Origin: Deefgea tanakiae | GTDB taxonomy: Bacteria; Pseudomonadota; Gammaproteobacteria; Burkholderiales; Chitinibacteraceae | Length of the DNA: 64,000 nucleotides | Direction: 5' to 3' | NCBI RefSeq assembly: GCF_019665765.1 | Contig: NZ_CP081150.1 | Location: forward strand, 806,001 to 870,000 | Shown: piece after piece, positions 1 through 64,000 of the stretch | Layout of the letters: each line of letters starts with the position of its first letter | How positions within the stretch are numbered: position 1 is the first letter of the stretch | Position numbers and translations under genes: made by a program | The notes under the pieces: generated by a model | What the model saw: only the letters and a program-made list of their open reading frames with translations | Told to the model about the DNA's origin: nothing | Database searches by the model: none

Positions 1-857
1 CTGATTTGAAAGTGACTCTGGATGATCCTGCTCTAGGTAGTGCGGTTGAAACACAGTTAGCTGAAATCAATGCTGGTCAAGCTAATTACACCTTGGCGAG
101 TAAAACCATTCTGAATTTATGGGCTCCTCGCTTTAAATCACTACAGATAGGTGCGTGTTTGAATGAGAAAGTCCCTCTTACTTGGGCGGTACGTCCTGCG
201 GATGGGGCATTACTCGAATTAATGAATCGCTACATCGTCAGTAAGAAAATGCCGATAGAAAAAGCGACCAGTTTGACGCAGCGTTACTTACCACAAGATG
301 CCAAGGCGGCGCGCTCGGAGGCGATAGCACCATTGGATAAATTGGGCTTTTTTATGCCCATGTTTCAATCGATCGCAGCGGCAAATAATTTAGATTGGAT
401 GCTGCTGGCAGCGATTGGGCAAAAAGAATCTAAATTGAACCCGGTGATTCGCAAAAATGGCCCAACCGGTGTGATGCAAGTCAATCCATCGACCGCCCGT
501 GCAATGGGGGTGAGCGATCCACACGGCAATGAAGGAAATATCACTGCTGCAGCCAAATATTTAGCGCACCTCAGAAAGATGTATAGCCAGCAAGGCATTA
601 CTGAGGACAATCAACTTTATTTTATGATCGCAGCGTATAACGCGGGTGAAGGGCGTTTGCAGCAGATTCGTAGCCGCACCAAGTCACAAGGCTTAGATCC
701 CAATGTATGGGTTGGCAATGTAGAAAAAGTCGCATTAAATCATGTCAGTAAAGGCATGGTGGACTATGTTTCAACGGTGAATCGTTTTTACCTGGCCTAT
801 CAGTCGGCTGAGAAAACTACCGCCAAACGAGCAAGTAGCGCGGGTGCAAAAAAATAG
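1..857 (+). CDS. MltF-like lytic transglycosylase, 5' end outside window
   Basis: The reading frame is open to the left edge, so the start lies upstream and the gene is partial. The visible N-terminal part resembles the tail of a bacterial solute-binding (SBP_bac_3) domain. The C-terminal half is a transglycosylase SLT domain: AAIGQKES carries the catalytic Glu, followed by GPTGVMQVNP and YFMIAAYNAGEGR. This order (SBP-like module, then SLT) is that of MltF, a membrane-bound murein hydrolase that cleaves glycan strands to 1,6-anhydro-MurNAc ends. The Lys/Ala-rich C-terminal tail is unremarkable. The MltF name is inferred from architecture; the SLT assignment is secure. Confidence 0.85.
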   Translation, partial: DLKVTLDDPALGSAVETQLAEINAGQANYTLASKTILNLWAPRFKSLQIGACLNEKVPLTWAVRPADGALLELMNRYIVSKKMPIEKATSLTQRYLPQDAKAARSEAIAPLDKLGFFMPMFQSIAAANNLDWMLLAAIGQKESKLNPVIRKNGPTGVMQVNPSTARAMGVSDPHGNEGNITAAAKYLAHLRKMYSQQGITEDNQLYFMIAAYNAGEGRLQQIRSRTKSQGLDPNVWVGNVEKVALNHVSKGMVDYVSTVNRFYLAYQSAEKTTAKRASSAGAKK

Positions 858-1098
858 CCGCTAGTAGTTTGAAAACCATTAGGGGTATATCATTGCGGCC
901 ATATAACTGTAATGCGCATATGTTAATACGTGGGTAGTGTATTTTTAGCCTTAGCTAGGCTTTGCCCGATAGTGCAACGAACCGTTGCAAAATAAATAAT
1001 TTCTTTTCAGGATTTACTGTTTTTTATCATGTTAAAGCGGACTTGATCCGCGTATTGTTGGCACAAGTTTTTTTTGCCTTTCATTGGAGATTTAAAGT
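858..1098. other. Intergenic region before pyk
   Basis: No ORF is supported in these 241 bases. They hold a weak stem around 945-962 (AGCC/GGCT, with little T-run) that may end the transglycosylase transcript. A small hairpin at 1037-1052 (GCGGA/TCCGC around CTTGA) lies in the pyk leader. The pyk ribosome binding site (GGAG) is near 1086. Confidence 0.4.
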
Positions 1099-2538
1099 AT
1101 GCAATGCGGTACAAAAATTGTAGCAACCCTCGGCCCAGCGTCGAATGATCCAGCGGTGCTGGAAAGTCTAATTGTTGCCGGAGTGAATACTGTGCGTTTG
1201 AACTTCTCGCATGGTACGGCGCAAGATCATACTGATCGCGCGGCTTTAGTTCGCTCTATCGCGGCAAAATTAGGTAAATCGGTTGCGGTTTTGGCTGACT
1301 TGCAAGGTCCTAAAATCCGTGTTGGCAAGTTTGAAAAAAACAAAATCGAATTGAAAAAAGGCGCCAAATTTATTTTGGATGCTGAATGCGAATTGGGCAA
1401 CCAAGACACAGTGGGTCTGGATTACAAAGAATTGCCAAACGACGTTGAGCCAGGTGTTGAGTTGTTGCTCGATGACGGCAAAATCCAATTGATCGTTGAT
1501 TCTGTGGTCGGTGCGAAAGTGTTCACGACTGTGACGATGGGCGGCGTACTGTCGAACAACAAAGGTATCAATCGTAAGGGCGGTGGTTTGACTGCACCAG
1601 CGTTGACTGCCAAAGACATGGAAGACATTAAAACAGCTGCGGCTTTGCAAGCGGATTACATCGCTGTGTCGTTCCCAAAATCGGCTGCTGATATGTATAT
1701 GGCACGCACTTTATTGCGCGCTGCAGGCGGCCATGGTGGTTTGATTGCCAAAATCGAACGCACTGAAGCGATCACTAATCTGGAAGAAATCCTTGCTGCT
1801 TCAGAAGGCATCATGGTTGCTCGTGGTGATTTGGCCGTTGAAGTGGGTGATGCCACAGTCCCTGCATTGCAAAAACGCATGATCAAAATGGCACGTAAAA
1901 TGCACAAATTGACCATCACTGCGACGCAAATGATGGAATCAATGATCGAAAGCCCTGTGCCAACTCGCGCTGAAGTGTCTGATTGCGCCAATGCGGTATT
2001 GGATGGTACTGATGCGGTGATGCTGTCAGCCGAATCTGCAGCGGGTAAATATCCACTTGAAGCCGTTCAAGCAATGGCGCGTACGTGCTTGGAAGCAGAG
2101 CGTTCGGGTGAAAGCAAGGTTGAAGCCGAATTTGATAAAGTGACTGAATTTGCAAAAATCGACGAAGCCGTTGCGATGTCGGCTTTGTATGCCGCTAGCA
2201 AATTGCCGATCAAAGCGATTGTTTGTATTTCGCATTCAGGCGCTTCGGCATTGTGGTTGTCACGCTATAACACCGGTGTGCCAATTTATGTCTTTACTCA
2301 AGAACTCAATACGTATCGCAAACTGGCCTTGTTCCGTCACGTTCGCCCAATTATGATCGACCCTAAAGTAGGCTCAGATCGTGAAGAACAGTTGGCTTTT
2401 GCCCAACTGGAATTATTGCGCGCGGGTGTCGTTGTGCCGGGCGATAAACTGGTTGTGACCTTGGGTGTGCATAAAGCGGCTGTCGGTTCTGGCGCTAACA
2501 CGATGCGCATCGTACAAGTTGGTTCTGCGTCTCGCTAA
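1099..2538 (+). CDS. pyk: Pyruvate kinase
   Basis: Converts phosphoenolpyruvate and ADP to pyruvate and ATP, the last step of glycolysis, in the cytosol. The 479-residue length is usual. It opens with TKIVATLGPAS and has NTVRLNFSHG, then the barrel signature IAKIERTEAI with the catalytic Lys-Glu, followed by GIMVARGDLAVEVG and ATQMMESM. The C-terminal allosteric domain follows. ATG is preceded by GGAG, and a strong Rho-independent terminator follows, so it is probably monocistronic. The usual betaproteobacterial partners gap and fba are not adjacent; pgk lies 5.6 kb downstream. Confidence 0.97.
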   Translation: MQCGTKIVATLGPASNDPAVLESLIVAGVNTVRLNFSHGTAQDHTDRAALVRSIAAKLGKSVAVLADLQGPKIRVGKFEKNKIELKKGAKFILDAECELGNQDTVGLDYKELPNDVEPGVELLLDDGKIQLIVDSVVGAKVFTTVTMGGVLSNNKGINRKGGGLTAPALTAKDMEDIKTAAALQADYIAVSFPKSAADMYMARTLLRAAGGHGGLIAKIERTEAITNLEEILAASEGIMVARGDLAVEVGDATVPALQKRMIKMARKMHKLTITATQMMESMIESPVPTRAEVSDCANAVLDGTDAVMLSAESAAGKYPLEAVQAMARTCLEAERSGESKVEAEFDKVTEFAKIDEAVAMSALYAASKLPIKAIVCISHSGASALWLSRYNTGVPIYVFTQELNTYRKLALFRHVRPIMIDPKVGSDREEQLAFAQLELLRAGVVVPGDKLVVTLGVHKAAVGSGANTMRIVQVGSASR

Positions 2539-2562
2539 GAGTTGAATGCTTTGAATGAATTA

Positions 2563-2587
2563 AAACCGGCCTGCGGGCCGGTTTTTT
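2563..2587 (+). terminator. Rho-independent terminator of pyk
   Basis: Perfect stem AACCGGCC / GGCCGGTT with a TGCG loop and a T-run, 25 bp after the pyk stop. Confidence 0.92.
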
Positions 2588-2694
2588 GTTGGTTAGCCAA
2601 TTGATTTTTAACGTTGGTCGTTTGATACGAGCTTGAAGAGTCGTAAGCAAGAAAAATGACGACTACACTGGTTTTTTAAAAAAGGATGTTCCCG

Positions 2695-3426
2695 ATGACG
2701 CAAGAGCTAATTCGTCTTTCTAAACGTATGGTCGAGCTGGGCTTGTGTTCGCGCCGTGAGGCTGATGAATTGATTGAACTGGGCCGCGTGACTGTCGATG
2801 GTCAAGTGGTTGATCAACTGGGTAGCCGTGTGACGACAGAGCAAAAAATAGCCGTTGCAGCTGCAACGATGTCGATACATAAGCAGCCAGACCGCGTGAC
2901 TTTAATCCTGAACAAGCCCGCAGGATATGCTGCTTGGCCTGAGGCTGAAGGCCAATCTTGGCTTGAATTACTCAATAACGAGCATCGTGATGCGCAAGAT
3001 AAAACGGGGTTTGTACTCCTTAAAAAACATCTACCGCATTTTCAAGCGCCTTGTGGTTTAGATACGGAAGCAACAGGTTTATTGGTGTTAACGCAAGATG
3101 GTCGTTTGGCAAGGGCCTTGGCAACAGAGCACGAGCAAGAGTTTTTGCTCTGGTTTGATGGCGAACTGAGTGCAGATGCGCTCAAGCAAATGAATAGTCG
3201 CACCAAATTTGATGGTGTGCCACTGAAGCCCTACAAAATTACACGGCAAAGCGATCAGCAATTGCGTGTGGTACTTCGCGCTGGCGCGCCAGAATTTTTA
3301 CCGGCCTTGTGCGAGTTAGTCGAAATTAAACTACGCTCATGTAAGCGGATTCGGATTGGTCGAATTGCGCTTTCTAGCTTGCCAGAAAGTAATTGGCGTT
3401 TTTTGCAGGGTAATGAACGTTTTTGA
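2695..3426 (+). CDS. RsuA/RluF-family rRNA pseudouridine synthase, divergent
   Basis: The N-terminal S4 RNA-binding domain (about residues 5-60: LSKRMVELGLCSRREADELIELGRVTVDG) is followed by an RsuA-type pseudouridine synthase domain with LNKPAGY. The catalytic motif reads GLDTEATGLLVLTQDG: the Asp nucleophile is kept, but the Arg of the usual RLD is Gly. The closing RIGRIAL matches the family's RIG motif. The protein should isomerise uridine in rRNA, but the target cannot be told. The start is set at 2695, because AAAGGA at 2681-2686 is well spaced for this ATG and overlaps the upstream ATG at 2686. A 45-bp palindrome begins 8 bp after the stop. Confidence 0.82.
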   Translation: MTQELIRLSKRMVELGLCSRREADELIELGRVTVDGQVVDQLGSRVTTEQKIAVAAATMSIHKQPDRVTLILNKPAGYAAWPEAEGQSWLELLNNEHRDAQDKTGFVLLKKHLPHFQAPCGLDTEATGLLVLTQDGRLARALATEHEQEFLLWFDGELSADALKQMNSRTKFDGVPLKPYKITRQSDQQLRVVLRAGAPEFLPALCELVEIKLRSCKRIRIGRIALSSLPESNWRFLQGNERF

Positions 3427-3434
3427 TTTTGTAG

Positions 3435-3479
3435 GTATTGTCATATAAGCCAATTTAATTAATGTCTATATGGCAATAC
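3435..3479. repeat. 45-bp palindromic repeat, copy 1
   Basis: Imperfect palindrome beginning GTATTG and ending CAATAC, with arms CATATAaGCCAATT and AATGtCTATATG. It lies 8 bp after the pseudouridine synthase stop. Confidence 0.8.
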
Positions 3480-3512
3480 ATATAGGTTTTGTCCTGTAGT
3501 ACGGAGAGGGCT

Positions 3513-4259
3513 ATGCGCAATCGTGTCTTAAAAATCGTCATGGGCTTCGGCTTGTTTGGCTTGCTTTCTTCAAACTATGCCGCTGACACCATCAGATTGA
3601 CCGTTGGCGATTGGTCGCCCTATATCGAAAATACGCCACCGGGTTACGGTGACTTAAGTCAGATTATGCAAGAGGCCTTCGCGCAAGTTGGCGTGGAGGC
3701 CAAATTTCAATTTGAGCCGTGGAAACGAGTTGAAAATGGTCTCGATTCGCAAAATTACTATTCTTTCGGCTATATCAAAACCACCGATCGATTAACGCGT
3801 TGGTTGTATTCAGATTCCATGTTGCGTAGCCGATCGATTTTGATTAGTACGCAAAAGCATAAAAATTTTTCTTGGCAAAATTGGGGTGACTTGAAAAGTT
3901 ATCGATTAGGCATAACGCAGGCCTATAGCTATGGCGAAACGTTTGAGCAGTACAAAGCCAAGCTCAAAACGGTGTCTTCATATAGTGATGTCGTGAGTTT
4001 AAAAGCTTTGCTGCATGATCGAGTTGATTTTGTATTAATGGACTCGCGAGTGGCGGCGGCTTTGATTGAGCAGAATTTTAATGTGAAAGAAAGAGCGGAT
4101 TTTGTGTTGCTGCACGACACAGAGGTGGCTGCGGGTGAATTGCATTTCGTTTGCGCTATCAAAAATCCCAACTGCATCACACGAGTTGCGCAATTTAATC
4201 AAGGTTTAGCTAAATTGACCGCAAGTGGTCGCTTGAAGCAATTGCAGGCGCTTGATTAG
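3513..4259 (+). CDS. Periplasmic substrate-binding protein (SBP_bac_3 family)
   Basis: A secreted protein of about 248 residues. The signal peptide MRNRVLKIVMGFGLFGLLSSNYAA is followed by IRLTVGDWSPYIE and GDLSQIMQEAFAQVGVEAKFQFEPWKR, the usual opening of amino-acid-type binding proteins. Similar stand-alone proteins are common in Neisseriales and other betaproteobacteria, without a permease next to them; none is present here, so a role in uptake or sensing is open. The start is placed at ATG 3513, preceded by GGAGAG; a TTG at 3489 would put residues before the signal peptide. It converges on the gene at 4262 with a gap of two bases. Confidence 0.82.
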   Translation: MRNRVLKIVMGFGLFGLLSSNYAADTIRLTVGDWSPYIENTPPGYGDLSQIMQEAFAQVGVEAKFQFEPWKRVENGLDSQNYYSFGYIKTTDRLTRWLYSDSMLRSRSILISTQKHKNFSWQNWGDLKSYRLGITQAYSYGETFEQYKAKLKTVSSYSDVVSLKALLHDRVDFVLMDSRVAAALIEQNFNVKERADFVLLHDTEVAAGELHFVCAIKNPNCITRVAQFNQGLAKLTASGRLKQLQALD

Positions 4260-4261
4260 TG

Positions 4262-5365
4262 TTATTTGTTCTCCAGCATTGCACGAATCACGCGATTAAA
4301 CGGTGCAATCCATTCGGCGGCAAACTGGCGGTCAGAGGCGTTGATTTCTGCAATTGCTCGCAAAATAGAACGCTGCTGCCCACGGTGACTATGCTTTAAT
4401 AAAATCGCATCAAATGCATCAATAATCGCCAAAATCTTGGCGCCATCGACGATCTCAGCGTGCTGTAGTTGATTGGGGTAGCCGCTGCCATTGGGTTTTT
4501 CGTGATGTTGCATCACCATCTGCGCCGCCTCTTGCCAGCCCACCATTCGCGCGGCTAGCCCTGCCCCCCATTGCGGATGTTGATTAAGTTTTTCGCGCGC
4601 ACTCTCACTCAGTTGTTCAACTTGCAGCCAAGATGACTCAGGTAAAAACATCATCCCCAAATCGTGGAGATAAACCGCCGCTTCAAGCTGGACGGGGTTG
4701 ACTCGGTTGCCGGCTTCTTTATTAGTTTCTAAAGCCAGTTCTAAATTTCGTGCGGTACGGCCTTGAAACAAAGGTGAGCGTGCTTCGAGCTGTAAGGCCA
4801 ATTGATGAAAGAAGTTGAGGTCTTCATGCCGCTCGGCCATATTGCGTTTCGCATGGCTGGCATCCCGTTGCGGCAAAACACTAAGACCAGGTCGAAAACC
4901 GGTTACTGCTTCAATTAGACGTATTGCGCTAGCATCCATATTTTCTAATGGCTGCTGAGATATACCTTCAAGGCCTAGTGCTAAAGCCGGTAGGGCCAAC
5001 GCCGCAGCGGATTCTTTTTCGCTTAATAGCTCGATCGTTTGTTCGAGTCGATCTAGCGTGAGTAGAATCACTTCAGCCAGTAAATCACTAAATGGCAATT
5101 CACCCGCCCGCATTCGCCCCAGCAGCGTTTCTACGCCGTGAACCAATGGAATTACAAAGGGTAGGCGGCATAATCCTGCATCGCCCTTGATATTATGAAA
5201 TAAGCGAAATAATAGCGTGATACGACTCAAGTCTTGTGGTGCTTGCTTGAGTTCGGCAAGCAGGGTCTCAATTTTCGGTGCGGTATCCACGAGACCATCA
5301 CGAAAATCGGTAAACGCATTCCAGTCGATAACTTGTGGATTTTCTAGCTCGTTCGTATCCGGCAT
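4262..5365 (-). CDS. Hpt-HD-GYP protein, putative c-di-GMP phosphodiesterase
   Basis: 367 residues in two parts. Residues about 15-115 form a histidine phosphotransfer-like helical domain with FHNIKGDAG (His57). Residues about 180-365 form an HD-GYP domain: YLHDLGMMFLP (His235-Asp236) and QHHEKPNGSGYP (287-297). HD-GYP proteins hydrolyse cyclic di-GMP. Two deviations are visible: the first His of the metal site is not found in RTARNLELALE, and the usual DGSGYP Asp is Asn. Activity is therefore uncertain. No membrane segment is seen. It lies 15 bp downstream of the DUF3617 gene and may be co-transcribed. Input through the Hpt His from an unlinked kinase is inference. Confidence 0.82.
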   Translation of the reverse strand: MPDTNELENPQVIDWNAFTDFRDGLVDTAPKIETLLAELKQAPQDLSRITLLFRLFHNIKGDAGLCRLPFVIPLVHGVETLLGRMRAGELPFSDLLAEVILLTLDRLEQTIELLSEKESAAALALPALALGLEGISQQPLENMDASAIRLIEAVTGFRPGLSVLPQRDASHAKRNMAERHEDLNFFHQLALQLEARSPLFQGRTARNLELALETNKEAGNRVNPVQLEAAVYLHDLGMMFLPESSWLQVEQLSESAREKLNQHPQWGAGLAARMVGWQEAAQMVMQHHEKPNGSGYPNQLQHAEIVDGAKILAIIDAFDAILLKHSHRGQQRSILRAIAEINASDRQFAAEWIAPFNRVIRAMLENK

Positions 5366-5380
5366 ACTGGGGCGACCTTC

Positions 5381-5863
5381 TTATTTGCAATTCCCAATCC
5401 GTTTCGCTCTGCCGCGCATCGTCATTGCGTGATTTTCTGATTGGATATGGTGCTCAAATTGATAAGCATCACGCGCAGAATTGAACGTGATGATGCTTTG
5501 CATCTTACTCGCATGGGGCTTTTTACAAACCATATTCATTTTGACGACATTGCCACTGTCACTAATTTGTGGCTTTTCACAGTTTTGTTGTGGTTTTTGC
5601 CCCATTTGATGCCAATCGGCGAGTTGTTCTTCTTTAATGCAAAAAGTGCTCGTCATCGAGCCAGCTTTTGGATCGACTTTCATACCTGATTTTTGCATCT
5701 GTTGAAGTGCCTCAGGCGGCATGTTTTGGAACATCGCTTTTTGCTCAGCAGGTATTTCGCTGGTACTTTCCCACTGGCCTATTTGTGGATTTAGTGCGGC
5801 ATAGCATGTACTGCAACTCCAAAATGCAAGGGCGGCGATGGATTGCATTGAGACTTTAAGCAT
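5381..5863 (-). CDS. DUF3617 family exported protein
   Basis: 160 residues with an N-terminal signal segment (MLKVSMQSIAALAFWSCSTCYAA). The mature part opens with QIGQWESTSEI, has a Cys in TSTFCIKEEQ and further Cys pairs, and ends in GRAKRIGNCK. This pattern (an opening G-x-W, conserved Cys, terminal GxC) fits the DUF3617 family of periplasmic proteins of unknown function. It is the first gene of a probable two-gene unit with the Hpt-HD-GYP gene. Confidence 0.78.
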   Translation of the reverse strand: MLKVSMQSIAALAFWSCSTCYAALNPQIGQWESTSEIPAEQKAMFQNMPPEALQQMQKSGMKVDPKAGSMTSTFCIKEEQLADWHQMGQKPQQNCEKPQISDSGNVVKMNMVCKKPHASKMQSIITFNSARDAYQFEHHIQSENHAMTMRGRAKRIGNCK

Positions 5864-5955
5864 GGTGCCACTCCGAATTGGTCAAGATGCTTTGTTTATA
5901 GTTTTTGTTTTTTTTGTCGAAGCGAAGATAATGTGTTTTTTTTAGCTAAGAGGTC

Positions 5956-6588
5956 ATGGTTATGTTTGAAGGGACTGCATTGAGTCTGTTGCAAACGCGT
6001 GTGTTGGGCGTGTTGATTGAAAAACAGCGTACCGTACCGGATTCTTATCCTTTGACTTTAAATGCCTTAGTGACAGGCTGCAATCAAAAATCCAGTCGTG
6101 ATCCAGTGCTGGATGTCTCTGAGGGCGATGTGGCTGCCGTGATCGATGAATTGCGTGGCTTGGAGATGGTCAATGAAGTCAGTGGAAGTCGCGTTCCGCG
6201 CTACGAGCACTTGCTAGGTCGTGCATTACAGATTCCAAGTCAATCGGTTGCCTTGCTAGCGGTGCTGATGCTTCGTGGCCCACAAACAGCGGGTGAGTTG
6301 CGTCTCAATTGTGAGCGTTTGCATCGCTTTGCTGATATCTCAGCTGTGGAGGGTTTTTTGGATGAGCTAGCAGGGCGTGAAATAGGCGCTCTAGTCGTGC
6401 AATTGCCTAAGCAAGCGGGAGCTCGGGAATGTCGCTGGGCGCATCTATTAGCGGGTGAAGTTCAATTTGAATCGCGCGAATTACCGGCTAGCGGGCTTGC
6501 TGAGCGTGTTAGTCAGTTAGAGCTTGAAGTGGCTGAACTGAAGCATGCCGTGGCTTTGTTGCTGGCCGCGAATGCGGATGAGTCCTAA
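5956..6588 (+). CDS. YceH family protein (DUF480)
   Basis: 210 residues. The text [48 protein letters not shown] is the hallmark of YceH/DUF480, a two-winged-helix protein. A second winged helix follows ([20 protein letters not shown]), then a C-terminal coiled coil ([22 protein letters not shown]). The function is not settled; the fold suggests DNA or protein binding. The start could be ATG 5956 or ATG 5962; AAGAGGT just upstream does not decide. Confidence 0.9.
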
Positions 6589-6803
6589 TGCAGGGATGAT
6601 TTGAGTGTGAAAAGTGCCGATCAGCTTCTTTTTGTCGGAAAATGATAAATAAAGCTTGCCAGCAGCGGCACACTCAGACAAGATACGTGCTGCAGGATCT
6701 TCAAGTAGTGGATGTGTGTGATGTAGTGGCCTTGCCGTACCGCAGTGCTTCATTTCCCTTGATTTTCGTGCTTTAAATTTATTTTATTTTAGGGAAATAC
6801 AAA
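6589..6803. other. Cold-shock gene leader region
   Basis: 215 bases without a supported gene; the minus-strand ORF here overlaps the end of yceH and lacks family features. A long untranslated leader is usual for cspA-type genes. AGGGA near 6792 is the ribosome binding site. I could not define a thermosensor structure by eye. Confidence 0.4.
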
Positions 6804-7007
6804 ATGGCTCAAGGTACAGTTAAGTGGTTCAACGATTCTAAAGGTTTCGGTTTCATCACTCCTGATGAAGGCGGCGAAGATTTGTTTGCTCACTTCTCAC
6901 AAATCAATTCTGCAGGTTTCAAAACCCTAGCAGAAGGCCAAAAAGTTTCGTTTGACGTGACTACTGGTCCTAAAGGCAAACAAGCTTCTAACATCCAACC
7001 AGCTTAA
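6804..7007 (+). CDS. CspA-family cold-shock protein
   Basis: 67 residues: [32 protein letters not shown] includes RNP1 (KGFGFI) and RNP2 (LFAHF) of the OB-fold cold-shock domain. It binds single-stranded RNA or DNA and acts as an RNA chaperone. Its small size and high-usage codons suggest abundant expression; cold induction cannot be told from the sequence. It has its own terminator. Confidence 0.96.
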
Positions 7008-7034
7008 TTCTATTAGCTAGGTCTGTTGATGTAG

Positions 7035-7062
7035 AAAAAAACCCAGCTTGCTGGGTTTTTTT
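7035..7062. terminator. Bidirectional terminator (csp / acyltransferase)
   Basis: Stem ACCCAG/CTGGGT with CTTG loop, A-run on the left and T-run on the right. It can end the csp transcript on the plus strand and the acyltransferase transcript on the minus strand. Confidence 0.88.
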
Positions 7063-7085
7063 GCGTCGATATAAAACGAAATGCT

Positions 7086-7661
7086 TTATTGATTTTCTGG
7101 GTTTTTACCGCGAATGCCTTGGTAAAATTGTTGAATTTCCTGTAGGTCTAATTCGATATTGCCTGTTGGATAAAATACTTTTCCGCAACCGCCCGATTTA
7201 GTCTTGAAGTCCAGATAGCCAAGTACAATAGGCACTTGGGCTTGCAAGGCAATGTAATAAAATCCGGTTTTCCACTTCTCAACTTTTTTTCGAGTCCCTT
7301 CCGGCGGCACCGTGACAATCAATTTCGTGCTGTTTCGGTAAACATCTGCCATTTGTTCGACCAGCGAGTTCGATTTGCGTCGATCAACCGGAATGCCACC
7401 TAGCCAGCGGGCGAGTGGCCCTAAGGGGCCTGTAAACAAAGTGTGTTTACCCATCCAAAATACTTTTTTGCCACCAATAAAACAAATCGCTAAGCCGATA
7501 GGAAAGTCCCAGTTGCTGGTGTGGGGGGCTGCAATCAACACGTATTTGTCGATTGCTGGAAAATCGCCCACCACCTTCCAACCAATCAGCTTAAACAGCA
7601 TTTTCGATACACCGGGCATCACATCGCGAATAATCGGTGTATCAAAGATGGTGCGCTGCAT
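7086..7661 (-). CDS. PlsC-like 1-acylglycerol-3-phosphate acyltransferase family protein
   Basis: 191 residues with the acyltransferase motif APHTSNWDFPIG (H-x4-D form, His-Thr-Ser-Asn-Trp-Asp). The substrate-binding segment GGIPVDRRKSNSLVEQM and TVPPEGTRKKVEKWKTGFYYIALQAQVPIV follow. It probably transfers acyl chains at the inner membrane in glycerophospholipid or related lipid synthesis; the acceptor is not known. Its start overlaps the stop of the upstream RHH-like gene by one base (TAATG), so the two are translationally coupled. Confidence 0.85.
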   Translation of the reverse strand: MQRTIFDTPIIRDVMPGVSKMLFKLIGWKVVGDFPAIDKYVLIAAPHTSNWDFPIGLAICFIGGKKVFWMGKHTLFTGPLGPLARWLGGIPVDRRKSNSLVEQMADVYRNSTKLIVTVPPEGTRKKVEKWKTGFYYIALQAQVPIVLGYLDFKTKSGGCGKVFYPTGNIELDLQEIQQFYQGIRGKNPENQ

Positions 7662-7936
7662 TATTTGTTCAGACCGGCTTGAATCAGCTCAGCCACAAGA
7701 TCGTTTACAGAAACATCGCGCGCTGCGCAGGTGTCATGCAATTGTTTAACAAGGTCTTGGTTGAGTTTGCAGGCAAAAGGCACCAGACCTTTGGCTTGGT
7801 CAAGTTTACGTTGTTCTTTTTTGTCGAGCACCGTACCGGCAGCTTGGCCAAAACGGGCCGGTGCATTAGCGGCACCAAGGTCGTTATGTAGTTTTTCGGC
7901 TTTGCGTTTTTCTAATTCAAATTTCTTCATTGGCAT
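7661..7936 (-). CDS. Small protein with a ribbon-helix-helix-like C-terminus
   Basis: 91 residues from the ATG that follows AAGGAAACT; an upstream extension of 20 residues has no ribosome binding site. The N-terminal half is basic and helical (KKFELEKRKAEKLHNDLG). The C-terminal half LVPFACKLNQDLVKQLHDTCAARDVSVNDLVAELIQAGL has the strand-helix-helix pattern of Arc/MetJ-type regulators. I do not recognise a named family, and DNA binding is inference. It is coupled to the acyltransferase gene by a one-base overlap. Confidence 0.7.
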   Translation of the reverse strand: MPMKKFELEKRKAEKLHNDLGAANAPARFGQAAGTVLDKKEQRKLDQAKGLVPFACKLNQDLVKQLHDTCAARDVSVNDLVAELIQAGLNK

Positions 7937-8040
7937 GATAGTTTCCTTTTTAAGCGCGCCTATTATAAAGCTTTGCGTGTGTTCTATCGCTGACAATTTA
8001 CCTCTGGTTGGCGCTTGCTGCCCATATTGATAATTTATCT

Positions 8041-8054
8041 AGTATTAATACGTA
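8041..8054. promoter_or_regulatory. Motif AGTATTAATACGTA upstream of pgk
   Basis: A 14-bp motif containing the perfect palindrome GTATTAATAC, 111 bp before pgk. The same 14 bases occur inverted at 11232-11245, upstream of ndh. It could be a shared operator; the regulator is unknown. Confidence 0.35.
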
Positions 8055-8165
8055 GTATGTTCAGTTTGAATAGAGAAAAACTGAGAATCGACAACGTTTT
8101 TCGCCGAGGTTCTTGCTACAATCAGAGGCTGATACAAAATTCATTCCCCCTTACGGAGAAAACGC

Positions 8166-9398
8166 ATGGCTAAGCTGTTTATTGAAGACCTCGACCTTGC
8201 TGGTAAACGTGTTCTGATTCGCGTTGACTTTAACGTGCCCGTTAAAAATGGCGTGGTTGAAAGTGATAAACGGATTCGCGCGGCATTGCCGACAATTCGT
8301 TATGCTTTAGCGCAAGGTGCATCGGTGGTGTTGATGTCACATTTGGGTCGCCCAAACGGTCAGAAAGTAGAGAAATACAGCTTGGCACCAGTTGCTGCAC
8401 GCTTAACTGAGTTGCTCGGTAGCCCTGTTGAATTCTTGAGCGATTGCGTGGGTGCTGAAGTTGAAGCAGCCTGCGCTAGCTTGCCTGCGGGTAAAGTTGT
8501 GTTGTTGGAAAACGTGCGTTTCCACATTGAAGAAGAAGGCAAAGCCAAAGACGCCGATGGCAATTCAGTGAAAGCAGATCCTGCGAAAGTTGCTGCTTTC
8601 CGCGCAAGCTTGAGCAAATTGGGTGATGTGTTTGTGAATGATGCGTTTGGTACTGCACACCGTGCACATTCATCAATGGTTGGCGTTGAATTGCCACGCG
8701 CTGCGGGTTACTTGCTGAAAAAAGAACTCGATTTCTTGGGCGAAGCGGTAAACAACCCAGTTCGTCCTTTGGTGGCGATTATTGGTGGTTCGAAAATTTC
8801 TGGCAAAATCGATGTGATTCAAGCTCTGCTACCAAAAGTAGACAAACTGATCATCGGTGGCGGTATGGCATTTACTTTCCTCAAAGCCCAAGGCTACGAG
8901 ATCGGTAAATCATTGTGCGAAAACGATAAAGTTGATTTGGCGCGTGAATTAATGGCGCAAGCGGGTGACAAACTCGTTCTGCCAACTGATACGATGGTGA
9001 CTCGTGCTCTGAACTTTGATGCGCGCACTTTGGATGGTTTGGTACAAGTTGAATCGACCGCAATTCCTGCTGATCAAGAAGGCGTTGATATTGGTGCTGC
9101 AAGTCGTGCTACTTATGCTGCGATCATCAAATCGGCAAAAACGGTGTTGTGGAATGGCCCGATGGGTGTGTTTGAGATTGATGCTTCTGCAGAAGGTACT
9201 TTTGCCGTTGCACACGCACTGGTTGAAGCGACTGCGACTGGCGCGATTACGATTGTTGGCGGTGGTGATTCAGTTGCTGCAGTTGAGAAAGCCGGTTTAG
9301 AAGATCAAGTAAGTCACGTTTCAACAGGTGGTGGCGCTTCGCTTGAATTCTTGGAAGGCAAAGCATTGCCAGGCGTTGATGCATTGAGCGATAAGTAA
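8166..9398 (+). CDS. pgk: Phosphoglycerate kinase, eukaryote-like type
   Basis: Catalyses 1,3-bisphosphoglycerate + ADP to 3-phosphoglycerate + ATP. It is 410 residues, longer than the usual bacterial form of about 390. Family motifs are KRVLIRVDFNVP, MSHLGRP, LLENVRFH, IIGGGMAFTF, WNGPMGVFE, IVGGGDS and STGGGASLEFLEGK. Residues 121-174 (EEEGKAKDADGNSVKADPAK... VNDAFGTAHRAHSSMVGV) and the ending KALPGVDALSDK closely follow the eukaryotic/Opitutus-like form, which betaproteobacterial PGKs normally lack. A good Shine-Dalgarno (ACGGAG) precedes the ATG. A palindrome and a terminator follow. Confidence 0.97.
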   Translation: MAKLFIEDLDLAGKRVLIRVDFNVPVKNGVVESDKRIRAALPTIRYALAQGASVVLMSHLGRPNGQKVEKYSLAPVAARLTELLGSPVEFLSDCVGAEVEAACASLPAGKVVLLENVRFHIEEEGKAKDADGNSVKADPAKVAAFRASLSKLGDVFVNDAFGTAHRAHSSMVGVELPRAAGYLLKKELDFLGEAVNNPVRPLVAIIGGSKISGKIDVIQALLPKVDKLIIGGGMAFTFLKAQGYEIGKSLCENDKVDLARELMAQAGDKLVLPTDTMVTRALNFDARTLDGLVQVESTAIPADQEGVDIGAASRATYAAIIKSAKTVLWNGPMGVFEIDASAEGTFAVAHALVEATATGAITIVGGGDSVAAVEKAGLEDQVSHVSTGGGASLEFLEGKALPGVDALSDK

Positions 9399-9406
9399 TC
9401 GATAGG

Positions 9407-9450
9407 TATTGCTGTGCAGCCTTTTATTTATAATGGCTATATCAATATAC
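9407..9450. repeat. 45-bp palindromic repeat, copy 2 (44 bp)
   Basis: Begins GTATTG, contains AATGGCTAT and ends AATATAC; one base shorter than the other copies. It lies 8 bp after the pgk stop and just before the pgk terminator. Confidence 0.8.
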
Positions 9451-9453
9451 ATA

Positions 9454-9483
9454 AAAAAGCCGATCGCTTGATCGGCTTTTTTT
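9454..9483. terminator. Bidirectional terminator (pgk / FMN reductase)
   Basis: Stem GCCGAT/ATCGGC with loop CGCTTG, A-run before and T-run after. It sits between the convergent pgk and FMN reductase genes. Confidence 0.9.
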
Positions 9484-9502
9484 ATGAATCAAATTTAAAT
9501 GA

Positions 9503-10057
9503 TCATTTACGCAATTGTTGCGACCAAGTAGCTAAAGCCGCCAGTTGTGCTTTTACATTTTCTTGTATTTTTTCGTCAATCAGATTGCCATCGGCATCAA
9601 ACTGCCCGGAAAACGCATTGGCAAATACTTCGGGTTTATTTAGTGGATGAATATCGGTAAACACGAAGACTTGGCGTAAATGGTATTGCGCGCGTGAAGT
9701 GCCCATTCCGCCGCCGGCGCCCATAATAGCCGCTGCTTTACCGCCCAAAAGCGCATTGTTCGGCGCACGAGACGCCCAGTCGATGGCGTTTTTTAAAGCA
9801 GGTGAGATTGAGTAATTGTATTCGGGGCCTGCAAAAATAAAGGCATCTGCAGCAGCAAATTGAGCAAGTAGGGCTGTTACGCTGGCGGGCGTGTCAGTGA
9901 TGTCTGAGTTGTAAAATGGAATGTCAGCTAGGTTGGCGATTTCGATACTCATTCCTTCCGGCGCATTGGCTTGCGCGTAACGCAGTAAGCCTTTATTGCT
10001 GGATTTAGCGCGTAAACTGCCGCAGAGCGCGAGAACTTTGGTGCTGTTCAATATCAT
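9503..10057 (-). CDS. NAD(P)H-dependent FMN reductase family protein
   Basis: 184 residues with a flavodoxin-like fold. The FMN phosphate loop is GSLRAKSSNKGLLRYA, and the flavin-binding segment is GPEYNYSISPALKNAIDWASR, followed by GAGGGMGTSRAQYHLRQ. This is the pattern of the ChrR/YieF/azoreductase-like reductases, which use NAD(P)H to reduce quinones, chromate or azo compounds by two electrons. The physiological substrate is not shown. It is convergent with pgk and separated from it by a bidirectional terminator. Confidence 0.88.
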   Translation of the reverse strand: MILNSTKVLALCGSLRAKSSNKGLLRYAQANAPEGMSIEIANLADIPFYNSDITDTPASVTALLAQFAAADAFIFAGPEYNYSISPALKNAIDWASRAPNNALLGGKAAAIMGAGGGMGTSRAQYHLRQVFVFTDIHPLNKPEVFANAFSGQFDADGNLIDEKIQENVKAQLAALATWSQQLRK

Positions 10058-10284
10058 TTGAGACTCCAGGTTGATAACTACAAATGAGTTTAAGCGATAG
10101 GATTGCGATTTGATAGCTCAAAGACTTGTCGCTGATGTTCAATATTCTTGAATAGATGATGGTATTGAATACGGAGGTGTAGAGGCGAGCGTATATTGAA
10201 ATTAAAGCTTAAACGATACAAATTCTTGCCTGCATCCCGTTTGATTCTCTATAAATAAGAGATATTTTTTCGAGGATGCAAATA

Positions 10285-11100
10285 ATGAGTTCTTTCTATG
10301 AACCGAGTGATTTGCGGACTTTATTGATTGAGCCGTCTGCGGTGCAAAGCAAAGTGATGGCTTGTCGCTTGGCCGAGTTAGGCATTACCCATGTTAAGCG
10401 GGTAGAAAGTGGGCAGGCAGCCTTGGAGTTATTAATTCCTTTGGATGATAAATCGCCGAACTTAGTCCTCAGTTCGCTGTATTTGCCTGACATGAGTGGG
10501 ATTGAGTTATTGACGCTATTGCGCAATGAAGAATCCACACAAGACTTAGCATTTATTCTGATTTCAAGTGAAACTCGCCCGCAAGTACTTGAGCCCGTGC
10601 GTCAGCTTGGCGCTTGCGCCATTCTGCCCAAGCCTTTTTCTACTGACCATTTAAACAATGCTTTGATGATGACGCTGGACTATTTATCGGTCGATCATTC
10701 TTTAGACCAGCACGAGATCGATTTAGAATTGGTACGTGTTCTTCTGGTCGATGATTCGCGCGCGGCGCGCAATTACATGCGCAAAGTGCTTGAAAATATG
10801 GGAATTCGCAACATTACTGAGGCTGAAAATGGCCATGCTGGAAAAGTCCTGCTTGAAGAAAGTACTTTTGATCTATTGATTACCGACTACAACATGCCAG
10901 AGATGGATGGCAAAGAATTGGTTGAGTACGTCAGAACACAAAGTTGGCAAAGCCATATTCCTATTTTGATGGTGTCTTCTGAAAAAGATTACGGTCGTTT
11001 AGCGGCGGTTGAGCAGGCGGGTGTTTCCGGTATTTGTGATAAGCCCTTTGAGCCAGCCATGGTGAAGTCATTGCTTGAGCGTGTGCTGCCTGCGCAATAG
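10285..11100 (+). CDS. Tandem receiver-domain protein, first receiver degenerate
   Basis: 271 residues with two CheY-like receivers and no output domain. The second (about 147-270) is canonical: VLLVDDSR, phosphoacceptor Asp in ITDYNMPEMDG, MVSSEK and the Lys of CDKPF. In the first (about 8-125) the acidic pair is replaced (LLIEPS) and the acceptor position is Ser (LVLSSLYLPDMSG), although the PKPF Lys is kept, so it cannot be phosphorylated in the usual way. ATG 10285 is chosen because GAGG at 10272-10275 is 9 bp away; ATG 10276 abuts it. No kinase gene is adjacent. Confidence 0.87.
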   Translation: MSSFYEPSDLRTLLIEPSAVQSKVMACRLAELGITHVKRVESGQAALELLIPLDDKSPNLVLSSLYLPDMSGIELLTLLRNEESTQDLAFILISSETRPQVLEPVRQLGACAILPKPFSTDHLNNALMMTLDYLSVDHSLDQHEIDLELVRVLLVDDSRAARNYMRKVLENMGIRNITEAENGHAGKVLLEESTFDLLITDYNMPEMDGKELVEYVRTQSWQSHIPILMVSSEKDYGRLAAVEQAGVSGICDKPFEPAMVKSLLERVLPAQ

Positions 11101-11110
11101 TAATGTGTAT

Positions 11111-11155
11111 GTATTTGTCATGATGCATTGATAAATAGAGCTGCTATAGATATAC
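11111..11155. repeat. 45-bp palindromic repeat, copy 3 (degenerate)
   Basis: Begins GTATTTGTCATGATGCATT and ends AGAGCTGCTATAGATATAC. Its length and ends match the family, but the arms pair less well. It lies 10 bp after the tandem-receiver stop. Confidence 0.55.
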
Positions 11156-11231
11156 CCACTTACTATGCATTATGTTGATGGCGTGCAATGCCCATCTGAC
11201 TTTCATAAATTTCTAAATATCAATCAAATAA

Positions 11232-11245
11232 TACGTATTAATACT
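11232..11245. promoter_or_regulatory. Motif TACGTATTAATACT upstream of ndh
   Basis: Exact reverse complement of the 14-bp motif at 8041-8054 and 72 bp before the ndh start. It contains the palindrome GTATTAATAC. Confidence 0.35.
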
Positions 11246-11317
11246 ACATTTTTGTATGGCGCACGGTATACTCCTTTTGAGATTTCGTCCCGTCATTTCC
11301 CATTTGGAGAAGCCATT

Positions 11318-12622
11318 ATGAATACAAAAATCCCTCGTATTGTCGTTGTTGGTGGTGGAGCTGGCGGCTTGGAATTGGCTACCAAATTGGGGCGGACCTT
11401 AGGAGCAGCAAAAAAAGCGAAGGTGATTCTGGTAGATGGCTCTGCCACCCATATTTGGAAGCCTTTGCTGCATGAAGTGGCCACCGGTGCATTGAATACG
11501 GGTGAAGATGAAGTGAACTATTTTGGCCATGCTTGGCGCAATCAATATCAATTTGAATTTGGTTGGATGGCCGGGATTGATCGGGAGCGAAAAGTCATCC
11601 AGATTACTGGCGTGAAAGATGATCAAGGCGTCGAAATCGTTGCTCCGCGCGAAATTGCGTACGATCATTTGGTGCTGGCCTTGGGTGCGATTGCCAATGA
11701 TTTTGGCACGCAAGGTGCACAAGAGCATTGCATGTTCTTGAATAATCCAGTGGATGCAGAAAAACTGCGCAAGAAAATTCTCGCTTTATCGTTTGCCGTA
11801 GGTATTTCGGGTAATGCGGTGAAGAAACTGAATATTGGGATTGTCGGCGGTGGGCCGACTGGCGTTGAATTAGCCGCAGAAATTGATCACACGATTCGTG
11901 AAATGCATATTTACGGCGCTGAGTTGAGCCCGGCACAGCTTGAAATCACCATTATTGAAGGGATGCCGCGCATTTTGGCGGGTGCTCCTGAGTCATTATC
12001 CGAATATGCCACTGAGTCGTTGGCGCAACGCGGCATTTTAGTGGCTACCAATAGCCGCGTCACAGCGGTCACCGAGTCTGGTTTCCTGTTGGCGGATGGC
12101 CGTGAAATTGAAAGCGATATTCGAGTTTGGGTGGCCGGCGTGAAGGCGGCGGATTGGCTCAGCACTTTGGGTTTAAGAACCAATCGCTTAAATCAAATCG
12201 AAGTCACCAGCACTTTGCAAACCTTAACGGATAAGCACATTTATGCGCTTGGCGATTGCTCAGCTTTGTCGCCAAACGATGATGGTATTTTATTGCCAGC
12301 CACTGCGCAGGTGGCGCATCAGCAAGCTGAATGGTTGGCCAGCGCATTAGAAAAGCAAATCAAAGGTACTGAGGTGCTGCCATTTCAATTCAAGCCGCAA
12401 GGCATGATGGTCTCGCTGGGTAAACATACGGCGGTCGGTAGTTTGGCAGCGATTGTGGGGCCGCAGCGCAATTATTATGTAGAAGGGCGTGGCGCAAAAT
12501 TGATTTATGCCTCGTTGTATCGAATGCACCAAGCTGCTGTACATGGCTGGATCTTAACGGGATTGCTGTGGGTGGGTGATAAGTTGCGGCGCGTCGCGCG
12601 ACCGTCACTCAAGCTGCATTAA
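11318..12622 (+). CDS. ndh: Type II NADH dehydrogenase (NDH-2)
   Basis: 434 residues. It passes electrons from NADH to quinone without pumping protons, as a peripheral inner-membrane flavoprotein. Two dinucleotide folds are visible: FAD-binding RIVVVGGGAGGLELATKLG near the start, and NADH-binding NIGIVGGGPTGVELAAEIDH near residue 170. The second FAD motif is HIYALGDCSAL; AQVAHQQAEWLA follows, and the C-terminal AAVHGWILTGLLW helix is the likely membrane anchor. The start is ATG 11318, preceded by TTTGGAGAAG; the 51 codons upstream contain a likely promoter region and no family match. Confidence 0.93.
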   Translation: MNTKIPRIVVVGGGAGGLELATKLGRTLGAAKKAKVILVDGSATHIWKPLLHEVATGALNTGEDEVNYFGHAWRNQYQFEFGWMAGIDRERKVIQITGVKDDQGVEIVAPREIAYDHLVLALGAIANDFGTQGAQEHCMFLNNPVDAEKLRKKILALSFAVGISGNAVKKLNIGIVGGGPTGVELAAEIDHTIREMHIYGAELSPAQLEITIIEGMPRILAGAPESLSEYATESLAQRGILVATNSRVTAVTESGFLLADGREIESDIRVWVAGVKAADWLSTLGLRTNRLNQIEVTSTLQTLTDKHIYALGDCSALSPNDDGILLPATAQVAHQQAEWLASALEKQIKGTEVLPFQFKPQGMMVSLGKHTAVGSLAAIVGPQRNYYVEGRGAKLIYASLYRMHQAAVHGWILTGLLWVGDKLRRVARPSLKLH

Positions 12623-12625
12623 TGA

Positions 12626-12653
12626 AAAAAGGGAGGCTTGCTTCCCTTTTTCT
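12626..12653. terminator. Bidirectional terminator (ndh / chitin-binding protein)
   Basis: AAAAAAGGGAGG CTTG CTTCCCTTTTT: stem with one wobble pair and A/T runs on both sides, between convergent genes. Confidence 0.85.
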
Positions 12654-12665
12654 GTGGCCGACTGA

Positions 12666-13061
12666 TTAGCGGGGTAATTGAATATTGTCGAGTGGTTCCC
12701 AAAGTGAAGGGGCTGCCTCAGGATTCCAGTTTGCGCCACGCTCTGATTTATGCGCTTGACGTACACGGTAGCTACGACCTCGGTATTCGACAATTTGCCC
12801 TTGGCGATACTGTTTCCCTTCTTGCCAACTAAAGCTTGGATTTTTCATTTCAAATGGTGCCCAGAGTGAGGCTGCCGCTTCTGGATTCCAATTCGCTCCG
12901 CGTTCTGCATTGTGGCTTTGCAGTGCTTTGTAGGTGCGACCTTGGTAAGTCACGATTTCGCCTTGCCCATAATGGCGGCCTTCGCGCCAAGGGCTTGCGG
13001 CCCATGCCAATGAACTACTGATCAGCAGCAAAGTTAGGATGAGTTTATTTAGTCTGGACAT
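12666..13061 (-). CDS. Secreted tandem CBM5/12 chitin-binding protein
   Basis: 131 residues: signal peptide (MSRLNKLILTLLLISSSLAWA), then two near-identical modules of about 46 residues. They are WREGRHYGQGEIVTYQGRTYKALQSH..ERGANWNPEAAASLWAP and WQEGKQYRQGQIVEYRGRSYRVRQAH..ERGANWNPEAAPSLWEP. The aromatic pattern W...Y..G..V.Y.G..Y....H....G..P....LW is that of carbohydrate-binding module family 5/12, which binds chitin or cellulose. No catalytic domain is attached. It could help the cell or partner enzymes hold chitin; that is inference. Confidence 0.88.
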   Translation of the reverse strand: MSRLNKLILTLLLISSSLAWAASPWREGRHYGQGEIVTYQGRTYKALQSHNAERGANWNPEAAASLWAPFEMKNPSFSWQEGKQYRQGQIVEYRGRSYRVRQAHKSERGANWNPEAAPSLWEPLDNIQLPR

Positions 13062-13230
13062 GCGTTTAGCCGCTATAAATTTGATCGTTCCAGTTTGCCA
13101 TGCTGCGTCTGAATCAACAATGAACTAACTAACTCTATCGCTGTGAATTTGTGTGATGGCAGCTAAGTCCTTGTTCTGATATTTAAATTTGCTTGGCGTA
13201 TAATCAATTTATAGCTGAGGAGGGCGCATC

Positions 13231-13818
13231 GTGGGCGGGCTAGGGGCAATTTCATCGAGCAGTACGTACACGGCATCGGCTTGTGGGCCCAATTGCCAGT
13301 GCGCATCTTGCTTGGCCACTAAAGCCCAAGGCTCAAGCATAAAGTCGCTCAGTGCCACTGAAGGCAAGTCAAGCGCTGGAATGACTGATCCAACAGGAAA
13401 ACCACTGAGTCAGGAGCAAGTCGCACAAGTACGCCAGCTTGCCGCTCGCGATGCAGAAGTTCGTCAGCATGAACAAGCCCATTTAGCCGCTTCGGGTGGT
13501 TTGGCTAAAGGCGGTGCGAGCTATAGCATGCAAAAGGGGCCGGATGGTAAGCAATATGCCGTCGGTGGCGAGGTGAGTATTGATGTGAGCCCCGGCAAAT
13601 CGCCAGAGGAGACTATTCGCAAGGCGCGGATTATTCAAGCTGCCGCCTTGGCGCCGGCCGATCCGAGTGGGCAAGACCGCTCAGTTGCAGCCGCTGCGCA
13701 AGCGATGGAATTACAAGCGCAATCCGAAATCGCATCACGTAATCCACAGCAACAAAAATTGGCCGAGGCTTATTCGAGCAATGAAGTGCCTCGCTCTAAT
13801 GTGGCGGTTGATGCGTAA
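13231..13818 (+). CDS. Putative metalloprotease (SprA-like, CJM1_0395 family)
   Basis: 195 residues. The conserved core is VRQLAARDAEVRQHEQAHLAASGGLAKGGASYSMQKGPDGKQYAVGGEVSIDVSPGKSPEETIRKARIIQAAALAPADPS. HEQAH matches an HExxH zinc site, and this core is that of the putative metalloprotease CJM1_0395/SprA-related family. The N-terminus carries a Cys cluster, ACGPNCQCASC, suggestive of metal binding. There is no clear signal peptide. The start is GTG 13231 with GGAGGG upstream. Proteolytic activity is unproven for this family. Confidence 0.82.
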   Translation: MGGLGAISSSSTYTASACGPNCQCASCLATKAQGSSIKSLSATEGKSSAGMTDPTGKPLSQEQVAQVRQLAARDAEVRQHEQAHLAASGGLAKGGASYSMQKGPDGKQYAVGGEVSIDVSPGKSPEETIRKARIIQAAALAPADPSGQDRSVAAAAQAMELQAQSEIASRNPQQQKLAEAYSSNEVPRSNVAVDA

Positions 13819-13830
13819 ATGTAATAATGG

Positions 13831-13875
13831 GTATATAGATGTAGTCATTTATTTAAAATGGCTGCATCTATATAC
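13831..13875. repeat. 45-bp palindromic repeat, copy 4 (best-preserved)
   Basis: Begins GTATATAGATGTAGTCATT and ends AATGGCTGCATCTATATAC; pairing extends outward as ATGG/CCAT to 13827-13879. It lies 12 bp after the metalloprotease stop and between convergent genes, so it may also act as a terminator stem. Confidence 0.88.
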
Positions 13876-13906
13876 CCATGTATGTTGAATTGGAGTTAGT
13901 TACTGC

Positions 13907-14497
13907 TTAGTGGCTTTTTCCACCGACGCTCAATACCGTTTTGCCATACACTTCATTGAGCACCTGCGCCATCGCTGCGTAGATTGCAGCACTGCCGCAG
14001 GCAATACCGACAACGCCAGCGATTTGTTTGATCACGGCGATCTCGGTGAAGTCGCCGAGTGCAAGCAAGGCAAATAGCACGGTGAGTGAACCAAAAACAA
14101 ATTGCGACACTTTATCCATTTTCAGCGTACCTACAAATAAGAACGCTGTGAAAATACCCCACATCAGCAAGTAGGCACCCATCGCACTACTGCTTGCCGC
14201 TTCCGCCCAACCTAATTTAGGTAAAACGAGCAAGCCAACCAATGACAACCAGAAGCAGCCATACGAGGTAAACGCAGTGGTGCCAAAGGTATTGCCTTTT
14301 TTCCACTCCAAGATGCCCGCGATCACTTGAGCGATACCGCCATAAAAAATACCCATCGCCAAAATCATGGCGCTATTGCCGAATAAACCGAGGTTGTGCA
14401 GATTCAGTAGCACCGTGGTCATCCCAAATCCCATTAATCCTAATGGAGCAGGGTTGGCGGTGAGGTCTTTTTCGGCAAAGAGTGTAGGGGCGGTCAT
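13907..14497 (-). CDS. satP: Acetate/succinate transporter, GPR1/FUN34/YaaH family
   Basis: 196 residues with six hydrophobic segments. The family signature [21 protein letters not shown] is near the N-terminus, followed by [40 protein letters not shown]. SatP-type proteins carry acetate and succinate across the inner membrane. The gene appears monocistronic. Confidence 0.93.
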
Positions 14498-14599
14498 CTT
14501 GCGATTCCTATTGTGTGTAAGTTAGAGCTGTTTTATACAGGGGCGCAATGATAAAAGATTTGCAGCGCATCAATAAATAGTTGCTTGAGGTTTATTTTT

Positions 14600-15484
14600 T
14601 TACGTCTTTTTGATAAAAGCTCGCCAGCTATCTAAGGCATAGATGAATAATGCCAGCCAGATGAGGCCAAAACCAATCAGGCGTTCGATGCCAAAATCTT
14701 CATGAAACACAAAAATCCCGATCAGTAACTGCAAAGTAGGGCCGGTGTATTGCAAAATTCCGACTAATGACAAGGGGATTCGCCGCGCGCCAGCGGCAAA
14801 TAACAATAATGGAATCGCCGTGATGGGGCCTGCCAGCAAAATGAGTAGTTGCGTATTGATTGGCGCAGCAATGAAGTCGCTATGCCCAGAGAAAATAAGC
14901 CAAACCAATCCGCCCAGTGCGATAGGGAAGAGTACTAGAGTTTCTAAAGAAAGGCCTTCTAGGGCACCCAGTTGTGCTGTCTTGCGTAGCAAGCCGTAAA
15001 AGCCAAATGTTGTCGCTAAGATGAGCGCAACCCACGGTAAGTGGCCCGCTTGCCAAGTTAACCAGCCCACACCAAGACTCGCTATTGCAATGGTAAGCCA
15101 TTGGGTTTTATTCAAGCGTTCATGCAAGAACACCACGCCAAGTAATACATTGATCAGCGGGTTAATAAAATACCCTAGGCTGGCATCAACGACGCGACCG
15201 GCATTGACTGCCCAAATATAGGTAAACCAATTTGCTGCCAGCAAAACTGCACTTAAAATAAATAAGCCAATCAGTTTGGGCTGTCGCAACGCCGGCTTGA
15301 GCCAAGCCCAGCGTTGCTTAATGAGTAAAATAATCGCCAAAAATGCTAAAGACCAAATAAAGCGATGCAAGACTATTTCTTGCGGCGCGATAGCGTGTAG
15401 TGCTTTGAAGTAAAGTGGGAACAGTCCCCAAATTAAAAAAGCCAGCAGGGTATAGAGAATGCCGGTTTGCATTTGGAGCGCCAT
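14600..15484 (-). CDS. rarD: RarD-type EamA-family permease
   Basis: 294 residues with about ten membrane helices and two EamA repeats. GILYTLLAFLIWGLFPLYFKALHAIAPQEIVLHRFIWSL is the typical RarD opening, and ANWFTYIWAVNAGRVVDASLGYFINPLINVLLGVVFLHERL is the central signature. RarD is linked to chloramphenicol sensitivity in Pseudomonas, but its natural substrate is unknown. Confidence 0.9.
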   Translation of the reverse strand: MALQMQTGILYTLLAFLIWGLFPLYFKALHAIAPQEIVLHRFIWSLAFLAIILLIKQRWAWLKPALRQPKLIGLFILSAVLLAANWFTYIWAVNAGRVVDASLGYFINPLINVLLGVVFLHERLNKTQWLTIAIASLGVGWLTWQAGHLPWVALILATTFGFYGLLRKTAQLGALEGLSLETLVLFPIALGGLVWLIFSGHSDFIAAPINTQLLILLAGPITAIPLLLFAAGARRIPLSLVGILQYTGPTLQLLIGIFVFHEDFGIERLIGFGLIWLALFIYALDSWRAFIKKT

Positions 15485-15535
15485 TAGAGAGAAGGGTTCA
15501 GTGTAAGCGCTGAACCCCTAAGTAAGCTAGCTCGA

Positions 15536-16006
15536 TTACCCCAATTGACCGAGTGCCGCTAATTCACGAACTTTTCGTATCGTATCAATATCCGTTTCGC
15601 GCCAAGCTGATTTTAGGAACTCTAAGTAATGCGCCGTCTCTGGATCTGGTGACTCTGGGTGGGGTGTTATATAAGTGAAGCGCACAAAAAGAGCATCTGG
15701 ACTAGGTTCTTCAATTTTCATGATCATTTGTCCACCACCATGCTCGGCGCTAGCTGCGGTGTGATAGTGAACATGAGCCTCGTGTGCATACTCAATTTTG
15801 TCGTGTACGGTGAGTTTTCCCATCACGATTTGGCGTTGAATCCAGTCTTCGCCACGTTCAAGAATCGTGACATCATCAATGTGATCCATAAACGCCATCG
15901 GTGATTCAGCGCGATAAACTAGGCCTTGCCATAGTTGATTGCGAGTGATGAAAGGTACTAGCGCTTGATTAAAGTCGTTAATTTGGATGAGGTGTTCAAA
16001 TTTCAT
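15536..16006 (-). CDS. DUF1857 (AtaL-like, SRPBCC) family protein
   Basis: About 156 residues from MKFEHLIQINDFNQALVPFITRNQLWQGLVYRAESPMAF. This opening and the later VHYHTAASAEHGGGQMIMKIEEPSPDALFVRFTY match the DUF1857/AtaL family, a small START-like fold with a ligand cavity and no known reaction. A longer form starting at TTG 16039 is possible, but the added residues look non-conserved. Neither start has a strong ribosome binding site. Confidence 0.78.
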   Translation of the reverse strand: MKFEHLIQINDFNQALVPFITRNQLWQGLVYRAESPMAFMDHIDDVTILERGEDWIQRQIVMGKLTVHDKIEYAHEAHVHYHTAASAEHGGGQMIMKIEEPSPDALFVRFTYITPHPESPDPETAHYLEFLKSAWRETDIDTIRKVRELAALGQLG

Positions 16007-16068
16007 TGGGCTGCTCGCGGGGGATATAGGATTGCTCAATTATAAGCTGATTCATGCTTGTAAGTCGC

Positions 16069-16097
16069 TTGACGTAGGGCGTGAGACTCTGTAGCAT
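16069..16097 (+). promoter_or_regulatory. Sigma-70 promoter of tRNA-Arg
   Basis: -35 TTGACG at 16069-16074 and -10 TAGCAT at 16092-16097, with a 17-bp spacer, 41 bp before the tRNA. Confidence 0.6.
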
Positions 16098-16138
16098 CAC
16101 GACTCTTCGCTGTGATCTGTCTTTGATTGCATGCCAGT

Positions 16139-16215
16139 GCGCCCGTAGCTCAGTTGGATAGAGTATCTGGCTACGAACCAGAGGGTCGGGCGTTCGAATC
16201 GCTCCGGGCGCACCA
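16139..16215 (+). tRNA. tRNA-Arg(ACG)
   Basis: 77 nt including encoded CCA. The acceptor stem is GCGCCCG/CGGGCGC and the D-arm contains AGCTCAGTTGGATAGAG. The anticodon loop is CTACGAA with anticodon ACG at 16173-16175, and the T-loop is TTCGAAT. The wobble A would be edited to inosine by TadA. Confidence 0.96.
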
Positions 16216-16393
16216 TTTCTACTGCAATATCTGCAAATTTCTTTCCTGTTGCTGAGTACTGTATTTACACTGCATTGCTTAATGATTGCTTTGGGTTCAA
16301 AAACATCATTTACTGATGTAGCTTACGTATTTTGGTTGTCTCCTTGTGGCTCAGCGTTTATGCTGAACTGCTTGTAATCAGGAATTCGCTTGC

Positions 16394-18796
16394 GTGCTGT
16401 CATCTTTATTTTCCAGATTAAGAAAACTCTATTCGGCCAATCAGCTAGCGTGGCGATTGGTCTTTGCTGTTTTTGCGGTTGGCTTAGTGGTTACGGTGTC
16501 TTTGACTTTGGTGCTCTTACAATTTGAGTACAATCGTGGCTTGGATAAAGTCAAAGCAGACCTACGCACATTAGGGAGTAGTGCTGTTCCTCAGTTGGCA
16601 AGCAATTTATGGTTGGTCAATACAGAAGCCATTCACGGGCAACTGCATTCGCTTCGCCAAACCCGTGTCGTCGACTTTATCCAGCTAATCGAAAACGATG
16701 GGCAAATCTACACCTCGGGTATGGATATACAGAAACAAAGTAATACGATTACTGAAGTGTTTCCAATTGCCTATTTGCATCCTTTGACGAATAAAAAAGT
16801 AAATTTGGGTGAACTCAGTTTAACCACGTCATTACGTGATTACAAAACCCAACTCTTTGATCAATTTTTACGCCTGCTCTTACTGCAAGGGCTGGGCATG
16901 TTTACCGCCGCGCTGTTATTTTTGATCTTGTATCATCGACTGATTGCGCGCCACCTTGGTCATATTGCTGAATACACTGGGCGCTTGAATTATAACTTAT
17001 TGGCTGCGCCTCTTAAGCTGTCGCGTAATCAGCATGAGGATGAGTTGCAAACCTTAGTGAATGCATTCAATCAAATGCGACTCAATTTGCAACGCGGTGT
17101 GAAAGAAAGGGAAGAGGCGCAGCGGGCGCTGTATGTTGAAAAAGAGCTGGCTGAGGTCACACTGATCTCTATCACCGATGCGATTGTGACGACAACGCCT
17201 GATTTCAAAGTCAAACTACTCAATCCTGCCGCAGAAAAACTATTACGTTGGACTCAATTTGAGGCCCGCGATTTATGCATCAGTGACATTCTTTGCCAGG
17301 GTGGAGAACTCAATGCCGATGCATTTTTAGCGGTACTTCACCACGCACGTGAACGCAATAAAGCAATCTCGCGGCAAACCGTTGCGATGATTAATCGCCG
17401 TGGTGAGCAATTTACGGTTGAATACGCGATTGCGCCGATTGGTGATCAAGATGGTCAAGTCGAAGGCATGGTGCTAGTGCTGCATGATGTCACTGAATCA
17501 CAGGCCCTCACTGAGAAACTTGCGTACCAAGCAGATCATGATTACTTAACGGGACTCACCAATCGACGAGGCTTTGAGCGAGCTTTAGCAGTGGCACATA
17601 AGTCGGCGATTGATTCCAAAAAGAAATATGTGTTGATGTTGCTCGATTTGGATCAATTTAAATTAGTAAATGATACCTGTGGTCATTTAGCGGGTGACGA
17701 GCTACTGCGCTTGGTGACTAATTTATTGCAAGGTTTAATTTCGTCGCCGGATGGCTTGTTGGGCCGACTAGGTGGTGATGAATTTGGTATTTTAATTACT
17801 GGCGAGCAACTGCTCGAAGCTGAAATTTTAGCCGAACGCATTTTACATGCCTTGGCGCAATTTCGTTTTGTCTGGCAGGGGCGTCCCCATGGCGTGACAG
17901 TCAGTATTGGTCTAGCCACTATTGATGAGTTTTGCGTCAGTGCCCAAGAAGCAATGAGCCAAGCTGACATTGCTTGCTTTGCCGCCAAAGATGGTGGGCG
18001 AAATCGCTTGAGCTGGTATCGCCGAGACGACATGGAGTTGCAAGAGCGGCACAATGAGTTGCAATTATTGGCTACATTGAAAGAAGCGATTGAGCAAAAT
18101 CGTTTTCAGCTGTACTTCCAAAAGATTGAGCCCTTTGATCGTGAGTTACATCAACTGCCGCATTTAGAAATATTGCTGCGTTTAATTGATGCAAATGGAC
18201 GAATCATTCCCCCTGGTGCCTTTATACCTGCCGCCGAGCGCTACGACATGATGGCGCAGATTGACTGCTGGGTGGTTGAGCACAGCTTGATTTATCTTGC
18301 GGAATGCAAACGCGAAGGTCGAGCACTGCCTCATTTAGCTGTCAATTTGTCAGGTAAGTCACTCAATAACAAAACACTCATTTTTATATTGCAACAGCTT
18401 GATAAAACCGGTGTTTCGCCAACGAATATCTGTTTTGAAATAACAGAAACGGCGGCAATCTCAAATTTGAAAGAATCGACGATGTTTATCGAGACTTTAC
18501 GCGCTCGCGGTTGTATGTTTTCACTGGATGACTTTGGTAGTGGCTTTTCGTCATTCAATTATTTAAAAACATTGCCCGTTGATTATCTTAAAATTGATGG
18601 CAGCTTAATCACTGACATTTTGGATGACAAAGTCAGTCGGCAAATGGTGATTGCAGTGAATGAAATTGCGCACAGCTTGGGATGTAAAACGATTGCAGAG
18701 TTCGTAGAAACAGAAGAAGTACTGCAAATTCTAAAAGATATCGGCGTTGATTTCGCCCAAGGGTATTATTTTGGTGAGCCTTCAGCACTACTTTAA
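16394..18796 (+). CDS. Membrane GGDEF-EAL cyclic-di-GMP protein with HAMP and PAS
   Basis: 800 residues. TM1 spans about 19-43, a periplasmic sensor 45-158, and TM2 159-180. HAMP lies at about 181-235 and PAS at about 250-365, followed by GGDEF (376-542) and EAL (560-795). The GGDEF motif is intact (RLGGDEF, 458-464), but no RxxD inhibitory site is seen before it. EAL residues appear complete: EILLRL, NLSGKS, EITE, DDFGSGFSS, LKIDG, AEFVET and QGYYFGEP. It may make or degrade c-di-GMP; the intact EAL set favours at least phosphodiesterase activity. The start is GTG with AGGA upstream. Confidence 0.92.
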   Translation: MLSSLFSRLRKLYSANQLAWRLVFAVFAVGLVVTVSLTLVLLQFEYNRGLDKVKADLRTLGSSAVPQLASNLWLVNTEAIHGQLHSLRQTRVVDFIQLIENDGQIYTSGMDIQKQSNTITEVFPIAYLHPLTNKKVNLGELSLTTSLRDYKTQLFDQFLRLLLLQGLGMFTAALLFLILYHRLIARHLGHIAEYTGRLNYNLLAAPLKLSRNQHEDELQTLVNAFNQMRLNLQRGVKEREEAQRALYVEKELAEVTLISITDAIVTTTPDFKVKLLNPAAEKLLRWTQFEARDLCISDILCQGGELNADAFLAVLHHARERNKAISRQTVAMINRRGEQFTVEYAIAPIGDQDGQVEGMVLVLHDVTESQALTEKLAYQADHDYLTGLTNRRGFERALAVAHKSAIDSKKKYVLMLLDLDQFKLVNDTCGHLAGDELLRLVTNLLQGLISSPDGLLGRLGGDEFGILITGEQLLEAEILAERILHALAQFRFVWQGRPHGVTVSIGLATIDEFCVSAQEAMSQADIACFAAKDGGRNRLSWYRRDDMELQERHNELQLLATLKEAIEQNRFQLYFQKIEPFDRELHQLPHLEILLRLIDANGRIIPPGAFIPAAERYDMMAQIDCWVVEHSLIYLAECKREGRALPHLAVNLSGKSLNNKTLIFILQQLDKTGVSPTNICFEITETAAISNLKESTMFIETLRARGCMFSLDDFGSGFSSFNYLKTLPVDYLKIDGSLITDILDDKVSRQMVIAVNEIAHSLGCKTIAEFVETEEVLQILKDIGVDFAQGYYFGEPSALL

Positions 18797-18822
18797 GTGA
18801 GCGCCAATTTGAGCAAAACAAC

Positions 18823-18848
18823 AGCCCAATTTCTTGGGCTATTTTTTT
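18823..18848. terminator. Terminator after GGDEF-EAL gene
   Basis: Perfect 7-bp stem AGCCCAA/TTGGGCT, loop TTTC, then seven T residues. It lies between convergent genes. Confidence 0.88.
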
Positions 18849-18858
18849 AGCTGATAGC

Positions 18859-19740
18859 TTAATTCAGCCGGTTCCAGTTACGTGTGGCGTTATTGAAAAA
18901 TCCAGAATCGCGGTATGCTTTTTCAATCGAGCCTTGCTCACGTAATTTGCCTAGACCTGAGTTGAGCGATTTAAATACATCTGATTCAATGGGGGAGGCT
19001 TTGCTAACAAAAAAGTGCCGGCTCCCTTGTAGGCCGACCTTGACGTTCAAAATCGGCACTAATTTTTTGCCATTCACATCCATCGATAAATCAGGGGTGG
19101 GTTGAAAGGGGGCCAGCAATACATCAGCACGTTTTTTGGCTAGCATCCCCACCATAGAATCCCAACTTTGTGTTTTGAGTAGACTGGTGAATTTTAAGCT
19201 TTCTAGCGTGGCTACGTCGGGCTTCCAGCTTTCGGCGACGACTGCGGTCAGTTTTTGAATTTGCGGCAGTGTCTTAGACAAACGAGCATCCGCATTGTCG
19301 GCGGTAGTGTAAAGACCCGCTTCAAATTCGCCCTGACGAATCACAGGCTCACTGATATAGACTTTATCGGCAATCTGCTTGAGATCAACAAGCCATGCGC
19401 TATTGCCGCCCATCGTGGCAGAGCCTGAGGTAATTTCTTTGATAAATCGGCTGTAGGAATCGCTGGTGTTATCAACTTTAACGATTTTAATCGGGTAATT
19501 ATTACCCCCCAATTTGAGTGCCTGCTGAACAAGCACCAGCTCAATCACGTCGCGTCGGGAATTGGGGCCGCCATACTGAGTGAGTGTCAGTGGATCACGG
19601 CCATCGATGAATTTTTGATAGTCGTTAAAAACATCTTGCTGCGTCAAAATAGTGATTGTTTTATCTTCAGCAAACCCCGTCATACTGAGCGCTGCCAGTG
19701 AGATTGCGAAGGTGATTTTTGCGGTTTTTTGAAAGTGCAT
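18859..19740 (-). CDS. Periplasmic substrate-binding-like protein
   Basis: 293 residues with a signal peptide (MHFQKTAKITFAISLAALSMTGFA). The mature protein begins KTITILTQQDVFNDYQKFIDGRDPLTLTQYGGPNSRRDVIELVLVQQALKLGG. It has binding-protein features such as DVLLAPFQPTPDLS and a C-terminal SLNSGLGKLREQGSIEKAYRDSGFF, like SBP_bac_3-type proteins. No transporter genes adjoin it. The ligand is unknown, and a sensory role is equally possible. Confidence 0.75.
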   Translation of the reverse strand: MHFQKTAKITFAISLAALSMTGFAEDKTITILTQQDVFNDYQKFIDGRDPLTLTQYGGPNSRRDVIELVLVQQALKLGGNNYPIKIVKVDNTSDSYSRFIKEITSGSATMGGNSAWLVDLKQIADKVYISEPVIRQGEFEAGLYTTADNADARLSKTLPQIQKLTAVVAESWKPDVATLESLKFTSLLKTQSWDSMVGMLAKKRADVLLAPFQPTPDLSMDVNGKKLVPILNVKVGLQGSRHFFVSKASPIESDVFKSLNSGLGKLREQGSIEKAYRDSGFFNNATRNWNRLN

Positions 19741-19878
19741 AGCCAGCCTTCATCGGTTTGTAGTTAGATGATCTTATCATCGCAAGCAGTAAGGAAAATG
19801 GCAAGCATCTACTGTATTTCGAACAAAATTGCGGCTGTAAAATAGAATCTTGCTATGGACTAGATGAATTCTCTTGAT

Positions 19879-19907
19879 TTGACAGGCAGCGCCCCGATGT
19901 TTAAGGT
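19879..19907 (+). promoter_or_regulatory. Probable sigma-70 promoter of peroxiredoxin gene
   Basis: TTGACA at 19879-19884, 17-bp spacer, then TAAGGT at 19902-19907, 38 bp before the start codon. The -10 box is weak. Confidence 0.4.
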
Positions 19908-19945
19908 GCAGCTAACTTTTTAACCCATCCTTCTTTGGAGCAAAC

Positions 19946-20548
19946 ATGTCTGTACTCGTTGCTAAGCAAGCCCCTGATTTTACTGCCGCAGCTGTTCTTG
20001 GTACTGGTGAGATCGTTGATAGCTACAATTTGAAAGCAGCAACTGCTGGCAAATATGCAGTGATTTTCTTCTACCCACTCGACTTCACATTCGTTTGCCC
20101 ATCAGAGTTGATTGCTTTTGATCATCGTTTGGAAGAGTTTAAAAAGCGCAATGTTGAAGTAATCGGTGTCTCAATCGACAGCCAATTTACCCACGCAGCA
20201 TGGCGCAACACCCCAGTTGAAAAAGGTGGTATCGGCCAAGTTGGTTACACCCTCGTTGCCGACATCAAGCACGACATCTGCAAAGCCTATGATGTTCAAT
20301 TAGAAGAAGGCGTTGCATTGCGCGGTTCATTCTTGATCGACAAAGCAGGCGTGGTACAACACCAAGTGGTGAATAACTTGCCATTGGGTCGTGATATTGA
20401 CGAAATGTTGCGCGTTGTTGATGCTTTGCAATTTACCGAAGAGCACGGTGAAGTTTGCCCAGCAGGCTGGAACAAAGGCAAAAAAGGCATGACTGCTTCT
20501 GCTGATGGCGTTGCAAGCTACTTGGCTGATAACGCAGCTTCTTTGTAA
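19946..20548 (+). CDS. 2-Cys peroxiredoxin (AhpC/Prx family)
   Basis: 200 residues. It reduces hydrogen peroxide and organic peroxides with a peroxidatic Cys51 (FFYPLDFTFVCPSE) and a resolving Cys171 (GEVCPAGW). Other landmarks are GVSIDSQFTHAAW, LRGSFLIDKAGVVQH and NNLPLGRDIDEMLR. This is the typical 2-Cys type of Prx1/AhpC. No AhpF reductase gene is nearby, so reduction by thioredoxin is likely. GGAG precedes the ATG. Confidence 0.94.
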   Translation: MSVLVAKQAPDFTAAAVLGTGEIVDSYNLKAATAGKYAVIFFYPLDFTFVCPSELIAFDHRLEEFKKRNVEVIGVSIDSQFTHAAWRNTPVEKGGIGQVGYTLVADIKHDICKAYDVQLEEGVALRGSFLIDKAGVVQHQVVNNLPLGRDIDEMLRVVDALQFTEEHGEVCPAGWNKGKKGMTASADGVASYLADNAASL

Positions 20549-20573
20549 TTTGAATTAGCTTAGATTGTGAGTT

Positions 20574-20604
20574 AAAAGCCCTGCATTGAACGCGGGGCTT
20601 TTTT
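20574..20604 (+). terminator. Terminator after peroxiredoxin gene
   Basis: AAAAGCCC ... GGGGCTTTTTT stem with T-run, 25 bp after the stop. Confidence 0.85.
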
Positions 20605-20651
20605 GTATTTAATGCATTTATAATCGCTGCATCGTTGATGAAGAGTCCACC

Positions 20652-21803
20652 ATGTCCCAACACGTCATTGCCCCGCCGCAAGCTGGCACTAGCCCGCAAA
20701 CTTGGTATAGCGCCTTGGCCAGCCAAGAAGGCTTTATTAGCGACCAATCACAAGCAGCGGCGATCGCCCAGCTCGAAATTTTATGGCAGCAATTGGTCGT
20801 GTTTAAGCAAAAGCGCAATCGCCTGTTTGGTAGATCGCTATTGCCGATGCCAGACCTTCCGCGCGGCCTGTATTTTTGGGGCGGCGTAGGTCGTGGCAAA
20901 AGCTTTTTGATGGATGCGTTTTACGCGGGCTTGCCGTTTAAACGCAAAAAACGCCTGCACTTTCACCACTTTATGCAGCAAATTCACAAAGATTTGCGTG
21001 CGCAGCAAGGGCAGAACGATCCGCTGGGCAAAGTCGCCGATCAATGGGCTAAAGCCGTTCGCGTGCTGTGTTTTGATGAATTTCATGTGTCCGACATTGC
21101 CGATGCAATGATATTAGGGCGTCTGATGGAGCAGTTGTTTGATCGTGGCGTGGTGCTCGTTACCACCTCCAACTACCCACCGGATGGCTTGTACCCGAAT
21201 GGACTGCATCGTGCGAGTTTCTTGCCGACTATTGCATTGCTAAAAGAAAAGCTTGATGTGATGAATGTCGACGGTGGGCAAGACTTCCGCCTGCGTACGC
21301 TCACCGCCGCGCGCACCTACTTGTACCCGAATAACACCGAGAATGAGCAAGAATTGAACGAGCTATTTGCCAAAATGGCGACGGCACACGATGAAAGCAC
21401 CAATATTGAGGTTGAAGGCCGCAAGCTCAAAGCGCGCCGCTGTGCTGGTGGTGCGATCTGGTTTGATTTTGCCGTGCTGTGCGGTGACGGACGTGGCCAA
21501 GCCGATTATTTGGCCTTGTCGCAGGAATATCACACAGTGTTTTTATCGGGCTTGCCAAAACTCAGCGCCGAACAAAGTAATCTAGCGCGCCGCTTTACGT
21601 GGTTGGTCGACGTGTTTTACGACAACCGCGTTAAGCTCATCATTGCTGCCGATGTGCCAGTGGAAGAAGTCTATGTTGCAGGCCTGCAAGCCAGTGAATT
21701 TTTCCGCACAGCTAGTCGTCTTTCTGAAATGCAATCAAAAGAATACCTCGCGCTGGCGCACCAAACGCTTGAGCAACAGACGGCTGGGGTGGTGGAGACT
21801 TGA
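20652..21803 (+). CDS. zapE: Cell division protein ZapE (AFG1-like ATPase)
   Basis: 383 residues. P-loop GGVGRGKSFLMDAFY (Walker A) and VLCFDEFHVSDIADAMILGRLM (Walker B plus sensor region) identify the AFG1/ZapE family. HRASFLPTIALLK and LDVMNVDGGQDFRLR follow. ZapE is a divisome-associated ATPase reported to act on the FtsZ ring in E. coli. It is preceded by the peroxiredoxin terminator and is probably transcribed alone. Confidence 0.93.
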   Translation: MSQHVIAPPQAGTSPQTWYSALASQEGFISDQSQAAAIAQLEILWQQLVVFKQKRNRLFGRSLLPMPDLPRGLYFWGGVGRGKSFLMDAFYAGLPFKRKKRLHFHHFMQQIHKDLRAQQGQNDPLGKVADQWAKAVRVLCFDEFHVSDIADAMILGRLMEQLFDRGVVLVTTSNYPPDGLYPNGLHRASFLPTIALLKEKLDVMNVDGGQDFRLRTLTAARTYLYPNNTENEQELNELFAKMATAHDESTNIEVEGRKLKARRCAGGAIWFDFAVLCGDGRGQADYLALSQEYHTVFLSGLPKLSAEQSNLARRFTWLVDVFYDNRVKLIIAADVPVEEVYVAGLQASEFFRTASRLSEMQSKEYLALAHQTLEQQTAGVVET

Positions 21804-21923
21804 GTATCAAGCAATGAAAATATTGTTTAAGTATTAAAGCATTAGTGAGGTGATTTTTTTATTGCACTTCATGTACTAATCAATGAAAAATGATTCTTAT
21901 TATTTAAGGTTCAAGGAGCATAA

Positions 21924-22460
21924 ATGATTTCTCAAGGTATTTATATTTCAGATGAGACATTGCGTTATTCTGCATATATCTTATTGTGCCAACTTTTGGC
22001 ATCAAAACCTTTTGAAGAATTGGCTTACTATCCAGACTGCGATGATGTTGTAAATTCACTTATGTCAATAGGTGACAATGAAATGAAAAAAAATATTATG
22101 TTGTTAGCTGCATTATCAAGAACGAATGATGATATTCGAGATTGTCTAAAACAACATGATATAGATCATCCTGATGGAGTTGGTTTACTTGAAGTTGCGG
22201 GTAAAGACAAAGTATTAAATGCAAGAGAAGCGTGTAATAAAATTATTCATAATGAGACTGCTACATTAGAGTTTAGCTCTCAGGATGAACATCCATTGTA
22301 TGCTAAAGCTTTTAGAGAGAATGGCATTGCAAAGAGTAAGGAATATTTAGTTCCTTTTTTGATTGTAACAGGAAGAAAGCAAGGGGATAAAGGCGCTGAG
22401 TGGTCCGCTCGAATAAATTTGATTCAATGGATTTTTGCCTTGTCAGAATTTGGTCATTAA
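21924..22460 (+). CDS. Hypothetical protein, AT-rich gene
   Basis: 178 residues that I do not recognise. The protein is helical and soluble (SAYILLCQLLASKPFEELAYYPDCDDVVNSLMSIGDNEMKKNIMLLAALSRTNDD) with no signal peptide. The segment EACNKIIHNETATLEF resembles HEPN-like RNase or antiphage modules, where a polar residue and His flank a helix. That likeness is weak and untested. The base composition is clearly more AT-rich than the neighbours, with many AAA, ATT and TTA codons, which suggests recent acquisition. AAGGAG lies upstream of the ATG. Confidence 0.75.
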   Translation: MISQGIYISDETLRYSAYILLCQLLASKPFEELAYYPDCDDVVNSLMSIGDNEMKKNIMLLAALSRTNDDIRDCLKQHDIDHPDGVGLLEVAGKDKVLNAREACNKIIHNETATLEFSSQDEHPLYAKAFRENGIAKSKEYLVPFLIVTGRKQGDKGAEWSARINLIQWIFALSEFGH

Positions 22461-22795
22461 ATATGAGTTTGTCCTGAGGGCTAGCTAATTCGTAAGCCGA
22501 TATCTCGTAAGTACTATATAAGTGGTTAGGAGTTTTGAGACTTAGCTTGATATTTTTTGGTTTTTTAGCCGTGTGGTATAGGTAAATCCGCGTACCCGGA
22601 CTGTTTTCTGAACTGTAGCGATGCTGAATGAAATTCTAAGGGTTTTTACCCTATGTGTAGATGTATTTGATCGCAGGTATTGATTTTAAAGAACTGGAAA
22701 GCAATACCTTGTCGTTAATTCTATGTTAATGGTGCCTTACTTGGCTTAATGCTTTTGCCCTCTGTAACGGGGGCGAGAATGGAGGTTTCGCGCGG
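22461..22795. other. 335-bp intergenic region before yqhA
   Basis: No ORF is supported here. It holds the hairpin GGGTTTTTACCC (22640-22651) and an inverted repeat GGTATTG...CAATACC (22676-22708) that resembles the ends of the 45-bp palindrome but is too short to be a copy. A G-rich leader, CTCTGTAACGGGGGCGAGAA, precedes the GGAGG site near 22781. Confidence 0.4.
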
Positions 22796-23269
22796 ATGAG
22801 AAAGTTATTGAATGCGAGTCGGTACTTAGTGATGGCTGCCGTATTGGGGTCCTTATTATCCGCAGTCGCTTTGTATGCTTACGGTCTGGTTGATACCATC
22901 GTTGTTATTGCTCGAACCTTCAGCTCGGGCGACATTTCATCGACTGGCGCAAAGGGGTTGATGCTGTACTTTATCGAGATTTTTGATTTATTCCTGCTCG
23001 GTACAGTGATGTTGATTCTTGCGCTTGGGTTGTACGAGTTATTTATCGATTCTGATTTCAAAATGGCGTCTCGCTTGCAGATTCACACATTTGAAGACCT
23101 CAAAACGACTTTGGTTACGGTGGTGATCGCGGTGATGGCGGTGACTTTCTTGGGGCAGATCATGACTTGGGATGGCACTACCTCGCTGTTTGAGATCGGC
23201 GTGCCTGTCGCTCTGGTGATTGCGGCGCTGAATATTTATTTATGGGTTGCAAAAAGCACTAAAAAATAG
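22796..23269 (+). CDS. YqhA family (UPF0114) membrane protein
   Basis: 157 residues with about four membrane helices. RYLVMAAVLGSLLSAVALYAYG, MLYFIEIFDLFLLGTVMLILALGLYELFID and TLVTVVIAVMAVTFLGQIM match the YqhA/UPF0114 pattern. The function is unknown; an inner-membrane location is clear from the helices. Confidence 0.87.
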   Translation: MRKLLNASRYLVMAAVLGSLLSAVALYAYGLVDTIVVIARTFSSGDISSTGAKGLMLYFIEIFDLFLLGTVMLILALGLYELFIDSDFKMASRLQIHTFEDLKTTLVTVVIAVMAVTFLGQIMTWDGTTSLFEIGVPVALVIAALNIYLWVAKSTKK

Positions 23270-23325
23270 CCTTCACATTGCCGAACTAAAAATGTCTAAT
23301 TCACACCGCTCAAACCAAGGTCACG

Positions 23326-24291
23326 ATGCTCGCCATTGCCACAATTAATAATCAACTCGCCTTAACTGAGCACCCAATCCCGCAGCCCGCCGCAGGCCAA
23401 CTTTTAATCAAAGTCGCCGCCGCAGGCGTGAATCGCGCGGACTTGATGCAGGCACAAGGCAAATATCCGCCGCCAGCAGGCGAGTCGGAGATTTTGGGTT
23501 TGGAAATAGCAGGCACGATTGCGGCGCTGGGCGAGGGGGTTACGGGTTGGCAAGTCGGCGATGCAGTGTTGGCTTTGGTTGGTGGTGGTGCATATGCCGA
23601 GTATTGCTTAGTAGACCAATCATTGTGTTGCCTACAGCCAGATATATTGTCGCATGCTAAGGCGGCGAGTTTGCCGGAAGTCTGGATGACGGCATGGTTG
23701 AATTTAATCGACATCGGGCAATTGAAAGCGGGGCAGCGGGTGCTGATTCATGCTGGCGCCAGCGGCGTTGGTGCGGCGGCGATTCAACTCGCTAAGTCGG
23801 TCGGTGCTTGGGTCGCGGTCACGACCAGTACGCCAGAAAAACAAGCATTTAGCCGCGATTTAGGCGCGGATTTAGTGATTGATTATCGCGCACAAGATTT
23901 TGCTACTGAAATCAAAGCCGCTGGCGGCGTCGATTTGATTTTGGATACGGTTGGTGGCGATTATTTAGCGAGCAATCAGCGTTGCCTCAATGCTGATGGC
24001 TTGATCATCGTGATTGGCCTGTTACGCGGGATTGAGTCGCAGCTGAATTTAGGTTTAATGCTGGTGAAACGCCAGCGTATCCAAGGCTCGGCGCTGCGAA
24101 GTCAGCCCTTGTCGATTAAAGCGAAATTGACGCAAGCATTGCGAAGTGAAATCTTGCCGCGCATCGCCAGCGGTGAATTTAAAGTGACTTTGGATCGCAC
24201 TTTTGCAATGGCAGATGCACAAGCGGCGCATGATTATGTGGCTGCAAATCGAAACAGTGGCAAAGTGGTGTTGCTGAACGCGGCAAACTAG
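23326..24291 (+). CDS. NAD(P)H quinone oxidoreductase, PIG3-like (MDR superfamily)
   Basis: 321 residues. The N-terminal GroES-like domain has AAGVNRADLMQAQGKYPPPAGESEILGLEIAGTI, typical of the zinc-free quinone reductase/PIG3 branch. The Rossmann domain carries LIHAGASGVGAAAIQLAKSVGAWVAVTTSTPEK. It probably reduces quinones with NADPH. The DinB gene starts 12 bp downstream, so the two are likely co-transcribed. Confidence 0.9.
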   Translation: MLAIATINNQLALTEHPIPQPAAGQLLIKVAAAGVNRADLMQAQGKYPPPAGESEILGLEIAGTIAALGEGVTGWQVGDAVLALVGGGAYAEYCLVDQSLCCLQPDILSHAKAASLPEVWMTAWLNLIDIGQLKAGQRVLIHAGASGVGAAAIQLAKSVGAWVAVTTSTPEKQAFSRDLGADLVIDYRAQDFATEIKAAGGVDLILDTVGGDYLASNQRCLNADGLIIVIGLLRGIESQLNLGLMLVKRQRIQGSALRSQPLSIKAKLTQALRSEILPRIASGEFKVTLDRTFAMADAQAAHDYVAANRNSGKVVLLNAAN

Positions 24292-24303
24292 CAAGGAGAC
24301 AAG

Positions 24304-24810
24304 ATGTTTCAAGGCAATCTGCCGCAACTGATGGCGGCCTATAATCAGTGGCAAAATGATCACGTTTACGCAGCAGCTTTGCAGCTGAGTGATGAACAGC
24401 GCAAAGCCGATTGCGGTGCGTTTTTTAAATCCATCCACAGCACCTTAAATCATATTTTATGGGGCGATTTAATGTGGTTGTCGCGCTTTATTGGCGAAAC
24501 GTTGATTAGTTCGCCCTCTGGCGAAGATGTCTATGCAGATTTTGCCGAGCTGCACGCGGCGCGGATAGCGCTGGATGCGCGGTTGATTGTGTGGGCGGAT
24601 GGTTTGGATGAGGCTTGGCTCAATGAGCCGGTGACGTGGACGAGTAAAATGTACGGCTTTACCCAAACCATTCCCCGTTGGGTTCAAGTGCAACACTTTT
24701 TTAACCATCAAACCCACCATCGCGGACAAGTGGGGACTCTGCTCAAGCAATATGGAATTGATGTCGGTATTACCGATTTGCCGCTGTTGCCGATGCTGAA
24801 TGAGGTTTGA
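24304..24810 (+). CDS. DinB family protein
   Basis: 168 residues forming a predicted four-helix bundle. Metal-site histidines are visible at His50 (LNHILWGD) and in FNHQTHHRGQV (His135 and His138/139), the DinB arrangement. Members include thiol-dependent transferases and damage-inducible proteins; no reaction can be assigned here. It follows the quinone reductase closely, so a joint role in stress or detoxification is plausible. Confidence 0.88.
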   Translation: MFQGNLPQLMAAYNQWQNDHVYAAALQLSDEQRKADCGAFFKSIHSTLNHILWGDLMWLSRFIGETLISSPSGEDVYADFAELHAARIALDARLIVWADGLDEAWLNEPVTWTSKMYGFTQTIPRWVQVQHFFNHQTHHRGQVGTLLKQYGIDVGITDLPLLPMLNEV

Positions 24811-24845
24811 GTGGCCGCGAAGTGACCGTTTTTTGAGGTATCTAA

Positions 24846-25325
24846 ATGTCCATGCCCAATGAAAGTTCTAGCCAAATTCGCCGATTGGGTAATGCGTATC
24901 TGGGCATCGTGGTGTACTTACAGATTGGCTTGGGCTTGCTGCTGTTGGTGCTCGCTTATCACACAGGTTTAGAGCGTTTGACTTTGCTGTGGCATGGGCA
25001 AACTACAGTGGGGCAGATTGTTCGTTATATCGAAGTGGAGCCTGAGCATTCCAGCGAGCCAACTTGGTTTAAAGCGATCGTGATTTTTGCGCATGATGAT
25101 CGGCAAATTGAGTTTGCTGATTGGAATAGCAGTGAATACAGCGCTGGCGTGCCAGAGCAGGTTGAGGTGCTGTTTAATCCGCAGCAGCCCAGCCAAGCGA
25201 TGATTCACCGTGCCAATGTATTGGATTGGATGCCATGGGCGCCATTTGGCCTGCTGGGTGTTTTTTTGCTGCTGGTGGGCTTGCTGGGCTTGGGGCGATC
25301 ACAGCGCCTTTCAGAAAATAATTGA
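24846..25325 (+). CDS. DUF3592 membrane protein
   Basis: 159 residues with a membrane helix at each end (AYLGIVVYLQIGLGLLLLVLAYH and WAPFGLLGVFLLLVGLLGLG). The beta-rich middle domain includes TVGQIVRYIEVEPEHSSEPTWFKAIVIF and VEVLFNPQQPSQAMIH. This matches DUF3592, whose function is unknown. A 45-bp palindrome starts one base after its stop. Confidence 0.75.
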   Translation: MSMPNESSSQIRRLGNAYLGIVVYLQIGLGLLLLVLAYHTGLERLTLLWHGQTTVGQIVRYIEVEPEHSSEPTWFKAIVIFAHDDRQIEFADWNSSEYSAGVPEQVEVLFNPQQPSQAMIHRANVLDWMPWAPFGLLGVFLLLVGLLGLGRSQRLSENN

Positions 25326-25326
25326 T

Positions 25327-25371
25327 GTATATTCTTGTAGCCATTATTTAGCAATGGCTATCAGGAAATAC
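25327..25371. repeat. 45-bp palindromic repeat, copy 5
   Basis: Begins GTATATTCTTGTAGCCATT and ends AATGGCTATCAGGAAATAC. It fills the whole space between the convergent DUF3592 and zinc-ribbon genes. Confidence 0.85.
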
Positions 25372-25581
25372 CTACTTAAGTTTATTCCAATTATCGATGG
25401 CTTCTTTTTTGTTGATGCCTTGCTGACCAATGCCACTGCAATTGCCATTTTTACCAAGTTTGCTGCATTGAACCCAAAATCGATTCGAGCCGGCTTTGTG
25501 TTGTTCGGCGATGGCGCCGCACTTTGGGCAGGGTTTTGGAGTGGCGCGGCCGGTTTGGTCTGTGCTGGAAGTGGTGATCAT
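25372..25581 (-). CDS. Lar-like zinc-ribbon protein
   Basis: 69 residues from MITTSSTDQ. PKPCPKCGAIAEQHKAGSNRFWVQCSKLGKNGNC...INKKEAIDNWNKL has the layout of Lar/restriction-alleviation zinc-ribbon proteins: a CPxCG knuckle, W-V-x-C, a second Cys, and the closing EAI-x-x-WN. Lar proteins are mostly prophage-borne, but no phage genes are near. The start is uncertain because no strong ribosome binding site is seen; a longer frame reaches 25674. Confidence 0.6.
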   Translation of the reverse strand: MITTSSTDQTGRATPKPCPKCGAIAEQHKAGSNRFWVQCSKLGKNGNCSGIGQQGINKKEAIDNWNKLK

Positions 25582-25659
25582 GGTGAGATTTTCTACGCTA
25601 AAACGTAAGCTTACTCTGTTCCCCCAATTTTGACTGCTTAAAATTGTAATAAGAGATGA

Positions 25660-25687
25660 CAAAAGGGCGCTCATTGAGAGCGCCCTT
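25660..25687 (-). terminator. Terminator of the pnt operon
   Basis: Stem AAGGGCGCTC/GAGCGCCCTT with loop ATTGA, followed on the minus strand by a short T-run, 20 bp after pntB. Confidence 0.82.
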
Positions 25688-25707
25688 GTGCGTGTTGCGG
25701 CTGGCGA

Positions 25708-27075
25708 TTAATGCACCGCTTGCAGCATCCCTTCGACGACTTTCTTCGCGTCTCCAAACACCATCATCGTTTTATCCATATAAAACAGTTCGTTATCCAG
25801 CCCTGCGTAGCCGGCGCTCATCGAGCGTTTCACCACCATCACGGTGCGCGCTTTGTAGGCATCTAAAATCGGCATGCCGTAAATGCTACTGCTTGGATCG
25901 TTTTTGGCGGCTGGATTCACAACGTCATTCGCACCGATGACGAGCACCACGTCAGTACTGGAAAAATCGCTATTGATTTCTTCCATCTCAATCACTTTAT
26001 CGTAGGGTACTTCCGCCTCGGCCAAGAGCACATTCATGTGGCCGGGCATACGTCCTGCTACGGGGTGTATTGCATAGCGAACATCAACGCCGCGCTCTGT
26101 CAGTAAATCGGTTAATTCTTGTAGCGCATGCTGCGCGCGCGAAACCGCCAAACCGTAGCCGGGAATGATAATGACGCGTTCAGCATTTTCCATCAGGAAG
26201 GCTGCATCATCTGCTGAGCCAGAGCGATAGTTTTTCTGTGCGCTGCCAGCCGGGCCAGCTGCTGCGACTTCGGCACCAAAGCCACCGAGCAGTACGGAAA
26301 CGATGGAGCGGTTCATCGCTTTGCACATGATGTAGGACAGAATCGCGCCCGATGCACCAACACAAGCGCCAGCAATAATCAACACCGGATTGTTGAGCGT
26401 AAAACCAATCCCCGCCGCCGCCCATCCTGAGTAGGAATTGAGCATTGATACCACGACGGGCATGTCGGCGCCGCCAATCGGGATAATCAATAATACGCCC
26501 AGCGCCAGCGCAATCGCGACCATGGCGAGGAAGGCCACTTGGCTGCCTGTAGCGTAAAACGCAAAGCCAAGACCGACCATCGTGAGCGCAAGTAGTAGAT
26601 TGACCAGATGCTGGCCTTTAAAGTTAATCGCTCGCGCACCGAACTTGCCAGACAATTTACCGTAGGCGACGACCGATGCGGTAAAGGTAATCGCACCAAT
26701 AAATGCACCTAAAAATAGCTCGATTTGCTGCGCGCCAGTGTGGCTCATTCCGGTATGAAACACCGCAGCTACAGCGATCAGTACAGCAGACAAGCCCACC
26801 AAAGAATGCATCGCAGCGACCAGCTCTGGCATTGCTGTCATTGCTACGGTGCGGGCTTTATAAGCACCGACCACAGCACCCGCTGCCATCGATGCAACAA
26901 TCAGCCATACGACAGGGCTATTCGCAACAAAGAAGGTCGTGAGTACGGCAATCACCATGCCGACCATGCCGTATAAATTGCCGCGCAAGGCGGTTTTGGG
27001 TGATGAAAGTCCGCGTAGCGATAGGATAAATAATACGGCGGCAACTAAATAAAGGAAGCCAGTGAGATTAGTCAT
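25708..27075 (-). CDS. pntB: NAD(P) transhydrogenase subunit beta
   Basis: 455 residues. The N-terminal half has about eight or nine membrane helices, including [25 protein letters not shown]. The C-terminal NADP(H)-binding domain dIII carries [59 protein letters not shown] and [18 protein letters not shown]. With the alpha subunits it couples proton entry to hydride transfer from NADH to NADP+ at the inner membrane. Its start overlaps pntAB by 8 bp. Confidence 0.96.
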
Positions 27076-27448
27076 TTGCAGCTCCTTTTTTCGATTTGAA
27101 CATGTCGAGCATGCGCTGGGTGACTAAAAAGCCGCCAAAAATATTAATGCTGGCAAGGAAAATCGCTATCGCGCCCAAGACGCTGGTGAGCGTAATTTGC
27201 TGCGCGTTAATATCGACCACTTGCAGCATCGCGCCGACGACGATGATGCCGGAAATGGCGTTGGTCACGGCCATCAAAGGCGTGTGAAGTGCGGGAGTCA
27301 CATTCCAAACGACGTGGTAGCCGACAAAAATGGCCAAGACAAAAATCGTTAAGCTGGCCATAAAGGGATCATTCATCATGGCTTCGGTGGGCAGTGGGTG
27401 AGCGGCGACCGAGTCCACCGCCGATGCGGCAAGGGCAAGTGTTGACAT
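27068..27448 (-). CDS. pntAB: NAD(P) transhydrogenase alpha subunit, membrane part
   Basis: 126 residues with three or four helices: [46 protein letters not shown]. This corresponds to the C-terminal membrane domain (dII part) of E. coli PntA, encoded here as a separate chain. It lies between pntAA (9-bp gap) and pntB (8-bp overlap). Confidence 0.93.
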
Positions 27449-27457
27449 TGATTTTCC

Positions 27458-28660
27458 TTAGGCTGGGATGGTGTCGATGATGGGGGCGTTGCTGCTGATG
27501 GCTGTTATCGCGGGGGGCGTTGCAGCCTCGCCAAAATAGATGCTGCCAGCATGCGTGACGCGGGTCGCTTGGACGATTTCATCATCTGATTGCGGTGCGT
27601 ACTGGCCTTCTTTGTTGGTCACTAGTCCTAAGAAGGTCAATACATTACGGGCAAACATGCTGGAAGCATCGGTTGCCATTAAGGCGGGAAGGTTGCTGTT
27701 GCCCACAATGGTGATGCCATTGTCGCTAATGACGACTTCATTGGCTTGGGAGAGCGGGCAATTACCGCCGCCATTCAAGCCCGTCCTCACTGCCATATCG
27801 ATAATCACGCTGCCCGATTTCATCGTCGCCACAGTGCTAGCCGGTATCAGTACGGGCGCGGGCTTGCCTGGAATCAGCGCTGTCGTGATGATGATGTCGG
27901 CTTGTGCTGCTTGTTGGGCAATGAGAGCGCTTTGCCGTTGGCGATAATCGGCCGACATTTCTTTGGCGTAGCCACCTGTGTGCTCGAAGGCTGCGCGCTC
28001 TTCATCGTTGAGTTCCACCTCGATAAATTTTGCGCCGAGTGATTCAACTTGCTCGCGCGTAGCAGGGCGCACATCAAAGACTTCCACAATGGCACCCAAG
28101 CGTTTAGCTGTGGCAATCGCCTGTAAACCCGCTACACCAGCACCCAAAATCAACACACGGGCTGGTTTCACCGAACCTGCAGCGGTCATAAACATCGGCA
28201 TAAAGCGTGGGAAGTATTGCACCGCCAGCAGCACTGCGCGGTAGCCCGCGATATTGGCTTGGCTGGACAAAATATCCATGCTTTGCCCACGCGTAATGCG
28301 GGGAATCAGTTCCAGCGCATAGGCATCGATTTGCTTGGCCGCTAAGGCGGCTAAGTACGGATAGCGGTAAATATCAAACTGGCAAACGAGTGCTGCGTTT
28401 TGAGGAATAAGCTCAATTTCTGATGTATCGGGCGCTTGAACTTTAAGAATAAGGGCTGCATCAATATACGTTGATGTCGTGTCGGCGCTGATTGTCGCTC
28501 CCGCAGCAAGGTAGTCGGCATCCTGCCAGTGCGCGGCAAAACCAGCGCCACTTTGCACGCGAACTTCATGCCCTTGCTTAATCAGTTTTTTGACCGTTTC
28601 TGGCGAGGCGGCAACCCGTGTCTCGCCGGCTTGATTTTCTTTTGGGATCACGATCAACAT
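27458..28660 (-). CDS. pntAA: NAD(P) transhydrogenase alpha subunit, NAD-binding part
   Basis: 400 residues, cytosolic domain dI. The opening IPKENQAGETRVAASPETVKKLIKQGHEV is shared with alanine dehydrogenases. The NAD fold is RVLILGAGVAGLQAIATAKRLGAIVEVFDVR, and the mobile-loop region includes KEMSADYRQRQ. It binds NAD(H) in the proton-translocating transhydrogenase. The split alpha subunit (AA + AB) is common in alpha- and betaproteobacteria. It is the first gene of the operon. Confidence 0.95.
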   Translation of the reverse strand: MLIVIPKENQAGETRVAASPETVKKLIKQGHEVRVQSGAGFAAHWQDADYLAAGATISADTTSTYIDAALILKVQAPDTSEIELIPQNAALVCQFDIYRYPYLAALAAKQIDAYALELIPRITRGQSMDILSSQANIAGYRAVLLAVQYFPRFMPMFMTAAGSVKPARVLILGAGVAGLQAIATAKRLGAIVEVFDVRPATREQVESLGAKFIEVELNDEERAAFEHTGGYAKEMSADYRQRQSALIAQQAAQADIIITTALIPGKPAPVLIPASTVATMKSGSVIIDMAVRTGLNGGGNCPLSQANEVVISDNGITIVGNSNLPALMATDASSMFARNVLTFLGLVTNKEGQYAPQSDDEIVQATRVTHAGSIYFGEAATPPAITAISSNAPIIDTIPA

Positions 28661-28742
28661 CTTGTATTCAGCCCTGTGCGCGGTGAAAGATGTTGATATT
28701 TAGCCCTATGTAGGTAGTCCAGTTTTTGATACAAGACAATCT

Positions 28743-28757
28743 AGGTAAAAACCCTAG
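28743..28757. promoter_or_regulatory. Imperfect palindrome in pntAA upstream region
   Basis: AGGTAAAAACCCTAG, about 83 bp upstream of pntAA. A similar GGGTTTTTACCC lies upstream of yqhA (22640-22651). It could be a shared regulator site; unproven. Confidence 0.25.
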
Positions 28758-28836
28758 GCAATCTTCGTTTGCGCTAGCGCAATAAATGTTGGCTGAATAA
28801 ATATTTAACACAAACGCTATTGATAATAATTCGCAT

Positions 28837-28855
28837 TTGCATGATAATCATTCTC
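28837..28855. promoter_or_regulatory. Fur box upstream of the DUF2325 gene
   Basis: Matches 14 of 19 positions of the Fur consensus, including the run ATGATAATCATT. A second, weaker GATAAT hexamer lies just upstream at 28822-28827. It is 30 bp before the chosen start codon. Confidence 0.75.
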
Positions 28856-28884
28856 ATCTTAATACAAACTTACGAGTGCGATGA

Positions 28885-29218
28885 TATGAATGCTTATTTG
28901 GTAGGGGCTGATGCCCTAGGAAATATTCCTCAATTGCTCGCAGAGCACGGCATTTCTGTGCAAAAGCACGTGAGTGGCCGCAATGTGGCGCATCAGCGCA
29001 AACCACCTAGCCTCAATGGTGCCGATCTACTAATTTTGTTTACCGATTTTTTAAGCCACAACGTGATGAAGGCGTATCGCGAGTTAGCCAATGAAGAAAA
29101 CGTACGTTTTGTGGCCTGCCGCCGCTCAGTCTGTGCATTAAGCCAATCGTTAGAAAAGATAGGTGAAGTAAGAGATTGTACGCAGTGCCCAAATAGAAAA
29201 ACCAAGAAATGCCGCTAA
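28885..29218 (+). CDS. DUF2325 protein, probably iron-regulated
   Basis: About 110 residues from ATG 28885; an earlier in-frame start at 28820 would run through the Fur box. MNAYLVGADALGNIPQLLAEHGISVQKHVSGRN, ADLLILFTDFLSHNVMKAYRELA and VRFVACRRSVCALSQSLEKI match DUF2325. The C-terminal CTQCPNRKTKKC adds Cys pairs that could bind metal. DUF2325 genes often stand near iron-uptake genes; this one is alone behind a Fur box, so repression by iron is the likely control. Its function is unknown. Confidence 0.82.
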
Positions 29219-29275
29219 TCGAAAGCACTGGCCAGTAGTTTGAAATTTGAGTATCTGATTTGGATTGATGAATAG

Positions 29276-29322
29276 AGTATAGGGCCGGAAGCTTTGAAAA
29301 TATTTACTTTCAGCCCTATACT
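29276..29322. terminator. Inverted repeat between DUF2325 gene and gltL
   Basis: Perfect 10-bp arms AGTATAGGGC/GCCCTATACT separated by 27 bp, between convergent genes. No T-run is present, so it is only a candidate terminator. Confidence 0.45.
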
Positions 29323-29359
29323 TAATAAACTTGCAAGATGGCAAACACCTACGAGTCAA

Positions 29360-30088
29360 TCAGTGCTGTAAAATCTTTGATAAGAAATGTTGCGCGCGCT
29401 CACCACGTGGCGTACCAAAAAAATCTTCTTTACTGCAATCCTCTTCGATTCGGCCACCATCCATAAAAATCACTCGATTGGCGACACGCCGTGCAAAACC
29501 CATTTCATGGGTCACGCACATCATCGTCATTCCTTCGCGCGCGAGCTCGGTCATCACGTCGAGCACTTCATTGACCATTTCAGGATCGAGCGCACTGGTT
29601 GGCTCATCAAATAGCATTGCAATTGGATTCATTGCAAGCGCGCGAGCAATCGCCACGCGTTGCTGCTGGCCGCCTGAGAGTTGGCCTGGGAATTTGGCCG
29701 CTTGCGCGCTTAAACCTACCCGATCTAATAATTGCATACCTTTGCTACGCGCTTCATCGCTGCTCCTGTTCAGCACGCGTTGCTGAGCCAACATTAAGTT
29801 TTCGATAATTGATAGGTGTGGAAATAATTCAAAATTTTGAAATACCATCCCAATTTTTGAGCGTAATTTGGGTAAATCAGTATCGGGTAGACCGACCGAA
29901 GTGCCATCAAAAATAATCTCACCTTTTTGAAAAGGCTCAAGGGCATTGACGCATTTAATCAGTGTTGATTTACCAGACCCAGATGGTCCACACACGACGA
30001 CAACTTCGCCTTTTTTAATATCTGCACTGCAATCGGTTAAAACCTGAAAATCACCATACCACTTGCTGATATTTTTAATTGAAATCAT
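29360..30088 (-). CDS. gltL: Glutamate/aspartate ABC transporter ATP-binding protein
   Basis: 242 residues. It has Walker [17 protein letters not shown]-loop [15 protein letters not shown] signature [15 protein letters not shown], Walker [15 protein letters not shown] and switch His VTHEMGFAR. It belongs to the polar amino acid (GlnQ/GltL) subfamily. It is the last gene of gltIJKL and overlaps gltK by 4 bp. It powers import across the inner membrane. Confidence 0.94.
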
Positions 30089-30750
30089 ACGCTAAGCCTC
30101 TTGTTTAAACGCGTGACTAATGTTGACGCGCTAAAGCTAATTAGGAAATAAATTAATCCTGCAAAGAGTAAAAACTCATGCGGTTGGCCAATAATATCGC
30201 CGCGTGAACGTGCGGTATTTAAAAAGTCCATAATACCAACGGCATAAACCAAGGATGTATCCTGAAATAAAATAATCGATTGCTGAAGTAATAAAGGCAT
30301 CATTTTTCGAAATGCTTGCGGCAGAATAATTAATTGCATAGCTTGGCGATAATTCATCCCTAAAGCATATGCAGCATTGATTTGCCCCTTACCAATAGAT
30401 TGAATGCCGGCTCGAACAATTTCGCAAAAATAAGCCGCTTCAAAAAGCATAAATGCGATCAAACACGATGTCAGTGCACCAATAGGCCTATTGGTACCAG
30501 TGACCCAGCCAATAATGAAAGGCACCATAAAGTAAAACCAGGTGATCACCAACAACAGCGGAATCGATCGGAAATAATTGACGTAAAAACCAGCTAGATT
30601 TGCAAGTAAGCTATTTTTGGAAAGCCGTGCTAACGCTAATAAAGTACCAATTGCAACACCACCAATCACGGCCATAATCGTGAGTTTGACAGTGACCCAT
30701 AAGCCTTCCATCATGCTCGGCAAGGCTGGAATAATATTTGAGAAATCCAT
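30085..30750 (-). CDS. gltK: Glutamate/aspartate ABC transporter permease GltK
   Basis: 221 residues with about five helices: [35 protein letters not shown], then the EAA loop [43 protein letters not shown]. It is a His/Glu/Gln-type permease (HisMQ family). It overlaps its neighbours on both sides, pointing to coupled translation. Confidence 0.93.
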
Positions 30751-31496
30751 TATTTACCTCCCAGTGCAATTAAGCCCGGTACTTGAACTCGTTTCTCAAC
30801 CCAGCGCATCAACAGCATTAAGCTCATATTGAGAGTGAAGTAAATCAAAGTAGCGAGGGTAAATGCTTCAAATAGATTGGCAGTAAATTCGGCTGTTTGC
30901 TTGGTTTGAGCAAGGAGTTCCATTAAACCAATCAGTGAGGCAACGGATGAATTTTTGAATACATTCAAAAATTCACTGGTCATTGGAGGAATGATAATTC
31001 GAAAAGCCTGGGGTAATAAAACGTCTTTATAGAGCTGTGGCAATGAGAGACCTAATGCCAGTGCGGCATTGGTTTGCCCTTTAGATAAGGCTTGAATCCC
31101 TGTGCGAACTTGTTCTGCTACGCGAGCCGCCGTAAATAGGCCCAAACATATGATGGTGCTAATAAATGCGCTGGTCGCTGGATTTAAATCCTGTTTAAAC
31201 CAGGTCTGCAAATTTTCAGGTAAATAATCGGGTACCATAAAGTACCAGATGAATAATTGAACTAATAAGGGTACATTGCGAAATAGGGCAACATATGCGG
31301 CGGCAATTCGTGATAAAAAATGGCCAGGTAAAGTACGCGCAACACCAATGATGGTGCCTAGACTGAGCGCAATTATCCAACTACAGAGCGCAAGCGCAAT
31401 TGTCCAGCCCAAGCCCGTGATAAACCAATGTAAATAAATTTCTGTGCCAATGCCGGTGGGCTTAAAAAATACGCCCCAGTCCCAGTGATAATTCAT
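30750..31496 (-). CDS. gltJ: Glutamate/aspartate ABC transporter permease GltJ
   Basis: 248 residues. The N-terminal MNYHWDWGVFFKPTGIGTEIYLHWFITGLGWTIALAL is characteristic of GltJ. Later come FRNVPLLVQLFIWYFMVPDYLP and the EAA loop RTGIQALSKGQTNAALALGLSLPQLYKDVLLPQAFR. It pairs with GltK to form the channel. A hairpin-bearing gap of 182 bp separates it from gltI. Confidence 0.93.
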   Translation of the reverse strand: MNYHWDWGVFFKPTGIGTEIYLHWFITGLGWTIALALCSWIIALSLGTIIGVARTLPGHFLSRIAAAYVALFRNVPLLVQLFIWYFMVPDYLPENLQTWFKQDLNPATSAFISTIICLGLFTAARVAEQVRTGIQALSKGQTNAALALGLSLPQLYKDVLLPQAFRIIIPPMTSEFLNVFKNSSVASLIGLMELLAQTKQTAEFTANLFEAFTLATLIYFTLNMSLMLLMRWVEKRVQVPGLIALGGK

Positions 31497-31546
31497 TATT
31501 TGAGTCTCCCAAAACGTCGCAATTGATTAGGCCAAAATATAAATTC

Positions 31547-31586
31547 CCCAGCCAATCATCAGATTAAATCCTGAGATTGAGCTGGG
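31547..31586. repeat. Hairpin between gltI and gltJ
   Basis: CCCAGC at 31547-31552 pairs with GCTGGG at 31581-31586, with further inner pairing (CAATC/GATTG-like). No T-run follows. Such stems often protect the binding-protein mRNA and raise gltI output over the permease genes; that role is inference here. Confidence 0.5.
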
Positions 31587-31678
31587 AAAATTATTTTAAT
31601 GCGCACAAGCTGAAGCTGATCGCAGTAATATTGCTCGCGATTACGCTAAGCTAAAGCACATGGCTATGCGTATTTTGT

Positions 31679-32578
31679 TTACATTTGTTCTGCAGATTTA
31701 TCAGTTGGGTTGGCAATGAGTTGTTTTAATTCATCTGACATTGGGAAGTTCAGATTTAAGCCTTTCGGTGGAACCGGGCTTAAGAACCATCGTTTGTAAA
31801 TCGTATTGACTTCACCTGATTTAAAGGTGCTCGCGAGTGCATTATCAACGACCTTTTTGAAGGCTGGATCATCTTTACGCATCATGCAGCCGTAAATTTC
31901 ATTCGATTGTGATTTGCCGACAATGGCCCAATCGCTTGGTTTTTTCGCTTTGGCCATTTCACCCGCAAGCAGAGCGTCGTCCATCATAAAGGCGACTGCA
32001 CGACCCGATTCAAGCATCAGAAATGATTCGCCATGGTCCTTGGCGCTAATGATATTCATGCCCATTTTTTTCTCATCGTTCATTTTTTTCAAAATGCGCT
32101 CTGAGGTCGTACCTGCGGTGGTCACTACATTTTTGCCTGCAAGGTCGGCAAAATCTTTATAGGGACTGTCTTTTCTGACCAGCAGGCGGGTACCAATTTC
32201 AAAAATACCTAATGAAAAAGCCACTTGTTTTTGACGTTCTAGATTATTGGTCGTAGAGCCGCATTCAAAATCTACGGTGCCATTTTGAACTAGCGGAATC
32301 CTTGTTTGCGAGGTTACCAAATTGTAGCGTACCGTCAAATTAGGCATTTTCAATTCTTGCTTAATGGCATCAACGATTTTGCTCGATAAGTCTGCAGAAT
32401 ACCCAATCGGTTTGCTGTCGTTGGCTAGATACGAAAAAGGGATCGAAGAGTCACGATGGCCAAGCACAATCACACCGCTGTCTTTGATTTTCTTTAAAGT
32501 GCCGCTAAGTTCTTGTGCGCCAACATGGGCGGTACAAAGCAAGGAAATGGCAAGTGCAAGTGGGTATCTAGCTTTCAT
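31679..32578 (-). CDS. gltI: Glutamate/aspartate periplasmic binding protein
   Basis: 299 residues with a signal peptide (MKARYPLALAISLLCTAHVGAQ). ELSGTLKKIKDSGVIVLGHRDSSIPFSYLANDSKPIGYSADLSSKIVDAIKQEL is the GltI opening, followed by RIPLVQNGTVDFECGSTTNNLERQKQVAFS and the C-terminal YKRWFLSPVPPKGLNLNFPMS. It captures glutamate and aspartate for GltJKL. GGAG lies upstream of its ATG. Confidence 0.94.
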   Translation of the reverse strand: MKARYPLALAISLLCTAHVGAQELSGTLKKIKDSGVIVLGHRDSSIPFSYLANDSKPIGYSADLSSKIVDAIKQELKMPNLTVRYNLVTSQTRIPLVQNGTVDFECGSTTNNLERQKQVAFSLGIFEIGTRLLVRKDSPYKDFADLAGKNVVTTAGTTSERILKKMNDEKKMGMNIISAKDHGESFLMLESGRAVAFMMDDALLAGEMAKAKKPSDWAIVGKSQSNEIYGCMMRKDDPAFKKVVDNALASTFKSGEVNTIYKRWFLSPVPPKGLNLNFPMSDELKQLIANPTDKSAEQM

Positions 32579-32813
32579 TACAGTGCTACTCCAATTTAAG
32601 GGTCGGCTTGGAGTATAGGTAGATATCCTTGTAAGGGCATATAGGAATTAGCACCTAGGGGAATTTAATTATGATGTTTGACTCACTACAAATAATGGCT
32701 AGAGGGTATATTGCTGTAGGTAATGAATAAAAAAGGTTTTATTAATATACCCGTCGAAGGCAGCCCTATGGGCTGAAGTGGCGGTGCGCGATTGCCCTGC
32801 ACACGAATAAGTC
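32579..32813. other. Intergenic region between gltI promoter side and mutY end
   Basis: 235 bases without a gene. They hold the gltI promoter side, palindrome copy 6 (32706-32750), an extra half-site AATGGCTAGAGGGTATAT just left of it, and a small hairpin CAGCCC TAT GGGCTG at 32762-32776. Confidence 0.5.
32706..32750. repeat. 45-bp palindromic repeat, copy 6
   Basis: Begins GTATATTGCTGTAGGTAAT and ends in TTTTATTAATATAC; outer pairing extends to GGGTATATT/AATATACCC (32704-32752). The inner right arm has diverged. Confidence 0.65.
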
Positions 32814-33872
32814 CTACTTGAGCGCGTTGATGATTTTGCGCAGTGGCGTTGGGATGCCTGCGGCTAAAGCCGCTTGAATAGAAAACCATGCCGTTTGATC
32901 TTCGCGCAGCGTGCTGCTGCCGATTAAATAGGCTGGTTGTGGGGTGATGGTCAGGCGATAGTGGGTAAACACGTGCACAAACTCGGGTAAAGCCGGTTCC
33001 AGTTCGATTTCTAGGCCAAAGCGAGATTGCATTTGCTCATTGGCTGATAAAGTCGTGGCGACCTCAGGCAGGCTCCATAGTCCACCCCAAATCCCTGTGG
33101 GTGGACGACGCTCTAACAAGATTTGACCTGAGTCGTTTTGCAGCAAAACCATCACCGTTGATTTTTCTGGGATGGTTTTTTTGGGTTTCTTAGTCGGTAA
33201 TTCTGCTTGGCGACCGCTTAGGCGCGCTTGGCAGTCGGCATTGAGGGGGCAGGTCAAGCATATTGGATTTTTCGGTGTGCAGATCGTTGCGCCCAAATCC
33301 ATCAAGCCTTGCGTGTGCGCTTTGATGGCGGCTGCAGCGAGCATTTTATTTTTATTTGGCTCGGGTAAAAGCGCTTCAGCTAAGGTCCACAATTGATTTT
33401 CAATTGTTTTCACGCCTGGAAAACCCTCAATCCCTGCCCAGCGCGTAAGAACGCGTTTGACATTGCCATCCAAGATCGCAGCACGCGTACCATAAGAAAA
33501 CGCCGCAATCGCAGCGGCCGTGCTGCGGCCAATGCCGGGTAGGGTGGCTATCAACGTTGGATCGCTTGGAAATTGGCCACCAAAGTCACGCACTACTGCT
33601 TGTGCGCAAGCATGCAGATTGCGCGCACGCGTGTAATAACCCAGTCCACTCCAGAGTGCCAACACATCATCAAGTGGCGCAGCAGCTAAGTCGGCGAGCG
33701 TTGGAAAACGCGCCAAAAATCGTGGGTAATAATCGAGTACCGTCGTCACCTGCGTTTGCTGCAGCATGATTTCTGATAGCCAAACGTGGTAGCCATCATC
33801 CACTTGCCACGGTAAATGATGACGACCAAATTCGCGCTGCCATTGAGTCAGTCGGGATGAAAAATCATTCAT
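32814..33872 (-). CDS. mutY: A/G-specific adenine DNA glycosylase
   Basis: 352 residues. It removes adenine paired with 8-oxoguanine. The catalytic Glu is in WLSEIMLQQTQV and the catalytic Asp in ILDGNVKRVL; the helix-hairpin-helix is LPGIGRSTAAAI. The [4Fe-4S] cluster motif CTPKNPICLTCPLNADC has the usual C-x6-C-x2-C-x5-C spacing. The C-terminal NUDIX-like domain recognises 8-oxoG. Its start overlaps the AsmA stop by one base (TAATG), so the two are coupled. Confidence 0.95.
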   Translation of the reverse strand: MNDFSSRLTQWQREFGRHHLPWQVDDGYHVWLSEIMLQQTQVTTVLDYYPRFLARFPTLADLAAAPLDDVLALWSGLGYYTRARNLHACAQAVVRDFGGQFPSDPTLIATLPGIGRSTAAAIAAFSYGTRAAILDGNVKRVLTRWAGIEGFPGVKTIENQLWTLAEALLPEPNKNKMLAAAAIKAHTQGLMDLGATICTPKNPICLTCPLNADCQARLSGRQAELPTKKPKKTIPEKSTVMVLLQNDSGQILLERRPPTGIWGGLWSLPEVATTLSANEQMQSRFGLEIELEPALPEFVHVFTHYRLTITPQPAYLIGSSTLREDQTAWFSIQAALAAGIPTPLRKIINALK

Positions 33873-36172
33873 TACTTGGCTTTTTGCTTGGTGTTGGTTT
33901 TTTTAGCCGGAGCGGTTTTTTTCGGTGGGGCGGACTTTTTCTTGGCTGCCGCTTGTGCTGCAGCCTTTTTGGCGGCTTCAGCGGCATGAGCTTGAGCGGC
34001 TTTGGCGGCCGCTTCTGCTTGCTGGCGGGCGATGATTTGTTCTTTTAAGTTGGCGGTATCGGCGTTGAAAACCGGGTTGTTCAATGGGCCACTAAAGGTA
34101 ATCGGTAGGGTGAGTCCTAAAAGCCCAGATAGCTCAGGTACTTTGGGATTGGCGCTGGCCAGCATTGCGTAGTCTATGGTGCCTGCATTTAGATTGAGTG
34201 TACCGCCACCTTTTAGTTTGAGTACATCAGCACTGACGACAAGGTCTTCATTGACCGCAACACCATTTTTTAGAATCAACGTGGCGTTGAGTTCTGAGAA
34301 ATTGGTTTTACCTGCGGTGTGATCTATTTTTTTGATTTCACCATTCATTAATTTGATTTGCTGGCTCGCCGCATTCAAAAGACCACTAATGTCGATGCCG
34401 CGAATCGCTCCTTCTTTCAGACTGGCTTTAATTTTTCCGCTGGCCGATTTACGCAGCGCGGTGACGTTACTGCCAATGGCTGTGATATCTAAATTGAGAT
34501 TGCTGCGCCCTTCAAAACGACTTGTGTCTAGCGTGTCGGTCAGCAGAGTATTGATGTTCATATTACTGAGCGTCTGCTCTACACGGAAATACGGTAGCTC
34601 TTTACTGGCGTTAACTTCAATTCGACCTGATAATTGCCCTTCGTATAACGTAGCTTTGAGTGGGTCGAGCACTAGGCGGTTTTTACGTGCAATCAGCGTG
34701 GCATCAATATCATCGATGTGTAAATTGTTTAAAACGAGTTCGCCCACCTTAATTGAGCCAATCGCAGATAGTTGATTGAGCCACCAGAAATCGAAATTAT
34801 TTTTTTGATTGATATTCTTCGCGCCGGCCGCAACGGCAGGCAGATACGGTGTTAAATCCAGTTTTGCGAGATCGATATTGACACGAAACTGTGGATCCAA
34901 AAAGCTTTCCATGCCAATTTGCGCCCGCAAAGCTTCATAATCCAAGGTGCCATTGCTATCCAAATTGATCAACTCATTGTGTAAATCTAAATCACCTTTG
35001 CCGGTGAGATCTAAACGCACGGCACCGCGCGGCAAGCTGCGGTTGGTGTAGCTGCCAGTCAGGCGATAGTTGGGTAATCGGGCGATGGTGCCGCGTTCAA
35101 TAGTGAGTGGCGTACTAAACAGCACATCTAAGTTTTGCTCTGGGCTGGTGTATTTGACATTAATTTTGGCCGCATTGCTTTGCAATAACTGGCTGTGTGC
35201 GCCACTCAGAGTAGGGATGCTGGCTGAGGCGCTAAATTTCGCATCTTTATCCTGCATTTGCACATCCACTTTTAAACGTTGCAAGATCAGCGAGGTATTG
35301 GTCAGTTTAATTTCTGGGATATCGAGCGTGCTTTCCCAGTTTTGTTCGCCACGGCGACCCGATCCAGCTAGTTTTAAATCACCGCCAGTGAGGCGAAGTG
35401 GATCCCAGCCGTAATTGAGATTACCGGTAATTTGTAGGGCTAGATTGTTGACTTTGACTTTGTCATCGCTATTACCAATTTGGTCTATGGCCATTTTGAT
35501 GTTGGCGATATGGAGGCGGCGTTCTTGTTCGATATAGCGCATGGCAGCAGTGCCATGGATTTGACCGCGCCAGAGCGTAGTTTGACCTTTATTGCCGATA
35601 AAAATTTCGCCGTCTAAGTTTAGCGCGCCTTTTTTGGGGTCGGTTAAATCATCCATTTCTAAATCAAACTGCTGGAAATTCACAGTTTGATTTAGAAATT
35701 CATCGTGCCAAGAAAACTGAGCATTTGAAAAGGCCAGCCTGTCTAAGGCAACTTGAATCAGTTGCCCATTATTTTGTAATAAGTCTTCAAAATTATAACT
35801 GCCATCTTCATGGCGGATAATAGTGAGCTCAGGTCGCTCAATTTCAATGCTGTGCGCAACTGCTTTTTGCTGGCTAATCAAAGGCCAAAGGCGAAAGACA
35901 ATTTTGATGGCATCGGCGTGGGCAAAGACAGTGCTTTCATTGGGCTCGGTGAGCGTGGCATTTTTGATCAGCACAGCAGGGCGCGGTAGCAGCACCACAT
36001 GGGCACTGCCACGAATATCGAGTTTACGTTGCGTATCACGTTGCACCGCCGAGACTAATTCATCGCGGACCAAGTTCGACGATAAAAAGTACGGCAAAAT
36101 GCCAACCAAAGCGATCAGTGTAACGATCAGCAAGAAGCTAATACGCAAGGGGCGGGAGTGGCGCCAATCCAT
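33872..36172 (-). CDS. AsmA family protein
   Basis: 766 residues. One N-terminal membrane helix (ISFLLIVTLIALVGILPYFL) precedes a long beta-rich periplasmic body. It starts with DTQRKLDIRGSAHVVLLPRPAVLIKNATLTEPN and ends with the AsmA-like SLKEGAIRGIDISGLLNAASQ and KGGGTLNLNAGTIDYAMLASANPKVPELSGLLGLTLPITFSGPLNNPVFNAD. A Lys/Ala-rich tail (about 60 residues, EAAKKAAAQAAAKKKSAPPKK) is unusual and low-complexity. AsmA-type proteins are bridge-like lipid-transport or outer-membrane assembly factors; the exact role is unknown. It is coupled to mutY downstream. Confidence 0.9.
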   Translation of the reverse strand: MDWRHSRPLRISFLLIVTLIALVGILPYFLSSNLVRDELVSAVQRDTQRKLDIRGSAHVVLLPRPAVLIKNATLTEPNESTVFAHADAIKIVFRLWPLISQQKAVAHSIEIERPELTIIRHEDGSYNFEDLLQNNGQLIQVALDRLAFSNAQFSWHDEFLNQTVNFQQFDLEMDDLTDPKKGALNLDGEIFIGNKGQTTLWRGQIHGTAAMRYIEQERRLHIANIKMAIDQIGNSDDKVKVNNLALQITGNLNYGWDPLRLTGGDLKLAGSGRRGEQNWESTLDIPEIKLTNTSLILQRLKVDVQMQDKDAKFSASASIPTLSGAHSQLLQSNAAKINVKYTSPEQNLDVLFSTPLTIERGTIARLPNYRLTGSYTNRSLPRGAVRLDLTGKGDLDLHNELINLDSNGTLDYEALRAQIGMESFLDPQFRVNIDLAKLDLTPYLPAVAAGAKNINQKNNFDFWWLNQLSAIGSIKVGELVLNNLHIDDIDATLIARKNRLVLDPLKATLYEGQLSGRIEVNASKELPYFRVEQTLSNMNINTLLTDTLDTSRFEGRSNLNLDITAIGSNVTALRKSASGKIKASLKEGAIRGIDISGLLNAASQQIKLMNGEIKKIDHTAGKTNFSELNATLILKNGVAVNEDLVVSADVLKLKGGGTLNLNAGTIDYAMLASANPKVPELSGLLGLTLPITFSGPLNNPVFNADTANLKEQIIARQQAEAAAKAAQAHAAEAAKKAAAQAAAKKKSAPPKKTAPAKKTNTKQKAK

Positions 36173-36370
36173 TTCGTCAAAAAGCCGCTTCTAATATAGA
36201 TTGCGCGATTATCCACAAGAACCGCACCGAACAAAAGTGCTATGGGTAAAATAGATTCAGCTTTGTGATTACTTTGGCTGTTTCAGCCTTTAAAAAAGTA
36301 CAAAATGGCAGTAGAAGTGATTCGAAAATGCGCTTGGCATATTGCGGCGATTTGATACTAGGAGTTTTTC

Positions 36371-36793
36371 ATGGCGCATCTCACGCCGATTAAAGTGCAA
36401 GGGTTTCATCTCGATTTATACGGACACGTGAATAACGCCCGATATCTTGAGTTTTTGGAAGAAGCCCGTTGGGGTTTGATGGAAGAATACGGCGATTTAG
36501 ACTGGTTTATGGCGCAAAAACTCGCCTTGGTCGTTAGTCGAATTGATATTCGCTATTTACGCTCGGCCACGATGGGCGATCAACTGCTAATTGAAACGCG
36601 CTTGGTCGAACTGATGCCACGTGAGGGGCACATTAATCAGCGAATCATTCGTAAAGACAATGGCAAGCTAGTGGCAGAAGCGGATGTGACTTTTGCCGTG
36701 ATTCATCCCGAACAGCGCGGCGCGCAAAAAATGGAAGGAGAAATTTTGGCGCGTTTTAGTTCAATGCTGGATTTAATGAAGGAGTCAATATGA
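36371..36793 (+). CDS. Acyl-CoA thioesterase, hotdog fold (YbgC/FadM-like)
   Basis: 140 residues. VQGFHLDLYGHVNNARYLEFLEEARWGLMEEYG is the 4HBT-type active-site region with the Asp/His-Asn-Asn segment, followed by LVVSRIDIRYLRSATMGDQLLIETRL. It probably hydrolyses acyl-CoA thioesters. Its stop overlaps the start of the lipoprotein gene by 4 bp (ATGA). The GGAG near 36362 supports ATG 36371. Confidence 0.9.
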   Translation: MAHLTPIKVQGFHLDLYGHVNNARYLEFLEEARWGLMEEYGDLDWFMAQKLALVVSRIDIRYLRSATMGDQLLIETRLVELMPREGHINQRIIRKDNGKLVAEADVTFAVIHPEQRGAQKMEGEILARFSSMLDLMKESI

Positions 36794-37257
36794 AAAAGTT
36801 AGTACTAATCAGCTTCCTTGCGCTACTGAGCGCCTGCACTGGAATCCCGAGTCACTTTGAAAAGCCACAAGTGAATTTAGCAGGGCTGCAAATTGCTGAA
36901 TTGGGTTTGATTGAGCAGAAATTTATTGTGTCGCTACGCGTGACCAATCCGAATGACATCAATGTGCCGATTAATGGCTTAAACTTAAAACTCGATGTGA
37001 ATGGACAGCCCTTTGCGACTGGGGTCTCGAATGAAAAAGTAACGCTGGCTAAGCTAGGCGATACGATGATTAAAGTGAATGTAACGACCAATTTGTCTAG
37101 TATATGGAAACAGATGAAGTCATTGAACAAACCTTTGGCTTATTCACTGAACGGCAAGTTATTGTTGCCTCTGGTGCCAGGTGGCTTGTCGTTTGATCGT
37201 ACAGGCGAATTGCCAAGTTTAGGTGAGTTTTTACCTAGCGAACTCAAGGCCATGTAG
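36790..37257 (+). CDS. LEA type 2 family lipoprotein
   Basis: 155 residues. MKKLVLISFLALLSAC is a lipoprotein signal with Cys16 as the acylated residue. The mature domain VNLAGLQIAELGLIEQKFIVSLRVTNPNDINVPINGLNLKLDVNGQPFATGVS is the WHy/LEA14 immunoglobulin-like fold. It is likely anchored in the outer membrane; its function is unknown. It is translationally coupled to the thioesterase, and a palindrome begins 4 bp after its stop. Confidence 0.85.
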   Translation: MKKLVLISFLALLSACTGIPSHFEKPQVNLAGLQIAELGLIEQKFIVSLRVTNPNDINVPINGLNLKLDVNGQPFATGVSNEKVTLAKLGDTMIKVNVTTNLSSIWKQMKSLNKPLAYSLNGKLLLPLVPGGLSFDRTGELPSLGEFLPSELKAM

Positions 37258-37261
37258 TTGG

Positions 37262-37306
37262 GTATTTTATTCTGGACATTAATAATTAAAGGCTAGAATA
37301 AAATAC
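37262..37306. repeat. 45-bp palindromic repeat, copy 7
   Basis: Begins GTATTTTATTCTGGACATT and ends AAAGGCTAGAATAAAATAC; the outer 12 bp pair perfectly. It lies 4 bp after the LEA lipoprotein stop. Confidence 0.85.
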
Positions 37307-37339
37307 ATCACTGTTTTAGTTTGAAGATTGGAGCAAATC

Positions 37340-37552
37340 ATGGGCATCAATTCGGAAAAACAAGAAGCCAAACTCATCAAGCAAGCGCATCAAGCGGCAG
37401 GGCATATTGAAGACGCCAACACTGATCGCGAACGTCGCGATGGGCTGATGCTGCGCAAAAAAAACAATGCCATTGCTGACCGCGAGGCTGCTGCACAGCG
37501 ACATATTGAAAAAGCGGAACTCGAGCTATTGAAGCGAAAGCAAGCTAAGTAG
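37340..37552 (+). CDS. Small charged helical protein
   Basis: 70 residues, not recognised. MGINSEKQEAKLIKQAHQAAGHIEDANTDRERRDGLMLRKKNNAIADREAAAQRHIEKAELELLKRKQAK is almost wholly charged and helical, likely a coiled coil, with no signal peptide. TTGGAG at 37328-37333 supports ATG 37340. It may be a nucleic-acid-associated or scaffold protein, but nothing in the sequence shows this. Confidence 0.65.
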   Translation: MGINSEKQEAKLIKQAHQAAGHIEDANTDRERRDGLMLRKKNNAIADREAAAQRHIEKAELELLKRKQAK

Positions 37553-37595
37553 TAAATCCCTGCAAGAATGGGCGATTTGTTCTCCCAGGAAGTTA

Positions 37596-38006
37596 TTATT
37601 GCGCCAAATTTAGGGTGTAAATACCGCCGTGCTCGCCCGCAATCGCGGTAATCTGGCCGTTGCCAGTAATTCCAGAAAAATCCCCTGTTCCGCTTCCCGC
37701 TACAATCGTTAATGCTCCACTCACACCCATTGTTGGCGAAAATAGTCCGTGATGCTCAACGGTAAATGTACCTTTTAATTCACCTACGGCACCAACAATA
37801 CGCTCATAGCCAATAAACGTCACATCACCCGCCGCATTGGGATATGACAATAGATATTCCAATATACCCTCACCGACAAAATCACCCGACAATGTATTAG
37901 TAATGCTGGCGCGGCTCAGTTTGCCTGCGCCTTCCATTTCATGGAACGGAATTTCAGCCCAGTTTTGGGCAATAAAGTTGCATTTTATTTGGCTCGAGAG
38001 TGACAT
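37596..38006 (-). CDS. DUF3224 domain protein
   Basis: 136 residues. ISRTNTLSGDFVGEG-like start (ITNTLSGDFVGEGILEYLLSYPNAAGDVTFIGYERIVGAVGELKGTFTVEHHGLF) and SGALTIVAGSGTGDFSGITGNGQITA match DUF3224, an allene-oxide-cyclase-like beta barrel of unknown role. There is no signal peptide. Confidence 0.83.
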   Translation of the reverse strand: MSLSSQIKCNFIAQNWAEIPFHEMEGAGKLSRASITNTLSGDFVGEGILEYLLSYPNAAGDVTFIGYERIVGAVGELKGTFTVEHHGLFSPTMGVSGALTIVAGSGTGDFSGITGNGQITAIAGEHGGIYTLNLAQ

Positions 38007-38080
38007 ATTTTCCTTGGATTTATTTTTCTTTAATAACTTCGCTGATGTAAATGAGGCTTGCAGAGTTTAGTATTTTATCT

Positions 38081-39061
38081 TTATTTAAGTTTGGCGTAGG
38101 TTTTTGTTGGATAAGTTGTAGCTCGGCATTCACTCGGTAACATCCCCATTTCTTTTTGCCACACGCGGCGAAAATCTCTTGCGGATGCAAAACCCGCTTG
38201 CTCGGCGATTTGTTCGATCGTTAGATTAGGATGATTGAGTAGTTGCTTGGCGGTGGCGATGCGAATGGCGAGATGATATTGATGCAGCGACACACGACAG
38301 TGCTGCAGAAACAGCCTCGCTAAATTACGCCCGCTGGTGTGGACTTGCGCGGCAACAATCTCAAGCGTCCAACGCTCTGCAGGTGCGCGACTGATCAGGT
38401 CTTGTGCTTTGTGAACCATCGGATGCAAGTGATTGCGGTGCGCCAGCCACGGCGAAAGTTGTGGATCTTGCCCACTACGGCGCAACCAAACGACCATTTC
38501 CCGCGCAACCGCTTGTGCGATGAGTGATCCAGCTTGCTGCTCAATCAAATGCAGCGCCAAATCAATACCCGAGCAAATTCCCGCGCTGGTGGCGATATTG
38601 CCATCTTGCACAAAAATGCGGTCATCGAGCACTTTGGCGAGAGGCGCTGCGATTCGTAGCCGTTCCAAAATCTCATGGTGTGTAGTGCATTCATAGTGAT
38701 CAAGAAGACCCGCATAGGCCGCCAGCATTGTTCCCGAACATACGCAGGCCAGATGATGCTGTGTGGCGTTAAAATGTTCACGCAGCCATGCGACAACGGC
38801 TTGTGCTTCGGGTAATTGCAAACTGACTTTGGAGTTTTCAGCCCCGATCAACACAATATGCGCCCCTGCAGGAATCGGCTGTGGCAAGGGGTTAAGCTGG
38901 TGCGGCCTTAAACCAATCGAGCAAGTCAGCTCAGCCACGGGCGCCACCATATGCAATCGATAGGGGGCGCCGTGGTTAGCTGCGATTTGAAATGCTTCGG
39001 CTGGCCCCGCTAAATCAAGCAGCATAAAGTTGGGTGTCAGGACAAAATAAAGTTCAGTCAT
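38081..39061 (-). CDS. GlxA-family AraC-type transcriptional regulator
   Basis: 326 residues. The N-terminal DJ-1/PfpI-like domain includes CVCSGTMLAAYAGLLDHYECTTHHEILERL. The C-terminal AraC HTH (about 225-315) has VAAQVHTSGRNLARLFLQHCRVSLHQYHLAIRIATAKQLL and IEQIAEQAGFASARDFRRVWQKEMGMLPSECR. The Cys at the nucleophile elbow is kept, but these proteins act as regulators. It is 13 bp downstream of the EamA gene, so it may control this small cluster. Confidence 0.9.
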   Translation of the reverse strand: MTELYFVLTPNFMLLDLAGPAEAFQIAANHGAPYRLHMVAPVAELTCSIGLRPHQLNPLPQPIPAGAHIVLIGAENSKVSLQLPEAQAVVAWLREHFNATQHHLACVCSGTMLAAYAGLLDHYECTTHHEILERLRIAAPLAKVLDDRIFVQDGNIATSAGICSGIDLALHLIEQQAGSLIAQAVAREMVVWLRRSGQDPQLSPWLAHRNHLHPMVHKAQDLISRAPAERWTLEIVAAQVHTSGRNLARLFLQHCRVSLHQYHLAIRIATAKQLLNHPNLTIEQIAEQAGFASARDFRRVWQKEMGMLPSECRATTYPTKTYAKLK

Positions 39062-39074
39062 CTGTATTCTCTAA

Positions 39075-39977
39075 TCAAGCCACTTGCCGTTTATTGACCC
39101 AGCGCTGCACTACATTGCCGCCAAATAAATTGAGTAATAAACCTGACATCAGCAAAGCGGCACCCCACCATTGCGCAGTGAGCAAAATTTCGTCGAGTAA
39201 AACAGCTGAAGCGGATAGGCCAACCCAAGGCACTAAAAGGCTAAACGGAGCAACGCGATTGCTAGGGTGGCGTTTGAGTAAAACATTCCACAGACTCGTG
39301 CCGAGCAAGGTGGCGATAAAGGCTAAATAGAGTACGGCGAGTGTTGATTGCAGCGTAAAGTGCTTTAGCGCGCTGCTGATTTGTTCAGGGCCTTCGATGA
39401 TGAGGCTTAGAAGAGCAAACACAAACATTGGTGCAATCGACGTCCAGACCATAAATGCCGGCACGCTAAATGAAATGCCTTGTTTGGCACATTGCTTCAT
39501 CACAATATTGCCCATTGCCCAGCCTGCTGCTCCGAGTAGCGTCATCACGAAACCGAGCAAAGTCATGCTTTGCCCATGGCTACTGCCAATCAGCCACAGC
39601 CCACAACCTGCGACAATCAGGCCGATGAGCTGGCTGGTTTTCCATGACTCTTTAAGCCAAACTGCGGCAAAGATGAGCGTAAAAAACGCCTGCGACTGCA
39701 AGACGACCGATGCCAATCCGGCGGGCATGCCATTGGCCATTGCCGAAAATAAAAACGCAAAATGGCAAACGCCCCACGTCAGGCCATAGCCGAGTAGGTA
39801 TTTCCACGGCAAGTTGGGGCGGCGCAAGAAAAAAATCGCTGGGAACACCGTTGCGGCAAATCGCAACGTCGCCAACAGCAGCGGCGGCACACCGACCAAA
39901 CCCCATTTGATCACGACAAAATTAAATCCCCATGCCAAAACGACAATTAGGGCGAGCGCTAGGTCACGAATTGGCAT
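39075..39977 (-). CDS. EamA family transporter
   Basis: 300 residues with ten hydrophobic helices and two EamA repeats. MPIRDLALALIVVLAWGFNFVVIKWGLVGVPPLLLATLRF is the typical start, and WSAGVGLSASAVLLDEI-like text (VPWVGLSASAVLLDEILLTAQWWGAALLMSGLLL) closes it. It is an inner-membrane metabolite exporter of unknown substrate. AAGGAATC before ATG 39977 decides the start; upstream codons run towards the 95-bp element. Confidence 0.88.
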   Translation of the reverse strand: MPIRDLALALIVVLAWGFNFVVIKWGLVGVPPLLLATLRFAATVFPAIFFLRRPNLPWKYLLGYGLTWGVCHFAFLFSAMANGMPAGLASVVLQSQAFFTLIFAAVWLKESWKTSQLIGLIVAGCGLWLIGSSHGQSMTLLGFVMTLLGAAGWAMGNIVMKQCAKQGISFSVPAFMVWTSIAPMFVFALLSLIIEGPEQISSALKHFTLQSTLAVLYLAFIATLLGTSLWNVLLKRHPSNRVAPFSLLVPWVGLSASAVLLDEILLTAQWWGAALLMSGLLLNLFGGNVVQRWVNKRQVA

Positions 39978-39990
39978 AGAGATTCCTTCA

Positions 39991-40085
39991 GTAGATAGAC
40001 AAAAGTTTTCTTGCATCGTTGTCTCGCCTTGTCGTACTAGATGTACTGCCTGCGGCTTCGACGCCTTGTCATAAAACTTTTGTAC
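39991..40085. repeat. 95-bp MITE-like element, copy A
   Basis: Perfect 11-bp terminal inverted repeats ACAAAAGTTTT (39999-40009) and AAAACTTTTGT (40073-40083). The reverse strand aligns over its full length with 57198-57292, sharing GTACAAAA, AAGGC, AAGCCG, GCAGTACA, GTACG, AGGCGA, AACGATGC and TTTTGTCT. No target-site duplication or ORF is visible. Confidence 0.75.
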
Positions 40086-40097
40086 GAGTACTTAGCG

Positions 40098-40667
40098 TTA
40101 AGCGGCGACAGCTTGAGCTGCAAAACGCTGCACGATGTCATCCACGGTACAAATTCTGGCAAAACGCTCATGCAGTACTAATTCGGTACGCTCTTTGATT
40201 TCGGCTGCGCTATAGATATTCCCATTTGGATGTTGCATCGCAAAGGTTAACGTCGCTTCAGTAACAAACTCCACCACATAACCCAAATCAGAGGCGACTC
40301 GCGTCGTTGTTTCGCAGCATTGCTCGGTACGAATTCCGCTGATAATCAAATGTGTAATGCCTTGCTGCTGCAGCCATTCATGTAGACCCGAACCAATCAG
40401 CGCGTTGTGCACGGTTTTTTCAAATACGAGCCCAGTCAATGGTGGCAAGAAATCCATGGGTTTCACCCAGTTTGACGCTTTAGCGAAAGCTCCTTCTGGT
40501 TCGACATGCAAAACGGTGATAACTGGAATCGCTTGCGCTTGGCAGGCAGCAATCAGTTTGAGCAGCTGAGTTTGAAACTCAGGCAGATCAAGTTCACTAA
40601 AGTAGGGGCGATGTAAAAAAGATTGTTGTACATCGATAACTAACAAGGCTGATTGTGAATGAGACAT
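40098..40667 (-). CDS. Isochorismatase-family cysteine hydrolase
   Basis: About 189 residues. The triad is visible as Asp (LLVIDVQQSF), Lys (GLVFEKTVHNALIGSGL) and Cys (GIRTEQCCETTTRVASDLGY). The family hydrolyses isochorismate, nicotinamide, ureides or similar amides; the substrate here is unknown. The start at ATG 40667 is preferred over TTG 40679; neither has a strong ribosome binding site. It heads a three-gene minus-strand cluster with EamA and GlxA-type genes. Confidence 0.87.
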   Translation of the reverse strand: MSHSQSALLVIDVQQSFLHRPYFSELDLPEFQTQLLKLIAACQAQAIPVITVLHVEPEGAFAKASNWVKPMDFLPPLTGLVFEKTVHNALIGSGLHEWLQQQGITHLIISGIRTEQCCETTTRVASDLGYVVEFVTEATLTFAMQHPNGNIYSAAEIKERTELVLHERFARICTVDDIVQRFAAQAVAA

Positions 40668-40761
40668 TTTGTTTGCCAAATGAATTAAAGTAAAGCCAGT
40701 TTAGGCTTTAATTAGATGCGGCTTAAGCGCGATTGATGACAGCTTTGGGGACAAAATAAGA

Positions 40762-40791
40762 CAAAAACCCTGCCGTGATTAAACGGCAGGG
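40762..40791 (-). terminator. Terminator of the yqhD-curA-ohr operon
   Basis: Stem CCCTGCCGT/ACGGCAGGG with a 6-nt loop; the minus-strand transcript then reads TTTTTGT, 25 bp after the ohr stop. Confidence 0.87.
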
Positions 40792-40815
40792 CGATTCATG
40801 ATTGATGGATTTGAA

Positions 40816-41226
40816 TTAAGCCTGATTGATGTGTAAACGCACCTCAATATTGCCGCGCACCGCATTTGAGTATGGGCAAATTTGATGCGTAGCTTCCACT
40901 AAAGCTTGGGCTTCGCCCTCACTAATGCCACGCACTTCAATGTACAAGTCTATATCGAGGCTATAGCCGCCAGCTGTGTTTTGTCCCAAGCCAACTGCCG
41001 CAGAGGTTTGGCTGCTGCTAACGGGCAGTTTCATTTTTTGTGCTGTCAATGCTAAGGCATTGTCAAAACACGCGGCGTAGCCAATGGCAAATAGCTGTTC
41101 TGGATTGACGCCTGCTTTGCCTGTGCCAGGCATTGCTAAGTCAAAGCTAAGTGAACCATCGTCAAGCTGTGCATGGCCTGAACGGCCCCCCATTGCTGTG
41201 GCGCGAGTTTGGTAGAAAATCTTCAT
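40816..41226 (-). CDS. ohr: Organic hydroperoxide resistance protein
   Basis: 136 residues. It detoxifies organic hydroperoxides by a lipoyl-dependent thiol mechanism. The two reactive Cys are Cys53 (IGYAACFDNAL) and Cys117 (HQICPYSNAVRGN), and YQTRATAMGGRSGHAQ is the usual opening. GAGAGA precedes ATG 41226. It is the last gene of the NemR-controlled unit; the regulator OhrR is not present here. Confidence 0.92.
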   Translation of the reverse strand: MKIFYQTRATAMGGRSGHAQLDDGSLSFDLAMPGTGKAGVNPEQLFAIGYAACFDNALALTAQKMKLPVSSSQTSAAVGLGQNTAGGYSLDIDLYIEVRGISEGEAQALVEATHQICPYSNAVRGNIEVRLHINQA

Positions 41227-41251
41227 GTTGTATCTCTCAGTTGATATCGAT

Positions 41252-42271
41252 TTAGTCCGCAACGCGAACAACGAGTTTGCCAAAGTTTTTACCTTCAAGC
41301 AGACCGATAAACGCTGCTGGCGCATTTTCTAAACCGTCGACCCGGTCTTCTTTGAATTTGATTTTGCCTGCGGCCAACCATTCACTCATCGCGGTGAAAA
41401 ACTCACCGTAACGGTGGCCGTAATCATCAAAAATAATAAAGCCTTGCATTTTGATGCGTTTTTTCAATAACGTGCTCATCAGCATGCCCATGCGGTCTGG
41501 GCCGGCTGGCAATTGGCTGTCGTTATAGCTGGCAATCAAACCGCAAACAGGAACTCGTGCACTGACATTCAATAGCGGCAATACCGCATCAAATACCGCG
41601 CCGCCGACGTTTTCAAAGTACACATCGATACCCGCAGGGCAAGCAGCCGCCAGCTGTGCAGCAAAGTCCGAATTTTTACGATCGATACAGGCATCAAAGC
41701 CCAATTCATCGACGACGTATGCGCATTTATCCGCGCCACCCGCAATTCCGACCACGCGGCAGCCTTTCAATTTAGCGATCTGCCCAACAATCGCACCCAC
41801 TGCGCCACTGGCCGCCGCGACCACGACAGTTTCGCCCGCTTTGGGTTGGCCAATGTCGAGCAAGCCCATATAGGCAGTAAAGCCTGGCATTCCCAATGCG
41901 CCCAGTGCAATCGAGGGTTGCGCGAGTGTCGGTGATAATTTATTCAATGACGCGCCATTGGCGACTGCATAGTCTTGCCAGCCACTGAAGCTCAGCACGA
42001 TGTCACCGACTTTAAAGTCAGCGTGATTGGACGCTTCTACGCGTGCAACCGTACCGCCGACCATGACCGCATTGAGTTCAACTGGCGGAGCATATGAAGG
42101 GGTATCGCTCATCCGGCCTCGCATATAGGGATCTAGCGACAGATACATCGTGCGAAGTAAAACTTCATCGGCAGCTAGAACAGGAATTTTCGATTCAACT
42201 AGACGGAAGTTTTCCAAGGTCGGCGCGCCGACTGGGCGAGAATTCAATACGATTTGGCGATTGATCGTCAT
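41252..42271 (-). CDS. NADP-dependent oxidoreductase, CurA/MDR2 type
   Basis: 339 residues. MTINRQIVLNSRPVGAPTLENFRLVES and LLRTMYLSLDPYMRGRM are typical of the leukotriene B4 dehydrogenase/CurA branch of zinc-free MDR enzymes. The cofactor fold is GETVVVAAASGAVGAIVGQIAKLKGCRVVGIAGG. It reduces alpha,beta-unsaturated aldehydes and ketones with NADPH. The start is ATG 42271 with AAGGA 7 bp before it. It lies 16 bp after yqhD in the same operon, consistent with reactive-electrophile clearance. Confidence 0.92.
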   Translation of the reverse strand: MTINRQIVLNSRPVGAPTLENFRLVESKIPVLAADEVLLRTMYLSLDPYMRGRMSDTPSYAPPVELNAVMVGGTVARVEASNHADFKVGDIVLSFSGWQDYAVANGASLNKLSPTLAQPSIALGALGMPGFTAYMGLLDIGQPKAGETVVVAAASGAVGAIVGQIAKLKGCRVVGIAGGADKCAYVVDELGFDACIDRKNSDFAAQLAAACPAGIDVYFENVGGAVFDAVLPLLNVSARVPVCGLIASYNDSQLPAGPDRMGMLMSTLLKKRIKMQGFIIFDDYGHRYGEFFTAMSEWLAAGKIKFKEDRVDGLENAPAAFIGLLEGKNFGKLVVRVAD

Positions 42272-42287
42272 TTTCAAATCCTTGAAA

Positions 42288-43445
42288 TTAAAGTGAGTTT
42301 TCTAAAATTTGGCGGCTCATTGCCAATGTCACATCTTGGCGTTCGCCCAGTGCGGTCATGCCGTGCGCTTCGAGTTTTGCAATAACGGTATCAATCACAG
42401 CAGCGCCCAAATCGTAATCAGCTAGGCGAGTTTTAATTCCCATCGCTTCAAAGAATTCACGCGTTTTGTTAATCGCAGCGGCAATGCGTTCTTCTTCTGT
42501 ACCTGCGGTGATGTGCCAAACACGGTCGGCGTATTGCAGCAATTTTTCGCGCTTGCTCTCTGAACGTAATACCAAGTTGGCCGGTAACACAATCGCCAAC
42601 GTGCGAGCATGGTCGATATCAAATAGTGCGGTGAGTTCATGACCGATCATATGTGTTGACCAATCTTGCGGTACGCCAGCGCCGATCAAACCATTGAGTG
42701 CTTGCGTCGCTGCCCACATCAAATTAGCGCGTAGATCGTAATCTTGCGGATTGGCCAGCACTTTTGGGCCGATCTCAATCAAGATATTGAGCAGACCTTC
42801 GGCGTAGCGATCTTGCACCATGCCGTTTACTGGGTAAGTGAGGTATTGCTCAACGGTGTGAACAAAGGCATCGACCACGCCATTGGCGATTTGCCGCGTT
42901 GGCAAGGTGAAGGTTTTGCTCGGGTCTAGAATCGAAAATTGCGGGAATACCAGCGGATTCATAAATGGTAATTTGGTATGCGTGGCTTTTTGCGTAATCA
43001 CCGCGCCGTGATTCATTTCTGAGCCGGTCGCTGGCAACGTCAGTACCGTACCAAATGGCAATGCACTCGTGATGGTTTGGCCAAAAGTAGTCAAGATATC
43101 CCACGGTTCGCCAGCAAAAGGCACCGCGGCAGCGATAAATTTAGTGCCGTCAATCACTGAACCACCACCGACTGCAAGTAAGAAATCAAGCTTTTCTGCA
43201 CGGATGATTTCGACCGCTTGCATCAAAGTTTCGTATGTTGGATTCGGTTCAATACCGTTAAATTCATGCACTTCACGTGAACCTAGCGCAGCGCGAACTT
43301 CGGCGACTGTGCCGTTTTTACGTGCGCTTTCGCCGCCGAGTAAAATCATCACACGAGCGTTGGCAGGTACTAATTGATCGAGCTTGGCGATGGTTTCCGT
43401 ACCGAAAACGATTTTAGTTGGGTTAAAAAATTCAAAGTTAGTCAT
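42288..43445 (-). CDS. yqhD: NADPH-dependent aldehyde reductase YqhD (Fe-ADH family)
   Basis: 385 residues. NFEFFNPTKIVFGTETIAKL, HEFNGIEPNPTYETLMQAVEIIRAEKLDFLLAVGGGSVIDGTKFIAAA and PFGTVLTLPATGSEMNHGAVIT follow E. coli YqhD closely. The metal ligands sit in DAFVHTVEQYL and MIGHELTALFDIDHARTLAIV. It reduces toxic aldehydes such as those from lipid peroxidation. A NemR-type operator lies 17-31 bp upstream of the start, and a terminator separates it from nemR. Confidence 0.93.
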   Translation of the reverse strand: MTNFEFFNPTKIVFGTETIAKLDQLVPANARVMILLGGESARKNGTVAEVRAALGSREVHEFNGIEPNPTYETLMQAVEIIRAEKLDFLLAVGGGSVIDGTKFIAAAVPFAGEPWDILTTFGQTITSALPFGTVLTLPATGSEMNHGAVITQKATHTKLPFMNPLVFPQFSILDPSKTFTLPTRQIANGVVDAFVHTVEQYLTYPVNGMVQDRYAEGLLNILIEIGPKVLANPQDYDLRANLMWAATQALNGLIGAGVPQDWSTHMIGHELTALFDIDHARTLAIVLPANLVLRSESKREKLLQYADRVWHITAGTEEERIAAAINKTREFFEAMGIKTRLADYDLGAAVIDTVIAKLEAHGMTALGERQDVTLAMSRQILENSL

Positions 43446-43461
43446 TGGGGCAATCCTTTAT

Positions 43462-43476
43462 TAGACCAGTCGTCTA
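43462..43476. promoter_or_regulatory. NemR-type operator at yqhD
   Basis: TAGACCAGTCGTCTA, a palindrome with TAGAC/GTCTA arms. With flanks it is identical over 21 bp to the site at nemR. It lies 17 bp before the yqhD ATG, where a bound repressor would block transcription. Confidence 0.85.
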
Positions 43477-43532
43477 GTTACTAAGTAAAAATAAGATCGC
43501 AAATGCGATCAATCAAAATAAAAAAGTAAAAT

Positions 43533-43576
43533 CAAAAAATCTCACAGCCAACACGGCCTATATCTGAGCCGTGTTG
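43533..43576 (-). terminator. Terminator of nemR
   Basis: Perfect 9-bp stem CAACACGGC (43549-43557)/GCCGTGTTG (43568-43576); the minus-strand transcript continues with ATTTTTTGATTTT. It separates nemR from yqhD. Confidence 0.85.
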
Positions 43577-43598
43577 TGGGTCGAGAAAACGGTATTGT

Positions 43599-44189
43599 TC
43601 AGTTGATTTTTAATATCAACTGCGTACTTTGCATCGCAGCTTCCAGTGCACTGCGGTCACGACGAATTTTGGTCAGTAGCGTTGCACCCAGCCACATTTC
43701 GTACAGCTGTAGTGCCGTTTGTTCGCAGCTTGTGTAGTGGGGTAATGAGCCATCGCGCTCGCCTTCACTTAAGCACAGGGCAATACGTGCTAATAGTTGT
43801 TGCGTGCCGCGCAGTAAACTACCGCGCATACTTTCTGATAAATCCGAAACTTCAGCTGCGAGTTTGACCGTGAGACATTGTCCGTCGCGATCGTCGCAGC
43901 TTTGGGTTTCTAGCCAACTCGCCCAATACGCCAGCATCCGCTCGGCTGCGGTTGCATCTTGGGTATTAAAAATTGAATCGAGTCGTTCGCAGTAATTAGC
44001 GAAGTAGTTTTCTAGTAACGCCTCACCAAATGCTTCTTTGGATTTGAAGTAATGGTAAAACGAGCCTTTGGGTACATCGGCCGCAGTCAAAATTTCATTT
44101 AAACCGACCGCAGAGAAACCTTTGCCCAAAATGATGGGCTTGGCGGTATCTAAAATATGCTGACGTACGTCGATGTGATCTGAGTTCAT
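43599..44189 (-). CDS. nemR: TetR-family repressor NemR, electrophile and HOCl sensing
   Basis: 196 residues. The N-terminal HTH is ILDTAKPIILGKGFSAVGLNEILTAADVPKGSFYHYFKSKEAFGEALLENY. The ligand domain has GQCLTVKLAAEVSDLSESMR and MWLGATLLTKI. Cys105 and Lys174 correspond to E. coli NemR Cys106 and Lys175, whose bond senses HOCl and electrophiles; their 69-residue spacing is the same. A TAGACCAGTCGTCTA site stands 22 bp before its ATG, so it is probably autoregulated and also represses yqhD-curA-ohr. In E. coli the targets are nemA and gloA instead. Confidence 0.93.
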   Translation of the reverse strand: MNSDHIDVRQHILDTAKPIILGKGFSAVGLNEILTAADVPKGSFYHYFKSKEAFGEALLENYFANYCERLDSIFNTQDATAAERMLAYWASWLETQSCDDRDGQCLTVKLAAEVSDLSESMRGSLLRGTQQLLARIALCLSEGERDGSLPHYTSCEQTALQLYEMWLGATLLTKIRRDRSALEAAMQSTQLILKIN

Positions 44190-44210
44190 GGAGTGGATAA
44201 TATATTTAAT

Positions 44211-44225
44211 TAGACCAGTCGTCTA
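44211..44225. promoter_or_regulatory. NemR-type operator at nemR
   Basis: TAGACCAGTCGTCTA, the second copy of the site at 43462-43476, 22 bp before the nemR start codon. Confidence 0.85.
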
Positions 44226-44265
44226 GTTAGGTTGGTGTGCAAAATTACACATAGGATTACAAGCT

Positions 44266-45045
44266 CTATTTGCTTGTTTTTGAAATAGGCAAGTAACCAT
44301 CAAATCGCGTACTTTCGCCATCAAACACAAAATCAGGTCGTGCGCCGGCCATTAGTGGTGCGTGTCGTGGGCGTTTGACGATGATGCGTTTTTTGGCGAT
44401 GAGTCGCGCAGGGGCGAGCAGAGCGTCGGCGTCTTCGTCACCACCAATCAGCGTTTGAAACGCCGCCATGCTTTTCTTTGATTTGGCACGTTTACCGGGT
44501 TCGGGAAACATCGGGTCTAAATATACAACGTCGAATTCTTGTTGCGCCAAAGGCCCGCTGCCAGATGCGCGCTCGGTGAGCCATTCGCGACCATCGCCAA
44601 AATGCAGCGTCATTCTGGCGACAATCTCAGCGGTATGGGTATCAAGTTGCGCGCGTCGTAAACCGTCGCTTAGCAGTAGATACGCCACGGGAGTTCGTTC
44701 AATCAACGTCATTGTGCAGCCCAAGCTCGCCAATACGAAGGCGTCACCGCCTAGACCAGCTGTCGCGTCGAGAACGCGCGGAATATAGTCACCTTTGATA
44801 CCAATCGCTTTGGCGACAGGTTGGCCGCGTCCGCCGCCAAATTGGCGTCGATGCGCTGCAGCTCCGCTGACAAAATCAACATACACGGCTGCTTTTTCGC
44901 CAATCGTGACTAACTCAAGGTGTTCTTCATTCCATTGCAGTATGTGAGTGGCGTCCTCGTCAGGTAATGCCCAGATGGCAATACCCATTTGAGTTGCTTG
45001 GGTGATGAGCGCTGCAGGGGCGTTGTGCTGAATTAAACCGATCAT
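44266..45045 (-). CDS. rsmJ: 16S rRNA (guanine-1516-N2)-methyltransferase
   Basis: 259 residues. RRQFGGGRGQPVAKAIGIKGDYIPRVLDATAGLGGDAFVLASLGCTMTLIERTP is the RsmJ signature with the SAM motif DATAGLGGDA. The catalytic loop follows in VVYLDPMFPEPGKRAKSKKSMAAFQTLIGGDEDADALLAPAR. It methylates G1516 of 16S rRNA (E. coli numbering). It overlaps mtfA by 4 bp. Confidence 0.95.
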   Translation of the reverse strand: MIGLIQHNAPAALITQATQMGIAIWALPDEDATHILQWNEEHLELVTIGEKAAVYVDFVSGAAAHRRQFGGGRGQPVAKAIGIKGDYIPRVLDATAGLGGDAFVLASLGCTMTLIERTPVAYLLLSDGLRRAQLDTHTAEIVARMTLHFGDGREWLTERASGSGPLAQQEFDVVYLDPMFPEPGKRAKSKKSMAAFQTLIGGDEDADALLAPARLIAKKRIIVKRPRHAPLMAGARPDFVFDGESTRFDGYLPISKTSK

Positions 45046-45854
45046 TGTAGGTAGTCGTAGTGGGTTTGAACTTGGCGATAGCGCTGCGGATGCAGCCGTT
45101 CAACGGGGTTTTGTTTATAAAATTGCATCAGTTGCTCGTAGACTGCTGGATAGCTTTCTTGCAACACCAGTGGGCGTTCAAAGAAAACTTCGCTGAGTAC
45201 CGCAAAGCATTCTGCTGGGTTGGTCGCTGCGTAGAGATCGATGGGGCTGTGATCGTTTGAATGGGCAATCGTTTGCAAATGGGCAAAGGCATCACTGAAT
45301 GCACTTTTCCAATCGTCGTGATCCATTCCGGCATTCAACATGGGGTAGCCATTGGCATGACCGCCGTTGCACATGTCCAGTTTATGCGCTAATTCGTGGA
45401 TGACGACATTCCAGCCATCCAGCCATGGGCCTTCCATCACATCGTGCCATGAAAAAAGTACCGGTCCATCGCCACGTGCTTGGCCTGCTAGTGCGTACTC
45501 TCCCTCGTGAACCACTCCGATGTGATCAACATGGCGCGTAGGCGCTAGAAATTGGCTAGGGTAAATGATGATTTCCTGCCAGTCGTCATAGGCCTCAAAA
45601 CCTAAATTCAAAATAGGTAATACCGCTTGGGCCGCTAAAACGACTCGCATCGGGTCAGAAAAAACCAGCTCGCCTTTTGGGCTGATCGCTTTGGTATGTA
45701 AAAACCATGCGGCCAATTCGCGTAAACGCGCTAATTCACTGGCACTAAGGTTTTTCAGTACTGGCATTGTGGTCACGGGCAGCCATAATTCATCAGCAAT
45801 CGGATGCTGCGCTAACCAACGGTCACGACGTTTGCGGCGAAAGTAATTGAACAT
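45042..45854 (-). CDS. mtfA: Zinc peptidase MtfA (Mlc titration factor)
   Basis: 270 residues. The zinc site is VIHELAHKLD (HELAH, 153-157), with the third ligand probably in the downstream AATNPAECFAVLSEVFFE. The flanking WHDVMEGPWLDGWNVV is typical of MtfA. In E. coli MtfA binds the repressor Mlc and affects ptsG; whether that holds here is not known. It is followed by rsmJ in a 4-bp overlap. Confidence 0.92.
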   Translation of the reverse strand: MFNYFRRKRRDRWLAQHPIADELWLPVTTMPVLKNLSASELARLRELAAWFLHTKAISPKGELVFSDPMRVVLAAQAVLPILNLGFEAYDDWQEIIIYPSQFLAPTRHVDHIGVVHEGEYALAGQARGDGPVLFSWHDVMEGPWLDGWNVVIHELAHKLDMCNGGHANGYPMLNAGMDHDDWKSAFSDAFAHLQTIAHSNDHSPIDLYAATNPAECFAVLSEVFFERPLVLQESYPAVYEQLMQFYKQNPVERLHPQRYRQVQTHYDYLQ

Positions 45855-46093
45855 GAGTGTTTCCCGTGTAAGTTCAAATCAGATGGGTCTCACTAGGTGC
45901 AATTCAAGCGAAGCCTGCTGAAGTTAGTACCCTAGGCTTGAAGATGAGATACAACAGTCATCGATTTGTCACATACCGCGTAAGCTGGCTTGATGTATTA
46001 TCAAAAAATCATAATTACATGATTGTCCCTATTGTTTTTTTTATCTTGTGCTGAATTCAATAGTTCTGTTGCTGGTTTTTTTGGAGTAGTCGC
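45855..46093. other. Intergenic region before the chemoreceptor gene
   Basis: 239 bases between divergent mtfA and the chemoreceptor. No ORF and no clear flagellar sigma-28 promoter was found. A GGAG site lies near 46083. Confidence 0.4.
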
Positions 46094-48433
46094 ATGCTGA
46101 GTCGTAATCAAGTCATTGCAATGATAGGGGCGATTTATTCGCTGGTGCTGATCGTATTACTGATCGTGGTGAGTAGTAGCTCGGTGGCAGCCGTCAATGA
46201 TTTATTCATTACGATTTTATTGATTGGTTTTTTGGGCTTGGGCGCACTGTTGGCGGGCTTAATTTTTGGTATCAATCAACTCTTTAAGCCGTTAACGCAA
46301 ATGCGTGATTTGATGCGCTTGCAAGCGACCGATCGTGGCGATTTGATGACTCGCTTGCCCGTCAATGGCCATGGCGATATTGCCGATATTTCTCTGGCTT
46401 ACAATGAGTCTACCGATAAAGTACAAAGGATTTTGCGTGATGTGCAGCGCGAAATGGAAGGGCTTGCCTTGGGTTTATCTGAGCTCACCGCTGTGACAGG
46501 GCAAATGGCGAAAGACACGCATATGCAGTCTGACCATGCCGCTTCATCGGCCGCAACCGTCGAAGAAATTACCGTCAGCATCAATCATATTGCCGATAGT
46601 GCCCGTGATATGGATCATGTAGTTGAAGAAACTCAACGTCTCTCTAGCAATAGCGCCGACTCGGTGCTGCGCGTATCTGAGGAAGTTGGCAAGGTTTCAG
46701 AAGCGGTGGTTGCTTTAACGCAAACGATGGATGGTTTGGGCGCTCGTTCTGAAGAAATTAGCGGGATTATTGGGGTCATTAAAGACATCGCTGGGCAAAC
46801 CAATTTACTTGCACTCAATGCCGCCATTGAAGCTGCCCGTGCCGGTGAAATGGGGCGTGGATTTGCAGTTGTTGCAGATGAAGTTCGAAAACTGGCCGAG
46901 CGCACCAGCAGCGCAACAGTTGAAATTGCGCACAAAATTGAATCGGTTGGCCGTGAAACTCAAAATGCAGTCAGCAATATGTCGACCACCGCTGAGCGCG
47001 TAGCGCACAGTGTGACAATGGCCGAAGATGCGCGCGGCCATATGCTGGGCATTCGTGAGCATATGGGGAGTGTGGTATCGGCAGTGCGCCTTATTGCCGA
47101 ATCAACGCAAGAGCAATCAGCTGCGACACATACCTTGGCAAGTTCAGCTGAGCGTTTAGATGTGATGACACAAGCCACTGACTCAGCTTTACAGCAAGCA
47201 ACCAACACTTTAAAAAACTTGGATGAACGAGCAAAACGTTTACTCAAATCAGTGGGCAACTTCAAACTCGCCGATATTGAAGTAGTGCACGGTTGGGCTG
47301 CTTCAAGCGAGGCGCGTGCGGTTTCTGAAATCAAAGCGCTCCTGAATGCACAAGGTCATCACTGGGCGGATGCACAAGGTGATAATTCAGCACCTGCATT
47401 ACGTGCTCGCGCGCTGGCGGGTAATCCACCTACTGCAGCGGCCATTGGCGGCGTAAAAATTCAAAACTGGGCTAAAGAAGGCGTTTTGGCTGATTTGAAT
47501 GATGTCGCTACGAGCCAAGGATGGAACCGAGTGCTGCCCGCAGTGCTAGATACGATGATGAAAGCCAACGGCCAATATGTTGCAGTGCCGTTAGGAGTGG
47601 CCCGCGTGAATATGTTCTGGATTAATGCCGCGGTACTTCGCCGTGCGGGTGTAAATCCACCTAAATCGTGGGACGATTTCTTTGTAGTGGCTGAAAAGCT
47701 CAAACAAATGGGTACGCCGATGTTGGCTGTCGGTGAGCAATCGTGGCAAATCGCGACGATGTTTGAGGCGATTACGTGCGGCTTGGGTGGGGCGGCATTT
47801 TATAACGCGGCGTTTAGTCAGCTCGATCAATCGGCACTCAATGGCTCTGTGATGATTCGTTGTCTAGAAACCTTGCGACAAATGAAGCAATACTGCACAC
47901 CAGATGCCGCTGGCCGCGAGTGGAATTTAGCTACTGCCGATGTGATTAATGGCCGTGCAGCGATGCAATTGATGGGCGATTGGGCAAAAGGCGAATTTGC
48001 CCAAGCGGGTAAAACGCAAGGAACCGATTATCTGTGCGTGCCATCACCAACGCAAAATGGTGAGTACAGCTTTGCTGCTGATACGCTCACGATGTTTAAA
48101 CAAAGCGATCCACGTTTGCAAACCGCGCAGCGTGATTTTGTGAGTTTGCTAATGAGTACCGAAGGCCAGGAGGTATTCAATTTGTATAAAGGTAATATTC
48201 CAGCCCGTACCGATGTGAATATGACTCGTTATGATGATTACGCCAAACAATCTGCTCGTGATTTTGCCAATGCAGCTAGCAAGCAAGTGTTGGTGCCATC
48301 ATGGGCGCACAATATGGCGGTGCAAGATGAAGTTAAATTGGCTTTCTATGATGCGGTTGATGCATTCTGGAAAAACAGCAATATGAGCGCGCAAGACGCA
48401 GCTCGCCGTTTTGCAGAAGCCGCTCGTCGTTGA
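46094..48433 (+). CDS. Methyl-accepting chemotaxis protein fused to a C-terminal family-1 sugar-binding protein
   Basis: 779 residues. Two membrane helices (about 7-29 and 38-62) are separated by only about eight residues, so there is no periplasmic sensor. A HAMP-like segment follows, then the MCP signalling domain (about 110-385) with its hairpin tip [49 protein letters not shown]. From residue about 395 the protein is a family-1 solute-binding domain like the glucose binder Gts[90 protein letters not shown] and [11 protein letters not shown]. It has no signal peptide; the topology places this domain in the cytoplasm. It likely senses an internal sugar and signals to CheA-CheW. No CheR-type C-terminal pentapeptide is seen. 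Confidence 0.93.
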
Positions 48434-48452
48434 TACGGGTTGCATTTAATTT

Positions 48453-48480
48453 AAAGCACGCTCAAATGCGTGCTTTTTTT
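48453..48480 (+). terminator. Terminator of the chemoreceptor gene
   Basis: Perfect 9-bp stem AAAGCACGC/GCGTGCTTT with a 6-nt loop and a long T-run, 20 bp after the stop. Confidence 0.92.
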
Positions 48481-48555
48481 ATTGCAACCGTTCCCGTTTT
48501 TTAGTGTTATTTTTTGAACTGTGCTGAACCGCATCGTGGGTGTAAGATCAAAATC

Positions 48556-48915
48556 ATGCTTCATCTTCGCGCGTTTATTTTTTTGCTTTTGTCGTGTTTA
48601 TTGTCACTGAATGTGGCGATGGCCTCTGAGCGCGCGCCATTTTCAGTGCAAGCCCATGCAACTGAGCAGTTGCATGAATCTCATGCTACGCATCACGAAG
48701 ATTCACAGACTGCAGACAGTCTAAATTGCAAAAATCATTGCGCTAGCCAAAGCATGGCCAATAATCATTGTGGTGTCTGCTTGAGTGGCTTGGCAACATC
48801 TATGCCATTGATTTTGGTTTCACAGGCGCCAGCGATATTCGTCTCGGCACCGACTATCGTGCTGCAAAGCATTCATTTCCCGCCGCCTTTACATCCTCCG
48901 TTACAACTTCTTTAA
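48556..48915 (+). CDS. Exported His/Cys-rich small protein (copper module)
   Basis: About 119 residues. The signal peptide MLHLRAFIFLLLSCLLSLNVAMA is followed by a His-rich stretch (QAHATEQLHESHATHHED). A Cys-rich core (LNCKNHCASQSMANNHCGVCLSGLA) and a hydrophobic Pro-rich end follow. The layout resembles small DUF2946-like proteins found next to copper genes, but I cannot name a family with certainty. Metal binding is inferred from His/Cys content and the adjoining multicopper oxidase. The ATG at 48556 has no strong ribosome binding site; a longer TTG frame starts at 48514. Confidence 0.7.
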   Translation: MLHLRAFIFLLLSCLLSLNVAMASERAPFSVQAHATEQLHESHATHHEDSQTADSLNCKNHCASQSMANNHCGVCLSGLATSMPLILVSQAPAIFVSAPTIVLQSIHFPPPLHPPLQLL

Positions 48916-48976
48916 TCAGGCCCCGCAATAAGCGAGTTTGCTATTCGCTCCACATTGCCTTAGACAAAGTGATTGC

Positions 48977-48995
48977 ATCGATCAAATTGATCGAT
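48977..48995. promoter_or_regulatory. Perfect palindrome upstream of multicopper oxidase (site 1)
   Basis: ATCGATCAA-A-TTGATCGAT: 9-bp arms around one base, 131 bp before the oxidase start. Candidate operator. Confidence 0.4.
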
Positions 48996-49062
48996 ATATT
49001 GCTTTGTATTGGCCTGTTTCAATAACTTTACTATTTTAAAATATGAGACGTATTGCTCTAGA

Positions 49063-49080
49063 CGCATTATTAATAATGCG
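49063..49080. promoter_or_regulatory. Perfect palindrome upstream of multicopper oxidase (site 2)
   Basis: CGCATTATTAATAATGCG, an 18-bp perfect palindrome 45 bp before the oxidase start. Candidate operator; regulator unknown. Confidence 0.45.
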
Positions 49081-49125
49081 CTTTGCTTATATACATGGCC
49101 AATCAATTCTCATTTGGAGATTCTG

Positions 49126-50622
49126 ATGAATCGTAGAAATTTTATTTTTAGTGGGATTGGTCTGGGTATCTTGCCGATTCTTAATGTGCCTGCGTGGGCG
49201 GCGATAGATCACAGCGCACATGGCGCACATGGCGCAGACGCAATGCCGCAGAACCTAAAAACGGTTGCGGACATGCCTTTGCTTGCGGTTTCTGCATTGC
49301 CTGCAGGACGGCCCCATCAGCCCTTGTCCATTCTTAAAAATACCAGTGTGCAGCCAAAGCAATTTACCGCCACTCTCACTGCAGCTGCGCATGATGTTGA
49401 GTTAGTCGCCGGCCAGAAAACACCGATGTGGTTATATAACGGCCAAGTACCGGGGCCCTTGATTGAGGCGTTTGAAGGCGATGAAGTAGAAATTCGCTTT
49501 GTGAATCAGTTGGCGCAAGCGTCGACCATTCATTGGCACGGCCTGCCTGTGCCGCCCGAGCAAGATGGGAATCCACACGATGCGGTGCCTGCAGGCGGTG
49601 AGCATGTGTATCGCTTTAAGTTGCCTAAAGACAGCGCTGGCACGTATTGGTATCACCCCCATCCCCATGGCGACACGCCGGAGCAGGTGTATCGGGGCTT
49701 GGCGGGCCTGTTTATTGTTCGTAGTAAAAACGATCCGCTCAAAGCCTTTGCCGAGCAGCATTTAGTCATTTCGGATTTAAAACTCGACGCCAACGCGCAG
49801 ATTCCCGATAACACCGCCAATGACTGGATGAATGGTCGTGAAGGGCAGTTTGTGCTGGTCAATGGCCAGCGCGAACCGGTAATCACCATTGCTGGGCGGC
49901 AACGCTTGCGGATTTGGAATGCCTGTAGCGCAAGGTATTTGCGCTTGAATATGGGCCAGCCCTTTACGCTAGTCGGTACGGATGGCGGTTTGATCGAAAA
50001 GCCGCAAATCATGGATGAATTTTTATTGGTGCCAGGGCAAAGGATCGAGATTCTTGTGGGTAACGGTAAACCCGCATCCATGACCTTGAAAGCCTTGATT
50101 TATAACCGCGAGAAAATGGGCAAGGTTGCGCCCGAAGTTGATCGTACCTTAGCAACTTTGCAATTTACGGCGGGATTGATGCCGGAAATTCCACAAAAAC
50201 TAAGGAAAATCGCCGATTTTGGTCGCGCCACGGCGATGAAAAAGGTTGAGTTTAGCGAAACCATGAGTATGGACAATGGCGTGCATACGATGGCATTTTT
50301 GGTGAACGGCAAGTCGTTTGACATGAATCGCCATGACCTAATCAGCAAGGTCAACGAGGTGGAAGTCTGGGAGATATTCAATAACTCGCACATGGATCAT
50401 CCATTCCATATTCACGGTACGCAATTTATCGTCATTGATAGCACCTTCAACAAACAGCGTACCAATGCGCCGTATCGCGCGCTACACGACACCATCAATC
50501 TACGCCCCTATGAAACCATCCGCATTAAAACCGTGCAGCAGGATATTGGCTTGCGGATGTTCCACTGCCATATTCTGGAGCATGAAGGGCAGGGCATGAT
50601 GGCGCAGTTGCTGGTCAAATAA
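49126..50622 (+). CDS. Multicopper oxidase (CueO/CopA-like)
   Basis: 498 residues. MNRRNFIFSG is a Tat signal (twin Arg) and cleavage is likely after VPAWA; a His-rich stretch DHSAHGAHGAD follows. The four copper motifs are HWHGLPVPPEQDG, WYHPHPHGDTPEQVYRGLAG, HPFHIHGTQF and MFHCHILEHEGQGMM. It probably oxidises Cu(I) or other metals in the periplasm. The start at ATG 49126 has TTGGAGA upstream; codons before it do not look like protein. It stands between two Cys-rich exported proteins, forming a copper module. Confidence 0.95.
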   Translation: MNRRNFIFSGIGLGILPILNVPAWAAIDHSAHGAHGADAMPQNLKTVADMPLLAVSALPAGRPHQPLSILKNTSVQPKQFTATLTAAAHDVELVAGQKTPMWLYNGQVPGPLIEAFEGDEVEIRFVNQLAQASTIHWHGLPVPPEQDGNPHDAVPAGGEHVYRFKLPKDSAGTYWYHPHPHGDTPEQVYRGLAGLFIVRSKNDPLKAFAEQHLVISDLKLDANAQIPDNTANDWMNGREGQFVLVNGQREPVITIAGRQRLRIWNACSARYLRLNMGQPFTLVGTDGGLIEKPQIMDEFLLVPGQRIEILVGNGKPASMTLKALIYNREKMGKVAPEVDRTLATLQFTAGLMPEIPQKLRKIADFGRATAMKKVEFSETMSMDNGVHTMAFLVNGKSFDMNRHDLISKVNEVEVWEIFNNSHMDHPFHIHGTQFIVIDSTFNKQRTNAPYRALHDTINLRPYETIRIKTVQQDIGLRMFHCHILEHEGQGMMAQLLVK

Positions 50623-50659
50623 ACAGATTTTGTAATTTAATAAAATTTAGGAATTCATC

Positions 50660-51085
50660 ATGAAATTCAAACAACTCTTTGCTGTGCTTTTAGTGGCTCC
50701 GACTTTCGCGTTTGCGGCTGCGCCAGCGGGTACGATGTATAAAGACCCCCACTGCGGTTGCTGCGGTGAGCACGCTAAATATCTGCGCGATGCTGGTTTT
50801 CAAATTAAAGAGCAAACCAGCGATAATATGAGCGCCATCAAGCAAAAATACGGCACCGATGCTGCGCCTAGCTGCCACACCATTGTGATTGGTGGCTATG
50901 CGGTGGAAGGACATGTGCCCGCAGCAGCGATAACAAAATTGCTGAAAGACAAACCGAATGCAAAAGGAATCGCAGTGCCGGGCATGCCAGCAAATTCACC
51001 GGGAATGGGTGATTACAAGTTGGGAACGATTGCGGTGGTGTTGATTGGCAAAGACGGCAGTGTGAAGCCGTATGGCAATTTTTAA
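50660..51085 (+). CDS. DUF411 exported metal-binding protein
   Basis: 141 residues with a signal peptide (MKFKQLFAVLLVAPTFAFA). The core MYKDPHCGCCGEHAKYLRDAGF, APSCHTIVIGGYAVEGHVPAAAITKLL and IAVPGMPANSPGMG is the DUF411 signature, often encoded beside copper-resistance genes. CGCC and SCH are likely metal ligands. It starts 37 bp after the oxidase and is followed by a strong terminator, so it ends the copper unit. Confidence 0.93.
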   Translation: MKFKQLFAVLLVAPTFAFAAAPAGTMYKDPHCGCCGEHAKYLRDAGFQIKEQTSDNMSAIKQKYGTDAAPSCHTIVIGGYAVEGHVPAAAITKLLKDKPNAKGIAVPGMPANSPGMGDYKLGTIAVVLIGKDGSVKPYGNF

Positions 51086-51092
51086 GCGATAA

Positions 51093-51124
51093 AAAATGAG
51101 CTTGCCTTGTCGCAAGCTCATTTT
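51093..51124. terminator. Bidirectional terminator (DUF411 / glycosyltransferase)
   Basis: Perfect 13-bp stem AAAATGAGCTTGC/GCAAGCTCATTTT with a 6-nt loop, between convergent genes. Confidence 0.92.
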
Positions 51125-51146
51125 GATTGATAGCATTCAAATCGAT

Positions 51147-52205
51147 TTATTCGCCGCCAGCGCCTTGCTCAATCAGGCGCAGCTCAGCTTGGGCATTGGG
51201 TGTGAACGGGTGTAGGTGAGAAAGGAATTGGCGGCTTGCTGCGCCCCAAGAATAGCGCTCAGCAAAGCGGCGCACTTCGTCGCGATCGATCCGTAGTGCG
51301 GCGATACACGCTTCGCGTAGGTCTTCGTTTAATGCACCGGGGCCGTCACTGCCAATCACATCAATTGGACCAGTAACAGGGTATGCCGCTACAGGGCAAC
51401 CACAAGCCATTGCTTCGAGCAATACTAGGCCGAATGTATCAGTTTTGCTTGGGAATACAAACACATCAGCGCTGCTGTAGACTTCGGCGAGTTCGGTTTG
51501 ATTTAAGACACCCAGCCAGTGAATATTCTTTTGCTCACCATACTTGGCTTTGAGTCCTGCCGCTGCTGGACCGTCACCGACCACCCATTTGCTGCCGGGC
51601 AAATCTAATTCTAAAAAGGCTTCGACGTTTTTCTCAACGGCAACACGGCCTACATAAACAAAAATTGGGCTACGCGAGTTGAGTTTATCGCGGCGACCTG
51701 GTTTGAAAATCTCCAGATCCACCCCGCGAGACCACATCACCACATTGGTAATGCCGCGATCGCTTAAGTCTTTAACGACCACTTTGGTTGGTGCCATTAC
51801 GGCTTGAGCTGAATTATGAAAGCGGCGCAACCATGCATAAGTCACGCTCAGTGGAATCGCAAAACGCAATTGCACATATTCAGGAAAACGTGAGTGATAC
51901 GCCGTCGTGTATGGGAGTTTATTTTTTAGGCTGTACGAGCGCGCTGCCAAGCCCAGTGGGCCCTCGGTAGCGATGTGAATCGCATCAGGTGCAAATTCAC
52001 GAATGCGTTCATTGACTTTGTTGCCCGGAAATAAAGAAAGGCGGATATCGGGATACGTTGGGCAAGGCACGGTCTTAAATTCGAGCGGCGTGAGCAATTC
52101 CACCGTGTGCCCCATTTTTCTTAATTCGGCGCTGGTTTGTTTCAAGGTGCGAACTACGCCATTGACTTGCGGTTCCCAAGCATCGGTGACGATTAAAATC
52201 TTCAT
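51147..52205 (-). CDS. GT4-family glycosyltransferase
   Basis: 352 residues with two Rossmann domains (GT-B). DAWEPQVNGVVRTLKQTSAELRKMGHTVELLTP is the MgtA/PimB-like opening. The donor site is FVYVGRVAVEKNVEAFLEL... and the E-x7-E motif region is PSKTDTFGLVLLEAMACGCPVAAYPVTGPIDVI. It probably adds a hexose or mannose to a membrane lipid; acceptor and donor are unknown. It is paired with the LpxH-like phosphoesterase upstream, separated by 122 bp. Confidence 0.88.
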   Translation of the reverse strand: MKILIVTDAWEPQVNGVVRTLKQTSAELRKMGHTVELLTPLEFKTVPCPTYPDIRLSLFPGNKVNERIREFAPDAIHIATEGPLGLAARSYSLKNKLPYTTAYHSRFPEYVQLRFAIPLSVTYAWLRRFHNSAQAVMAPTKVVVKDLSDRGITNVVMWSRGVDLEIFKPGRRDKLNSRSPIFVYVGRVAVEKNVEAFLELDLPGSKWVVGDGPAAAGLKAKYGEQKNIHWLGVLNQTELAEVYSSADVFVFPSKTDTFGLVLLEAMACGCPVAAYPVTGPIDVIGSDGPGALNEDLREACIAALRIDRDEVRRFAERYSWGAASRQFLSHLHPFTPNAQAELRLIEQGAGGE

Positions 52206-52235
52206 GCGATTAATCCTTTCAAAGTAGTGAAGAAC

Positions 52236-52272
52236 GTAAGTACGACAGTTTTTGTGCTGTTGCCGCGTCTTG
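52236..52272. repeat. Inverted repeat between glycosyltransferase and phosphoesterase
   Basis: 9-bp arms ACAGTTTTT/AAAAACTGT around a 19-bp loop. The right side, with CTTGCGTAAAAACTGTTTAC, loosely resembles the end of the 95-bp element and may be a decayed, internally deleted copy. Confidence 0.45.
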
Positions 52273-52327
52273 CGTAAAAACTGTTTACCTTCCTTGGTGC
52301 AAAAAAGTGAAACTTCAAATGGCGCAC

Positions 52328-53131
52328 TCAGGCGGTTTGTGGCGCAAGTGGCGTTAATAATTTATGGATATTGGCGGTTTGCGCGTCGTACATTTTTTGC
52401 CAAGTGAGGATGCGCAATTCACCATTGGGCATTTCAACCAAGGCAGTCAGGCTCTCCACCCAATCACCATCGTTGCAATATTCAATCCCGTCGATCATGC
52501 GCATTTCGGCTTTATGGATATGGCCGCAAATCACGCCATCTAACTCGCGTTTTTTGGCTTCTGCAGCGACCGCCTCTTCAAAATCAGAGACAAAACTCAC
52601 TGCTTTTTTGACTTTGTGTTTCAGGTATTGCGACAGTGACCAATAACCCAAGCCCATGCGGGCGCGGGCACGGTTAAACCAGCGATTGAGTTTGAGCGTC
52701 ATCTCGTAGGCTTGGTCTCCAACAACGGCTAACCAGCGCGCGCATTGAATAACGCCGTCAAATTGGTCGCCATGAATGACAAGGTATTTTTTGCCGTTCG
52801 CCATCGTGTGGATGACTTCGTCTTCGATTTTGATTTCGCCAAACATCAGACCAATGAATTGGCGCGCGCCTTCGTCGTGATTGCCGGGGATGTAGGTAAC
52901 TTGAGTGCCTTTGCGGGCTTTGCGGAGAATTTTTTGAATAACATCGTTATGACTTTGTTGCCAGTACCAACTGCGCTTCATGGCCCAGCCGTCAATAATG
53001 TCGCCAACTAGATATAATTGCTCTGATTCGGTGTGTTTTAAGAAATCTAAGAGATAATCAGCTTGGCAACCTGCCGTACCCAAGTGAATATCAGAAATCC
53101 AGATGCTTCGAAAACGCAATTCAGATGCCAT
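52328..53131 (-). CDS. UDP-2,3-diacylglucosamine diphosphatase-like metallophosphoesterase
   Basis: 267 residues. The calcineurin-like motifs SDIHLGTAGCQADYLLDFL, LVGDIIDGWAMKRSWYWQQSHNDV, YIPGNHDEGARQFIG, YLVIHGDQFDGVI and ICGHIHKAEMR define the LpxH/LpxH2-like branch. It may hydrolyse UDP-diacylglucosamine in lipid A synthesis, or a related phospholipid. The pairing with a GT4 enzyme suggests joint work on an envelope glycolipid; this is inference. Confidence 0.85.
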   Translation of the reverse strand: MASELRFRSIWISDIHLGTAGCQADYLLDFLKHTESEQLYLVGDIIDGWAMKRSWYWQQSHNDVIQKILRKARKGTQVTYIPGNHDEGARQFIGLMFGEIKIEDEVIHTMANGKKYLVIHGDQFDGVIQCARWLAVVGDQAYEMTLKLNRWFNRARARMGLGYWSLSQYLKHKVKKAVSFVSDFEEAVAAEAKKRELDGVICGHIHKAEMRMIDGIEYCNDGDWVESLTALVEMPNGELRILTWQKMYDAQTANIHKLLTPLAPQTA

Positions 53132-53295
53132 AAATCACAACTCCGCTGAGGGGCTTGTGAAGCATCATGCAGATGCATTGTGACAATGGTGCGACAGTAA
53201 AATGAAGCAAATAAGACATTTGATTTGTACGTAAAACGATGTTTAGGTCTTTACCATGCTGAATTAAAGCGTGTTTTTTAAAATTGAGAGTTTGA

Positions 53296-53511
53296 ATGAT
53301 GCAGTCAAGTGAGCGCCCTGATACGCCGTGTGTAGCGGTTTGTTCTACTGGAATGGGTGACGATGTCTGTAAAGGCTGCCAGCGCACGATGCTGGAAGTC
53401 GCGCACTGGGTCATGCTCAGTGATGCAGAAAAAGAAGTGGTTTGGTTACGTCTAGAGCAATATTGGGCCGACCAAGGGAAAACACCGCCGTGGCTAAAAC
53501 GCGGAAAGTGA
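53296..53511 (+). CDS. DUF1289 protein
   Basis: 71 residues. DTPCVAVCSTGMGDDVCKGCQRTMLEVAHWVMLSDAEKEVVWLRLEQ has the DUF1289 pattern PC-x2-C...C-x2-C-x-RT...E...W, four Cys likely to bind zinc or an Fe-S cluster. Its function is unknown. Confidence 0.88.
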   Translation: MMQSSERPDTPCVAVCSTGMGDDVCKGCQRTMLEVAHWVMLSDAEKEVVWLRLEQYWADQGKTPPWLKRGK

Positions 53512-53590
53512 TGTTTTTTTACGACGATTATATCGGCGAGTCCACAAAACTATAAAAACCAATACTAGCGTTCAACGCTATGGAGAAAAA

Positions 53591-54202
53591 ATGCAACACG
53601 GCATTTTAAAGCAATGGAAAAAAGATTTCGGTTTTATTCAAGTTGAGAATGGCGAACGTTTCTTTGTTCATATCAGTACCTTAAAGCGTGGCGGTATTCA
53701 CCAGCCCCGAATTGGCGACACGATTTACTTTACGCTAGGTAAAGATAAACAAGGCCGTGCCCGCGCGCAAACGGCAGGGCGTAATCCAGAGCAGCTCGAA
53801 AAAGCCAATGCTCGCCGTGCCGCACATCGCCAAGCCAATAGCCAGCCGCAAACGGATTGGATTGACTATCTTGCGCTGGCTGGCTTGCCTTTGGCTTTAC
53901 TTTTGGCCGCTTTTTCACCTGCCCGTTGGTGGATACTCGGCATCATGGCCACCCTCAGTGTGTTTAGCTTTGTAATGTATGGCTTTGATAAGGCGCAGGC
54001 TCTGCGAAATGCGTGGCGCGTACCTGAAGCCAATCTGCATCTATTTGCCGTGTTGGGTGGCTGGCCCGGTGCTGTATTAGCGCAACGCCGCTTACGTCAT
54101 AAAACACAGAAAGGCACATTCCGTATCGTGTTTGCCGCTTGTGTGCTGATCAATATATTGGTATTGGCGTATTTGCTGAGAGCTGGTGTGGTGGGTATTT
54201 GA
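53591..54202 (+). CDS. Cold-shock domain-DUF1294 membrane protein
   Basis: 203 residues. The N-terminal OB-fold (GILKQWKKDFGFIQVENGERFFVHISTLKRGGI) is cold-shock-like. It is followed by a linker and a DUF1294 membrane domain with about three helices (WWILGIMATLSVFSFVMYGFDKAQALRNAWRVPEANLHLFAVLGGWPGAVLAQRRLRHKTQKGTFR). This fusion is a known architecture of unknown function, possibly RNA binding at the membrane. GGAG precedes the ATG. Confidence 0.9.
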   Translation: MQHGILKQWKKDFGFIQVENGERFFVHISTLKRGGIHQPRIGDTIYFTLGKDKQGRARAQTAGRNPEQLEKANARRAAHRQANSQPQTDWIDYLALAGLPLALLLAAFSPARWWILGIMATLSVFSFVMYGFDKAQALRNAWRVPEANLHLFAVLGGWPGAVLAQRRLRHKTQKGTFRIVFAACVLINILVLAYLLRAGVVGI

Positions 54203-54270
54203 TGCAAGGCTTTGTTTAATAATGACTGTGGCTGAATACCCTGTTGATCGGTGTTCATCCTCGCAAGTTT

Positions 54271-54894
54271 TTATATGCCGCTGCGTTGACTGGTTAAAAA
54301 CGCCGGCACTTTAGCGGCGGTTTGCCGGTTAATCGCGCACAAAAGTGATGGGTCTACCTTGCTGCATTGATGTTGTTTACGCAGCGTTTGGCTCAAGTGA
54401 TTGATTAAATGAACGGTCACTTCGGCATCCGCCTCGGCGCGGTGGGCGTTGCCAGAAAAGCGAATCTTTAATTCCCGCGCTAATTCACCCAGTTTGTAAC
54501 TTGGACGCTGTGGCATCAAACGGCGCGCTAATAAGAGCGAGCAGACCAAATGCTGGTGCTGCGGCTTGAGTCCAAGCCCCGTGCTTTCGGCCAGCAAAAA
54601 TTTATTATCAAAACTGGCGTTGTGGGCGGCGAGCGCGTCTTTGCCGATAAATTGGATGAGTGCGGGCAACACTTCAGTGACACGGGGTGCGCTGTTGACC
54701 ATGGCCTGCGTAATGCCCGTGATGGCAGTGATCTCGCGCGGGATGCGGGTGCCGCAATTGACTAAAGACACAAACCGCTCGATCACCTCACCATTAACCA
54801 CACGTAAAGCCGCCACTTCGGTAATGCGCGCGCCCATGGCAGGGGAAAGTCCGGTTGTTTCAAAGTCGAGCACAATCAGTGGCGTGTCTAGCAT
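54271..54894 (-). CDS. 3'-5' exonuclease, DnaQ-like (DEDDh)
   Basis: 207 residues from MLDTPLIVLDFETTGLSPAMGARITEVAALRV. Exo I carries the DxE pair, Exo II is LAAHNASFDNKFL and Exo III is HRAEADAEVT with the DEDDh His. It is a stand-alone proofreading-type exonuclease. The start is placed at ATG 54894, where AAGG lies 5 bp upstream. A longer form from 54930 would take its first codons from the palindrome at 54913-54957. Confidence 0.88.
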   Translation of the reverse strand: MLDTPLIVLDFETTGLSPAMGARITEVAALRVVNGEVIERFVSLVNCGTRIPREITAITGITQAMVNSAPRVTEVLPALIQFIGKDALAAHNASFDNKFLLAESTGLGLKPQHQHLVCSLLLARRLMPQRPSYKLGELARELKIRFSGNAHRAEADAEVTVHLINHLSQTLRKQHQCSKVDPSLLCAINRQTAAKVPAFLTSQRSGI

Positions 54895-54912
54895 GGTGAC
54901 CTTAGTTGTGAT

Positions 54913-54957
54913 GTATTGCTCCACAGTCATTAATAAATAATGGCTACAGCGATATAC
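54913..54957. repeat. 45-bp palindromic repeat, copy 8
   Basis: Begins GTATTGCTCCACAGTCATTA and ends TAATGGCTACAGCGATATAC. It lies 7 bp from the DUF1841 stop (minus strand) and ahead of the exonuclease gene. Confidence 0.85.
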
Positions 54958-54964
54958 GGTAATA

Positions 54965-55399
54965 TTACTGGATGATGCCCAGTCGTTGGCGGATACCGTC
55001 TAAGTAAATCTGCGGATTAGCTTGTGTGTTGTTACGCTGCGCTTGCCAAATCATTTCCGCTAGGCAATCGAGCATATCGTGTAGTGCGCGGTGCGCATCA
55101 CTGTGTTTTGCGTGCAGTTGTTGATACAAGGCGCGAACGCCAGTAGGCTGATCAATTGACAATTGTTCGGCCAGCGCCAAATGCAAACTTAAATGCAAGA
55201 AAGGATTGGTGTCGCCGTGCTCGGGCGGCCAGTCGTGATCAAGATAGTCTTGGTTCAGAAATAAATGATATTCGGGATGGGCAATCAGCACATCGACCAG
55301 AATGGCTTCTAGATCAGCCAAGGGCTGAGCTTGCAGATGCTTTTGCCAAGTCTGAATAAAAAAGCGGCGCGCTTCATCGCGGCTGGGATTAAATAGCAT
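54965..55399 (-). CDS. DUF1841 family protein
   Basis: 144 residues. MLFNPSRDEARRFFIQTWQKHLQAQPLADLEAILVDVLIAHPEYHLFLNQ and TNPFLHLSLHLALAEQLSIDQPTGVRALY, then HDMLDCLAEMIWQAQRNN, match DUF1841, a betaproteobacterial family of unknown function. HLSLH and HAxH-like histidines may bind metal. It lies upstream of the exonuclease on the same strand. Confidence 0.88.
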   Translation of the reverse strand: MLFNPSRDEARRFFIQTWQKHLQAQPLADLEAILVDVLIAHPEYHLFLNQDYLDHDWPPEHGDTNPFLHLSLHLALAEQLSIDQPTGVRALYQQLHAKHSDAHRALHDMLDCLAEMIWQAQRNNTQANPQIYLDGIRQRLGIIQ

Positions 55400-55455
55400 G
55401 GGTGATGAGTCTTAATAGGTTGGCGGTGTATTTTATATACGAAAATGATTCAGTA

Positions 55456-55543
55456 CACGAAAGGCACGAAAAGTACGAAAAATCTTAGTTTGTAGTTACT
55501 TTGAGTTTTTATGCTTTTGTTCGTGGCTTTCGTGCTTTTCGTG
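55456..55543. repeat. Inverted arrays of CACGAAA(A/G)G units
   Basis: Three 9-bp units (CACGAAAGG, CACGAAAAG, TACGAAAAA) at 55456-55482 face three reverse-complement units at 55517-55543, with a 34-bp gap. They can form a long hairpin. They lie between the FIST gene and DUF1841. Confidence 0.75.
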
Positions 55544-55558
55544 GACGAATGGATTGTT

Positions 55559-56572
55559 CTAGTCGAAAAGCGCAACAAGGACGCTATTGTCGACCACTTG
55601 ATTGCTTTTGGCGAGGGGCGCGATCTGGCCGTTGCCATAAAATCCGGCAAACGGCACGCCGGGTAGGGCGCTACGCAGTACATTCCAGTCTGGCTCGGTA
55701 ATCCCACTGCCTGCCATCGCGCGGCGGTGCCCAGAAAAAGCCAAGCCCCATTTGGGCTGTGCACGCCCAGCCAGTTGGCTCATTAATTGCAGGCCTAAAT
55801 CTTGGCTAGCCGCAGCGCTATCAAAATGTCCCCAGCACAAATTCATGCCAACCGGCACTTCATGGGCCAACATAATGGCTTGTTTTTGTTCGTCCACGCC
55901 AATCACCGGAATCCACAGCATGTCGCTGGGTGAATCACCGATGCCAGCCATTAAATTATGTAAATCATATTGACGCAGCCATGTGCGTAAAGTCGGGTAG
56001 GCTGACTGTGAATCCAGTGTGTCGAGCATCAAACCATTGCTAGCGGTCACGCGATAGGGTTGGCTTAAAGCTTGAAAGCCTTGCGACACCACAATGCTGC
56101 GCGGGGTGAGGGCGGTTTCGATGAAATCGGGATGTTGTCGACCGTTTTGCCAAATCGCATAGGCGCCGTTACCAGTGGCGTCGCCCGCAATACCACCAAA
56201 ACGCTGTCCACCACGATTGAGCCATTGTTGATTAATGGCGTTGGGTGCGGCCAAGGCAAAGTGAGTGTCTGTGCTGAAGTTGAATGGCATCGCAGCAGGT
56301 AGAACGATGGCTGCGGCGGCTGGCGCGTCGAGTGACCAGTCTTGATCGCTGAATACGCCAGCAGCACTTGCGCCAAAGATATCAAAGCTACCCGTTACTT
56401 GAGTGACTGCACGCAAGGTGGTGTTGATTTCGTACTGAAAATGCGTCGACAAAAATAAAAAGATGCGCCCAGCGTGACTTAAACCGCCGCGTGCCATGGC
56501 TGAACTGACCGCCGCGATGGCCACTTGTGGCGTGGCACGTGGGCCGTGGGCGTAGCCGCTTGCTGGAATCAT
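55559..56572 (-). CDS. FIST domain signal-transduction protein
   Basis: 337 residues with FIST_N (about 25-190) and FIST_C (about 195-320). Landmarks are GRIFLFLSTHFQYEINTTLRAV, FDIFGASAAGVFSDQ, RSIVVSQGFQALSQPYRVTASNGLML and KWGLAFSGHRRAMAGSGITEPDWNVLRSALPGVPFAGFYGNGQIAPL. FIST proteins bind small ligands, proposed to be amino acids, and usually feed kinases or cyclases. No partner gene adjoins it. No membrane helix is seen. Confidence 0.85.
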   Translation of the reverse strand: MIPASGYAHGPRATPQVAIAAVSSAMARGGLSHAGRIFLFLSTHFQYEINTTLRAVTQVTGSFDIFGASAAGVFSDQDWSLDAPAAAAIVLPAAMPFNFSTDTHFALAAPNAINQQWLNRGGQRFGGIAGDATGNGAYAIWQNGRQHPDFIETALTPRSIVVSQGFQALSQPYRVTASNGLMLDTLDSQSAYPTLRTWLRQYDLHNLMAGIGDSPSDMLWIPVIGVDEQKQAIMLAHEVPVGMNLCWGHFDSAAASQDLGLQLMSQLAGRAQPKWGLAFSGHRRAMAGSGITEPDWNVLRSALPGVPFAGFYGNGQIAPLAKSNQVVDNSVLVALFD

Positions 56573-56635
56573 TGTTTAGCCTGGATATCAAAGTCTCTGC
56601 GACAATACATAAAATAGAGGATGGTGAGCAATCTT

Positions 56636-57124
56636 ATGGATAATATATATGACTTTTCTGTGACAACTGCAGCGGGAGGCATCCAAAGTCTGGCTGACTA
56701 TCGTGGGCAGGTGATTTTGATTGTGAATGTGGCAAGTCAATGTGGCTTCACTGCGCAGTATGCTGACTTGCAGCGACTCTATGCACAATATCGTGAACAG
56801 GGCTTGCTGATTCTGGGTTTTCCTTGTGATCAATTCGGTGGGCAAGAGCCTGGCAGTAATGCAGAAATCGCACAGTTTTGTCAGTTGAATTTCGGCGTTG
56901 AGTTTCCGGTCTTTGCCAAAATCGAAGTCAGAGGACCGAGTGCTGCGCCGCTCTTTAACTATTTAACACAGCAACGACGTGGTTTTTTGGGCTCACGCCA
57001 GATTAAGTGGAACTTTACGAAGTTTGTCATTGATAGAAAAGGGCGTGTAGTAAAGCGATACGCGCCTTATCGTAAAATTGCTGATTTGCAGAGTGATATT
57101 GAAAAGTTACTGCTTGCCCCTTGA
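56636..57124 (+). CDS. Glutathione peroxidase family protein
   Basis: 162 residues. The catalytic tetrad is visible as Cys36 (NVASQCGFT), Gln70 (FGGQEPG) and Trp125/Asn126 (IKWNFTKF). As a Cys-type bacterial enzyme it reduces peroxides, probably with thioredoxin. The start is ATG 56636, with GGTGAG 7 bp upstream; ATG 56621 would abut AGAGG. It is followed by a 95-bp repeat and carA. Confidence 0.92.
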   Translation: MDNIYDFSVTTAAGGIQSLADYRGQVILIVNVASQCGFTAQYADLQRLYAQYREQGLLILGFPCDQFGGQEPGSNAEIAQFCQLNFGVEFPVFAKIEVRGPSAAPLFNYLTQQRRGFLGSRQIKWNFTKFVIDRKGRVVKRYAPYRKIADLQSDIEKLLLAP

Positions 57125-57197
57125 GTCAATACGGATTTGCATTGATAGCAAAGGGCTTTTGCGGTAGAATTCGGCCAATTTTGTAGCGAAGTAATTT

Positions 57198-57292
57198 GTA
57201 CAAAAATTTTCACGCAAGGCAGAAAGCCGAAGAGCAGTACAAATTGTACGGCGAGGCGAAGTAACGATGCGTGGGAGATTTTGTCTTACTAC
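57198..57292. repeat. 95-bp MITE-like element, copy B
   Basis: Begins GTACAAAAATTTT and ends GAGATTTTGTCTTACTAC; aligns along its whole length with the reverse complement of 39991-40085. It lies in the carA leader, between glutathione peroxidase and carA. Its right terminal repeat is less well kept than in copy A. Confidence 0.75.
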
Positions 57293-57384
57293 TTATGGAA
57301 ACGGGGTTGGCCAAGCTAACTCCGTTTTTCTACGCCTACCCCACAGATTTTGACTTATTGGGCGCAATGCCCTGGAGCCGCCCC

Positions 57385-58539
57385 GTGTCCACGACAGTTC
57401 CCACGCCAGCCGCGATCCCTGCCATTTTGGCGCTTGCCGACGGCACCATTTTTCATGGTATTTCTATTGGTGCTGAGGGTGAAACCCTCGGTGAAGTGGT
57501 ATTTAATACCTCAATGACAGGTTATCAAGAGATCTTGACTGACCCTTCATACACCAAGCAAATCGTTACATTGACTTATCCGCACGTGGGTAATTACGGT
57601 GTGAATGCAGAAGACGCAGAAAGCCGTTCGGTGTTTGCCGAAGGCCTGATTATTCGTGATTTGCCACTCTTGCACTCAAATTTTCGCGCCACGATGAGTT
57701 TGGGGGAGTATCTCAAGCAAAACAACGTGGTTGCTATTGCTGATATCGATACCCGTAAATTGACACGCATTTTGCGTGAAAAAGGTGCGCAACCTGGTTG
57801 CATTATCAGCGGTGAAAATATCGATGAAGCGGCTGCGGTAGCGAAAGCGAAATCGTTTGGCTCGATGGCCGGTCAAGATTTGGCGAAAGTTGTGACTTGC
57901 GAAAAATCGTTCGAATGGACGACAGCGGAATGGAAATTGGGCGTAGGTTACACCGTTCAATCTAATCCAAAATACCATGTCGTGGCTTACGACTTTGGCG
58001 TGAAGCACAATATCTTACGCATGCTGGCTGAGCGTGGCTGTAAATTGACGGTGGTACCAGCACAAACGCCTGCTGCTGATGTTTTGGCACTCAATCCTGA
58101 TGGCGTGTTCTTGTCAAACGGCCCTGGCGATCCAGAGCCATGCGATTACGCAATCACTGCAATTCAAGAATTGTTGGCGAAGAAACTCCCGATTTTTGGT
58201 ATCTGTTTGGGGCATCAATTGCTCGGTTTGGCAGCTGGCGGCAAAACCAGCAAGATGAAGTTCGGTCACCACGGTGCAAACCATCCAGTGCAAGATTTGG
58301 ATAGCAAGCACGTGATGATTACGAGCCAAAATCATGGCTTCCAAGTCGATGAAACTAGCTTGCCAGCGAATGTACGCGTTACGCATCGCTCATTGTTTGA
58401 CGGTACGGTACAAGGTATTGAATTGACGGATACGCCAGCGTTCTCGTTCCAAGGTCACCCAGAAGCGAGCCCAGGCCCGCACGATGTGGCCTATTTGTTT
58501 GATAAGTTCATTGCGCAATTGGCAGAACGTAAGGTGTGA
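57385..58539 (+). CDS. carA: Carbamoyl-phosphate synthase small subunit
   Basis: 384 residues. It supplies ammonia from glutamine to CarB in arginine and pyrimidine synthesis. [45 protein letters not shown] opens the subunit. The amidotransferase has [12 protein letters not shown] (Cys) and [12 protein letters not shown] (His, Glu). The start is set at GTG 57385, with GGAG at 57374-57377 seven bases away. An upstream GTG at 57271 lies inside the 95-bp repeat, and its first 38 residues do not look like CarA. Confidence 0.95.
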
Positions 58540-58667
58540 GAGTGGGCGGCTTGTAATGCAAGCCGCAATATTCGAACTGATTATCCATGTATAGATAAAG
58601 GAGTTAGGTGCAGTAGTGAAGCAGGTTGAGGTGAAAATCTCCTTGCGGCCACGCGCCTCACAAAACA

Positions 58668-61600
58668 ATGCCAAAACGTACCGACCTTAAAAGCATATTG
58701 ATTATTGGCGCAGGCCCGATTGTGATCGGCCAAGCGTGTGAATTTGACTACTCTGGCGCGCAAGCTTGTAAAGCGCTGCGCGAAGAGGGTTACAAAGTTA
58801 TTTTGGTTAACAGCAATCCTGCGACCATCATGACCGACCCGAATATGGCCGATGTGACTTACATTGAGCCGATTACGTGGCAAGTTGTGGAAAAAATTAT
58901 CGAGAAAGAGCGCCCAGACGCGATCTTGCCGACCATGGGTGGCCAAACAGCGCTGAACTGTGCGCTCGATTTGTGGCACCACGGCGTGCTCGACAAATAC
59001 AAAGTTGAATTGATTGGCGCAACACCAGAAGCCATCGACAAAGCCGAAGATCGTCAAAAATTTAAAGTGGCGATGGATAAAATTGGTTTGGGTTCAGCGC
59101 GCTCAGGCATTGCACATAGCCTTGAAGAGTCATTGGCCGTACAGGCGCAAGTCGGCTTCCCGACGATTATTCGTCCATCGTTCACGATGGGTGGTTCGGG
59201 CGGTGGTATTGCCTACAATATGCAAGAATTCATCGAGATCTGCACACGCGGTCTTGACCTCTCGCCAACGAAAGAATTGCTGATTGAAGAATCGTTGTTG
59301 GGTTGGAAAGAGTATGAGATGGAAGTGGTTCGTGATAAGAACGACAACTGCATCATCATCTGCTCGATTGAAAACTTAGATCCAATGGGTGTGCATACCG
59401 GTGACTCGATCACGGTTGCGCCAGCGCAAACGCTGACTGACAAAGAATACCAAATCATGCGTAATGCATCGATTGCTGTTCTGCGTGAAATCGGTGTGGA
59501 TACCGGTGGCTCGAACGTGCAATTCTCGGTGAACCCTGCCGATGGCCGTTTGATTGTCATCGAAATGAACCCACGTGTATCACGCTCTTCAGCGTTGGCG
59601 TCAAAAGCAACGGGTTTCCCGATTGCTAAAGTGGCGGCAAAATTGGCGGTAGGTTACACGCTCGATGAGCTCAAAAATGAAATCACTGGCGGCAAAACGC
59701 CAGCATCTTTCGAGCCATCGATCGATTACGTGGTAACGAAGATTCCTCGTTTTGCGTTTGAAAAATTCCCGCAAGCGAATGACCGCCTGACGACGCAAAT
59801 GAAGTCAGTGGGTGAAGTGATGGCCATCGGCCGCACTCAGCAAGAATCATTGCAAAAAGCCTTGCGTGGTCTAGAAACTGGCATGTCTGGCTTTGATGAA
59901 GTTTGTACCGATCGCACCAAGATCGAATCAGAAATCGCAACGCCAGGTCCAGAGCGTCTGTGGTATGTCGCGGATGCTTTCCGTGTTGGCTTGACCTTGG
60001 ATGAAGTTCACAATATTTCGAAGATCGATCCATGGTTCTTGGTGCAAATTCAAGACATCTTGAACGATGAAGCCGCTTTGCGTGGCCGTGCAGTAGAAAG
60101 CGTGACTAAGCTTGAATTCCGTAAACTGAAACGCAAAGGTTTCTCGGATCGTCGTTTAGGTACTTTGCTTGGTTGCGATCAAAATGCAGTGCGTAAGGCG
60201 CGTCATGCATTTGGTGTTCGTCCGGTGTATAAACGCGTAGACACCTGCGCCGCTGAGTTTGCGAGCGATACTGCTTATATGTATTCGACTTACGAAGAAG
60301 AATGCGAAGCAGCGCCAACGGATAAAAAGAAAGTGATGATCTTGGGCGGTGGCCCGAATCGCATTGGTCAGGGTATCGAATTTGACTACTGCTGCGTGCA
60401 TGCGGCTTTGGCTTTGCGTGACGATGGTTACGAAACCATCATGGTCAACTGCAATCCAGAGACAGTCTCTACTGACTACGATACTTCCGATCGCTTGTAC
60501 TTCGAGCCTTTGACCTTAGAAGACGTATTGGAAATCGTTGCGGTTGAAAAACCATTCGGCGTGATCGTTCAATATGGTGGTCAAACGCCATTGAAATTGG
60601 CGCGTGCGCTTGAAGCCAACGGTGTGCCAATTGTTGGTACTTCGCCAGATATGATTGACGCAGCCGAAGATCGCGAGCGTTTCCAAAAATTATTGCAAGA
60701 TTTGCAATTGCGTCAACCGCCAAACGCCACAGCGCGTAATGAGCAAGATGCATTGCATTTGGCGCGTGAATTGGGTTACCCACTCGTGGTTCGTCCATCG
60801 TATGTATTGGGTGGCCGCGCGATGGAAATCGTTCATTCAGACAAAGACCTCGAACGCTATATGCGCGAAGCAGTGAAAGTGTCGAATGATTCTCCAGTAT
60901 TGCTGGATCGCTTCTTGAACGACGCGATTGAAGTTGATGTGGATGCGATTTCTGATGGTACTGATGTAATTATCGGCGGCATCATGGAGCATATCGAACA
61001 AGCGGGTGTTCACTCAGGTGACTCAGCATGTTCATTGCCACCGTATTCATTGAGCAAAGAATTGCAAGACGAATTACGTCGCCAAACGGTGTTGATGGCT
61101 AAAGGCTTGAACGTGATTGGCTTGATGAATGTTCAGTTTGCGATTCAAGGTAAAGGCGCTGACGCGAAGGTTTATGTGTTGGAAGTGAACCCTCGTGCTT
61201 CACGTACTGTGCCGTATGTGTCAAAAGCAACGAGTGTGCCGCTAGCAATGGTAGCTGCGCGTTGTATGGTCGGTCAGTCATTGGTATCGCAAGGCGTTAC
61301 TACGGAAGTGATTCCACCGTACTACTCAGTGAAAGAGGCGGTTTTCCCATTCGCTAAATTCCCTGGCGTTGATTCAATTCTCGGCCCTGAAATGAAATCA
61401 ACCGGTGAAGTGATGGGGGTGGGTACGACTTTTGCCGAAGCCTTTGTTAAATCACAATTGGCTGCAGGCGTGGTATTGCCAACGCAAGGTAGTGTGTTTA
61501 TCTCTGTGCGTGAAGGCGACAAAGCCGCTGCGATCGAGTGTGCGACTATCATGGCAGGCCTTGGTTTCAAAGTCTTGGCAACCAAAGGCACTGCAGCAGC

Positions 61601-61889
61601 GATTGAAGCTGCGGGTGTTGCCGTGACTGCAGTGAATAAAGTGACCGAAGGTCGTCCACACATCGTAGATATGATTGTGAATGGTCAAGTTGGCATGATT
61701 TTCAACACGGTGGATGAGCGTCGCCAAGCAATTCAAGACAGCTACTCAATTCGTCATGAAGCATTGAAAGCTAAATTGCCAGTATTTACGACCATCGCAG
61801 GTGCGAAAGCGGCTTGTGTAGGTATTCGTGACATGAAAGAGTTGAACGTTTACAGTTTGCAGGACTTGCATTTACAGTTGAATAACTGA
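58668..61889 (+). CDS. carB: Carbamoyl-phosphate synthase large subunit
   Basis: 1073 residues, the same length as E. coli CarB. It joins bicarbonate, ammonia and two ATP into carbamoyl phosphate. Two ATP-grasp halves are present: [35 protein letters not shown] near residue 1, and [24 protein letters not shown] near 554. Oligomerisation (about 403-553) and C-terminal MGS-like regulatory domains follow. The ATG has no visible Shine-Dalgarno. It is 128 bp after carA, in the same direction. Confidence 0.98.
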
Positions 61890-61986
61890 TAACGTATTGC
61901 ACTTAAAGTTGAAGCCGCTGCTCCGTCTGGAGTGGCGGCTCTTGTTTTTATTGGCGGCGATGAACGTTGCTAATTGGAGAAATAGT

Positions 61987-62469
61987 ATGATTAAAGTCCC
62001 ACTGACGGTGGTTGGCGCTGAAAAACTCAAAACAGAGTTAGCCCATCTAAAAAGCGTAGAGCGCCCTACAGTCATTGCGGCGATTGCCGAAGCACGCTCG
62101 CATGGTGATCTCTCTGAAAATGCTGAATACGATGCAGCGAAAGAGAAGCAAGGCTTTGTTGAAGGTCGTATTGCTGAGTTGGAAAGTAAATTGTCGAATG
62201 GGCAAATTATTGATCCAAAAGAATTGGCGGAAACCGCAGAAGGCCGCGTGGTATTTGGTGCCACCATCTTGCTGCAAGATTTAGAAACTGAAGCCGAAGT
62301 GACGTATCAAATCGTTGGCGATGATGAAGCCGATATTAAAGCTGGCAAAATTTCAGTATCAAGCCCGATTGCACGTGCTTTAATTGGCAAGTATGCCGAA
62401 GATGTGGCTGAAGTAATGGCACCTGGCGGTATTCGCGAATATGAAATTTTAGAAGTTCAATATCTATAA
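61987..62469 (+). CDS. greA: Transcription elongation factor GreA
   Basis: 160 residues. [69 protein letters not shown] is the coiled coil with the acidic tip [10 protein letters not shown]. The C-terminal domain has [10 protein letters not shown] and [11 protein letters not shown]. It stimulates RNA cleavage in backtracked RNA polymerase. ATG 61987 is preceded by TTGGAGA; the longer frame from 61897 includes leader codons only. It follows carB by 97 bp. Confidence 0.96.
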
Positions 62470-62485
62470 CTGAGACGGAGTAGGG

Positions 62486-62530
62486 GTATTGCCTTGAGGT
62501 AATTTATAGGCAATGGCTCCATTCATATAC
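62486..62530. repeat. 45-bp palindromic repeat, copy 9
   Basis: Begins GTATTGCCTTGAGGTAATT and ends AATGGCTCCATTCATATAC. It lies 16 bp after the greA stop and immediately ahead of the DUF4149 start. Confidence 0.75.
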
Positions 62531-62533
62531 ATC

Positions 62534-62968
62534 ATGGGTAATGGTCTAAAAAATGTGCTCACCACGCTCTGGATTGGTGGAATGTGGATTGTTGGTGTCA
62601 TCGTTACACCTGCGCTATTTGCTAGTTTAGATAAAGCTGTCGCCGGCATGGTGGCAGGTAAGTTATTTCATGCTATCGGTTGGATTGGTATTGTCGCGGG
62701 TATTTTTTTGGCGATCTGGTGGATTTGGAAAGACGGCTTGCGCGCATTTCAAGGGCTACGCTTATGGTTGATTCTTGGCATGTTATTGTGTACGTTGGTG
62801 AATCAGTTTGCGATCTTTCCCATGATTGCCGAATTAAAACCCGTGGTGAGTAATGCGGCAGAAGGGATGTTTGGTGGTGGTTTAGCCCAGTGGCACACCA
62901 TTTCGAGCTTGATCTACTTGCTGCAGAGTGTGATGGGTCTAGCCTATGTTTGGAAAAGCGATTATTAA
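62534..62968 (+). CDS. DUF4149 membrane protein
   Basis: About 144 residues with four hydrophobic helices. NVLTTLWIGGMWIVGVIVTPALFASLDKAVAGMVAGKLFHAIGWIGIVAGIFLAIWW is the DUF4149 signature, and WHTISSLIYLLQSVMGLAYVW closes it. Its function is unknown. Its place after greA and before yhbY is normal in betaproteobacteria. The start is placed at ATG 62534, since ATG 62513 lies inside the palindrome; no clear ribosome binding site is present. Confidence 0.85.
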   Translation: MGNGLKNVLTTLWIGGMWIVGVIVTPALFASLDKAVAGMVAGKLFHAIGWIGIVAGIFLAIWWIWKDGLRAFQGLRLWLILGMLLCTLVNQFAIFPMIAELKPVVSNAAEGMFGGGLAQWHTISSLIYLLQSVMGLAYVWKSDY

Positions 62969-63010
62969 TTGCTTTGCTATTCCAGTAGTCTGAGTTACTT
63001 TTTACTAGGC

Positions 63011-63036
63011 ATAAAAAAGGCGGCTAAGCCGCCTTA
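63011..63036 (-). terminator. Terminator of yhbY
   Basis: Perfect stem AAGGCGGC/GCCGCCTT with loop TAA; the minus-strand transcript ends in TTTTTTAT. Confidence 0.9.
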
Positions 63037-63039
63037 TGA

Positions 63040-63360
63040 TTATTTTGCTACTTTCTTTTGTTTCGGTAGCAAAATCTTCGGTTTGTCTGTATTGCTTGGA
63101 CGGAAAATAAGCAGTAATTTACCAAGATGCTGCACTGGGCAAGCTTCTAATTCAACACAGATTTGTTCCATATATTGAACACGTGCTTCGCGATCATCGC
63201 CAAGTACACGAATCTTAATTAATTCATGTGCATCTAAATTGATTGCAATTTCGCGCATCACTGATTCAGTTAGGCCATTACTGCCAATCATCACGACCGG
63301 ATTAAGATGGTGCGCTAAGCTGCGCAAGTGGCGGCATTGATCTGCGCTAAGTTGTAACAT
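63040..63360 (-). CDS. yhbY: YhbY family RNA-binding protein (CRM domain)
   Basis: 106 residues. LSADQCRHLRSLAHHLNPVVMIGSNGLTESVMREIAINLDAHELIKIRVLGDDREARVQYMEQICVELEACPVQHLGKLLLIFRPS is the single CRM domain of YhbY, which associates with the 50S ribosomal precursor. It is divergent from rlmE. Confidence 0.94.
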   Translation of the reverse strand: MLQLSADQCRHLRSLAHHLNPVVMIGSNGLTESVMREIAINLDAHELIKIRVLGDDREARVQYMEQICVELEACPVQHLGKLLLIFRPSNTDKPKILLPKQKKVAK

Positions 63361-63406
63361 GAGATTAAACCTTAAAAAACCTTGATATAACCGGATAGTC
63401 TACCTG

Positions 63407-64000
63407 ATGGCTCGTTCTAATTCCAGTAATGTATGGCTACAAGAGCATGTTAATGATCATTACGTGCAGATGGCGAAAAAAGATGGCTATCGCGCAAGAG
63501 CTGCGTATAAGTTGATCGAAATTGACGATAAAGACAAATTATTAAAGCAAGGTATGTGGGTTGCTGACTTGGGTGCTGCACCTGGTAGTTGGTGCCAAGT
63601 GGCAGCCCAAAAAGTTGGCCCGAGCGGGCGTGTTTTTGCACTGGATATTTTGGAAATGGACCCGATCCGAGGGGTTGAGTTTGTACAAGGCGATTTTCGT
63701 GAAGACGAAGTGCTGGCTGAATTTAATAGCCTGCTTAACGGACGACAGATAGACCTTGTCATTTGCGATATTGCCCCCAATATAACGGGTAATGCCGATA
63801 CTGATCAGGCGCGCAGTATGTATCTATGTGAGCTAGGCTTGGAATTTGCACGTGAACAGTTGAAACCAGGTGGCAATTTTTTGGTTAAAGTGTTCCAAGG
63901 ATATGGTTTTACCGAGTATATGACGGCGATGCGGGAAACTTTTGCCTCCGTTGTGACTCGAAAACCTAAAGCATCGCGTGACCGTAGCCCAGAAGTTTAT
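63407..64000 (+). CDS. rlmE: 23S rRNA (uridine-2552-2'-O)-methyltransferase, 3' end outside window
   Basis: 198 codons are visible before the right edge. [40 protein letters not shown] is the FtsJ/RlmE opening. The SAM site is [20 protein letters not shown], and the catalytic Asp is in [32 protein letters not shown]. The Lys of LVKVFQGYG completes the K-D-K-E set as far as can be seen. It methylates U2552 of 23S rRNA. The yhbY-rlmE pair is divergent, as in related genomes. Confidence 0.95.

Follow-up and report, generated by a model that had tools for sequence, protein, structure and literature searches.

A complete gene of 779 codons, located at positions 46094-48433 (+ strand) of the window (the whole stretch of 64,000 nucleotides of Deefgea tanakiae DNA that was analysed), encodes a chemoreceptor (MCP) which carries a solute-binding protein (SBP) at its C-terminus. 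We consider it probable (roughly 0.72) that this chemoreceptor is anchored in the membrane and senses through its cytoplasmic C-terminal solute-binding (Venus-flytrap) domain, and that it arose by one fusion in the Chitinibacteraceae, followed by duplication. The receptor probably senses a compound inside the cell, since many species have retained the join and the SBP is placed on the inner end.

Translation of the open reading frame revealed a single uninterrupted frame from ATG to stop, whose status as a complete gene is supported by Pfam and by the 51 fusions of the family (the window copy included). The product begins with two transmembrane (TM) helices, placed by hydropathy at about residues 4-27 (46103-46174, +) and 38-62 (46205-46279, +), with approximate limits and with both stretches overlapping in the scan. 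The loop between them has roughly 8-10 residues, which is too short for a periplasmic sensor. A HAMP domain was not matched by Pfam at E 0.1 in the window copy; the paralogous fusion gives a match at E 1.4e-15. The signalling domain (residues 205-357; 46706-47164, +) was recognized as PF00015 MCPsignal with an E value of 4.1e-42 and a score of 144.4 bits against a curated cut-off of 34.6. The MCP half is complete, as its match to the NCBIfam model CtpM ends at residue 391, one position short of the end of the model (557 of 558; this match lies below the curated cut-off and serves the alignment without naming the protein). Among the unfused MCPs of this genome, the one that matches best ends with “...LFGNFKL”, nearly the same letters as are found at the junction of the fusion (VGNFKL followed by AD; 47252-47275, +), where a natural MCP C-terminus meets the mature N-terminus of an SBP and the signal peptide is absent. 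Judged by eye, the SBP half starts precisely where mature GtsA-type proteins start. It forms a two-lobed solute-binding domain of the GtsA/ppGBP type (residues 394-779; 47273-48430, +), within which SBP_bac_1 was matched at residues 428-693 (E 6.5e-24) and SBP_bac_1/SBP_bac_8 within residues 428-709, and a phmmer comparison of residues 389-779 with solved structures gave ppGBP and its relatives as the nearest (E 2.1e-91). The sequence-only reading had described an MCP with two membrane helices, a short loop and no periplasmic sensor, followed in one frame by a whole binding domain; hydropathy, the open reading frame and Pfam bear out this description. Apart from the two fusions and two SBPs, the genome G000 (3.56 Mb) holds 22 MCP-like matches; with 11 CheW-domain matches this makes a rich chemotaxis set for its size.

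The fusion is widely distributed in a single family. A search of the Chitinibacteraceae revealed 51 fusions (including the window copy) in 35 of 43 genomes and in 10 of 11 genera, and frame-by-frame checking confirmed that each of them carries the MCP half in the same frame as the SBP. Sixteen of the family genomes possess a second copy. The fusion is absent from eight genomes (three of genus g8 and five of genus g9), and an SBP match at E<=1e-60 is present in 40 of the 43. The full-length search at E<=1e-125 detected the fusion in 13 of the 399 genomes sampled from the order, every one a member of the Chitinibacteraceae, and in the class (369 genomes) and the phylum (398 genomes) it detected the window's own genome alone; no fusion was therefore found outside the Chitinibacteraceae in these samples, which overlap, are non-exhaustive and were scored with two candidates per genome, at a threshold that would miss distant fusions. 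The fusion is also present in named records of Chitinilyticum piscinae, Andreprevotia chitinilytica and Silvimonas amylolytica, all placed in the Chitinibacteraceae by the NCBI taxonomy. Among the matches listed by a scan of genome contigs there are at least three fusions and at least 77 standalone SBPs, one of them from Iodobacter.

The possibility that the gene results from an assembly join, a frameshift or a one-off accident is refuted by these data, because 51 copies with the same join occur in 35 of the 43 family genomes, to which the named records of three genera and the purifying selection acting on the fusion can be added. This upholds the sequence-only reading, which had already dismissed a frameshift or an assembly join and had named a lack of conserved homologues as something that would count against it. 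The window genome itself encodes two fusions, which share 54% identity across residues 25-779. It also has an unfused GtsA-type gene, next to which lies a permease-like gene (by eye). The paralogous fusion (L002:1498-3870) is situated between rplY-like and pth-like genes, as judged by eye, and has Gly in place of E41 in its pocket.

The usual role of solute-binding proteins is in transport or sensing, either in the periplasm or outside the cell. The SBP half of the fusion is most likely cytoplasmic, because it has no signal peptide, no membrane helix occurs beyond the N-terminal ones and a cysteine pair has been lost. In the window copy, hydropathy analysis showed the region from the hairpin to residue 395 to be free of membrane or export segments, and beyond residue 150 the values stay below the threshold of 1.6 (maximum 1.41). 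The family behaves in the same manner: exactly two non-overlapping hydrophobic windows precede the hairpin in 49 of 51 fusions (three in the other two), and a single fusion passes the threshold after residue 150, with a value of 1.66 inside the SBP domain. The cysteine pair (columns 648 and 716) is present in all 100 standalone relatives compared (20 GtsA proteins of the family, the 77 genome-contig matches listed, two orphans and one more distant SBP of the genome) and in none of the 51 fusions. In the window copy residue 648 (48035-48037, +) is a partnerless Cys, a position occupied among the 51 fusions by C in 26, F in 20 and G in 5, and Tyr 716 (48239-48241, +) stands at the place of the partner cysteine, which is lost in all 51. 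The three fusions of the named records likewise have no such pair (one of these probably comes from the same strain as the family genome G002). The mean number of cysteines per SBP domain rises from about 2.0-2.15 in standalone proteins to 3.3 in the fusions. The loss of this pair fits the disappearance of a putative periplasmic disulphide in the reducing cytoplasm.

It is very improbable that the binding domain is exposed outside the cell, whether by an inverted topology or by a hidden export signal. Inspection by eye of the N-termini of three standalone relatives (the two orphans and the GtsA of the genome) does suggest export; the fusion, however, has N-terminal helices followed by the hairpin and no membrane segment between the hairpin and the SBP, an MCP hairpin lying outside would be unable to meet CheA or CheW, and the cysteine pair is gone from every fusion. 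The earlier proposal that a periplasmic-type binding protein has been domesticated inside the cell is consequently strengthened by hydropathy and by the cysteine loss, and the exporting signal or membrane segment before residue 395 that would speak against it was looked for by hydropathy and not found.

The nature of the ligand was approached through the 12 glucose contacts published for ppGBP of P. putida (section 3.6 of PMC7927077), with a check of the residue numbering. Seven of the 12 are kept in the window copy and four are changed, and G68 falls within a shortened loop where the alignment is uncertain. W36, W250, W270, D303, K339 and H379 are invariant in all 51 fusions. Three other contacts have been replaced throughout: the Ala-Ile-Gly of residues 450-452 (47441-47449, +) puts Ala at Q90, as in 51 of 51 fusions, and Gly at K92, as in 46 (Arg in the remaining 5), and Ala 661 (48074-48076, +) occupies the place of N301 in all 51. 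The combination at Q90/K92/N301 is therefore A/G/A in 46 fusions and A/R/A in 5, as opposed to QKN in 91 of 97 standalone GtsA-type proteins (the contig-scan matches listed included). Two of these 97 read MAN and thus lack both Q90 and K92, which shows that the two contacts are not absolute in standalone proteins either. The fourth change of the window copy, Gly 400 (47291-47293, +) at the position of W35, is variable, with G in 21, W in 21 and S in 9 fusions. In addition, E41 is replaced by Gly in 20 of 51 fusions, constituting one paralogue group, in which sugar binding may be weaker or absent. The SBP half is 40% identical to ppGBP and its SBP_bac_1 fold is supported by Pfam and by a structure model, which is confident and predicts an open state nearest to unliganded ppGBP. 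Because six contacts are invariant and three (Q90, K92 and N301) are replaced in all fusions, the domain probably binds some ligand, but probably not glucose in the manner of ppGBP. A sugar or sugar derivative that exceeds glucose in size or differs from it is the probable ligand, e.g. an amino sugar, a disaccharide or a sugar phosphate, as released in chitin breakdown. The label “GtsA-like” given by the sequence-only reading thus holds for the fold, but not for the whole pocket, as the window copy has substitutions at 4 of the 12 published glucose contacts; similarly, the loss of sugar-binding residues, which it had regarded as damaging, applies to three contacts replaced in every fusion and not to the six invariant ones.

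Two other views of the pocket have to be considered. The sequence-only reading took the receptor to read internal sugar (energy taxis); in the glucose version of this view, the domain binds a glucose-type sugar, and free glucose within the cell is what the receptor reports. We find this claim unsupported and judge it unlikely: the GtsA-like fold, the 40% identity with the glucose-binding ppGBP and the seven contacts kept in the window copy speak in its favour, but Q90, K92 and N301 are replaced in all 51 fusions, together with W35 in the window copy. Its remaining argument comes from the divergent neighbour (45042-45854, -), an MtfA-like peptidase matched by Pfam as “glucose-regulated metallo-peptidase M90” (its NCBIfam MtfA match falls below the cut-off), yet of the 15 loci around other fusions (L081-L095) only 4 have a gene of this type next to the fusion, all from genera g1 and g4, the only genera in which this arrangement was seen among the loci examined. 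It is also rather improbable that the SBP half has ceased to bind a small molecule and acts as a structural or protein-docking module, e.g. for a transporter or a PTS protein. Three to four glucose contacts are lost (and E41 as well in one paralogue group), and some SBPs do dock on receptors, as described for GltB on GtrS in the consulted part of PMC7927077; against this, the substitutions are uniform and not scattered, and six pocket residues, three tryptophans among them, are invariant in 51 of 51 fusions. Binding of a ligand other than glucose, detected within the cell, is accordingly the interpretation that we prefer.

The gene neighbourhood was inspected for further clues to the ligand. 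An operon partner was rejected as such a clue, as genes of the window beyond the fusion recur in 4 of 36 loci, from genera g1 and g4, and outside these two genera no shared neighbour pointing to a ligand was detected in the 36 loci. No ABC protein was noticed among the frames of at least 100 aa at 41252-53131 (by eye, with Pfam applied to three frames).

Both halves of the protein have a history that is compatible with one event. In the SBP tree (89 domains) all 51 fusions lie on one side of one branch (SH-aLRT 99), and in the tree of the MCP halves, built with 16 rows for further MCPs from the genome, the fusions again form one clade (support 99). Both trees were made by a quick method and gave long-branch warnings; the 16 rows come from loci covering 20 of the 26 genome matches (two frames without the anchor motif were dropped) and include three near-copies of each other (two loci overlap), and the long branches make the order unsafe. 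The two clades fit a fusion that probably had a single origin. In the proposed scenario a GtsA-like periplasmic binding protein would have lost its signal peptide and been joined end to end with a complete MCP, in what was probably a single event within the Chitinibacteraceae; duplication of the fusion gene would have followed. The letters of the pocket divide the present fusions into three groups: the window type, the paralogues with Gly at E41 (20 of 51) and those with Arg at K92 (5 of 51).

Two standalone SBPs, in G029 (genus g9, grouping with Iodobacter in the SBP tree) and G037, are sited between a LysR-type gene and ftsK (by eye) and have signal-peptide-like N-termini. They keep the cysteine pair, and in their pocket K92 is already replaced by Gly and N301 by Ala or Asp. 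These orphan SBPs look exported, have a fusion-like pocket and lie downstream of ftsK (L119:9730-11040 and the C-terminal part of the frame L118:9529-12588), and no ABC genes were seen near them by eye. In the SBP tree the orphan SBP L060 branches beside the fusions (support 82) and L109 has no resolved position. These two orphan SBPs may be related to the periplasmic donor.

The values of dN/dS, obtained by a simple Nei-Gojobori count with dS above 1 in most of the eight pairs, are 0.015-0.095 for the SBP half and 0.016-0.064 for the hairpin. The TM helices change faster, at 0.084-0.19 where measurable (two pairs are saturated). The membrane part therefore looks like a mere anchor, with constraint acting on the hairpin and on the SBP half.

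Chemoreceptors with cytoplasmic C-terminal sensors (CZB, hemerythrin) are already known, and we regard the fusion as a variant among them rather than as a new kind of receptor. Section 6 of PMC7390727 describes C-terminal-sensor chemoreceptors as a subfamily that is poorly characterised and for which Pfam has at least 17 domain types; within the open-access literature, a scope that leaves the supplementary list of these 17 types (PMC7390727) outside, no SBP domain C-terminal to an MCP was found described. The consulted parts of other sources state that PBP-clan domains are periplasmic (PMC8846402) and list SBP_bac among archaeal receptor domains, the side of the membrane not being given in the text (PMC9680633).

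The closest comparison is DcrH of Desulfovibrio vulgaris, which, as far as the relevant part of PMC9388753 describes it, is also a membrane-anchored MCP with a cytoplasmic sensor after the signalling domain, and whose signalling by the C-terminal domain is there called not fully understood. It differs by its periplasmic region and by a sensor of the hemerythrin (diiron) type, whereas the fusion has no periplasmic domain and a two-lobed binding protein of 385 residues. CZB-type chemoreceptors resemble the fusion in the position of the sensor (same section of PMC7390727), but CZB is a zinc-binding domain. With GtsA, GltB and ppGBP (SBP_bac_1) the fusion shares the fold, about 40-50% sequence identity and the six invariant pocket residues; unlike them, it has no signal peptide, no cysteine pair and no recognised ABC genes alongside, three glucose contacts are replaced in all fusions, and an MCP is joined to it. 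The use of the SBP fold in signalling is shared with GtrS (acting with GltB) and with SBP_bac sensor domains, although in these the binding protein or domain acts in the periplasm, according to the parts of PMC7927077 and PMC8846402 that were used.

In the structure model the linker between the hairpin and the SBP is short, with residues 386-391 of low confidence and the first strand starting at 394. The C-terminal end of an MCP hairpin sits at the membrane-proximal end of the helical bundle. A cytoplasmic small molecule could bind in the cleft between the SBP lobes, and the closing of the lobes near this end of the hairpin would change the packing of the helical bundle, which in turn would alter the activity of CheA. 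The Chitinibacteraceae that host the fusion are chitin degraders. It is tempting to speculate, although we hold this only tentatively, that one fusion turned a periplasmic transport-binding protein into an intracellular Venus-flytrap sensor by which chitin-degrading bacteria steer according to the level of an imported chitin-derived metabolite (e.g. GlcNAc, GlcNAc 6-phosphate or chitobiose), the tuning of the paralogues differing from ligand to ligand (the A/G/A, A/R/A and E41G pockets). A conserved and apparently once-evolved move of an SBP into the cytoplasm offers a clean case for re-specification toward internal metabolites, as well as for the way in which a C-terminal domain controls the MCP hairpin. 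As close standalone relatives exist, the ligand is open to a direct search with the purified domain of ~385 residues.

Several additional candidates were rejected. A 1224-residue frame of G037 with an SBP at its end was taken as a possible second type of fusion, but Pfam finds the SBP alone, and this part has its own start and a signal-peptide-like N-terminus directly after ftsK (by eye); the long frame is therefore an artefact of open frames in GC-rich DNA. For the long frames of L146 and L174, too, Pfam reported nothing but SBP matches. A shuffle test of the 51 copies produced no convincing sigma-28 promoter upstream of the fusions: the score was matched in only 5 of 100 shuffles for 3 copies, in at least 7 of 100 for the other 48, and in 86 of 100 for the window copy. 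Downstream of the fusion (48514-51085, +) there are genes for a small secreted-looking protein (with no Pfam match), a multicopper oxidase (Pfam) and a small protein of 141 aa, which together look like a copper-handling cluster, an assignment made by eye apart from the oxidase.
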